Assembly: GCA_947589175.1 (NCBI GenBank)
Contig: CANPZR010000002.1
Span: 1 to 42,412, forward strand
Direction of reading: 5' to 3'
Origin: an uncultured Lachnospiraceae bacterium
Lineage (GTDB): Bacteria > Bacillota > Clostridia > Lachnospirales > Lachnospiraceae
DNA: 42,412 nt
This document shows positions 1 through 42,412 of the stretch, piece after piece. The notes under the pieces are model-generated. The model did not search any database and was not told the origin of the DNA. It saw only the letters and a program-made list of their open reading frames with translations. Position 1 is the stretch's first letter, and every line of letters starts with the position of its first letter. Both the position numbers and the translations under genes were made by a program.

Positions 1-1058
1 CTGATGGCTCCGCCCAGACAGGTGGCCGCGCCGCCGAACGGCTCGATCTCCGTGGGGTGGTTGTGCGTCTCATTTTTGAAAAATACAAGCCACTCCTCCG
101 TCTTCGGCCCGTCTCCGCGGTCAATCTCCACCGGCACCACAATGGAGCAGGCGTTGATCTCGTCAGACTCTTCCATGTCGTCTAACTTGCCCTCGGCCCG
201 CAGCTTCTTCATGCCGAGCAGCGCAATATCCATCAGGGAAATAAACTTGTCGTCTCTCCCCCTGTACATCTCCTCGTGGGCGCTGCGGTACTCCTCAAAG
301 GTATTCCGAATCGGCTCCGCATAGTCCCCGTCCTCAAAGGTGACATTTTTCAATTCCGTGAGGAAGGTCGTGTGACGGCAGTGGTCGGACCAATAGGTAT
401 CGAGCACGCGAATCTCCGTCATAGACGGATCTCTCTTTTCCTCGCCCCGGAAATAATTCTGAATGTGGAGGAAATCCTTAAACGTCATGGCAAGTCCCAG
501 CGAATCATACAGGGCTTTCAGCTCTCCCTCCGGCATATCCTTAAAGCCGTCAAAAATCTTTACATCCGCCGGGTCGTCAAAATTTACAATCAGCGTGTCC
601 GGCACCGTCTCGTCCGTCTCCCGGGAATCCACCGGGTTGATGCAGTAAGCCTTGATGCGCTGAAAATCTTCATCGGAGATATCTCCCGTCAGCACATAGG
701 TAGTGGCGGAGCGGATCACCGGCTCCTCCTTTTCATTCAGCAGCTTGACGCACTGTTCCGCGGAGTCCGCCCTCTGATCGAACTGTCCCGGCAGATACTC
801 CACCGAAAAAATCCGGTCTCGCTCTCCCGTCTCAAAGCTCCCCTCATAGACGATATCCACCGGCGGCTCGGAAAACACAGTCACTAATGCTTTCTGATAC
901 GTCTCTTCGGATAATGCCTCCACGTCATAGCGCACTAACACCCGGACATTCTCCAGAGATCCGATATTCAGGTATCCGGTCAGCTCCTGTCTCAGCTCCT
1001 TAGCCCGCACAGCGTAATCCGCCTTTTTCTCTACATAAATTCTCTTTACCGATGCCAT
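1..1058 (-). CDS. purL: Phosphoribosylformylglycinamidine synthase (PurL), N-terminal part; runs off the window start
   Basis: Minus-strand translation from ATG at 1058 gives MASVKRIYVEKKADYAVRAKELRQEL...MTEIRVLDTYWSDHCRHTTFL...FFKNETHNHPTEIEPFGGAATCLGGAI; the SDHCRHTTF and NETHNHPTEIEPFGGAATCLGGAI motifs are typical of PurL. Absent from the ORF track because it is open at the window edge. Confidence 0.95.
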   Translation of the reverse strand, partial: MASVKRIYVEKKADYAVRAKELRQELTGYLNIGSLENVRVLVRYDVEALSEETYQKALVTVFSEPPVDIVYEGSFETGERDRIFSVEYLPGQFDQRADSAEQCVKLLNEKEEPVIRSATTYVLTGDISDEDFQRIKAYCINPVDSRETDETVPDTLIVNFDDPADVKIFDGFKDMPEGELKALYDSLGLAMTFKDFLHIQNYFRGEEKRDPSMTEIRVLDTYWSDHCRHTTFLTELKNVTFEDGDYAEPIRNTFEEYRSAHEEMYRGRDDKFISLMDIALLGMKKLRAEGKLDDMEESDEINACSIVVPVEIDRGDGPKTEEWLVFFKNETHNHPTEIEPFGGAATCLGGAI

Positions 1059-1086
1059 GACTGCCTCCTCTTGATTTTAAAAGTAA

Positions 1087-2265
1087 TTATTCTGCCGCTG
1101 TGATGCCGCCGAGCTTGACGCGGCCCTTCCAATAGCTCTGGACCTCCGTCGTGTAATTCGGCTTGATATCGCTTTTGTACTTCGCCTCGAACTGCTTCTC
1201 CTTCTCGTCCTCTACCACCTGCTCGCACTGCTGGTCGTATGCCGAAGAATCATTGTTATCCACCATCTTGATGACATAATAGCCGTCGTCTGTCTCGATT
1301 ACATCGGATATCTCGTCATTTTTCATCTTTTTCACTTTTTTCAGCGCTTTTTCATCCAAAAAGTCCGTATCCGTCTCCAGCAGGTTCTCCGTGAGGTACT
1401 GAACGCCGGTATCGTCGTCGGTGTTGTCCTCGTCGCTGTCCGCGATGATATCCTTGGTGAAGTCTTTCGCCTTGACGGCCTTCTTCCGCACATCCTCTAT
1501 CGCCTTCTTATTCTTCTTCAAGGTAGCGGCGTCTAACTCCTTCTCATTGCCATCGTCGTCCGTGGACTTCTTGCTGATCATATAGTACTGCAGGTCGTAC
1601 TGTCTATACTTCTCTTTGCTGACCCCGGCCTTCAGTGCTTCCTCGTCAATGCCCAGGCTCTCAATAACCTGATTCTTATACTTGTCCGCCAGCGCCTGTC
1701 TCTCTATCTCGCCGCGGACCGTATCCTCATCCAGACCCCGAATCTTCTTCTGATCGTCCGTCAGCCCGTCCATAAATGTCTTTAAGTCCTCATCCGCCTT
1801 GGACTTCTCCTCATCGCTGAGGGAAACGCCGTTCTTCTCCGCCTCCATGCAGAGAATCTCCCGCTGCTTCAAACCGTCCATAACAGCCTTCTTGGCCACC
1901 TGGGCGCCCGTCCGTCCCTTGCTGTCCATGTTCTCCGCTTCCCAGAAGCTGCTGCCATAAAACTGCTGATACAAGGACTGCATGCCATTGTACTGGGCCT
2001 CTGTATTGCAAATATCATACAGGGCGTCTTTATAATAAAGAGTATCTGTCACCGACTTGCCGTCGGCGTCCGTCCCTGTCACCTTCAAAATCGGCCGCGG
2101 ACGGAGCTGGATATAAGCAACTCCCAGACAGAGTACCAGAACTAAGCATATACCGATTCCCAGAAGAACCTTGTTTCTAGTGGCTGCATCAAGCCCCTTT
2201 TTGCGGCGAATCTCCTTCTCTTCTGCCGCACCTTGATTTTTCATGATTTTTTTTGCACGATTCAT
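1087..2265 (-). CDS. Membrane-anchored peptidylprolyl isomerase, PrsA/SurA-like
   Basis: 392 aa; N-terminal TM segment (VLLGIGICLVLVLCLGVAYIQL), parvulin-like C-terminal region (FLDEKALKKVKKMKNDEISDVIETDDGYYVIKMVD). Confidence 0.75.
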   Translation of the reverse strand: MNRAKKIMKNQGAAEEKEIRRKKGLDAATRNKVLLGIGICLVLVLCLGVAYIQLRPRPILKVTGTDADGKSVTDTLYYKDALYDICNTEAQYNGMQSLYQQFYGSSFWEAENMDSKGRTGAQVAKKAVMDGLKQREILCMEAEKNGVSLSDEEKSKADEDLKTFMDGLTDDQKKIRGLDEDTVRGEIERQALADKYKNQVIESLGIDEEALKAGVSKEKYRQYDLQYYMISKKSTDDDGNEKELDAATLKKNKKAIEDVRKKAVKAKDFTKDIIADSDEDNTDDDTGVQYLTENLLETDTDFLDEKALKKVKKMKNDEISDVIETDDGYYVIKMVDNNDSSAYDQQCEQVVEDEKEKQFEAKYKSDIKPNYTTEVQSYWKGRVKLGGITAAE

Positions 2266-2429
2266 TTTTAGCCTCCAAGTAATTATTTATAATAGAAAAT
2301 ACAATGAGTATTTAACAATGACTATTCTAACACAAAAAAAAATCCCCCGCAATATAAAAGAGGGCGCATTTCACACAATTTCACATAAAAAAACACAGAG
2401 CATCCGCTTCCGGCTCTGTGCTTTGTAAT

Positions 2430-2512
2430 GCAGGAAAAGGGACTTGAACCCTCATGGTATTGCTACCACACGGACCTGAACCGTGCGCGTCTGCCAATTC
2501 CGCCATTCCTGC
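2430..2512 (-). tRNA. tRNA-Leu, anticodon CAG
   Basis: Reverse complement GCAGGAATGGCGGAATTGGCAGACGCGCACGGTTCAGGTCCGTGTGGTAGCAATACCATGAGGGTTCAAGTCCCTTTTCCTGC; acceptor stem closes, anticodon arm CACGG-TTCAGGT-CCGTG, long variable arm, GGTTCAAGTCC T-arm. Confidence 0.95.
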
Positions 2513-2703
2513 ATGCAAGAGTTATATTATCATCTTCCGGGAAAATTGTCAACCACAAAATTTCTGAATTTAAAACTTTTTAATTTTTCAAATTTGTTTT
2601 TGAATTTTTTTATAATTTTTTTTGTAAAATGCACAATCCCATGGTATAATGTACGCGGAAGCAATGAGACGCCTGAAAACGCATTTTCAGTTAAATAAGG
2701 AGA

Positions 2704-3081
2704 ATGACAATGAATATAATGAATCCCGGCATGGTATTATTCGGGCTGTTCGATTCAGCCCTGGCCTTTTATCTCGTATATCATATGACAAGAGCAAGGT
2801 TCGGCGGCGAGCGCAAGGCGATTGCGCGGGTTCTGGCCGCCCTCTTCGGCACGATTGTTTTTATTATTTATTTCGCCGTAATTGTGTGGTTCAACACGGA
2901 CGTCTATGCGGCCTCGGACGTCACAAAGAGAGTGGTCTACTTAGCCCCCATCGTCCTCACGATCCTTATGACGGCCCTGATTCTCTTATCGCAGCCGCCC
3001 AAAAAAAAGGAATCCGCGGACGAGGAAGATTCCGAAGAAGATTCCGAGTCCGAGGATTCCGTCTCTGAAGATGTTCCGTAA
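2704..3081 (+). CDS. Small membrane protein with acidic Ser/Glu/Asp-rich tail, unknown function
   Basis: 125 aa; about three hydrophobic segments then KKKESADEEDSEEDSESEDSVSEDVP; preceded by AAGGAGAATGACA RBS-like sequence. Confidence 0.65.
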   Translation: MTMNIMNPGMVLFGLFDSALAFYLVYHMTRARFGGERKAIARVLAALFGTIVFIIYFAVIVWFNTDVYAASDVTKRVVYLAPIVLTILMTALILLSQPPKKKESADEEDSEEDSESEDSVSEDVP

Positions 3082-3111
3082 ATTTTGTCTCAAAGCGCCC
3101 GATGGAAGCTC

Positions 3112-3927
3112 TTAGAGGTAGTCTTTCAGGGCGCTCTTTTTGATTCTTCCGATATTGCACGCCAGAATAATCGCCATTACCTTTTTCTTCGCGTTGAAAT
3201 AAAAGCGGATCCGGTACTGGTCGTACTTCACGTCAGCATAGGTCTTTACCTTGTTTTTCTTCAATCCCTTCATCTTGGTAAAAGGATCCTTCGCCTTGCA
3301 GTCCTTCACCGTCAGTTCGCCGTACGCCTTCTCCACCTTAGAGAGCTTACTGTCTATCTTGATGCCCCGGTAAGTGGATTGTTTCTTGCCGCCGCCTGAC
3401 CACTTCCACTGGCCCGTCCAGGCGTAGCCGTTGTCATACCCTTTTCTCTTGCAGTAGGAAATAAAGTTCTCGCTGTTAAATTTGCCAAAATCTTTCTTCT
3501 GCATCTTAGCCACGACAGTGACGGCGCACCCTCTGGTGACTCCGTCCACACTGGCAATAATCGTAGTGCTTCCCTTCTTAAGAGCCCTGACAACGCCCTT
3601 TGCGTTGACCGAAGCAACAGACGGATTCTTGCTCGTCCATGTCACTACAGATGTAGTCCCCTTAATTTTCAAGGTAGTCTTTTTTTTCTCCATGATTATT
3701 GCACTACTTCTGTCTAATACGATCGAATCCAAATCTTCCCTGTCAACGGCCGGTCCGGAAACGGCGCCGCCCGTAACCGCGCTGGTCGTCCCCTCGGCCG
3801 CGGCGGGATAGTCCGTGCCGCCCACGGCTCCCAGAAGCAGGGCGGAACACAGTGAAATACTCAGTGCGCACTTGCTGATTCCCTTAAACATATAATCCTC
3901 CATTCTGGAGCGCAGCGTAATCTTCAC
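3112..3927 (-). CDS. Secreted Ig-like (BIG2-type) domain protein
   Basis: Signal-peptide-like N-terminus and VTWTSKNPSVASVNAKGVVRALKKGSTTIIASVDG, a typical BIG2 repeat. Confidence 0.75.
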   Translation of the reverse strand: MKITLRSRMEDYMFKGISKCALSISLCSALLLGAVGGTDYPAAAEGTTSAVTGGAVSGPAVDREDLDSIVLDRSSAIIMEKKKTTLKIKGTTSVVTWTSKNPSVASVNAKGVVRALKKGSTTIIASVDGVTRGCAVTVVAKMQKKDFGKFNSENFISYCKRKGYDNGYAWTGQWKWSGGGKKQSTYRGIKIDSKLSKVEKAYGELTVKDCKAKDPFTKMKGLKKNKVKTYADVKYDQYRIRFYFNAKKKVMAIILACNIGRIKKSALKDYL

Positions 3928-4002
3928 ACTGTCCTCTCCTTTTATAAGCTTTTATGTCTGTAAGATAATTTATAACACATTGTATCTCATTTGTCCAGTC
4001 CC

Positions 4003-5865
4003 TCACGCCAATTCTACTGCGCCCGTATAGAGCTGGTAATATCTTCCTTTTTGCGCCAGCAGCTCCTCGTGGGTTCCCCGCTCGATGATTTCGCCCTTCT
4101 CCAGCACCATGATGCAGTCCGCGTTGCGCACCGTCGAGAGCCGGTGGGCGATTACAAATGTAGTACGGTTTTTCATGAGCCGTTCCATGCCGTGGTCGAT
4201 GTGCCGCTCCGTACGGGTATCCACGGAGCTGGTCGCCTCGTCCAGCACCAGGATCGGCGCGAGGGATACGGCGGCCCTGGCAATATTTAACAGCTGCCGC
4301 TGCCCCTGGCTCAAGTTGATGCCGTCGCCCTCCAGCACGGTGTCGTAGCCGTGCTCCAGCCGCATGATAAAGGAATGGGCGCTGGCCGTCTTTGCCGCCT
4401 GCTCCACCTCCTCGTCCGTGGCGTCCGGCCTTCCGTAGCGGATATTTTCCCGCACCGTGCCGCTGAACAGATGGGTATCCTGCAGCACCATCGCGATATT
4501 CGACCGCAGACTCTCCCGCTTGTAGCCCTTGATGTCCACGCCGTCAATCGTGATAGTGCCCTCCTGGATGTCGTAAAAACGGTTCAAAAGATTCGTAATC
4601 GTCGTCTTGCCCGCTCCGGTGGAGCCCACGAAGGCCACCTTCTGCCCGGCGTGGGCGTACAGATTGATATCCTTCAAAATCACCTTATCCGGGTTGTAGC
4701 CAAAGGTGACGTGTTCCATGATCACCTCGCCCCGGACGTCGTTCATCTCCTTTGCATCCGGCAAATCCTCCTCCTCGGTCTGGGAGTCCATTACCATGAA
4801 TACGCGCTCCGCTCCCGCTAACGCCGAGAAGATAATGTTGACCTGCATGGACAGCTCGTTGATCGGGCGGCTGAACTGTCTGGAATAATTGACAAACACG
4901 GTCAGCTTTCCGATGGTCAGCGTGCCCATCAGGCAGAATATAGCTCCGATGGCCGCCGTGAGGCTGTAGCAGACCTGCCCGATATTTCCCATGACCGGTC
5001 CCATAATTCCGCCAAAGAACTGGGCCTTGATCTGCTTGTGGCGCAGATCGTCGTTCAGTCCGTTAAATTCTTCCACCGCGCGGTCCTCGTGGCAGAACAC
5101 CTTGACGACCTTCTGTCCGGTCACGGTCTCCTCTATGTAGCCGTTCAGCGCGCCGAGCGCTCTCTGCTGCTCCCTGTAAAATACGGAACTGCGCTTGGCT
5201 ATGCTGCCGCCCGCCTTGATCATGAGAGGCACCATGACGATTGTGATCAGCGCCAACCACACATTCATCGTGATCATGAGGACCATCGTCCCCACAATGC
5301 TGATCAGGCCGGACACCAGCTGAATGACCGTGTTGTTCATCAGCTCTCCGATGGTGTCCACGTCGTTGGTGAAACGGCTCATGATATCGCCGGTGCTGTT
5401 GGTATCAAAATAGCGGATCGGCATATCCTGCAGGTGATCGAATAAGTCCTTGCGGATGCGGATCAGCGCCCGCTGGGAAACTCCGATCATAATTCTCTGC
5501 TGTAAATAATTGGCCACGACTCCTACGCCGTACACCCCTAACATCACCAGCACGCCCTGCAGCAGCTTCTGCACGCCGGCCGCCAAAAGAGCCGCCCGCT
5601 CCGATTCCTGCGCCGCAAGGATTTCTCCCGCCGATTTCGTGATCTGGTCGATAATCGGGGAGAGCAGGTAGGAGCCTGCCAGCGTGGCGCCGCTGAATAC
5701 AATGACGCAGACCAGCGCTATCACCACAAGCGGCCAGTCGCTTTTCATATATCCGAGGAGCCTCTTGATGACCGCCCCGGAGTTTTTGGGCTTTCCGCCC
5801 TTCATTCCGCGGGGACCGCCCGGTCCCCTTCCCGGGCCTCTGCCCGGTCCTGGCATGGGACTCAT
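4003..5865 (-). CDS. ABC transporter, fused permease/ATPase (multidrug type)
   Basis: Six-TM domain plus Walker A GSTGAGKTT, signature LSQGQRQ, Walker B ILVLDEATSSVD. Confidence 0.93.
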   Translation of the reverse strand: MSPMPGPGRGPGRGPGGPRGMKGGKPKNSGAVIKRLLGYMKSDWPLVVIALVCVIVFSGATLAGSYLLSPIIDQITKSAGEILAAQESERAALLAAGVQKLLQGVLVMLGVYGVGVVANYLQQRIMIGVSQRALIRIRKDLFDHLQDMPIRYFDTNSTGDIMSRFTNDVDTIGELMNNTVIQLVSGLISIVGTMVLMITMNVWLALITIVMVPLMIKAGGSIAKRSSVFYREQQRALGALNGYIEETVTGQKVVKVFCHEDRAVEEFNGLNDDLRHKQIKAQFFGGIMGPVMGNIGQVCYSLTAAIGAIFCLMGTLTIGKLTVFVNYSRQFSRPINELSMQVNIIFSALAGAERVFMVMDSQTEEEDLPDAKEMNDVRGEVIMEHVTFGYNPDKVILKDINLYAHAGQKVAFVGSTGAGKTTITNLLNRFYDIQEGTITIDGVDIKGYKRESLRSNIAMVLQDTHLFSGTVRENIRYGRPDATDEEVEQAAKTASAHSFIMRLEHGYDTVLEGDGINLSQGQRQLLNIARAAVSLAPILVLDEATSSVDTRTERHIDHGMERLMKNRTTFVIAHRLSTVRNADCIMVLEKGEIIERGTHEELLAQKGRYYQLYTGAVELA

Positions 5866-7616
5866 CCTGCCACCTCCTCTCGGTCTTTCTGTGAATAATA
5901 AATCTCCTGATACGTCTCGCAGCTCTCAAGCAGCTCCTCGTGGGTTCCCTGTCCCACAATCTGCCCCTCGTCCATGACGAGGATCCGGTCCGCTCCCTCC
6001 ACTGAGGAAATGCGCTGCGCGATAATCAGCTTGGTCGTGTCCCTTAAGGAAGTGGAAAAGCTCTGCCGAATCTTGGCCTCCGTCGCCGTGTCCACGGCGC
6101 TGGTGCTGTCGTCCAGAATCAATATCTTCGGCTTTTTCAACAGGGCCCTGGCAATACACAGACGCTGCTTCTGCCCGCCGGACACATTGACGCCGCCCTG
6201 TCCCAGTTCCATATCGTACCCCTCGGAGAAGTCCCTCACGAAAAGATCGGCCTGCGCCTCTCGCGCCGCCTCGTAGACCTCCTCGTCGGTGGCATTTTCA
6301 TCGCCCCAACGCAGATTGTCCATGATGGAGCCGGAAAACAGGGTATTTTTCTGCAACACCATAGCTACGCCGTTGCGCAGGTTGTTCAGCGAATAATCCT
6401 TTACATTGACGCCGTCTACTAACACTTCTCCCTCGGTGCAGTCATAGAGCCTGGGAATCAGCTGCACCAGAGAGCTCTTGCCGGAACCGGTAGAACCGAT
6501 AATTCCGATAATCTCTCCCGGATTCGCCGTAAAGTTTATATTCTGCAGCACATTGTGCTTGTGCTTTTTGTAATAGCGGAATCCCACATTCCGGAACTCG
6601 ATTTTTCCCTGGGTGACCAGGCGCTCTTTCTCTTTTGCCTCATTGTCATTGAGGTCGATTTTCGTGTTCAGCACCTCCAGAATACGATGGGAGGACGCCA
6701 ACGCTCGGGAGCCCTGGATCATGATCATCGACATCATCATCAGCGACATGAGAATCTGGGTGACATAGGTGGTAAACGCCGTCAGATCGCCCACCGGCAT
6801 ATCCCCTACCAGAATCTGCTGCCCGCCGAACCACACGACCGCCATAACCGTGATATTCATGGTCAGCGTCATGATCGGCATAGTCAGAATCACCACCTTC
6901 ATGGCGCGTAGCGTCTTGTCCTTCAAGTCCAGATTGGCCGTGTCGAAGGTCTCTTTTTCAAAATCATCCCTCACAAAAGATTTCACTACCCGCTGATTCG
7001 TGATATTTTCCTGAATCCGCGAGTTCAGCGCGTCGATCCGGTTCTGCATCGTGTCGAACCGCGGAAACGCCGTCCGCATCACCAGCACTAACGCCACCAC
7101 AAGCAGCGGTATCACCACGCAGAGCACCAGCGCCAGCCTTGGATTCATGACAAATGCCATGATCAGTCCGCCGATCATCATGCCCGGCGCCCGCAGCATC
7201 ATGCGCAGCGCCATAGCGATGACATTCTGCATATTGGTGATGTCGTTGGTCAGACGGGTCACAAGGGAACCCGTGGAAAATTTTTCAATATTGGCAAAGG
7301 AAAACTTCTGCACCTTGCGGAATACGTCCCGCCGCAGATCCGCGGCGAAGTTCACCGACGCCTTTACCGCGAAATAGGCTCCCAAGACGCCTCCCAGCAT
7401 CATGAGCAGCGCCGTCAGGATCATGACGCCTCCTATCATAAGAATGAACCCGGTGCCTTTGGGCTCCACGCCGATCTGCTGCCCCACGCCGTAATTGATG
7501 ATCACAGACATCAGCTTGGGCAGGACCACCTCGCCCAGAACCTCCACGATCATAAAAATCGGTCCCAGAATAAAACACCAGATGTAAGGCTTTACATATT
7601 TAGCATACTGTCTCAC
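5862..7616 (-). CDS. ABC transporter, fused permease/ATPase (heterodimer partner of the adjacent gene)
   Basis: Walker A GSTGSGKSS, signature VSGGQKQR, Walker B ILILDDSTSAVD; 4-nt overlap with the downstream ABC gene. Confidence 0.93.
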   Translation of the reverse strand: MRQYAKYVKPYIWCFILGPIFMIVEVLGEVVLPKLMSVIINYGVGQQIGVEPKGTGFILMIGGVMILTALLMMLGGVLGAYFAVKASVNFAADLRRDVFRKVQKFSFANIEKFSTGSLVTRLTNDITNMQNVIAMALRMMLRAPGMMIGGLIMAFVMNPRLALVLCVVIPLLVVALVLVMRTAFPRFDTMQNRIDALNSRIQENITNQRVVKSFVRDDFEKETFDTANLDLKDKTLRAMKVVILTMPIMTLTMNITVMAVVWFGGQQILVGDMPVGDLTAFTTYVTQILMSLMMMSMIMIQGSRALASSHRILEVLNTKIDLNDNEAKEKERLVTQGKIEFRNVGFRYYKKHKHNVLQNINFTANPGEIIGIIGSTGSGKSSLVQLIPRLYDCTEGEVLVDGVNVKDYSLNNLRNGVAMVLQKNTLFSGSIMDNLRWGDENATDEEVYEAAREAQADLFVRDFSEGYDMELGQGGVNVSGGQKQRLCIARALLKKPKILILDDSTSAVDTATEAKIRQSFSTSLRDTTKLIIAQRISSVEGADRILVMDEGQIVGQGTHEELLESCETYQEIYYSQKDREEVAG

Positions 7617-8091
7617 GGTTCTCTCCTTTCTCCGCTGCCGCCGTAAATTGTTCCATATTATGGTACAGCCGGTTTAAATATTCCCATAGCTTATGTTGTT
7701 CTTCTTCCGTGAAATCCTGATACATCGCCCTCTCCAGGCTCTCATAGTAATCTTTCGCGCTCTCCACGACCCTGCGGCCCTCGTCGGTCAGCTCCACGCA
7801 ATTTGACCGGGTGTCCCCATCCTTCACCTCGCGGCTGACTAATCCCGCTTTCTCTAACGCCTTCAGCGACACGGCGATGGTGGCCGCCGACACGTCCAGT
7901 TCCTCCGCCAGCTGCAGCTGGGACTCAAAGGAATGGCAGGACAGCGCCATCAGCACCCGGTGCTGGCCCCGGTGAAGCCCGATATTTTCCAGATTCTTCT
8001 CCAGGATGCGCCGGTGCAGCAGATTAGTGACGACCATCTGCCGGGTAGGGTCCTCCGGACCGCTCTCTCTCTTACATTTCTCTGACGTCAC
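7600..8091 (-). CDS. MarR-family transcriptional regulator
   Basis: wHTH region SQLQLAEELDVSAATIAVSLKALEKAGLVSREVKDGDTRSNCVELTDEGRRVV; overlaps start of the ABC pair. Confidence 0.9.
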   Translation of the reverse strand: MTSEKCKRESGPEDPTRQMVVTNLLHRRILEKNLENIGLHRGQHRVLMALSCHSFESQLQLAEELDVSAATIAVSLKALEKAGLVSREVKDGDTRSNCVELTDEGRRVVESAKDYYESLERAMYQDFTEEEQHKLWEYLNRLYHNMEQFTAAAEKGENRETVC

Positions 8092-8115
8092 GATTTCACT
8101 CCTTTCGCTATTTAA

Positions 8116-8160
8116 TTAACCAGTTAATCATTAGACAGTTAATGATTAGCATGTTAATTA
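8116..8160. promoter_or_regulatory. Operator-like array: three 15-bp direct repeats within a larger dyad, likely MarR operator
   Basis: TTAACCAGTTAATCA / TTAGACAGTTAATGA / TTAGCATGTTAATTA in tandem. Overall dyad 8113-8160: TAATTAAC-4-TAATCATTA-6-TAATGATTA-4-GTTAATTA. Lies in the divergent intergenic region. Confidence 0.7.
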
Positions 8161-8233
8161 TACGGCAGAAAAAATTTTTGTCAAGATGGTATACAACTTT
8201 TTACAAATAATTCATAGAATGTTATGAAATAAT

Positions 8234-9487
8234 ATGGAAACGGATATCAATATGGAATATGGAAAACTGGATGTAAATGTCACGTCAGAGCTGGATAACC
8301 GACCGATTCCCGGCGCCACGGTGCGGATTGTCAGTGAAAATGAGCCGGAACGCACGCTGGCGCAGTCTGTCACGGACAGCCAGGGACAGACAGACGAAAT
8401 TGAGCTCATGGCGCCTCCCCTGGAATACAGCATGGCCCCCGGCGCCAACAAGCCCTATTCGGAGTACACCCTGTACATCAGCGCCCCAGGGTATGAGACG
8501 CTGGAGATAAACGGAGCTGAGATTTTCCCGGAGGAAACCGCCATCCAGAACGCGAAACTCCTTCCCCTGGCCGAAGGCGAACCGGACAGCGCGGAGCTCT
8601 TTGTAATCCCGGATCACACGCTGTGGGGGGATTACCCGCCCAAAATCGCGGAGAGCGAGATCAAATCCGCCGGGAGCAGCAGCGAAATTGTTCTGAGCCG
8701 GGTGGTCATTCCCGAATACGTCGTCGTCCACGACGGTCCTCCCACCGACAGCAAGGCGGAAAATTATTATGTGAAATACAAGGATTACATCAAAAATGTG
8801 GCCTGCAGCGAGATCTACTCCACCTGGCCGCTGGCCGCCATCCAGGCCAATGTGCTGGCAATCCAGTCCTTTACGCTGAACCGGGTGTACACGGAGTGGT
8901 ACCGGAATAAGGGATACGATTTTACCATCACTTCGTCCACCGCCTACGACCACAAGTGGATTCCGGGGCGCAACATCTTTAACAGCATTTCCCAGGTCGT
9001 GGACGAGATTTTCAGCAGCTACCTCTCCAGGCCCAACGTGGAGCAGCCCATCCTCACCCAGTACTGCGACGGCAAAAACGTGTCCTGTCCCGGCTGGATG
9101 AGCCAGTGGGGTTCCAAGGCGCTTGGCGACCAGGGCTACACCGCCATTGAAATTCTGCGGAATTACTACGGCGATTCCCTCTATATCAATGAGACGGAAG
9201 AAATATCCGGCATTCCCTCCTCCTACCCCGGCTCCAGCTTGAAACGGGGCTCCAGCGGAGACAAGGTGCGACAGATGCAGCGACAGCTGAACACCATCGC
9301 GGGAGCCTACCCCCTGATCCCCAAGATCGCCGCGGACGGCATTTTCGGCTCCAAGACCGAGGAGGCGGTAAAGGTGTTCCAGAAGGTATTCAAACTGACA
9401 CAGGACGGAATCGTGGGGTTCAAGACTTGGTACAAAATCTCGGAAATTTATGTGGCGGTCAGCCGGATTGCCGAGCTGAACCCGTGA
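8234..9487 (+). CDS. SpoIID/LytB-domain protein with N-terminal carboxypeptidase-regulatory-like domain and C-terminal peptidoglycan-binding domain
   Basis: KDYIKNVACSEIYSTWPLAAIQANVLAIQSFTLNR and MSQWGSKALGDQGYTAIEILRNYYGDSLYI resemble SpoIID; LKRGSSGDKVRQMQRQLNTI...ADGIFGSKTEEAVKVFQK is PG_binding_1-like. Confidence 0.75.
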   Translation: METDINMEYGKLDVNVTSELDNRPIPGATVRIVSENEPERTLAQSVTDSQGQTDEIELMAPPLEYSMAPGANKPYSEYTLYISAPGYETLEINGAEIFPEETAIQNAKLLPLAEGEPDSAELFVIPDHTLWGDYPPKIAESEIKSAGSSSEIVLSRVVIPEYVVVHDGPPTDSKAENYYVKYKDYIKNVACSEIYSTWPLAAIQANVLAIQSFTLNRVYTEWYRNKGYDFTITSSTAYDHKWIPGRNIFNSISQVVDEIFSSYLSRPNVEQPILTQYCDGKNVSCPGWMSQWGSKALGDQGYTAIEILRNYYGDSLYINETEEISGIPSSYPGSSLKRGSSGDKVRQMQRQLNTIAGAYPLIPKIAADGIFGSKTEEAVKVFQKVFKLTQDGIVGFKTWYKISEIYVAVSRIAELNP

Positions 9488-9498
9488 TGACAGGAAAA

Positions 9499-9535
9499 GG
9501 GCTCCCGCGCCGGTTCATCGCCCGCGCGGAAGCCC
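9499..9535. terminator. Bidirectional intrinsic terminator between convergent genes
   Basis: GGGCTcCCGCGC...GCGCGGaAGCCC hairpin followed on + by a T-tract (cattttttt); sits between convergent stops. Confidence 0.75.
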
Positions 9536-9543
9536 GTTCACTC

Positions 9544-10149
9544 TCATTTTTTTAATTCCCGTATTCCCGGCCAGTTCTGGTCCCGCTCGTTCAGATTCAG
9601 CGGCGTGCCGTCCGCCATCGCGTATCCGGCGCACAGACCGCTGCCCGGGTACTCCCCGACGACCTCCGGCCACGCGATTCCGATATCCGGATCGTTCCAC
9701 ACCAGTCCGCCGTCGTCCCCCGGATGGTAAAAATCGGTGCACTTATAGCAGAACTCCGCAAAATCGCTGAGCACCAGATACCCGTGCGCAAAGCCCTTCG
9801 GGATATAGAACTGCTTTTTATTCTCCTCGGATAACTCCAGTCCGTACCATTTTCCATAGGTAGCGGAGCCCTCCCGCAGATCTACCGACACATCGAACAC
9901 CCGTCCCCGGATTACCCGGACGAGCTTTCCCTGCGGATACTGCTTCTGAAAATGCAGGCCCCGCAGCACTCCCTTTTCCGAGCTGGACTGGTTGTCCTGC
10001 ACGAAAATCATGTCCAGGCCCGCTTCCTTCATGTCATTTAGATTATATGTCTCCATAAAATATCCCCGGCTGTCCCCGTGCACCGCCGGCTCGATCACGC
10101 AGAGGCCCTCAATGCCGCCCACGTTTTTTTCTACTTTAATCTGTCCCAT
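9544..10149 (-). CDS. rfbC: dTDP-4-dehydrorhamnose 3,5-epimerase
   Basis: MGQIKVEKNVGGIEGLCVIEPAVHGDSRGYFMETYN...SSSEKGVLRGLHFQKQYPQGKLVRVIRGRVFDVSVDLR; start trimmed from the ORF-track M at 10167. Confidence 0.95.
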   Translation of the reverse strand: MGQIKVEKNVGGIEGLCVIEPAVHGDSRGYFMETYNLNDMKEAGLDMIFVQDNQSSSEKGVLRGLHFQKQYPQGKLVRVIRGRVFDVSVDLREGSATYGKWYGLELSEENKKQFYIPKGFAHGYLVLSDFAEFCYKCTDFYHPGDDGGLVWNDPDIGIAWPEVVGEYPGSGLCAGYAMADGTPLNLNERDQNWPGIRELKK

Positions 10150-10163
10150 TTCTCCTCCTAAGC

Positions 10164-11099
10164 TCACATTATGTCCCGCAGATACCGCTGCAGCGCGTCC
10201 CGCCAGTCCGGCAGCGGGGTAAATCCCTGCTCCCGCAGCTTGCTCTTATCCAGTCTTGAATTTTTCGGCCGCCTTGCCTTCGAGGCGCCGTACTCCTCCG
10301 TCGTCACCGGCTGTACCTCCAGATGGTCCCCGTCGTACTCCTCGTGCCCCAGCGCGGCCGCCTGCCGGAAAATCTCCACCGCGAAATCATACCAGCTGAT
10401 ATAGCCGCCCTCATTCGACGCGTGGTAATAGCCGTATTTTTCGCTCTGGACCATGTCCGCCAAAAGCGCCGCCAGATCGTATGTGTAGGTAGGCGTGCCG
10501 ATCTGGTCGTCCACCACCCGGAGCTGTTCATGGTCTTTTCCCACCTTCAACATCGTGCGGATAAAGTTATTTCCATTTTTTCCGAAAACCCAGGCGATGC
10601 GGACGATAAAATACCGGTTCAGATTTCCTGCGACCGCCCGCTCCCCGTCCAGCTTGGTCTGTCCGTAATAATTTAACGGCGCGTATGCCTCGCAGTCCGG
10701 CTGCCAGGCTTTTGTCCCCTGCCCGTCAAATACATAATCGGTGGAAATGTAAATCATCTTCGCGTCCACTGCGGCGCACGCCCTCGCCACATGCTCCGTC
10801 CCTTCCGCGTTGACGCGGCGCACGGTCTCCTTTTTGTCCTCGTCCTCGGCGAGATCCACCGCCGTCCACGCCGCGCAGTGAATCACCGCGTCCGGCCGGA
10901 TCCGCTGAATCGTCTCCATCACCGCTGCCTCATCCGTGATATCCAGCGGCTCATACGGCGCCTGCGCCGCCGCGCCGCCCAGGGTGCCACTGTAGGAGGG
11001 CGCCACATCCGAGCCCACGCAGGAGACGCCGCGCCCGATGAGCTCGTTCACCACATCGTACCCCAGCTGGCCCCCCACGCCTGTCACAAATACTTTCAT
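10164..11099 (-). CDS. rfbD: dTDP-4-dehydrorhamnose reductase
   Basis: MKVFVTGVGGQLGYDVVNEL...YISTDYVFDG...NYYGQTKLDGE...RIAWVFG. Confidence 0.95.
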   Translation of the reverse strand: MKVFVTGVGGQLGYDVVNELIGRGVSCVGSDVAPSYSGTLGGAAAQAPYEPLDITDEAAVMETIQRIRPDAVIHCAAWTAVDLAEDEDKKETVRRVNAEGTEHVARACAAVDAKMIYISTDYVFDGQGTKAWQPDCEAYAPLNYYGQTKLDGERAVAGNLNRYFIVRIAWVFGKNGNNFIRTMLKVGKDHEQLRVVDDQIGTPTYTYDLAALLADMVQSEKYGYYHASNEGGYISWYDFAVEIFRQAAALGHEEYDGDHLEVQPVTTEEYGASKARRPKNSRLDKSKLREQGFTPLPDWRDALQRYLRDIM

Positions 11100-11201
11100 A
11101 ATCCTCTCCATTTCCGAGCGAACAAGTTCGCTCTAGCGACTTGTCGCGAATATGCGATAGAGAAAGCAGTTTCTCATCTGCCATCCATAGCGATCCTCCG
11201 C

Positions 11202-12227
11202 CTACCGGTTTCCATACATTTTTTCATAATAATTCTGATATTCCCCGGAAATAATCGTCTCCCACCACTCCCGGTTGTCCAGATACCACTGGATGGTCTT
11301 TTGGATTCCGTCCTCGAACTTCGTCTCCGGCAGCCACCCCAGCTCCTCATGAATCTTCGTGGGATCGATGGCATAGCGCATATCGTGACCTTTCCGGTCC
11401 GTCACATAGGTAATCAGACTCTCCGGCTTGTCAAGCGCCTTGCAGATCATTTTCACGATATCTATATTTTTCATCTCATTGTGGCCGCCCACATTGTACA
11501 CCTCGCCCACGCGTCCCCTGTGAATCACCAGATCGATTGCCTTGCAGTGGTCCTCCACATAGAGCCAGTCCCGCACGTTCTCGCCCTTGCCGTAGACCGG
11601 CAGCGGCTTGTCGTTCAGCGCGTTGGCAATCATCAGGGGAATCAGCTTTTCCGGAAAATGATAGGGCCCGTAGTTGTTGGAGCAGCGGCTGATCGACACC
11701 GGCAGCCCATACGTCCGGTGGTACGCCAGCACCAGAAGGTCCGCCGCCGCCTTGCTGGACGAGTAGGGGCTGGACGTGTGAATCGGCGTCTCCTCCGTGA
11801 AGAACAGATCCGGGCGGTCCAACGGCAGATCCCCGTACACCTCGTCCGTGGACACCTGATGATACCTCTCAATGCCGTACTTCCGGCAGGCGTCCATCAG
11901 GACAGAGGTGCCGATAATATTCGTGTCCAAAAACACCTGCGGATTCTCAATCGAGCGGTCCACATGGCTCTCCGCCGCGAAATTCACCACCATGTCCGGC
12001 TTTTCCTCCTCGAAAAGACGGTATACCGCCTCCCGATCCGTAATGCTCTCCTTGACAAAGCGGAAATTCGGATTGTCCATCACCGGTTCCAGCGTGGAGA
12101 GATTCCCCGCGTAGGTCAGGCAGTCCAGACAAATAATCCGGTAATCCGGATATTTGTCCAGCATATAAAAGATAAAATTGCTTCCGATAAAACCGGCGCC
12201 GCCGGTCACAATCACTGTTTTACTCAT
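11202..12227 (-). CDS. rfbB: dTDP-glucose 4,6-dehydratase
   Basis: VTGGAGFIGSNFIFYML...FAAESHVDRSIENP...STDEVYGDL...NNYGPYHFPEKLIPLMI. Confidence 0.96.
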   Translation of the reverse strand: MSKTVIVTGGAGFIGSNFIFYMLDKYPDYRIICLDCLTYAGNLSTLEPVMDNPNFRFVKESITDREAVYRLFEEEKPDMVVNFAAESHVDRSIENPQVFLDTNIIGTSVLMDACRKYGIERYHQVSTDEVYGDLPLDRPDLFFTEETPIHTSSPYSSSKAAADLLVLAYHRTYGLPVSISRCSNNYGPYHFPEKLIPLMIANALNDKPLPVYGKGENVRDWLYVEDHCKAIDLVIHRGRVGEVYNVGGHNEMKNIDIVKMICKALDKPESLITYVTDRKGHDMRYAIDPTKIHEELGWLPETKFEDGIQKTIQWYLDNREWWETIISGEYQNYYEKMYGNR

Positions 12228-12310
12228 ATCTGGTTATATTCTCCCTTATTCTCTTGCTTTCACTTTCACATTCTCTTTTACTCTCGAACACGCAATCTTG
12301 TGCGATTTTG

Positions 12311-13210
12311 TCATCGCAGCGCGTCTAAATACTTGCCCTCCAGCACGTCCATCAGATACTGGCCGTACTGGTTCTTTTTCAGCTCCTCATAAATCGCCAG
12401 CACGTCCTCTCTGGAAATCCAACCGTTCAGATAGGCGATTTCCTCCAGGCAGGCGATTTTGCGGTGCTGGTGCGTCTCCATCGTCTTGACAAAATTCGTG
12501 GCCTCCACCAGACTCTCATGGGTCCCGGTGTCCAGCCAGGTAAAGCCCTGCCCCAGCAGCTCCACGTTCAGCCGTCCCCGCTCCAGATAAATCCGGTTCA
12601 GGTCGGTGATCTCCAGCTCTCCTCTGGCAGACGGCTTCAGGTTTTTCGCGTATTCTACTACCATATTATCATAAAAATAAAGGCCTGTCACACAATAATT
12701 GCTCTTGGGCTTCTGGGGCTTCTCCTCAATCGAGACAGCCTTTCCATCCGCGTCGAACTCCACAATGCCGAACCGCTCTGGGTCGTCCACATAATATCCA
12801 AAGATTGTAGCGCCATTGCCGGATTCCGCCGTTTCTACTGCTGTCTCCAACCGCTTTCTCAGACCGTGCCCGGCAAAGATATTGTCCCCCAGCACCATCG
12901 CCACCGAGTCCCCGCCGATAAAATCCGCGCCGATCACAAAAGCCTGCGCCAGCCCGTCGGGGCTCGGCTGAACGGCGTAGCTCAGATGCACGCCGAACTG
13001 GCTGCCGTCTCCCAACAGCGCCTCGAACCGGGGCGTGTCCATCGGCGTGGAGATAATGAGAATCTCCCGGATCCCCGCGTTCATCAACACCGACATCGGA
13101 TAATAGATCATCGGCTTGTCGTAAATCGGCAGCAGCTGTTTACTGGTAACCTTCGTGAGGGGATACAGCCGCGTGCCGGAGCCCCCCGCAAGAATGATTC
13201 CTTTCATTTC
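12311..13210 (-). CDS. rfbA: Glucose-1-phosphate thymidylyltransferase
   Basis: [53 protein letters not shown]; start trimmed from the ORF-track M. Confidence 0.96.
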
Positions 13211-13291
13211 ATTGAAACCTCCGTTCCGGAGCATAGGGGAAAAATCGTTCCTCCGATTCCTGCCCTTTTTTCTCCATTAAGGACAGTATAA

Positions 13292-13312
13292 AAGGTGACG
13301 CAACGTCACCTT
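13292..13312 (-). terminator. Intrinsic terminator-like hairpin downstream of the MerR-methyltransferase gene
   Basis: AAGGTGACG-CAA-CGTCACCTT perfect 9-bp stem; on the minus strand followed by TTTTATA. Confidence 0.6.
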
Positions 13313-13326
13313 CAAGTAGTTTTTTG

Positions 13327-13370
13327 AATTCTTTCAAAAATAATTTTTAAAAATTATTTTTGAAAGAATT
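13327..13370. repeat. 44-bp perfect palindrome (22-bp arms, no spacer)
   Basis: AATTCTTTCAAAAATAATTTTT|AAAAATTATTTTTGAAAGAATT, checked base by base. Confidence 0.9.
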
Positions 13371-13373
13371 TTT

Positions 13374-14558
13374 TCACCTGGCAACAAACACCCCGGCATC
13401 CTTAGTAATCTCCAGCGGCTTTCTCAATTTGCCCTCCACGAACTGTCGGAATTTATTATATTTTTCCAGTATAAACTGATTCTGATTGCCGTGACAGGAC
13501 AATATATACTCGATGAGCGGCTCCGGCTGGTCCACGATCAGCCGATCCTCGTAGGCCCTCCACTCCACTAAGTCAAAATGCGGCCGCAGCCAATCCGCTC
13601 CGTTTTCCTTTCCGAATCTCTCATATAAATTCTCCGCCGACAGGATAATGCGCTGGTCAAACTGCCGCGCCAGCTCGCTGATTTCCCTCATATGCGCCTT
13701 TCCATACGCGCCGCACACAAGCGTCCCGCCCGGCTTTAAGACGCGGCGTACCTCCCGGAACACCCGGTTCATGTCCTCGCAGTAGAACAGCATGTGGTTT
13801 GCGATCACGCAGTCAAACTGCCCGTCCGGAAAGGGAATCTCGTGACAGTCAAAGGAATCAAAGGAAAATCGCCCGTCCTGCAGCCTTTCCTCCCTGCGCA
13901 GCTCTCGGATCATCCCCTCCGAGATATCCGACAGCACGACGCGGACGGCAGCTGGCAGGCGGTCCAAATTCTCCAGCCACAGCTTTCCATTCCCGCAGCC
14001 GATTTCCAGCACCTCCGCCCCCGGACGGATATCGCATTGCTCGTAAATCCAGGGAAACCACCCCTGCTTATTCAGGGAAAACAGGCTGTGGAGCCGGATT
14101 CTGGCCGTGATATTGGCAGAGTTTTTGTACTGCGTCTTTAAGCTGTTTTCTACACCTGTAAGATGTATAAGTTCCAGCATCTGGCTCCAGTCAATCTGAT
14201 GATTTTCCCGGAGCATTTTAGTGGTGTCGCTGATGGCCCGGTCTACCATCTGCAGCTGCTCGATCCGGTCTCTTATCAGCTTTTGCTGCAGCCCCAGAGA
14301 CCGCTGCAGGACCCCGTCGTCCATCTCCTCGATCAAGAGCTCCCGGATGTCCTCCAAGGAAAAGCCCAAGTACTTAAACAGCATAATCTGCTGAAGCCGC
14401 ACAAAGTCCGAATGGGAATAATATCTGGCCCCCGCCTCACTGACGAAAGAGGGCTTTAAGATATTCTGTTTGTCATAATAGCGCACCGTGCGCACGGAAA
14501 TATGCGCCATGCGCGCAAATTCTCCGGAAGAATAATACCCCTCAGGCCTCATGCCCAT
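13374..14558 (-). CDS. MerR-family HTH fused to SAM-dependent methyltransferase
   Basis: N-term YYSSGEFARMAHISVRTVRYYDKQNILKPSFVSEAGARYYSHSDFVRLQQI (MerR); C-term VLEIGCGNGKLWLENL...VIANHMLFYCEDMNRVFREVRRVLKPGGTLVCGAYG (methyltransferase_11-like). Confidence 0.88.
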   Translation of the reverse strand: MGMRPEGYYSSGEFARMAHISVRTVRYYDKQNILKPSFVSEAGARYYSHSDFVRLQQIMLFKYLGFSLEDIRELLIEEMDDGVLQRSLGLQQKLIRDRIEQLQMVDRAISDTTKMLRENHQIDWSQMLELIHLTGVENSLKTQYKNSANITARIRLHSLFSLNKQGWFPWIYEQCDIRPGAEVLEIGCGNGKLWLENLDRLPAAVRVVLSDISEGMIRELRREERLQDGRFSFDSFDCHEIPFPDGQFDCVIANHMLFYCEDMNRVFREVRRVLKPGGTLVCGAYGKAHMREISELARQFDQRIILSAENLYERFGKENGADWLRPHFDLVEWRAYEDRLIVDQPEPLIEYILSCHGNQNQFILEKYNKFRQFVEGKLRKPLEITKDAGVFVAR

Positions 14559-14579
14559 CCCTGCCTCTCACAAAAATAC

Positions 14580-15813
14580 TCACTCTGAAATTTCCTTCTC
14601 AATGACTTCCTCCGCCTTCGCCAGCTGGTTATCATCCTTGGCTCCCAGTTCCTTAGATGTGCCTGTGTATTCCACTTTTACATCCGGTGCAAGCCCCTTT
14701 CCGTGAATCGACCGGCCGCTGGGAAGAAAATATTCCCCGGTAGTCAGCTTGATGCCGCCTCCGCAGGAATCTGCCAGCGAGTAGACCGCCTGGACGATTC
14801 CCTTTCCAAAGCTCTGCTCGCCCACCAGCACAGCCGCATCCCGGTCCTGCAGCGTACCCGCGAACACCTCCGAGGCGCTGGCGCTTCCGCCGTTGATCAG
14901 CACCGCCATAGGTTTGTCAAAATGCTTCTCATCGGTGGATTTAAACTGCGTATCTCCCTCATCCCGGCTCTTTTCCGTAATCAGATTGCCCGCCGGCAAA
15001 AGCCGGTCCAGCATGCCGATCACTGCTGACAGCGCGCCGCCGCCATTGTTTCGGACGTCCACGATCATACCCTTCTGTCCCTGCTTATCCAGCGCCGCGA
15101 TACCATCCTCGAACTGCTTTACCGTCTCTTTGTCAAAATTCTTTATGTCAATGTATCCGATCTTGCCCTCCAGCATTTTATAGGAAACCGACTGGTTCAC
15201 AATTTCCCCGAGAATCACCGTAATCTCCTTTGTCACCGTCTTCCCATTTTCCTTTCGGGCCACTGTAAATACAACGGAGGATCCCTTCTCGCCCTTTACA
15301 AGCGCCGTCGTCTCCGTGAGAGACAGGTTCGACACGTCCTGTCCTCCTACTTTCAGAATTTCGTCTTCTGCCTCTAATCCCGCCCGGGCCGCCGGCTGAC
15401 CCTCCGTGACGGATTGGATGTACTTTTTTCCGGTCTCGCCGTCTCTCATGAGCACGGCTCCGATTCCCACAAATTCACCCTCGATGTCTCTCATGGAGTC
15501 CTCGTACTCCTCGTCCGTAAAGTAAAACGAATACTTGTCGCCCAGCGCGGACACCATGCCCTTCGCCGCGTAATCCGCCATCTTCTCGTCCGAGACGTCC
15601 TCCGGCTTCCAATAATATTTGTCGATGTAGTGATCCACGGCGCTGGCCCTCATCCAGACCTCGTCCGCCACATCGGAAGACCACCACCGGGGCATTACCC
15701 CGGTCAGCTGGAGAATAAACAGGACAAGAACACAGATCATAATTCCGGTCAGCAGGCCTACGGCATAAAACCAGCCGACTTTCTCCGGCTTATTTTTATC
15801 TTCTTTTTTCATA
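14580..15813 (-). CDS. S41-family C-terminal processing peptidase (CtpA-like) with PDZ domain
   Basis: From MKKEDKNKPEKVGWFY: TM, PDZ, GKIGYIDIKNFDKETVKQFEDGIAAL...VDVRNNGGGALS...LINGGSASASEVFAGTLQDRDAAVLVGEQSFGKGIVQ. The ORF-track extension to 16250 overlaps the upstream M23 gene and is not supported. Confidence 0.92.
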
Positions 15814-15865
15814 TTAACCACACCGTCCTCTATATCAAATTCATATCCATAGCAGCACAGCTCGG

Positions 15866-17083
15866 TCAGGGCTGGCTGACATAATCCATCGGATCCACAT
15901 AGGCGCCTCCCTTTGACACCCCGAAGTGCAGATGAGAGCCTGTGGAAATGCCCGTAGAACCGGCGTAGCCGATCACCTGTCCCTGAGCAACTGTATCCCC
16001 CTCGCTGACCGCCAGCCGGGAGCAGTGCATATAAACCGTATAAAATCGTCCGCCGTGGGAAATCATCACATAATTGCCGGCGCTGGCGCTGTATGTAGCT
16101 GTCACCACCGTTCCGGCTGCCGCCGCCACGATTTCCGTTCCCATGGGAACGGCGATATCCACGCCCTTGTGATACGTGCTGGCTCCCGCCGTGGGGCTGT
16201 TCCGGTATCCATAGGGAGAGGAAATGCGCCCCGATACATTCAGCGGCCACCGCAGGGAGCCGTCCCCGCCGGCGCTTCCGCCCCGCCCCGCGGCATTTTC
16301 CCGGTCGATTTCAGCCTGCTTCTCCTCCAGCAGGCGCTCTACCTCGGCCTCCGCCTCCGCGGCCTTTTTGGCGTAATCAATCACCTGATCCCGGGAGACG
16401 TCTAACTGCTCCTTATATCGTTTGAGTTCTTCCTTTTTTTTCTTTTTCAGTTCGGACAGCGCGTTTTTCTCCGCCGCCTGCTCCTCCTGCATTCCCTCCA
16501 GCTCGCTTAACTTCCCCTCAATCTCCTCGCGCTTCTGCTCGACAGCGTCCCGCGTCCTCTGATAGTCCTCAAACATCCTCTCGTCGTAATCGCCGATCTT
16601 TTCAATGTACTCCGCCCGGTTGAGAAGGTCTCCTATGTCCCGGGAGCTAAAGAGAATATCCAGGTAATCCTGATTTCCATTTTCATACATATACTTTATG
16701 CGCTTTTTCATCGTATCATACTGCTTTTGTTCCGTCTGCTCCGCGGCTTCCAGCTCCTGCTCCGCGGCTTCCAGCTCCTGCCGGGCCGATTCGATCTCGC
16801 CCGCAAGGGCTTCCAGCTCTTCCCCCAGCTTCGTGCTCTTTCGATCCAGCTTCTCAATGTAGGCCATGGTATCTTCCCTGGACTGCTCCATTTCCTCTAT
16901 TTCCCTTTGAAGCTCCTCCGATTTTTGCACATATTCCTCGTTTTCATTCTGCGCCTCGTGAATTTGTTCGTCATAATTGACTGCCAGCGACCGAACCACT
17001 GACCCACGGCCGGACATCCGCCCATAAACCGCCGCCAACAAAAAAATCCCGCAAAAAATAACCGCAAAAGCTCGTCTCTTCAT
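15866..17083 (-). CDS. Coiled-coil M23 peptidase (EnvC-like murein hydrolase activator)
   Basis: Long coiled coil, then GRISSPYGYRNSPTAGASTYHKGVDIAVPMGTEIVAAAAGTV...SHLHFGVSKGG. Confidence 0.92.
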   Translation of the reverse strand: MKRRAFAVIFCGIFLLAAVYGRMSGRGSVVRSLAVNYDEQIHEAQNENEEYVQKSEELQREIEEMEQSREDTMAYIEKLDRKSTKLGEELEALAGEIESARQELEAAEQELEAAEQTEQKQYDTMKKRIKYMYENGNQDYLDILFSSRDIGDLLNRAEYIEKIGDYDERMFEDYQRTRDAVEQKREEIEGKLSELEGMQEEQAAEKNALSELKKKKKEELKRYKEQLDVSRDQVIDYAKKAAEAEAEVERLLEEKQAEIDRENAAGRGGSAGGDGSLRWPLNVSGRISSPYGYRNSPTAGASTYHKGVDIAVPMGTEIVAAAAGTVVTATYSASAGNYVMISHGGRFYTVYMHCSRLAVSEGDTVAQGQVIGYAGSTGISTGSHLHFGVSKGGAYVDPMDYVSQP

Positions 17084-17113
17084 CCTTTATTTCCTCCGTT
17101 CCTGCCCATGATG

Positions 17114-18025
17114 TCAAATATATAAATTCCGTCTCACCGTGATAAAGCTTCCCAAAAAGCCAATGCCTATCCCCAGCGCCAGAGAGACCGGCACCAGCGC
17201 GGAAAATACGCCCCCTGTGCTGAGAAATGACAGGTTATCCGCAAAGACCGAAAAATGCTCTGTGATATAGTCCAATATGCTCCCATAAGAAATCGACAGG
17301 ACAATCAGGGGAATAGCGGAACCGATCAGGCCGATTACAATTCCCTCCACGATAAAGGGCGACCATATGAAAAAATCCGACGCCCCCATCAGCCTCATTA
17401 TGGCAATCTCCGGTTTTCTCACCGTGATGCCGGTAGAGATTGTGGAGTGGATGAGAAATACGGACACCAGTAACAGCACTCCGATCAACGTCACAGAAAT
17501 GCCTCCCACTAAGCTGCTCACGCTGGACAGGTTCCCGGCCACCTCGGCGGAACGCTTGACCTCCCGGACGCCATTAATGGTCTCTATATATTCTACAAGT
17601 GTATCCTGCTTGCTTATATCCTTGAGATACACCTCGTAAGAGGCGGAGTCCGCCAGCGGATTATCCTCTCCGAAGCTGTCTGCCAATTCCGGGGAATCCT
17701 GAAAATTCTCCTCCTGGAACTTACGCCAGGCCTCCTCCGCGGACACATACACAATGTGATCCACCTCGTCCCGGCTCTGGATAGCTTCGCCAATTGCCTG
17801 AATCCCCTCATCGCCTAAGCCCTCCACAAAAAAGACAGACATCCCCACCGACTGCTCCGCCGTCTGTATAATATGCTTAAAATTGCTTATGGCAAAATAA
17901 AAAATACCGAATAAAAACAGGCACGCCGCCACCGTGCCGATCGAGGCCAGCGTAAACATCCGGTTTTTCCGCAGATTTTTCAAACCCTGCCGGATGCTGT
18001 AACCGAACACATTAATCTCTCTCAT
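17114..18025 (-). CDS. ftsX: Cell-division permease FtsX
   Basis: REINVFGYSIRQGLKNLRKNRMFTLASIGTVAACLFLFG and C-terminal TM segments; overlaps ftsE. Confidence 0.93.
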   Translation of the reverse strand: MREINVFGYSIRQGLKNLRKNRMFTLASIGTVAACLFLFGIFYFAISNFKHIIQTAEQSVGMSVFFVEGLGDEGIQAIGEAIQSRDEVDHIVYVSAEEAWRKFQEENFQDSPELADSFGEDNPLADSASYEVYLKDISKQDTLVEYIETINGVREVKRSAEVAGNLSSVSSLVGGISVTLIGVLLLVSVFLIHSTISTGITVRKPEIAIMRLMGASDFFIWSPFIVEGIVIGLIGSAIPLIVLSISYGSILDYITEHFSVFADNLSFLSTGGVFSALVPVSLALGIGIGFLGSFITVRRNLYI

Positions 18026-18725
18026 ACTGATAACCGCCCTTTTCCTCGTCTCCCACCAAAACTCCCTGATCCAGAGTCACGACCCGCTTCTGCATCATAT
18101 CTACAATATCGTTATTATGCGTTACAACTACAACTGTAGTCCCTATTTTGTTCACTTCCTGCAGAAGCATCATGATGTCCCACGCCGTCTGGGGATCCAA
18201 GTTCCCTGTGGGCTCGTCGGCCAGCAGAATCGCCGGCTGGTTCACTAACGCCCTGGCAATGGCCACCCGCTGCTGCTCCCCTCCGGACAGCTCCCCGGGA
18301 TACGCTTTTTCCTTTCCCTCCAGTCCCACCATCTCCAACATAATGGGGACATGAATGGCGATCTCCCGCTTCGTCATGCCGATGATCTGCTGGGCGAACG
18401 CGATGTTCTCGAACACCGTCTTATTTTTCAGAAGTCGGAAATCCTGAAAGACCACGCCGATCTTCCGCCGATACAGAGATACCTGCTTGCGGCTCAGACT
18501 GGTCACCTGCCGGCCCGCCACATATATTTTTCCAGAAGAGGGATTTAATTCCTTTAAGAGCAATTTAATAAAAGTGGATTTGCCCGATCCACTTTTACCA
18601 ACTACAAATACAAACTCATCCTTTTCAATCCGTATAGATACGTCATTCAATGCATCTACTCCTGTAGAATACTGTTTAGAAACATGATCCAGATAAATCA
18701 TCGGAACGGATCTGTTCTCATCCAT
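18012..18725 (-). CDS. ftsE: Cell-division ATP-binding protein FtsE
   Basis: MIYLDHVSKQYSTGVDALNDVSIRIEKDEFVFVVGKSGSGKSTFIKLL; LSGGEQQRVAIARALVNQPAILLADEPTGNLDP. Confidence 0.95.
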   Translation of the reverse strand: MDENRSVPMIYLDHVSKQYSTGVDALNDVSIRIEKDEFVFVVGKSGSGKSTFIKLLLKELNPSSGKIYVAGRQVTSLSRKQVSLYRRKIGVVFQDFRLLKNKTVFENIAFAQQIIGMTKREIAIHVPIMLEMVGLEGKEKAYPGELSGGEQQRVAIARALVNQPAILLADEPTGNLDPQTAWDIMMLLQEVNKIGTTVVVVTHNNDIVDMMQKRVVTLDQGVLVGDEEKGGYQYERD

Positions 18726-18741
18726 TGTAATGTCACACCCC

Positions 18742-19836
18742 TCAGAAATCCATAGCCTCCAGATAATTCATATACTTCACCACCATCAGCGCGATCTGGA
18801 ACGTAATGGCGTCCTCAAACGTCCGAAGATCCAGCCCCGTGCTCTTCTGCAGCTTATCCAGACGATAGACCAGCGTGTTCCGGTGTATATACAACTGTCT
18901 GGACGTCTCGGAGACATTCAGATTATTCTCAAAAAACTTGTTAATCGTTGTCAGCGTTTCCTCGTCAAAATCATTGGGCGAGCTGTCGTCAAAAATCTCT
19001 TTGATAAACATTTTGCACAGGGGCATGGGAAGCTGATAAATCAGGCGCCCGATCCCCAGGTTGCTGTATGCCATCACCCGTTTTTCATGATAAAAAATCT
19101 TGCCCACGTCCAGAGCCATCTTGGCCTCCTTGTAGGAACGGGATACCTCTTTGATCTCATTGACAATCGTCCCGTAGGCCACATGCACCCGCGCCATGGC
19201 CTCCGTGTTCAGCATATCCAAAATGATCTGGGCCGTCTTGTCCAGATTCTCATAGGTGTCTGTCGGGGCAAGCTCTTTGACCAGAATGATATTTTTCTCA
19301 TCTACCGCCGTAATAAAGTCCCGGATACCGCCGGCAAACAGGCCCCGGACAGTCTCCAGCGCCTCGCTGTCCTTCTCCTTGCTTGTCTCTATAATGTAAA
19401 CGACGCGCCTTGCGTTCATCTGGATGTGAAGCTTCTTCGCGCGGTTATATATGTCCACTAAAAGCAGGTTATCTAACAGAAGATTTTTAATAAAATTATC
19501 CCGGTCGTACCGCTCCTTATAGGCAATCAAAAGACTCTGAATCTGAAATACCGCGATCTTTCCAATGGTGTAGTCCTCCTCGGAATCCCCCATGGCTACG
19601 ACGATGTACTCCAGCTGCGTGTCGTCATATACCTTAAAAAACTGGTTGCCCTGAAGCGTCTGGCTGTCCGCCTGGGACACCACGAAAGCGCTGATGGACT
19701 CCCCCAGCTTCTCATGCTCGTCGTCAGCTGTGGTCTCCGCCAGAACTTTCCCTTCCGTGTCCAGCACGCACATGTCTACCTTTGTAATCCCCTTTAATCC
19801 ATCAATCGTATTCTGCAAAATCTGGTTTGATATCAC
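18742..19836 (-). CDS. PucR/CdaR-type helix-turn-helix transcriptional regulator
   Basis: C-terminal FFENNLNVSETSRQLYIHRNTLVYRLDKLQKSTGLDLRTFEDAITFQIAL typical of the HTH_30 (PucR/CdaR) domain; N-terminal sugar-diacid-recognition-like region. Confidence 0.85.
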   Translation of the reverse strand: MISNQILQNTIDGLKGITKVDMCVLDTEGKVLAETTADDEHEKLGESISAFVVSQADSQTLQGNQFFKVYDDTQLEYIVVAMGDSEEDYTIGKIAVFQIQSLLIAYKERYDRDNFIKNLLLDNLLLVDIYNRAKKLHIQMNARRVVYIIETSKEKDSEALETVRGLFAGGIRDFITAVDEKNIILVKELAPTDTYENLDKTAQIILDMLNTEAMARVHVAYGTIVNEIKEVSRSYKEAKMALDVGKIFYHEKRVMAYSNLGIGRLIYQLPMPLCKMFIKEIFDDSSPNDFDEETLTTINKFFENNLNVSETSRQLYIHRNTLVYRLDKLQKSTGLDLRTFEDAITFQIALMVVKYMNYLEAMDF

Positions 19837-19863
19837 TGCTGCACCTCCACACTAAATAATATC

Positions 19864-20367
19864 CTAAGTAACCTTCCTTCTTCCTGTTTGATTGTAACAT
19901 TTTTTTATAAAAAAGTAAAGACACCATAATATTCCGCCCACTGCTGCCCCCGCCGTATCGATCAGCACATCCGTCGCCTTTCCGGTGCGCCCCGGCACAA
20001 ATAACTGATGCACCTCGTCCGTGGCCGCGTAGGCCGCCGTCAGAAGAACCGAGTACAGCCACTCCTTTTTCATGGGCAGGCCCGCCAGACGGCGCACAGC
20101 CCCGCAGTGCAGAAGATTCGCAATCAGAGCCGCCAGCACGGCATACTCGGCGGCATGGGCAGATTTGCGCACAAAGAGCTCAATGCTCCTCGCGAACTCA
20201 TCCTGCCTCTCCGGCGTCCACTCCCCATATCCCGGCACGAACCATTCCCCCACCACATGGCCCACTCTCAGGCTCATCTGGGAGGATTCATCCGCGTCCT
20301 GGGCCGACATGAAAAATATCAGCGCCATCCAGCCCACCACCATAATTATCGCTATCTTTCGCCTCAT
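19864..20367 (-). CDS. VanZ-family membrane protein
   Basis: MIFFMSAQDADESSQMS..., RKSAHAAEYAVLAALIANLL, TDEVHQLFVPGRTGKATDVLIDTAGAAVGG. Confidence 0.9.
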   Translation of the reverse strand: MRRKIAIIMVVGWMALIFFMSAQDADESSQMSLRVGHVVGEWFVPGYGEWTPERQDEFARSIELFVRKSAHAAEYAVLAALIANLLHCGAVRRLAGLPMKKEWLYSVLLTAAYAATDEVHQLFVPGRTGKATDVLIDTAGAAVGGILWCLYFFIKKCYNQTGRRKVT

Positions 20368-20396
20368 AGTTATACCTCATTTTATCGCAACATCTC

Positions 20397-21224
20397 TCAT
20401 CGCCAGCTGGCCGGGAACATATAGTCCTCTCTGTGGTCCAGTGTGTCAAACTCATATCCCTGCTCCCGGATGTAATCGATTATCTCCCCCAGCACGGCCG
20501 CCGTATGATCCATAGCCATCGAGTCGTGCAGGAGAATAATCGGCTCGTCATACCGGGTGACGTCTTTTTGGACGTTCTGAAAAATCGTGTCGGCAGGCAC
20601 ATGAGCTCCTATGGAATCCTCGCCGGACACGTTCCAGTCAAAGCTGCGCACTCCCATCCCCTTCAGGCGCTCCAGCAGACGGTCCACGAAACCGCTTATA
20701 TATCGGTTATTGCTTCCCCACGGAAACCGATGCAGGACGGGCTTCTGTCCGGTCGCCTTTTCAATGGCGCTCTCCGCCTTTTTGTAATCTTCAAAAAAAA
20801 GTTCCTCGCTGCCATACATTTCATTCTGTTCATGGGAATAGGTGTGAACTCCGATGGCATTTCCCCCCGCCAGCATATCTTTCAAAATCTGCTCCCTCTC
20901 CGGCGTGATCTCCTGGCCCACAAGGAAAAAAGTCGCCACTGCATCCTTTTCCCTCAATGTCTCCAGAACCTTTTTGGTGTTGTCGCTGGGACCGTCGTCA
21001 AAGGTCAGATAGGCCACTTTTTTCGTCTTTTTCTCCGGGGAATCTTTCTTTTCCGAATCCCCTATTTTCTGATTCTCATTTTTCATCTGTGTAAGAAGCT
21101 GCCCGGACGGTACGCAGACAGCCGTCTCCTGGGCGCTCTCTCCTGAAAAGAAGGATTCCCTTATCTCATGGTAAGCCAGCGCGCAGAGCGCGCACAGACA
21201 CAGGATGTACCCTGCCTTTTTCAT
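20397..21224 (-). CDS. Polysaccharide deacetylase (NodB domain), secreted
   Basis: VAYLTFDDGPSDNTKKVLETL, NAIGVHTYSHEQNEMYGS, PIILLHDSMAMDHT. Confidence 0.93.
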   Translation of the reverse strand: MKKAGYILCLCALCALAYHEIRESFFSGESAQETAVCVPSGQLLTQMKNENQKIGDSEKKDSPEKKTKKVAYLTFDDGPSDNTKKVLETLREKDAVATFFLVGQEITPEREQILKDMLAGGNAIGVHTYSHEQNEMYGSEELFFEDYKKAESAIEKATGQKPVLHRFPWGSNNRYISGFVDRLLERLKGMGVRSFDWNVSGEDSIGAHVPADTIFQNVQKDVTRYDEPIILLHDSMAMDHTAAVLGEIIDYIREQGYEFDTLDHREDYMFPASWR

Positions 21225-21305
21225 CTCACATCACCATTCTAAGGACTATCATTCCATTCTATTCAGAACGCGGTCAAATGTGCCGCCTTTCCACAATCCC
21301 GTACG

Positions 21306-22613
21306 TCAATCCATGATATCTACATTTTCCCCCCGGAGGATCTTGTTGATATTGCGCACGGCGCACATCTTTCCGCACATAGTACAGGTATCCTCCCTCT
21401 CCGGCGTACTCTCCGCCCTGTAGCGGCGGGCCTTCTCCGGATCGATCGCCAGCTCGAACTGCTTTTCCCAATCCAGGTTGCGGCGCGCCTCGCTCATCTG
21501 GTAATCCCAGTCGCTGGCTCCCGGCAGTCCCTTCGCCACGTCGGCGGCGTGGGCGGCAATCTTGGAGGCGATGATGCCCTCCTTTACATCCTCCACGGTC
21601 GGCAGGCGCAAATGCTCCGCCGGTGTCACATAGCAGAGGAAGGACGCCCCGTAGGAAGCGGCGATGGCTCCTCCGATGGCGCTGGTAATGTGATCGTATC
21701 CCGGCGCCACATCCGTGACAAGCGGCCCCAGCACATAGAACGGCGCTCCCTTGCACACCGTCTGCTCAATCTCCATATTGGCGCGGATCTGGTTCAGGGG
21801 CATATGTCCCGGTCCCTCGATCATGACCTGTACATTCTTCTCCCAGGCCCTCTGGGTCAGTTCTCCCAGCGCCACCAGCTCCGAGATCTGGGAAATATCT
21901 CCCGCGTCCTCGATGCTCCCCGGACGGCAGGCGTCTCCCAAGCTGATCGTCACATCATACTGCTGACAGATCTCCAGCAGCTCGTCGTATCTCTCGTAAA
22001 AAGGATTCTCATTGCCGGTCAGCTCCATCCAGGCAAAAATAATCGAGCCGCCTCTCGACACAATATTGGTGTGGCGCAGGTTCTGCTTAAAACGGTCCGC
22101 GGTAGCCCGATTGATGCCGCAGTGGATGGTCATAAAGTCCACCCCGTCCTCGGCGTGCATCCGCACCACGTCCATCCACTCGTCCGATGTAATGTCCTTC
22201 AGCGCCTTGTTATAATATACCACAGCGTCGTAAATGGGCACCGTCCCGATCACCGCCGGGCACTCGGACGTGAGCTTGCGGCGGAACTTCTGGGTATCCC
22301 CAAAGGAACTCAGATCCATAATCGCCTCCGCCCCCATGTCAATGGCAGCCTGTACCTTCTGCATCTCCACATCCATGTCCAGGCAGTCCCTGCTGGTTCC
22401 CAGATTCACATTGATCTTCGTCTTTAAAGCCTTTCCGATTCCGTACGGCTTCAGGCACTTGTGATTCTTGTTGGCCGGTATGACAATCTGTCCCCTGGCC
22501 ACAAGCTCCCGCAGCGCCTCCACATCCATTTTCTCGTACTCGCTGACCGCCTTCATCTCCTCGGTGATCAGTCCTTTCCTGGCAGCATCCATCTGCGTCG
22601 TATAATCGCTCAT
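21306..22613 (-). CDS. thiC: Phosphomethylpyrimidine synthase ThiC
   Basis: [52 protein letters not shown]-terminal [12 protein letters not shown] cluster motif; downstream of a TPP riboswitch. Confidence 0.96.
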
Positions 22614-22630
22614 AATTTCCTCCATTCCAC

Positions 22631-22658
22631 AAAAAAGCCGCATCCTCACAGATGCGGC
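22631..22658 (-). terminator. Intrinsic terminator (expression platform) between TPP aptamer and thiC
   Basis: Minus strand GCCGCATC-TGTGAG-GATGCGGCTTTTTT. Confidence 0.85.
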
Positions 22659-22676
22659 ATAATCGTACTTCCTAAA

Positions 22677-22764
22677 CTGGATTTCCTACGTTGGCATTAC
22701 CCACATCAGGTCCATGGGTCGAAGGGCGCACCTTCCTCTCAGCCTGTCTGCAAGCTCCCCGCAT
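22677..22764 (-). ncRNA. TPP (thi-box) riboswitch
   Basis: Minus strand GGGGAGCTTGCAGACAGGCTGAGAGGAAGGTGCGCCCTTCGACCCATGGACCTGATGTGGGTAATGCCAACGTAGGAAATCC: CTGAGA, GACCTGAT and GGGTAATGCCAACGTAGGAA motifs, upstream of thiC. Confidence 0.95.
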
Positions 22765-22779
22765 ATTCAATTCCTCTAT

Positions 22780-23250
22780 TCAGTATACCTTACGTTCCTT
22801 CTTTTGTAAACAACTTTCTTCCATAAGATGAAACAGAGCGATCTTGTAAATCAGCACGATTTTCACATCCCGGTCGCAGTAGCGGTTCCGCACATACTCC
22901 GCCGCCTTATACGCATAGCTGCAGATCAGAACAGCCAACGACGCAAACAGCACCGCCTGTGAAAGCCCCAGACACAAAAGAATGAGAACCGCCGCCGCGG
23001 CCGCCATCGTTACGCGGGCAAAATTCCGGCTGATGCGGATCGAGCTCTGCACCGACTCCAACAGCCCCAGCATAGACTCATTGAGGGCGTCCGGCGACTG
23101 GCGGCGCAGGCTCTCATAGATATCAAAAAAAATATCCATGCTCTCTCTCTTTTGCAATTTATCCCTGTATATATAATAACGGCTCCGGCCAAATTCCTTC
23201 TCGATGAGTTTTCCCAAAACGCTTTTCACTGAAAATTCTCCTTCTTCCAT
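22780..23250 (-). CDS. Hypothetical membrane protein
   Basis: 156 aa ORF with two hydrophobic segments; no family recognised. Confidence 0.55.
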   Translation of the reverse strand: MEEGEFSVKSVLGKLIEKEFGRSRYYIYRDKLQKRESMDIFFDIYESLRRQSPDALNESMLGLLESVQSSIRISRNFARVTMAAAAAVLILLCLGLSQAVLFASLAVLICSYAYKAAEYVRNRYCDRDVKIVLIYKIALFHLMEESCLQKKERKVY

Positions 23251-23518
23251 CTGGTAAATTTCATATATCTTATAGTATTCATCCAGATCTTATTTGGTTA
23301 TTCATAATTTGTTAACATTTTGTCAAAACAATCAACACATATGAATGGTATACTGATTTACGAAAAGAATTTCTTTTTCATAAGCATTTTTGGTTTATAA
23401 CCAAACTTTCTCCTCTTTTTTTATTTATATTTACAGATTTAAAGGGAAGATGGTCCCCGCCATCTTCCCTTCTAATCTTTTAACAGCGTTTAATTTCCGT
23501 TCGTTCTTCTCCGTTTTT

Positions 23519-26500
23519 CTACAAATCGCGCTCAATGGAAATCTGGCTTCCGTCTTTCGTCTTTTTGACCTTGATCTGCTGCGGGATATTTTCCATAAGC
23601 TCTTCCCGGTGACTGATGATGCCCACCAGCTTGTTGCTCCCGGTCAGGTTGATCAAAATCTCCATGGCGCTGTCTATGGATTTCCGGTCCAGCGTCCCAA
23701 ATCCCTCGTCCACAAAGAGCGCGTCCATCTGCACGCCGCCCAGATGGGAGGACACGGTATCCGACAGGCCCAGGGCCAGGCTCAGGGATGCCTTGAAACT
23801 TTCTCCGCCGGACAGATTTCCCACGGGCCTCCGGTGTCCCGTGTAATTGTCCAACACCTCAAGATCCAGAAAATTACTGCTTCTCTTTCCCAGGGAATCT
23901 TCCTGCCGGTACAATTCGTACTGCCCGTCGCTCATGGGCAGAAGCCGCCGGTTGGCGGCGGCGATGATCCCGTCGAATCCCGCGGCCTGTATGTACTGCT
24001 CCAGTGTAATCTTTCCGTTTCCCGTGGTGCCCCTGACCAGATTGTAGAGCCTCTGGCAGATCTCGTTCTCTTTGCCCGCTTTTTCTAAATCCTCCTTCCG
24101 GTCCAAAATACGCTTCTGCTTATCTTCATTCGTCCGAATCCGGTTTTCACTACTGATATAATTTTTCCGGATCCGGTCTGTTTCTTCTTTCTGCTGATCG
24201 CACACCGCCGTTAATGCCGCGATGTCCGTCATCGTTTTTCCTTCCGCATCGGCCCGGGCGTCCGCGAGCTGCCTTTTATTTGTCGCGTCGGCCTGGGCAT
24301 AGTCATGGAGCTCTCGGTCCGACGCCGCGATGTCTTCTTCACTCACCACATAAGACAGCATTTCCTCCACCGAAGAAAAACCGTTTGCGCTGACCGCATC
24401 ATCCCGTTCTTTTTTCGAAATTTCCTCGTCTTTTTCCTTCTGCTTCATGCTGTCATTCAGTGTATTCAGCTTTGACCGGATGGATGTGACCTCTCCATCC
24501 GCTCTTCTCTTTTCCTCCTCCGCTTCCGCGATACTGCCTTCTATCCGGTCTTTCTCCGCCTCAGCCCGATTCCACTCTTGTTGTGCCATTTCCCAGTTCG
24601 GATAGCTCAATTCCTCCAGCATCTTTAACGCGGTTTCCGTCTCCGCCAGCTCCCTTTTGACGCTTTGCTTATCAACATCGATCTTTTCTCTCTGAGAACG
24701 TAGATTCTCCATCTCCTGTCCCTGAGCGGCTTCAAGGTCAGTTTCCGCCTTTTTACGCCTCTCACAGTCTTCGTTCAGAGAATTACATTTTTGCCTGTTC
24801 GCCTCTGACAGCGTCCTCACCCGATCTCTCGCTCTCCCCGCTGTCTCCATCAGCTTCTCAAACGGCTCACCCTCCGCCTCCATGGCCAAAAGCGGGTTCT
24901 TCACACAATCCAATATGGCATTCCTAATCCGGGCCTCAATTTCTTCCAGAGATGTCTTTGCCTTTTCCGCCTCCGTGTTGACCTGGTTCTTTTTCTCCTG
25001 AAGATTGGATTCTTTTTTCTGGAGCTTTTTAAAATCCCCTTCGGAAATAGAATTCTCTTTCAGGCTGGCCGGTTCCGGATGATGCACGGAACCGCACACC
25101 GGACATTTTTCACCCTCTACAAGCTTTGCCGCCAGAAGTCCCGCCCGGCTGTCTTCAAGGATGCGCTCCGCCTCCGCTCGACGGCTGCTCGCCTCCTCAT
25201 ACTTACTGCGCGCGTCCAAAAAATCCTGTTGCTTTTGAGCGAGGGCTTTCTTCCTCGTTTCCCTCTCCGGTATCTGATCGTCCAAAATCCTATCCAGATT
25301 CTCCAAAAGAGCTGTCAGATCCTTGCTCTCGTTCTGTGCCGCAATCTGCTCAGCCGGCCGGTCTTTTAATTCCCGGACTGTGTCAGTAAGAACCTTTATC
25401 CTCTCGTTGAGAGATTTCTCACATTCCTGTAATTTCTCTTCTTCCGCGTGAATATTTTGATCCCGTGCTTCCAGTTCCTCCCATCTTTTTTGGAGCGCCT
25501 CCCTCTGCCGGTATTTCTTCTCATCATCGCGGATTCTGCTTATGACCAGCTTTAATTTCTCTGCCTCCGGCTCCTGCTTTTTTGCATTGTCAAGAACTTC
25601 TCTGGCCTGACCGGCATCCGTTTCGGCCTCCGCAAGGCGGAATTTTGTCTCCTGAATCCACTCTCCTGTCAATGACACGTCGTCTCGTCTTTTTTCCCAC
25701 ACGTCATAAGACGGCTTCACAAAATAGGTGGCCTTCTTCCTCCGCTCCAACAGCAGGGACATTTCATCCATTTTTTCCCTTATTTTTTCAAGCTCCTCAC
25801 GCTTCTGTTCCAGCCGGTCTCTTTTCTCAATGAAATTATTATTTGTCCTAGCAAGGGCAAGCTGATCCTGATTCTCCTTTAACTTCGCCTCCGCTTTTTC
25901 AAGCTCCTCCCGCTCCTGTTCCAGCTGTTCCCTGTCCAGCAAAATCAGACGCTCTATTACCGACAAAATCTCCTCCAGATTCCACACGCTTCCCGACTGC
26001 CCGGCCCGGCTTTTGAGATCCTGCAGCTCGTCCAAAAGTTCGTCCCCTTCGCGGGCCGTCACATCTTCAAAATGCTGAATAATGCTGTTCTCCGCGTCCT
26101 CTTTCCTCCTTCTGCCAGCGTCCATCCGCTCTTTCAGGATAGCTTCTATTTTTTTATATCCGCTCGTCAAAAATATAGTGCGCAGTATCTCCGTTCTCTG
26201 CTCCGTTCGGGCATTCAAAAGTCCCCAGAATTCCCCCTGGGCAATCATCACGATCTGTTTGAACTGTTTCTCGTCAATATGCAGCAGTTCCTTTACCGCA
26301 TTATTGACCCGTGTCACTCCCTCGATTGACTGCTGGCCTTCTTCATAAAAAGTCGCCGCTTCACTTTTCAATACCGTGCCGGAACCGCGCTGTTTTTTCC
26401 TCTCATAAGACGGCTGCCTCCGAACGTGAAATTTCCGCCCCTGATGGGTGAAATAAAAATCCACATAACTCTCGACCGAATCATCAGCATATTCGCTCCT

Positions 26501-26701
26501 CAGATTTTTCGTGTCCCTGTAGGAGCCGCTGGTCGTCCCATATAGCGCAAAACATATGGCGTCAAAGAGCGTAGTCTTCCCCGCGCCTGTGTCTCCGGAT
26601 ATCAAAAACAGCCCCTTTTCCTCAAAATCGCTAAATTCAATTTCAGGAATTTCCCCCGCAAAGGGGCCAAGTGCGCTTATAATCAGTTTAACCGGCCTCA
26701 T
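23519..26701 (-). CDS. sbcC: Nuclease SbcCD subunit C (Rad50-like SMC ATPase)
   Basis: MRPVKLIISALGPFAGEIPEIEFSDFEEKGLFLISGDTGAGKTTLFDAICFALYG; zinc hook CPVCGSVHHP; LSGGESFKASLSLALGLSDTV...DALFVDEGFGTLD. Confidence 0.95.
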   Translation of the reverse strand: MRPVKLIISALGPFAGEIPEIEFSDFEEKGLFLISGDTGAGKTTLFDAICFALYGTTSGSYRDTKNLRSEYADDSVESYVDFYFTHQGRKFHVRRQPSYERKKQRGSGTVLKSEAATFYEEGQQSIEGVTRVNNAVKELLHIDEKQFKQIVMIAQGEFWGLLNARTEQRTEILRTIFLTSGYKKIEAILKERMDAGRRRKEDAENSIIQHFEDVTAREGDELLDELQDLKSRAGQSGSVWNLEEILSVIERLILLDREQLEQEREELEKAEAKLKENQDQLALARTNNNFIEKRDRLEQKREELEKIREKMDEMSLLLERRKKATYFVKPSYDVWEKRRDDVSLTGEWIQETKFRLAEAETDAGQAREVLDNAKKQEPEAEKLKLVISRIRDDEKKYRQREALQKRWEELEARDQNIHAEEEKLQECEKSLNERIKVLTDTVRELKDRPAEQIAAQNESKDLTALLENLDRILDDQIPERETRKKALAQKQQDFLDARSKYEEASSRRAEAERILEDSRAGLLAAKLVEGEKCPVCGSVHHPEPASLKENSISEGDFKKLQKKESNLQEKKNQVNTEAEKAKTSLEEIEARIRNAILDCVKNPLLAMEAEGEPFEKLMETAGRARDRVRTLSEANRQKCNSLNEDCERRKKAETDLEAAQGQEMENLRSQREKIDVDKQSVKRELAETETALKMLEELSYPNWEMAQQEWNRAEAEKDRIEGSIAEAEEEKRRADGEVTSIRSKLNTLNDSMKQKEKDEEISKKERDDAVSANGFSSVEEMLSYVVSEEDIAASDRELHDYAQADATNKRQLADARADAEGKTMTDIAALTAVCDQQKEETDRIRKNYISSENRIRTNEDKQKRILDRKEDLEKAGKENEICQRLYNLVRGTTGNGKITLEQYIQAAGFDGIIAAANRRLLPMSDGQYELYRQEDSLGKRSSNFLDLEVLDNYTGHRRPVGNLSGGESFKASLSLALGLSDTVSSHLGGVQMDALFVDEGFGTLDRKSIDSAMEILINLTGSNKLVGIISHREELMENIPQQIKVKKTKDGSQISIERDL

Positions 26702-27845
26702 GGATAACACCTGCCTCTCGCGCCGCGTCCATCATTACATCCATCTCTTCTTCCGTAATCTCACAGCCGTACATCAGTCTGTAAAATTCCTCCATCAGCT
26801 CCGGGAAGGATCTCTCCCCGGCAATTTGGCCGATGTCCGCCTGCTCCACCTCTCTTGTGTGAGAATTGTCAAAGTCGATCCGAACCGTATTCGGATAAGT
26901 CTGCTGGAATATCCCCATGGCGTCGTTGATGATATCCTCGTCCGTCAATGTGGCGTAAATAAAATCCTCTGTCCCGCTTACATTCTTTTTGTCCAACAAT
27001 TCCTTCATCGTCCCCTTTATATGCCTCAGATTCCGCATGGGCTTCAGGGGAATGAGCTCGATCCGGACCTTTTCCCCGGCGGATACCGTAACGAGTGGAA
27101 CCGACTTTTCATTACAAGCCTCACTGAGCGAATATTTAAGGGGAGAGCCCGCGTACCGGACCTCATCCCGCCCGACTCTCTGGGGCGAATGGATATGCCC
27201 CAGCGCCACATAGTCAAAATCATCCAGACAGTCGTATCCAATTTTTTCAACTGTCCCCACGCTCTGCGTGCCCATGCCCTCCGAACCGGCTAACGCGGGA
27301 TCCTCTCCCTTTCCCGCGACAAATTGATGGGCAACCAAAATATTTTTAATATTTTTATTTATAGGCGTATTTTTTAAAATAGTCCGGACCGCGTCCTCAT
27401 AATTTTCTATGGCTTCCTCCGGGAAAAAATGCCTCACCTGGGAGGCCTTTACAAACGGAAGCATATATATGTCTATCTCCGCATCCCCGTCAGAAACGCT
27501 CTGCTTGTGGAGCGTCCCGTCAAAGACGGCCTCTATAAAAATCTGATTCGCCTTAAACAGATCGCTTCCGTAGTGCAGGCGATCGTCCGAATCGTGGTTC
27601 CCGCTCACCATAAATACCTTTATTTTCCGCCTGGCCAGCTCATTCAGAAAATAGTCCAAAAGCCTCGTGGCCGCTTCGCTGGGCACCGTCTTGTCGTACA
27701 CGTCCCCGGCGATCCACACGCCGTCTATGGATTCTTCGTCCGCAATATGAAGAATCTGATCGAGTATATACCTCTGGTCCTCAATCAAGTCAAAATCGCT
27801 CAATGATTTGCCTAAATGTAAATCTCCTATATGTAAAAATTTCAT
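26688..27845 (-). CDS. sbcD: Nuclease SbcCD subunit D (Mre11-like)
   Basis: MKFLHIGDLHLGKSLSDFDLIEDQRYILDQI...WIAGDVYDKTVPSEAATRLLDYFL...VSGNHDSDDRL...GHIHSPQ. Confidence 0.95.
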   Translation of the reverse strand: MKFLHIGDLHLGKSLSDFDLIEDQRYILDQILHIADEESIDGVWIAGDVYDKTVPSEAATRLLDYFLNELARRKIKVFMVSGNHDSDDRLHYGSDLFKANQIFIEAVFDGTLHKQSVSDGDAEIDIYMLPFVKASQVRHFFPEEAIENYEDAVRTILKNTPINKNIKNILVAHQFVAGKGEDPALAGSEGMGTQSVGTVEKIGYDCLDDFDYVALGHIHSPQRVGRDEVRYAGSPLKYSLSEACNEKSVPLVTVSAGEKVRIELIPLKPMRNLRHIKGTMKELLDKKNVSGTEDFIYATLTDEDIINDAMGIFQQTYPNTVRIDFDNSHTREVEQADIGQIAGERSFPELMEEFYRLMYGCEITEEEMDVMMDAAREAGVIHEAG

Positions 27846-27881
27846 AATATGCCTTTCTAATTTCTCGATATCTCCTAATCG

Positions 27882-29171
27882 CTACAAATGATATGTCTCC
27901 AGCATGGCTTCCTGATACGCCGCTTTCTTTTCCCGAAGCATCATTTTTTTGATTTCCTGCAATCCCTCTGCCTTTACCTGATCCAGCTTTTTCAGACGGC
28001 TCTCTTCAATTCCAAGCTGGGAAATATACCGCATGTAATACTCTTCTTTGTAGTTCCAGAAACGGACGCGGCTTCCATATCGATCCTTTAGTTTCTGGGC
28101 AATCATCAGCCCTTCCGGATCGTAATCGCCCGCATAATAAATATTATTCCGACATGTCAGCATGTCTAACAGCACCCACACGGCCAGCCGAAGCTGCCCA
28201 TTGCCGCACAAAAAAGAGTTCTTCGGATACTGCTCGCAGAGCCAGGAAAAGACCGCTGGATTTTCTACCATGTAGACCGGATCTGCGTCCGCCCACATCT
28301 CCCGCATGTCTCCCAGCGCGCGGAGCGTAATCTGAACCGGCTGGCTCTCTCTAAAAAATCCCTCTATTCCCTCGTGCATCCGCCCATCTTTTTTCCTGCC
28401 ATGAATCCGGTATGCCAATACTACATTTGACAGATCATCTTTTAAAATACCCGCCCGGTAAAACAGCTGTCTCTTTTGCTCCGTCTTAGAAAATCCCTCT
28501 GTTCCCTCGTCGGTAAAAATGTATTTCAGATAATCGTACAGCAGCCGCTCCCCCTGTCTGCCCCTGTCAAAAAAATGCGGATCCCCCGTGGTTCTCGCTG
28601 CAAATACGGCAATTGTCTCCACCTCTCCCCGCTGGGACGGAAAGCTCTTTACGGCCTCCAGTACGTTTTGAAGGACCGCGCGGAAAGAGTCCGCGTCCTC
28701 CCGGTACTGGCTCATAGCCGCCCGGTGGTACAGATTGGCGGTACCATCCGCCATCTCCTGGAGCCACTGCCGCTGCCGCTCTTCTTTGCACTGTGATAAA
28801 AGCTCTTCAAAAAATGTATCCTTTTGCCGCTGCTCCCGGGTCTTTTTTTCTCTTTTCGTCTCCAGCGTCCGCCCAAAATAGCAGCAGAGAATCTCCTCCC
28901 ACGCAAGTCCGTCAAAACGGCTCCCCTCTAACGCCTTTTCCATTGTCTTGCCAGAGATCTGAACCGGTTCTTTTCCGATATAATCCTTCTGTAAAAATCC
29001 GCCAATCTGCACCTTCTCCTCCCGGCTCAGCCCCTCCAGCCGAATGCTCCCGCCCATATGGCCCAGACTTTCGCATTTCTCCCAAAAGAGTTGAAAAACC
29101 TTGTGAAATACGGGACGATTCTTAAAATACCGGATACATTCCTCCATCTTATCACAGCACAATTTCATCAC
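27882..29171 (-). CDS. jetD: Wadjet system nuclease-type subunit JetD (TIGR02679-like, DUF3323/DUF2399, Toprim-like)
   Basis: FAARTTGDPHFFDRGRQGERLLYDYLKYIF and C-terminal NIYYAGDYDPEGLMIAQKLKDRYG (Toprim-like acidic DxD); overlaps the jetC stop by about 20 nt. Confidence 0.82.
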   Translation of the reverse strand: MMKLCCDKMEECIRYFKNRPVFHKVFQLFWEKCESLGHMGGSIRLEGLSREEKVQIGGFLQKDYIGKEPVQISGKTMEKALEGSRFDGLAWEEILCCYFGRTLETKREKKTREQRQKDTFFEELLSQCKEERQRQWLQEMADGTANLYHRAAMSQYREDADSFRAVLQNVLEAVKSFPSQRGEVETIAVFAARTTGDPHFFDRGRQGERLLYDYLKYIFTDEGTEGFSKTEQKRQLFYRAGILKDDLSNVVLAYRIHGRKKDGRMHEGIEGFFRESQPVQITLRALGDMREMWADADPVYMVENPAVFSWLCEQYPKNSFLCGNGQLRLAVWVLLDMLTCRNNIYYAGDYDPEGLMIAQKLKDRYGSRVRFWNYKEEYYMRYISQLGIEESRLKKLDQVKAEGLQEIKKMMLREKKAAYQEAMLETYHL

Positions 29172-32100
29172 CTATTTCCTTTGCTATTTTTCGCACTTTC
29201 CCATTCCACACAAAGGGAAACACCGCTACGTACTTCACATTCTCCGGTCGGTGCAGCTCGTAAATAGCCAGCGATGGCACCGTCTCATAATCCCCCCACA
29301 GAATCTGGGAATTGATAATAAAATTAAATTCAAATTCCACCATAAGCCGGAACATATCTTTAACATTCATTTCATCGACTCCGGCAAATGCCTCATCCAG
29401 AGAAATCATCCTCGGGGCGTCGTCCCTGGCGCCTCTGTACTTTGCCACAACAGCAGAAAACAGAGGTACATACATCGCCATCGCCTTTTCTCCGCCGCTG
29501 AATGTAAAAAACACCCGGTCTGTGAGTTCCTTCTTTTTCTCGCCGGTCTTCTGGCACTCCAGCTGAAATTCAAACCATTGCCGGTAATCCAGTATTTCCC
29601 GCATAATTCCATGGAAGGATTGATATCCCGCGCCCTCCTCCGCCTGCCTGCGCACCTCGTTAATTTTCGAGCGAAAATGCCCTGACAATTTTTCTATATC
29701 CTCCTCCCGCATGATTTCCGCGTCTTTCTGCAAAAGCTCTACCAGGGCGTTTGTGTCCAGCTGACCTTCCTTTTCCGCCCGCTTGCTCCTCCATCGGAGA
29801 CTGAGCCGCAGGCCGCTGGACGTCTGCATGGATTCCATAAGGGCGTTCATGTTTTCCACCCAGCGCCTGCTGGCATGAATCCTCGCCCGGATTTTCTTGC
29901 TGATCGTATTTGCCAGGATATCCTCGAACAACTCGCGGTCCTTGTCGCTGAGCAGGCGCTCCCGTTCCTCCCTGTCCGCTTCCAGCTTCTGCCGAAGTTC
30001 CCGGAATGAAATAGACGCGCCCCTGTATTTGGCACGAATATCCAAGCGGGATATCCGAACTCCCAGCTCGGAATACGCCTCGCTCAGCTCTTCAAAATCT
30101 GTCTGTAATGTAATCTGGTACTCTGTCAGGTGTACCTTATACTGATGAAATACTTCCTGCACCTTCCCATACAAATCCTCCTGGCTTTTCTCCCCGGTCA
30201 TTCCCCGCAGCATCCTCTGGACGTCTCTGGCCCTCTCCTCCGGCAGCTTTTCTCCGCTTTCCTCCGACAGTACGGACACATCTTCCACAGACAGCCTGTA
30301 CTCGCTGTCAAACACCTCTTCCAGCTGTTTTTTCCGCATTCTCTCCCTGGCAAAAAGCTCTTCGTTTGTCTGACGGTCTCCGCGAAGCTGCTCGATCTTG
30401 TCCTCCAGGTTTGTCTCTCTCCTGGCCGAGACCACAATCTCGTTCTGCAGCTCGCCCAGGCGCTTCACGCAGTAATCCAGACGATCGCGGATCTGCTCAT
30501 AATCCGTCAGCGCAAGCTGCTCGCGCACAGATAAAAGCTTCGCTTCCTGCTTTTTTTGGGCAGCTGATATACGGCCGATCTCATAACGGATATCGTCCAA
30601 ATCCTGATCCAGCTCCTGCAAGCTCTCTTCAAACCCTTCAAGCATGCGGGTGCCGTTTAAATAAGCGCCATGTCCCTTTTTGACATCTGATAGCAATCTG
30701 TCATATTGTCTCAGGTTTTCCATCTCTTTTTGAAATGCCTCAAGACGGTGGGGAAGATATGCCTTTGCGCAGATTTCCTGAGCCTGAAGACTTACATCCT
30801 CCCACTCCGCCCGCTTCCGCTCCGACTCTTCTTCTTTCCTGCGCAGCGCGGACAACATGTCCGACAGATTCTTTTCCTTTTCGTCTAACTGCTTTCCGGC
30901 CGTCTTCAAATCCTCATCTCTGGGAAAAGCCGAAAATTCTTCTTTTAATGTACATAGCCGGTTCTCCCGCTCACGCAGCTCCGCCTCCAGCTTCCCCAGG
31001 CTATCCTCCAGCTCACCCTGTCTCTGCCGCAGCTCGCGCAGTTTTTCCTCCTTGTAGCGCTCCCTTGAAGCCGCCCCTATAAATCTGGCCGCATAAGTCC
31101 GGCTTGTGTTTCCCTCCATGAGCCCTATCTGATAACGGCCCTGACGGTCGGTCCAGGTCCCGGTCATTCCCTCACTGCCACGCTCCAGCCCGATTGCCGA
31201 CAGCGCCGCGCTCACCTGCATATACCGCCAAATGTCCTCCTGCCCATTTTCCACGTCCAGAAGATCCGCCAGGCTGCCGCCTCGTGCAGGAACCGCATCA
31301 CTGAAAATATATTTGTCACAATGTCCGGCATCCAGCGCCATCACCGAATCCCGATATTCCCCCGGCACAATCAAGGCATCCAGCAGGCCCATCTGCAGAA
31401 GGGCTTCTTCAAGCTGTCCCCTCTCGCCGTCTGTCAGCTCGTCCTTAAAATCCACGGTTTTATAAAATTCCAGGAAGGGAATTTCAAGCTCTCTTAATTT
31501 TTCCCTGTTCCGCAGCACCTCAGGCGTCCGCTCCGGCTCCGGTTCCCTGACGCTCTCCCACTCTCCGATCTCAATCTGCAGCTGCTCCAGCTCTTCTTTC
31601 AAGGGCTGACACTGACGGATAATCCCGCTCTTTTGATCCCGCAGATCATCCTCAATACAGTTATGCCGGTTGCGGACAGACTGAATAATCTCCGAATAGT
31701 CGTCCCCGTACCGGTAACTCTCGATCCATCTTGCAATTTCCTGCAGCTCTTCCGATGGAACATGCAGTTCTTTATTTTCCTTTTCCCACCTGTAAATCCG
31801 TTCCAGCAATTCGCTCTTTGTCTCATGAAGCAATTCGGCATACTGCCCGCATTCCCGCTCCGCGGCGTCACGCGCAGCCTTGGCTTCATCCAGCTCCTGC
31901 AGGGCGCGGTCGTAAGCGTCGCGGACATACTTTTCTTTCTCCAGAATACGGATGCCCTCTTCCACCCTGTCGCGGTGCGCCTGAAATAATTGCTCGTGGG
32001 CGGCAAAGGAATACTCCTCGTCCCGCCTCTCGCGCAGCTCCTGAACCAAAAAGCCGCTATCGTCAAAGGGACTGTCCTCCATAAGATCTTCCATTTCCTC

Positions 32101-33285
32101 CAGAGAACGCAGAACCTGATCCCATTCCCGTTCGTTTTTCTCCTGCTGCCCCTTTCTTTTTTCTTCCATATCCAGTCGATTTTCCGACTTACGCGACTCC
32201 TGCCGCTCCTTCTCCTCTAACTGATCTCCACAGTCCCCGATCTCTCCAAGAATACGCTGTTCTTCATCCTTCAGCCGCGCCGCGTCACTCTGGGAAAGCG
32301 AGTCCTTTTCCTCCTGCATGACCTCCTGCTCCCTCGTCAGCGCCGTGTAATTCTCCCGTTCCCCGGTCAGGGCCGCCTCCGTTTCTTCCAGCTGTCTCGT
32401 CAGCTCACCGGCCATTTTTTCATATCTGTCACATTCTTTTCCTGCTTCCAGATACGCCTCCGCCTTGTCATACAGAACTGCCCGGACATACTGTTCATAG
32501 GTGCGCGCAATCTGATCCGCCGCGCCAATGCTGTCCTTCAGAGAATCCAGGCTGGTTCTCATATTGTCCATATTTTCTATGGCTTCTGACATCGGGCGCA
32601 GATCCTCCTCCGACAGCGTCTGCAGGGAATTGCTCAGAATATCATTGATCACAGAGGGCTTAAAATCCTTTGAAAGCTTCGGCGTGCGAAGCTGTATAAG
32701 CAGCTCCAGCAGCTCCTTGTACTCCTCGATTGTGTCAAATCCGAACAAAAGGCGGTTCACGCAGCTGACGTACTCACTCTGCGTATCCATCACCTTTCCG
32801 CCATCCTCTAAGCGGTTGCGCAGTTCCGTTCTGGAAAAAGGTATTTTGTTATGAACGTCGCGGTAGAGAAAAAAATCCTTCCCGATTCTTCTTCCATCTG
32901 TAATGCAGAAATACCAAGACTCCAGTTTTTTATTTTTTCTTGCGCGAAGTCCGATGCCGATAGTCACGTACTGATCGGTCTCGCGGCGCCTGCACTCCAG
33001 ATAGAGATAGCCTGTCCGCTCATCGCGCTCATCCCCTTCCTCCAGAAGATAATTTTCCATCTTCCTCGCCCGCGATCCAAACGGATCCAGCCGCTCCGGG
33101 CGCATATTCCCATCCAGCAGAAGAGGAATAAGGCTCTGCATCGTCACGGATTTTCCGGAACCATTTGCCCCGCGCAATAACATCCTGCCATCCAAAAAAT
33201 AATATTCTTCCTCATCGTAATACCAGAAGTTGATCAGCCCCACTCTGTGCATCTGCCATTTATCATTTCTCATAACTCTCTCCAT
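29152..33285 (-). CDS. jetC: Wadjet system SMC/MukB-like ATPase JetC (TIGR02680-like)
   Basis: 1377 aa; MHRVGLINFWYYDEEEYYFLDGRMLLRGANGSGKSVTMQSLIPLLLDGNMRPERLDPFGSRARKMENYLL; long coiled coils; VFFTFSGGEKAMAMYVPLFSAVVAKY...MISLDEAFAGVDEMN. Confidence 0.9.
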   Translation of the reverse strand: MERVMRNDKWQMHRVGLINFWYYDEEEYYFLDGRMLLRGANGSGKSVTMQSLIPLLLDGNMRPERLDPFGSRARKMENYLLEEGDERDERTGYLYLECRRRETDQYVTIGIGLRARKNKKLESWYFCITDGRRIGKDFFLYRDVHNKIPFSRTELRNRLEDGGKVMDTQSEYVSCVNRLLFGFDTIEEYKELLELLIQLRTPKLSKDFKPSVINDILSNSLQTLSEEDLRPMSEAIENMDNMRTSLDSLKDSIGAADQIARTYEQYVRAVLYDKAEAYLEAGKECDRYEKMAGELTRQLEETEAALTGERENYTALTREQEVMQEEKDSLSQSDAARLKDEEQRILGEIGDCGDQLEEKERQESRKSENRLDMEEKRKGQQEKNEREWDQVLRSLEEMEDLMEDSPFDDSGFLVQELRERRDEEYSFAAHEQLFQAHRDRVEEGIRILEKEKYVRDAYDRALQELDEAKAARDAAERECGQYAELLHETKSELLERIYRWEKENKELHVPSEELQEIARWIESYRYGDDYSEIIQSVRNRHNCIEDDLRDQKSGIIRQCQPLKEELEQLQIEIGEWESVREPEPERTPEVLRNREKLRELEIPFLEFYKTVDFKDELTDGERGQLEEALLQMGLLDALIVPGEYRDSVMALDAGHCDKYIFSDAVPARGGSLADLLDVENGQEDIWRYMQVSAALSAIGLERGSEGMTGTWTDRQGRYQIGLMEGNTSRTYAARFIGAASRERYKEEKLRELRQRQGELEDSLGKLEAELRERENRLCTLKEEFSAFPRDEDLKTAGKQLDEKEKNLSDMLSALRRKEEESERKRAEWEDVSLQAQEICAKAYLPHRLEAFQKEMENLRQYDRLLSDVKKGHGAYLNGTRMLEGFEESLQELDQDLDDIRYEIGRISAAQKKQEAKLLSVREQLALTDYEQIRDRLDYCVKRLGELQNEIVVSARRETNLEDKIEQLRGDRQTNEELFARERMRKKQLEEVFDSEYRLSVEDVSVLSEESGEKLPEERARDVQRMLRGMTGEKSQEDLYGKVQEVFHQYKVHLTEYQITLQTDFEELSEAYSELGVRISRLDIRAKYRGASISFRELRQKLEADREERERLLSDKDRELFEDILANTISKKIRARIHASRRWVENMNALMESMQTSSGLRLSLRWRSKRAEKEGQLDTNALVELLQKDAEIMREEDIEKLSGHFRSKINEVRRQAEEGAGYQSFHGIMREILDYRQWFEFQLECQKTGEKKKELTDRVFFTFSGGEKAMAMYVPLFSAVVAKYRGARDDAPRMISLDEAFAGVDEMNVKDMFRLMVEFEFNFIINSQILWGDYETVPSLAIYELHRPENVKYVAVFPFVWNGKVRKIAKEIGDEIVL

Positions 33286-33290
33286 TGCTA

Positions 33291-34427
33291 TTATTCATTC
33301 TGCTGTTGAAAATCCGCCGGATACTCTCCCGCAATCTTCCCGACCACCGGATTTACAAACACATCACTGCCGCTCATCTGTATCAGCTGAAGCTCTTCCA
33401 TATACTGCGTAATCTCCCTGATGAGCTCTGCCGTCGTCTTTTCCCTGTAGGTCTTGATAAAACCGTTTCCATACATCGTCTTGCACGTTTCAATAATCTG
33501 CTCAAATTTTGCCCGTGAAATGCAGATTCTCTCATTCGCCGGCACCTCGATTTTCCCCTGTTCAACTTCGCGCAAGAGCAGCCCGCCGCACAAGAGCGCA
33601 ATATCCGAGAGCGTATTTTCTTCCGGAAAACACCGCCCCATGCGACTCTCCTCGCCTAACACCATAAAAGCGCTTGTCCGATGAATCTGAAGGCTGCAGT
33701 CAAACAGCTCCTCCAGCTCGCCCCGAAGCATCCCCCGGTAATTTCGGATATAGGCAAAATCCTCTTCGTTGCGATCCGTCTTGCTGATTCCCATAGACAT
33801 GATCAGATTGCGGTACACCCGCTGCCTGCGGACGATTCCGCGATCCGCGTTGATATCAATCCACTCCTCATTCAGAAAATCCTCCTGTCCCGTATATCCC
33901 ATGATGTCTCTGGTGAAATTCCGGGTAAAATATTTGGATACTCCTGTATTTTCATATAAAACCTCGCTGTCCGCGTCTTTTGCAAATCCCTCCTCATCCC
34001 CATCGTTTACATTCATCATGCCGCACCCGACACAAAATTTGATGACGCGGATCAAACTGCGCCGATGGTGGTAGACGGTCCAGTCCGTATCCATCTCCTG
34101 ATTCTGTCCCTGCACATATTCTGTGAGCTCCGACAGAACGAACTGCTCCTCCGGCTCCTTATCCTCTAAAAACATAAGGACACAGCAAAAATACACATAG
34201 TCCCGGATACCCTTAAATTCCAATATTCCCATCCAGTTCTCCGGCTCCGCGGGCACTTTTTCCGCCTTGACAAGCATAGGATTGACAATTACCTGATAGC
34301 CCATTTTTTCCATGAGAAATTTTTTTACTTCTCCCAGCTCATCCTTGAGCTGATAATACAGTTCTTTTTCCCGCGATTTCAGAATCCAGCGGCGACTGAG
34401 CAAAATCTCCAGCGCCTTCACTGCCAT
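33291..34427 (-). CDS. jetB: Wadjet system subunit JetB (TIGR02678/DUF2398-like)
   Basis: From MAVKALEILLSRRWILKSREKELYYQLKDELGEVKKFLMEKMGYQVIVNPMLVKAEKVP; overlaps the jetA stop by 10 nt; positional context. Confidence 0.82.
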   Translation of the reverse strand: MAVKALEILLSRRWILKSREKELYYQLKDELGEVKKFLMEKMGYQVIVNPMLVKAEKVPAEPENWMGILEFKGIRDYVYFCCVLMFLEDKEPEEQFVLSELTEYVQGQNQEMDTDWTVYHHRRSLIRVIKFCVGCGMMNVNDGDEEGFAKDADSEVLYENTGVSKYFTRNFTRDIMGYTGQEDFLNEEWIDINADRGIVRRQRVYRNLIMSMGISKTDRNEEDFAYIRNYRGMLRGELEELFDCSLQIHRTSAFMVLGEESRMGRCFPEENTLSDIALLCGGLLLREVEQGKIEVPANERICISRAKFEQIIETCKTMYGNGFIKTYREKTTAELIREITQYMEELQLIQMSGSDVFVNPVVGKIAGEYPADFQQQNE

Positions 34428-35908
34428 CCCTCCTCCCCGGTAAATACCAATGTGTATGCGGGCATCGTAAATTCTCCATCGGTGCAATGAAGCACACAAG
34501 TCTCCCCTGCATTTTCCTCGATATAATACTCCCGTCCCTCCTCCGTCTTCGCCCTCTTGCTTTTTCTTTCCAGCGCCTTGGAGAGCCATGTCAGAAAAAC
34601 ATTCCGAATCTGCGGCTCAATCACTGGAAGTTTAGAAAAATCCAGACGGCCGCCCTCAATATATCCCTGCAGCAGAGCCCGTTCCCGCTGCGCGCGTTCC
34701 AGAATCTGGCGTCGGGTCCTCTCCTTTTCCTCCGTGCGGTACACAATTCCTGTCCTCTGGGTCTTTCCGCGGTAAGTGCGCACTCTCGGCTGTATCGTGA
34801 CCCAATGCGGCGGTTCCTCGTACACGCCGCTGTTGATGCTCTCCGTCTCCCGTATCACATCCGCTTTTAAGTGCAACGGCTTCTCAATGCCAAAGACACA
34901 GGCGGACAATCTGTGGGCCTCGTTCAGATTCCGGCATTTCATAAACATCTGTGCAAGCTTTTTGTACTCCTCCCGCCGATTCGCCCCGCGATTGCTCCAC
35001 TCGCTGATCCGCATGGCATAACGGGTAATCTTTCGTATGATTTCATTTGTCGTGTCAAATACCTTGCCCGCCTCTGACTCTTTCCCGTCTCCTCCATAAA
35101 ACCATCGGACAATGCTGTCCCATCGTCCCATGATATTCTCCCACACCTTTTCCTCCGACACTTCCACATCCATACGCGGAATCGCCAGCTCATACTCCTT
35201 CACGCTCGTCAGAATTTCCTCACATGTACGCTCATCCACTCCTTGAATATACTTCTCAATCATGGCCGCGTTCATCTGCAGGCTCTTCACAAAATTCCTC
35301 AGGTATTCAATCAGACGATCCTTGAACACGAGAAACTCTTTCGTCTTCATCATCTCTTCCGCTTTCACACTATTGAGCGTTCTCATGTAATCCTGATAAT
35401 TCTGGTTCAAGCGGACAAAATCATTGTTCAGGTCGTTCCACCATCCGTAAATCCTCTCGCCCGGCTGTCCCCGCATATCCTTCATCCGTGAAAAATGCAG
35501 GCGGATCCGTTCAAGCAGCGTCGGCTCCAGAGACGCCCCCTCAACAAACAAATTCTCCAGACGCACCACCATGCGCTCAATTTCAACCGAATATTCGGAT
35601 AACTGATAGCGGAATTTTTTATTTTTAAATTCCTCTATCGTGCTGACCTTGCGGGCATCCTGAATCGTGGCAAGGTTCCCCCACTCCACCAGCACAGCGA
35701 GATCCTGCTGGCACTGCTCCATCGTATAATCTGAAAAAAGAGGGTCCTGCCTGAGCTCCTCATACACTTCTTCCTGATACATCCAATATCTCAGTTGCTC
35801 ATAATATAAATAAAAAAGCCGCACAATAGGACGATACCGGTCTGTATTTTCCACATTCAGATACTTCGCCTCTGTGAGCGGCTTCGTCAATTTCTCTGTG
35901 ACCTTCAT
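34418..35908 (-). CDS. jetA: Wadjet system subunit JetA (TIGR02677/DUF2397-like)
   Basis: YLNVENTDRYRPIVRLFYLYYEQLRYWMYQEEVYEELRQDPLFSDYTMEQCQQDLAVLVEWGNLATIQD; first gene of the jet operon. Confidence 0.85.
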   Translation of the reverse strand: MKVTEKLTKPLTEAKYLNVENTDRYRPIVRLFYLYYEQLRYWMYQEEVYEELRQDPLFSDYTMEQCQQDLAVLVEWGNLATIQDARKVSTIEEFKNKKFRYQLSEYSVEIERMVVRLENLFVEGASLEPTLLERIRLHFSRMKDMRGQPGERIYGWWNDLNNDFVRLNQNYQDYMRTLNSVKAEEMMKTKEFLVFKDRLIEYLRNFVKSLQMNAAMIEKYIQGVDERTCEEILTSVKEYELAIPRMDVEVSEEKVWENIMGRWDSIVRWFYGGDGKESEAGKVFDTTNEIIRKITRYAMRISEWSNRGANRREEYKKLAQMFMKCRNLNEAHRLSACVFGIEKPLHLKADVIRETESINSGVYEEPPHWVTIQPRVRTYRGKTQRTGIVYRTEEKERTRRQILERAQRERALLQGYIEGGRLDFSKLPVIEPQIRNVFLTWLSKALERKSKRAKTEEGREYYIEENAGETCVLHCTDGEFTMPAYTLVFTGEEGWQ

Positions 35909-35952
35909 AAGGGGTAGCCTCTCCTTCCTTCGTCTTACGCTTACACTGTATC

Positions 35953-35993
35953 GAACATATGTTCAGTATATCATGAATCCATTCTCGTGTAAA
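35953..35993 (-). promoter_or_regulatory. Sigma-A promoter abutting a LexA (SOS) box, upstream of jetA
   Basis: Minus strand TTTACA (35993-35988), 17-nt spacer CGAGAATGGATTCATGA, TATACT (35970-35965), then GAACATATGTTC (35964-35953), a perfect 12-bp palindrome matching the Gram-positive LexA consensus GAACNNNNGTTC. Confidence 0.8.
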
Positions 35994-36025
35994 GGTTATT
36001 TTCTATTTTTTTCCTGCTGCTTTTT

Positions 36026-36649
36026 TTACTGCTTCATCACCCAGGCAAACGCCTTCGCCATTCTCTGATCGGTCTCCCTAAAATGCCCGCCCGGATTCCA
36101 TTCCAGAACGCAGGTTTTCCCCTGCCCTTTCAGCCAGTCATAGGTCTCGCGAATCCTCTCCCCCACGGTAGCCATAACGGGGTTCCGCGTCTTCTCCTCC
36201 TTGCTGCCAAGGCTGAGATACACCGTGTCGCTCTGAAATTCATGCTCTTTCATATATTCCACAAATCCCGGAAACCAAACCGAGGGGGACGCCGCGGCAA
36301 CCCCCTCAAATATACTCGTCTGGCACGCTGCCCATAAAGCAAACAGCCCCGCCAGCGAATAACCGCCGATGTAGTATCTCTTGCTCTGGTCGGTACAATA
36401 AGCAAGCACCTCCGAAAGCGTGCGGGCCGCCCCATCCCCAAAGTCTTCTTCCCCATACACCGCAGGGGCGCTCCACGGAGACAAATCCAAATTCCAATTC
36501 TCCACCTGAAAAGCAATTAACCGGAATCCTTCATCAACATTCTCACTTATGAAAGCAAATTCTTTTTCAAGCAGCGCGGCTTCGTGGGCATTGACCATCT
36601 GTATCAGAATTGTAGACGCTGATGGGGAACCGTATTCAAATGTAAGCAT
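36026..36649 (-). CDS. Alpha/beta-hydrolase, esterase-like
   Basis: GGYSLAGLFALWAACQTSIFEGVAAASPSVWFPGFVEYM (nucleophile elbow GYSLAG) and a C-terminal His near NPGGHF. Confidence 0.8.
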   Translation of the reverse strand: MLTFEYGSPSASTILIQMVNAHEAALLEKEFAFISENVDEGFRLIAFQVENWNLDLSPWSAPAVYGEEDFGDGAARTLSEVLAYCTDQSKRYYIGGYSLAGLFALWAACQTSIFEGVAAASPSVWFPGFVEYMKEHEFQSDTVYLSLGSKEEKTRNPVMATVGERIRETYDWLKGQGKTCVLEWNPGGHFRETDQRMAKAFAWVMKQ

Positions 36650-36712
36650 TGTAAATCTCCTATTTTTTGCGCATTTTGCCGGGACTCTCATATCCTCTCT
36701 TGTTGCTTTTAC

Positions 36713-37111
36713 TTAATTTGCGTTCAGCTTAGACAAAAGAGCTTCCTGAAGCGTCTGCGAAAAATTTATTCCCCGTCTTGTGGCCTCATCGTTCATCCAC
36801 TCCGGGATGCTCAACGTCTTCTTTACTGCTCTTGACCGACTTTTTCTCCAATATTCATACATGTCAATCTCAACCACCATAAGGCAGCCGCCCTCTTCCG
36901 CTTTAATCGCATCCGGCTCCGATGCTTCCGGAATCTTTTCACCTGCCTCCATCATGCTTGAGATAGACAGACCGAGCGCATCCACCGCCATCTCATACGA
37001 CTGTTTCATATCCTCACCCTGTGTCATACATTCTGGGATATCCGGGAATGTCACCCAGAACCCGCCTTCCTCCGCTCTGTGAAAAATGGCAGGGAAAAAA
37101 AGTCTTTCCAT
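36713..37111 (-). CDS. HicB-family antitoxin-like protein
   Basis: From MERLFFPAIFHRAEEGGFWVTFPDIPECMTQGEDMKQSYEMAVDALGLSISSMMEAGEKIPEAS plus C-terminal RHH-like KTLSIPEWMNDEATRRGINFSQTLQEALLSKL. Confidence 0.85.
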   Translation of the reverse strand: MERLFFPAIFHRAEEGGFWVTFPDIPECMTQGEDMKQSYEMAVDALGLSISSMMEAGEKIPEASEPDAIKAEEGGCLMVVEIDMYEYWRKSRSRAVKKTLSIPEWMNDEATRRGINFSQTLQEALLSKLNAN

Positions 37112-37228
37112 ACGTGACAGCCTCCTTTTCCTTATCTTGATTATATTACGTATTCTTACGTATTGCAAGACTTTTTACATAATTTACACAATTCTACATT
37201 CATTCATGATAAATGACTACCAAATTCA

Positions 37229-37300
37229 AGTTTCACCAATCTTACCTTTCCTCCTCATACTCCTCGATTGCGCCATCTACGCCATACGCATATTCCCTCC
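37229..37300 (-). pseudogene. 3' fragment homologous to the end of the Ser-rich gene at 40895-41374
   Basis: caccaatctt-c-tttcctcctcatactcctcgattgcg-catctacgccatacgcat matches 40896-40955 nearly base for base; encodes ...YAYGVDDAIEEYEEER only. Confidence 0.7.
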
Positions 37301-37528
37301 CTATCTCTTTTTCTTATTTTCCATACTTGAAACAACTGCTCCCAATTTTAACGAATCTTCCAGTGTCCATTTCTTTCCAGAACCAATACTCGCTCCCATT
37401 GCTGCTCCGAAAACAGCTCCCTTGTCAATTTTCTTGTTCTTATCAAAAGCTCCTCCTGTACCCAACGCTGCTCCTACAATCGCATCCTTGTCTCCAAATA
37501 ATCCCATATTAATCTCCCTTCCGACCAC
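37301..37528 (-). CDS. Small glycine-rich protein, unknown
   Basis: 75 aa MVGREINMGLFGDKDAIVGAALGTGGAFDKNKKIDKGAVFGAAMGASIGSGKKWTLEDSLKLGAVVSSMENKKKR. Confidence 0.5.
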   Translation of the reverse strand: MVGREINMGLFGDKDAIVGAALGTGGAFDKNKKIDKGAVFGAAMGASIGSGKKWTLEDSLKLGAVVSSMENKKKR

Positions 37529-37700
37529 TATGTAGTCTAAAACATCAACAAATATTTAATTGTTATCAAAGTAAATTTCCTGCAGCCTTCACAAAATATC
37601 TTTTCTTTCTTGGTCATTCACACCTCCCGCTTTCTTGTGTTGTGAATTCACATTGCTCTTAAATTTTTGCCGACTCCATGTTATGCTCCATATTATTTAT

Positions 37701-37872
37701 TTTTCTTGGTTATCTTGCACTTCCATTCTACATCCTTACCAGTACCATAAAACGGTCTTGTTCTTCGAACTTATGTTTCCCTTATGGTCGAAAATATAAG
37801 TGCGACCATGCTGGACACACCCTATAAAAACTATGCCAGTTCATTTTTTTACTTTATGCCGTATTTTTCCTG
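37701..37872. repeat. Island repeat copy 1
   Basis: Shares cttggttatcttgcac...cagtaccataaaacggtcttgttcttcgaacttatgtttcccttatgg with copy 3, and gtcttgttcttcgaactta...cctataaaaactatg-cagttcatttttt..ctttatgccgtatttttcc with copy 2. Confidence 0.85.
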
Positions 37873-38109
37873 CAACCGCTTAACTTCTTGGCCGAACCGA
37901 CGTGTGATTTCCCTTCTTTCTTTCATTTCCGGATTTCCGTCGATTCCGGCATTTCTTGGCTTGTCTTTATACTTTTCCTCAATAGCCTCCGCCTGACTCA
38001 TTGTTTCTTCCATCAATCGTTTTCCTTCCTCCATATATGCGTCCCATGCTTCTTTATCGTTTCTTTCTTTCATACTTGAAGCCATACTTTTTCGCCAACC
38101 TCCTGACAT
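37849..38109 (-). CDS. Small charged protein, unknown
   Basis: 86 aa ORF; C-terminus (QEVKRLQEKYGIK) resembles the end of the 72-aa ORF at 40342-40560 (DEIREKYGIKPKN). Confidence 0.5.
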   Translation of the reverse strand: MSGGWRKSMASSMKERNDKEAWDAYMEEGKRLMEETMSQAEAIEEKYKDKPRNAGIDGNPEMKERREITRRFGQEVKRLQEKYGIK

Positions 38110-38250
38110 TTGACTTCCCTCCGGATAATTCTATCATATTAAACTATGCTTATCAGTACTTTATTAAGCTATTCTTTAATTTCTTTTGCATCTTGTCAGC
38201 ACAATATTGCACAAATGCGGATAAGTTCATGTTTTTCAACTTTGCTGTGT

Positions 38251-38853
38251 CTATCTAACAATCCGAAATATTCTCGAGTCATATGTATGAGAATCAACTA
38301 CTGATACTCTACAATTTATCCATTGAAGTTTTTTGTTCATACTATCCTGTAACGCTTTCATGATCATCTTTTTGGATCGCGTCTTCCCAGCAAAATCGCC
38401 TTCAAGAAACAAAATAACATATTTCTTTTTCGAATCATCAGGAAAGCTGTCACTTAACATAAATTGTATACATTCCCTTAAATCGTCCACACACTCTTTT
38501 GTATCTTCAAAGGATTTTGCCCCAACCAAAGCAGCTAATGTCATTGCTGCTTTCTGTGCTACTTCAATATCCAGACTATCTCTGCCCTCCACATCAACAG
38601 AAGTATGTGTCGTATCGTGTTTTTGGTTATTCGGGAAAATTCTCCACCGACAATTTCCTTCATTCCCAGTACAGTTCTTTACTTCTATAAAAGCAATCTT
38701 ATCTTTATTAACAGAGATAAAATCAACACCCTTTGCTCCCGGTAATTTATTGAAATAATCCCTATAAAATTTTGTATCATCAAATTTTATCACCGTATCA
38801 TTCTCTGAAAACTGAAACTTTAATCCACTTTCTTTCCTGATATTATTCTCCAT
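38251..38853 (-). CDS. Putative PD-(D/E)XK-like nuclease, partner of the upstream AAA ATPase
   Basis: MENNIRKESGLKFQFSENDTVIKFDDTKFYRDYFNKLPGAKGVDFISVNKDKIAFIEVKNCTG: D-x10-EVK spacing after an acidic/aromatic helix suggests a PD-(D/E)XK core. ATG overlaps the ATPase stop by 11 nt. Confidence 0.6.
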   Translation of the reverse strand: MENNIRKESGLKFQFSENDTVIKFDDTKFYRDYFNKLPGAKGVDFISVNKDKIAFIEVKNCTGNEGNCRWRIFPNNQKHDTTHTSVDVEGRDSLDIEVAQKAAMTLAALVGAKSFEDTKECVDDLRECIQFMLSDSFPDDSKKKYVILFLEGDFAGKTRSKKMIMKALQDSMNKKLQWINCRVSVVDSHTYDSRIFRIVR

Positions 38854-39907
38854 AAATAATCCTCTGTTCTCTATCATACATCGCATCAAATTCCTCCATA
38901 ATTGCATTATGTTCCAAATCAGATGCTGAATTTTTTATTTCGTAACTAATATTTCGTGTTTTTTCATCCCTAAACAATGAAATAAATCTGATATCCAATT
39001 TTTGGGGATTTAATTCCGGATAAGCTTCAATCATATTAAACTCCTGTTGAATAAAATAATCATGTGTGGAAACAAAAATCTGTACTCCCATCTGTGCTAA
39101 AGCAACCATTGCCTGTACAATTGGGTGAATCATTTTAGGATTCATATTCGTTTCTGGCTCATCCCAGAATAAAATTGTATTTTTATTTAAACTTCCTGAA
39201 AGAATCATATAAACAATCATGGATAGCTTTCTATATCCATCTGAAAGCAATCCCATCTCAAATTCACCTTCACCTTTGATTTTGAAATAAAATTTCTTGT
39301 TTTTCTGAACAATTTGTCCTTTCATTATGTCTTCCAAATTATTTAATACCTGATTCTGTTCAGTAGTGTTAGGACCTTTTGAAATTGGTCGATCCAAAAG
39401 TTTTGCAAGGTCATAATACATCTCTTCGAAATCTATATGATATTCATCATATAACGACACAAAATGTTCTACCGTAGAAATCATTTCCTTTGTAGGAATA
39501 TAAATAACATCATATTTCTCTGTTTTCTTACTTTGTACTATGGAAACATCTGCATGATTTTCCTGTCTATTTCCAAATCCAACTGCAATCTTTTGATTCT
39601 TATCCAAATCGAGAGAAAATTCTGTTCTGTTACTTCCTTGTTTACGGCTTACTAATCTGCCAATTTTCATTTCATCAGGACGGAACACACCTTGGATTTT
39701 TTTTACAAAAATCTGCTCTTCCATCTCTTTTGTCAAATTATCTCTATTTCCATTACTAAGCGGTTTTATCAAAGAATACATCACTTTCAAAATCGTTGTT
39801 TTTCCGGTGCTATTTTCACCACTAATAACATTAATGTTATCTGACCAATTCATTTCTGCATTTTCAAACGCCATAAAATTATTTAATGTTAACTTTTTAA
39901 TTTTCAT
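38843..39907 (-). CDS. AAA ATPase of OLD/AAA_15/AAA_21 type (SMC-like ABC ATPase)
   Basis: MKIKKLTLNNFMAFENAEMNWSDNINVISGENSTGKTTILKVMYSL (Walker A); LLSDGYRKLSMIVYMILSGSLNKNTILFWDEPETNMNPKM (signature and Walker B); VQIFVSTHDYFI. Confidence 0.9.
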   Translation of the reverse strand: MKIKKLTLNNFMAFENAEMNWSDNINVISGENSTGKTTILKVMYSLIKPLSNGNRDNLTKEMEEQIFVKKIQGVFRPDEMKIGRLVSRKQGSNRTEFSLDLDKNQKIAVGFGNRQENHADVSIVQSKKTEKYDVIYIPTKEMISTVEHFVSLYDEYHIDFEEMYYDLAKLLDRPISKGPNTTEQNQVLNNLEDIMKGQIVQKNKKFYFKIKGEGEFEMGLLSDGYRKLSMIVYMILSGSLNKNTILFWDEPETNMNPKMIHPIVQAMVALAQMGVQIFVSTHDYFIQQEFNMIEAYPELNPQKLDIRFISLFRDEKTRNISYEIKNSASDLEHNAIMEEFDAMYDREQRIIYGE

Positions 39908-40261
39908 ATCTATTTATCACCTCATTCTTCACTCTATATTTTTGCCTATAAATCTATTTTTAATGCCCTCTTCCCTTCCTGAGACAGAATAAATGTTTTA
40001 ATAATCCCTGAGGAATTCGCAATTTTAACAATTATCCAGATAAATCCCCTAATTATGTGCTATTCTATCATATAAAACCCTGTTTTTCAATAATAATCGT
40101 AGAAATGATAATTTCCTTCTCTCTTTTGCAATTAAAAGGGGATCCATCAGCCAGCGATATCTGACGAATTCTCTGTTTCTTTTTATAAGCACATCTAGCA
40201 CTTTTACCATATATGTCTACAAGCCGTTCTCTATATTCATCATTATTCTCTACGCAAGCCG

Positions 40262-40382
40262 AACGGTCTTGTTCTTCGAACTTATATTTTCCTTGCAGTC
40301 GAAAATATAAGTGCGCCCATGCTGGGCGCACCCTATAAAAACTATGTCAGTTCATTTTTTGGCTTTATGCCGTATTTTTCCC
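40262..40382. repeat. Island repeat copy 2
   Basis: cggtcttgttcttcgaacttatattttccttgcagtcgaaaatataagtgcgcccatgctgggcgcaccctataaaaactatgtcagttcattttttggctttatgccgtatttttcc; homologous to copies 1 and 3. Confidence 0.85.
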
Positions 40383-40560
40383 TGATTTCATCCACACGCC
40401 TATCCATTTCTTTGTCGATATAGGCATAATACTCCCTGTTGGTATCCAGGCCACGATTTATGCCCTCTTTTTTTAGGCGGGCCATAACTTTGAGCGTTTC
40501 ATTGGTAGCCCACCGAAGAACGTCCATACATTCTTCGTCCGCTTTCTCCTCATTCGTCAC
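40342..40560 (-). CDS. Small charged protein, unknown
   Basis: 72 aa MTNEEKADEECMDVLRWATNETLKVMARLKKEGINRGLDTNREYYAYIDKEMDRRVDEIREKYGIKPKNELT; upstream AGGAGGTGGAAGCGTG RBS-like sequence. Confidence 0.55.
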   Translation of the reverse strand: MTNEEKADEECMDVLRWATNETLKVMARLKKEGINRGLDTNREYYAYIDKEMDRRVDEIREKYGIKPKNELT

Positions 40561-40578
40561 GCTTCCACCTCCTGTAAC

Positions 40579-40788
40579 CTATTTCCAGATATTCTGCTTC
40601 CAATATAACCATTGTGCTTCGGTCTCCAATGTGACTGCTCCGTCTCCTTTCAATCCTTTTTTGACGTACTCTTTGACCAGATACATATGTTTGTCATTCC
40701 CATGTGTTCCATATTTTCTCCCTTCTCCGTCCGGCTTCGCATGCCCGCTGCCATTTCGGTCAGTGTCGTTCGGCTTCTCTCTTGACAT
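40579..40788 (-). CDS. Small hydrophilic protein, unknown; has a decayed paralogue at about 41905-42118
   Basis: 69 aa MSREKPNDTDRNGSGHAKPDGEGRKYGTHGNDKHMYLVKEYVKKGLKGDGAVTLETEAQWLYWKQNIWK. Confidence 0.55.
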   Translation of the reverse strand: MSREKPNDTDRNGSGHAKPDGEGRKYGTHGNDKHMYLVKEYVKKGLKGDGAVTLETEAQWLYWKQNIWK

Positions 40789-40894
40789 CCTATCATATTA
40801 AACCATGCTTGTCAGCGCTTTATTAAACTATTCTTTTAATTTTTTGACAAGTTTGCAGACCAGCCAGTAGCCGCAAACGAAAGCTGATCAAATT

Positions 40895-41374
40895 TCACCA
40901 ATCTTCCCCTTCCTCCTCATACTCCTCGATTGCGTCATCTACGCCATACGCATAATCCCTGTCATTATTATATCTGTCGTAATCATAGTCTCCGTCCATA
41001 TAGACATCATCATATCCATCATCGTAAGATTCATATGACTTCTTTTTGGTTGTTGTACTTTTCTTAGTATTACCGCTATATGATGGGCGTTTGGTCGTAG
41101 TTGATTTGCTGCTGTAACTGCTGGTGCTTTTCGAATCACTCTTGGACGAGCTGCTTGAGGATTTGCTGCTATAGGAATAACTCCCATATGCGGATGCGCT
41201 CCCGCTTGACGGCTTGTGCAGATTACAATAACCACTGTATTTAGCCCGTTCGTTATTACAGCCGGGAGCAAGGCATTCGGGCACATTTGCATCGTCCATA
41301 ACAGCGCCGGCCCATGCGACGCCTACGAACACAAGAAAGACTACAGCACACAGTACCAAAGTAGAATTTTTCAT
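40895..41374 (-). CDS. Secreted or anchored Ser/Tyr/Asp-rich protein with a small Cys/His motif
   Basis: 159 aa; hydrophobic N-terminus MKNSTLVLCAVVFLVFVGVAWAGA, CLAPGCNNERAKYSGYCNLHK, then Ser/Lys-rich and Asp/Tyr-rich low-complexity tail. Confidence 0.65.
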   Translation of the reverse strand: MKNSTLVLCAVVFLVFVGVAWAGAVMDDANVPECLAPGCNNERAKYSGYCNLHKPSSGSASAYGSYSYSSKSSSSSSKSDSKSTSSYSSKSTTTKRPSYSGNTKKSTTTKKKSYESYDDGYDDVYMDGDYDYDRYNNDRDYAYGVDDAIEEYEEEGEDW

Positions 41375-41455
41375 ATAGATCAGCTCCTTTAAAAATATAA
41401 GTATTTTTATAATTTCTTTGGGATTCCGAAAAAAGTATTCGTAACATCCATCAGT

Positions 41456-41719
41456 TCACAACTGTTTCTCCTTTTTCGCATATTTAAACTCGACCGCTTC
41501 TCCAGGCGCGTCATACTTGCCTTTTAAGTGCTGTTCATAGAAATATTGCCGCCCATGCTTTCTAATATCCTCTATTGCCTTTTCGCAATCATGGTGATAG
41601 CCAGGCGGTGTAACTCTGTTATTTGATTTCCACTCTGTAATCTTTGACGGCAAATAAAAAATACAGATTATTATGATTGTGCCAATTATAGTACCCATAA
41701 AAATCCCTTCCTTTCTCAA
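41456..41719 (-). CDS. Small single-TM protein, unknown
   Basis: 87 aa; from MGTIIGTIIIICIFYLPSKITEWKSNNRVTPPGYHHDCEKAIEDIRKHGRQYFYEQHLKGKYDAPGEAVEFKYAKKEKQL. Confidence 0.5.
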   Translation of the reverse strand: MRKEGIFMGTIIGTIIIICIFYLPSKITEWKSNNRVTPPGYHHDCEKAIEDIRKHGRQYFYEQHLKGKYDAPGEAVEFKYAKKEKQL

Positions 41720-41724
41720 ACAGG

Positions 41725-41847
41725 TTTTTCTTGGTTATCTTGCACCCCTATTCTACATCTTTACCAGTACCATAAAACGGTCTTGTTCTTCGAACTTATG
41801 TTTCCCTTATGGTTGAAAATATAAGTGCACCCATACTGAGCGCACGC
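41725..41847. repeat. Island repeat copy 3
   Basis: tttcttggttatcttgcacccctattctacatctttaccagtaccataaaacggtcttgttcttcgaacttatgtttcccttatggttgaaaatataagtgcacccatactgagcgcac; close match to copy 1. Confidence 0.85.
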
Positions 41848-41873
41848 TTTCCCATTCCTTTTGAGCCAGATCT

Positions 41874-42130
41874 TCATTCGTCACGCTTCCACCTCCTATA
41901 ACCTATTTCCAGATATTCCGCTTCCGATATAACCTCATCGTGCCTCGGCCTCCAATGTAACTGCTCCGTCTCCTTTCAATCCTTTTTCAGCGTACTCTTT
42001 GACCAGATACATATGTTTGTCACTCCCATGTGTTCCACCTTTTTCTCCCTTCTCCGTCCGGCTTCGCTTGTCCGCTGCCATTTCGGTCAGTGTCGTTTGG
42101 CTTCCATCTTGACAATTCTATCACATTAAA
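41874..42130 (-). pseudogene. Decayed duplicate of the 69-aa gene and the start of the 72-aa gene (40551-40804)
   Basis: Long near-identity with 40551-40804. Relative to copy 1 there is an extra base near GGGAGAAAAAGGTGGAAC (frameshift) and a premature stop (GCACGATGA). Confidence 0.8.
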
Positions 42131-42250
42131 CTATTCTTTTTAGCCACAACAATAACCTGCATCCATTGCTGTATTCCATGCTGTCTCTTTATTATCGTAT
42201 GCATCTTTAATAAAAACAAAATTTTTTCTCCATATTACTTACTTTCAAAC

Positions 42251-42335
42251 TTGCTTTTTCTGTTTACATCGGTTATAATAATTAAGGAGACTCCCCTTCG
42301 CCCATATTGGTGGAGGGGTAAAGTCTCCATTATTT
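42251..42335 (+). promoter_or_regulatory. Promoter-like TTGCTT-17-TATAAT followed immediately by a strong hairpin and T-tract; possible small RNA or attenuator
   Basis: TATAAT at 42274-42279; hairpin 42286-42328 GGAGACT-CCCCTTCGCC...GGTGGAGGGG-taa-AGTCTCC then attattttt. Confidence 0.45.
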
Positions 42336-42412
42336 TTGGCTCATCATCAGAATGTGTGGAATAAAAATTGGCTTAAAGCCTCATAAACATTGAAAAAGCA
42401 TACGATCTCTGT

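Follow-up and report, generated by a model that had tools for sequence, protein, structure and literature searches.

The two overlapping genes analysed here, found on the minus strand of a 42,412-nucleotide stretch of DNA from an uncultured Lachnospiraceae bacterium (the window), are by their profile matches a new copy of the catalogued defence candidate HEC-02 and not an undescribed system. Taken together with the conservation of both proteins and with their genomic context, these matches make it probable that the pair is an anti-phage module of two genes, of the HEC-02 type and its DUF6661 branch, in which an ATPase would act as sensor or gatekeeper and a nuclease of the PD-(D/E)XK superfamily as the effector of abortive infection.

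The pair matches the catalogued candidate HEC-02

Both gene products matched PADLOC-DB v2.0.0 profiles of HEC-02 over nearly their full length. The HEC-02A profile PDLC04213 covered residues 1-350 of the ATPase (profile 1-332/337, 390 bits), while the HEC-02B profile PDLC04228 covered residues 5-198 of the small protein (profile 3-195/199, 300 bits), which was also recognised as Pfam DUF6661 (PF20366, 334 bits). HEC-02 has the same two-gene organisation as the window pair and its relatives sit inside other defence operons. Within HEC-02B, the window protein represents the DUF6661-type branch (PDLC04228), and the other branches (PDLC04217-04227 and 04145) are very divergent. The initial annotation, correct on the anatomy and the logic of the pair, had presented it as undescribed. 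This novelty claim fails because PADLOC-DB already names both proteins HEC-02, which places the pair in a named system; DUF6661 is moreover an existing Pfam entry and similar operons have been published. We also observed that the A and B labels of HEC-02 are swapped between profiles, since 'A' denotes the nuclease in PDLC04145 and 'B' the ATPase in PDLC04146, with the reverse use in PDLC04213-04229, which could confuse automatic annotation.

According to the papers that cite it, the HEC (Hma-embedded candidate) series comes from the preprint of Payne et al. 2024. Citing papers report that HEC-04 and HEC-06 are active against phage, and one of them describes HEC-05 and HEC-06 as independent GmrSD-like proteins. 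Our literature search, whose scope lay outside the Payne et al. preprint itself, retrieved no paper on DUF6661 or testing HEC-02 against phage, and the HEC-02 family is apparently uncharacterised.

Organisation of the locus

The ATPase gene (354 aa) extends over positions 38843..39907 and the nuclease gene (200 aa) over 38251..38853, both on the minus strand, with an 11-nt overlap at 38843..38853, just as the initial annotation had placed them. This overlap would allow translational coupling. SD-like sites precede both ATG codons at a suitable spacing, GAGGTG in the case of the ATPase and AGAGGA, located within the ATPase gene, in that of the nuclease. The nuclease frame is also open from an upstream start that would yield a 218-aa version; the 200-aa start was preferred because it has its own ribosome-binding site.

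As had been described, the pair sits in an AT-rich segment filled with repeats, the GC content being 31-34% around the pair versus ~50% across most of the window. Between positions 37200 and 42412, the minus strand carries an array of repeated units around small ORFs, composed of a promoter-like repeat (38128-38158, 40062-40092, 40787-40817 and 42115-42145) and a partly terminator-like repeat (37700-37823, 40211-40334 and 41725-41848), and the ATPase-nuclease pair is placed between two of these units. The repeat copy D3 (40062..40092, minus strand), which precedes the ATPase start by ~155 nt, contains the promoter-like site TTGAAA-17-TAGAAT with an extended -10 TG. Identified by pattern match only, in a region whose count of promoter-like sites is not above that of shuffles, D3 is likely the promoter of the pair.

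The ATPase carries conserved OLD-type catalytic motifs

The 354-aa protein matched Pfam AAA_21/AAA_15 only, and the Pfam search found no Toprim domain fused to it, in agreement with the first reading of the sequence. The motifs quoted in that reading were all found (GENSTGKTT, LSDGYRKL, ILFWDEPE and GVDFISVNKDKIAFIEVKN). In the ATPase, they correspond to a Walker A motif GENSTGKT (K36), an OLD-type signature LSDGYRK and a Walker B motif ILFWDE containing the catalytic glutamate E250, and they are accompanied by an H-loop STHD (H282). Residues K36, D249, E250 and H282 were invariant among ten homologues, in which the catalytic residues as a whole are invariant or nearly so. A search of PDB sequences with the ATPase profile retrieved AriA, PtuA and Rad50. 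Structure prediction of the ATPase reached a pLDDT of 43 and provided no usable model.

The small protein is PD-(D/E)XK-like

The initial annotation had proposed a PD-(D/E)XK core on the basis of a D-x10-EVK motif in the small protein. The spacing was misread, as the residues are arranged as D44-x12-E57-x-K59. We rejected the D-E-K motif on its own as evidence for a nuclease, since the loose pattern D-x(10-14)-E-x-K arises in 38% of composition shuffles; the form flanked by hydrophobic, strand-like segments arises in 0.2% of them. Because the loose motif is so frequent in shuffles, conservation was given more weight. None of the residues E8, D44, E57, K59 and K101 varied among 12 DUF6661 proteins, whose identity goes as low as 34%. 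Adding the partners of distant ATPases, which share 17-26% identity with the window protein, left E57 and K101 without variation and E8 and K59 almost without, in cross-family HEC-02B alignments whose low identity calls for careful reading.

Links to known families came from Pfam scans of the homologues. The protein of one DUF6661 locus (L006) scored just over the curated cut-off of NERD (22.6 vs 22.1 bits, E 1.6e-4), and SfsA, NOV_C and EcoO109I matched other homologues below threshold in the same region as NERD. All four are established restriction-fold families. The link of the window protein itself to a known member family was sub-threshold. In the AlphaFold2 model of the small protein (8 sequences, pLDDT 75.5), the strands 45-48 and 52-60 adjoin or carry D44, E57 and K59, and they are followed by a helix (94-112) with K101 and by a strand (143-151). 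Foldseek searches of this model against the PDB and viral structures gave no match with E < 0.001 (best E 0.037); the weak matches included several restriction-fold enzymes, such as SfsA (4dav), Hjc (2wiw), HincII (3e44) and HamA (8vx9), and unrelated folds too. Similarly, PDB sequence searches with the nuclease, both as a single sequence and as a profile, returned nothing credible. The proposed core is thus upheld by the conserved D/E/K residues and by the NERD link, but the structural comparison added no significant match. We conclude that its sequence gives good support for calling the small protein PD-(D/E)XK-like, the fold being supported rather than proven.

Both genes are paired and diverge together

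A survey of neighbourhoods established that the homologues are paired. The ATPase gene was directly upstream of the nuclease gene in 13 out of 13 DUF6661 loci examined (the window, L001-L007, L009, L010, L013, L014 and L050), with a split ATPase frame in L005 (7102-7870) and L006 (6914-8001). Among 18 distant ATPase loci, mostly at ~27-35% identity (L041 at 53%), 15 had an adjoining small protein with a D/E...E-x-K/R motif (L029-L032, L035, L037-L040, L042, L043 and L051-L054). Those partners that were scanned matched other HEC-02 nuclease profiles, while the assignment of the partners in L051-L054 relied on position and motif only, L052 and L053 being near copies of each other. No small partner was visible beside the ATPase relatives of L036 and L041, and that of L028 was truncated (2502-2675). 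Therefore, beyond the DUF6661 loci the pairing has exceptions. The split ATPases of L005 and L006 and the truncated nuclease of L028 are either decayed copies or assembly errors.

The distances of the ATPase and of the nuclease were strongly correlated over ten loci (r = 0.98). Both genes are under purifying selection, with dN/dS values of 0.03-0.13 for the pairs with a usable synonymous distance (L002, L003 and L004). Apart from the sister genome, the closest loci were homologous to the window only from ~75 bp upstream of the pair to the stop codon; since this homology ends just outside the pair, the two genes move as a unit. DUF6661 is rare: in the window's family 5 out of 397 genomes carry it and in its class 2 out of 391, each count including the window's own genome. 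Scans of viral contigs found no relatives of the pair, and the only 'phage' records with relatives were two unverified faecal contigs, one of them carrying integrase-like genes.

The pair lies in a defence context

The genomic context of the pair is one of defence, as initially suggested from the proximity of Wadjet. Downstream of the pair, the window contains a complete Wadjet type II operon (JetA2-JetB2-JetC2-JetD2, 35908-27882, minus strand), which belongs to the context and not to the pair itself. The same arrangement was present in a sister genome (L001) at 96% DNA identity, where a type II-A CRISPR-Cas module (cas1, cas2, csn2 and array; L001:1-4068) lies on the other side of the pair. 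The window's own genome (G000) carries the same type II-A CRISPR module on a separate contig (C214). If the gene order of L001 is shared, no more than a few hundred bases would separate the end of the window from the CRISPR array. As a separate observation, a dispersed repeat of ~130 bp was located between cas1 and cas2 (L001:1263-1400), with copies at 70-90% in more than 20 places of the window's genome; this element is possibly a MITE or REP-like element.

Relatives of the pair were also embedded in BREX loci (L003, L035, L038 and L043). In plasmid-borne BREX operons, a relative was inserted between brxC and pglX in Methylomonas, after pglX and before pglZ in Polaromonas, and between brxC and pglX in Sphingobium, where brxA, brxB, brxC and pglX were confirmed by PADLOC. 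In L003, remnants of brxA/pglX flank the pair on one side and the candidate system PDC-M33 on the other; the PDC-M33 genes (A split into two ORFs, plus B) are directly downstream of the pair in this BREX-remnant island (L003:3698-6312).

Comparison with other ATPase and nuclease systems

Several known systems resemble the pair in part. PARIS (AriA and AriB) also combines a split OLD-like ATPase with a nuclease, and the AriA profile scored 85 bits on the window ATPase, far below HEC-02A; the small protein had no match to AriB (Toprim/DUF4435) at E values up to 1. PD-T4-4 was rejected on similar grounds, as PD-T4-4_A reached 73 bits on an ATPase that is much closer to HEC-02A, and PD-T4-4_B did not match the small protein at E values up to 1. 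Septu (PtuA and PtuB) likewise joins an ATPase to a small nuclease (PtuA profile, 47 bits), but the small protein has no HNH and no PtuB match. The PADLOC results for AriB and PtuB agree with the earlier statement that the effector is neither HNH nor Toprim. As for OLD and the GajA protein of Gabija, the 354-aa protein consists of ATPase domains only, with no Toprim fusion. Hence, PARIS, Septu, Gabija and PD-T4-4 were excluded because the defining effector or fusion is missing.

The same overall logic, with a small PD-(D/E)XK nuclease placed after an OLD-like ABC ATPase, is found in WonAB of Vibrio cholerae WASA-1, a system which aborts phage infection and requires residues of both the ATPase and the nuclease active sites (PMC12137116). 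In this system, WonA affects the stability of the WonB nuclease, and the authors suggest that ABC-ATPase sensors with nuclease effectors make up a larger, uncharacterised family, naming PD-T4-4 as a related organisation (PMC12137116). The catalytic residues are K34, E300 and H333 in WonA (PMC12137116) versus K36, E250 and H282 in the window ATPase, so that the stretch from Walker A to Walker B is ~50 residues longer in WonA by a crude comparison of the spacing of these positions. By residue spacing, membership of the window pair in WonAB is not supported. In addition, a survey of BREX loci described OLD-ABC ATPases paired with Toprim, HNH, PD-(D/E)XK or PIN nucleases and proposed that they are backup suicide effectors (PMC12839542).

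ATPase-gated abortive infection as the proposed mechanism

From these comparisons we infer that abortive infection by an ATPase-gated nuclease is the best mechanism for the pair. The sense-execute-abort logic was transferred to HEC-02 from WonAB, the nearest tested design, and from the BREX survey. The OLD-like ABC ATPase HEC-02A would be both sensor and gatekeeper, most likely in a complex with HEC-02B where an ATPase dimer restrains or stabilises the nuclease. An event induced by the phage would change the nucleotide state of the ATPase, and HEC-02B would then cut nucleic acid, aborting the infection. By analogy with WonAB, gating of the nuclease by the ATPase is likely and the target may be an RNA needed for translation.

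Direct cleavage of DNA is a serious rival, which we consider possible although it is not the reading we favour. The pair would then resemble a compact Septu or Gabija and act in a restriction-like manner: once the ATPase has recognised invading DNA, by its ends or by replication structures, the nuclease would destroy this DNA directly and the cell would survive. The nuclease's weak matches, in sequence and in structure, are indeed to families that cut or bind DNA (NERD, SfsA, EcoO109I and Hjc), and the ATPase shares its superfamily with Rad50, PtuA and AriA. However, Pfam detected a DNA-binding domain in neither protein, and WonAB, the best-tested relative in kind, stops translation and neither degrades DNA nor blocks entry (PMC12137116). 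We regard as rather improbable a further reading, in which HEC-02 would guard a neighbouring primary system (BREX, CRISPR or Wadjet): inactivation of that system by phage counter-defence would trigger the module, much as PARIS responds to Ocr, and the NERD-like nuclease would be released against an undescribed target. The repeated insertion of HEC-02 inside BREX operons is compatible with this reading.

More doubtful still is a maintenance module of the toxin-antitoxin kind, with the ATPase as antitoxin of a toxic nuclease and defence secondary or absent. Two overlapping genes, horizontal mobility, relatives on plasmids and the toxin-antitoxin-type genes that neighbour L010 and L040 would all agree with it. 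Yet the ATPase has fully kept its catalytic residues, for which an antitoxin that simply neutralises would have no need, relatives are repeatedly embedded inside BREX operons, and in WonAB the ATPase is required for the toxicity of the nuclease and not for its neutralisation (PMC12137116). Finally, a chance neighbourhood of a generic ATPase and a small protein that is unrelated to it and bears the D-E-K motif by accident, conceivable in that the loose motif is common and AAA_21-type ATPases are abundant, was refuted by the neighbourhood survey, given the conserved pairing, the co-divergence, the purifying selection on both genes and the motif kept across diverged families.

Altogether, the survey documents recurrent embedding in BREX and reveals no new kind of system. 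It gives a catalogue entry the form of a concrete unit that can be tested, defines its DUF6661 branch and shows that one ATPase family has very divergent small nucleases as partners. It also supplies candidate catalytic residues for both proteins, K36 and E250 in the ATPase and E8, D44, E57, K59 and K101 in the nuclease. DUF6661, a Pfam family of unknown function, thereby gains a probable role.
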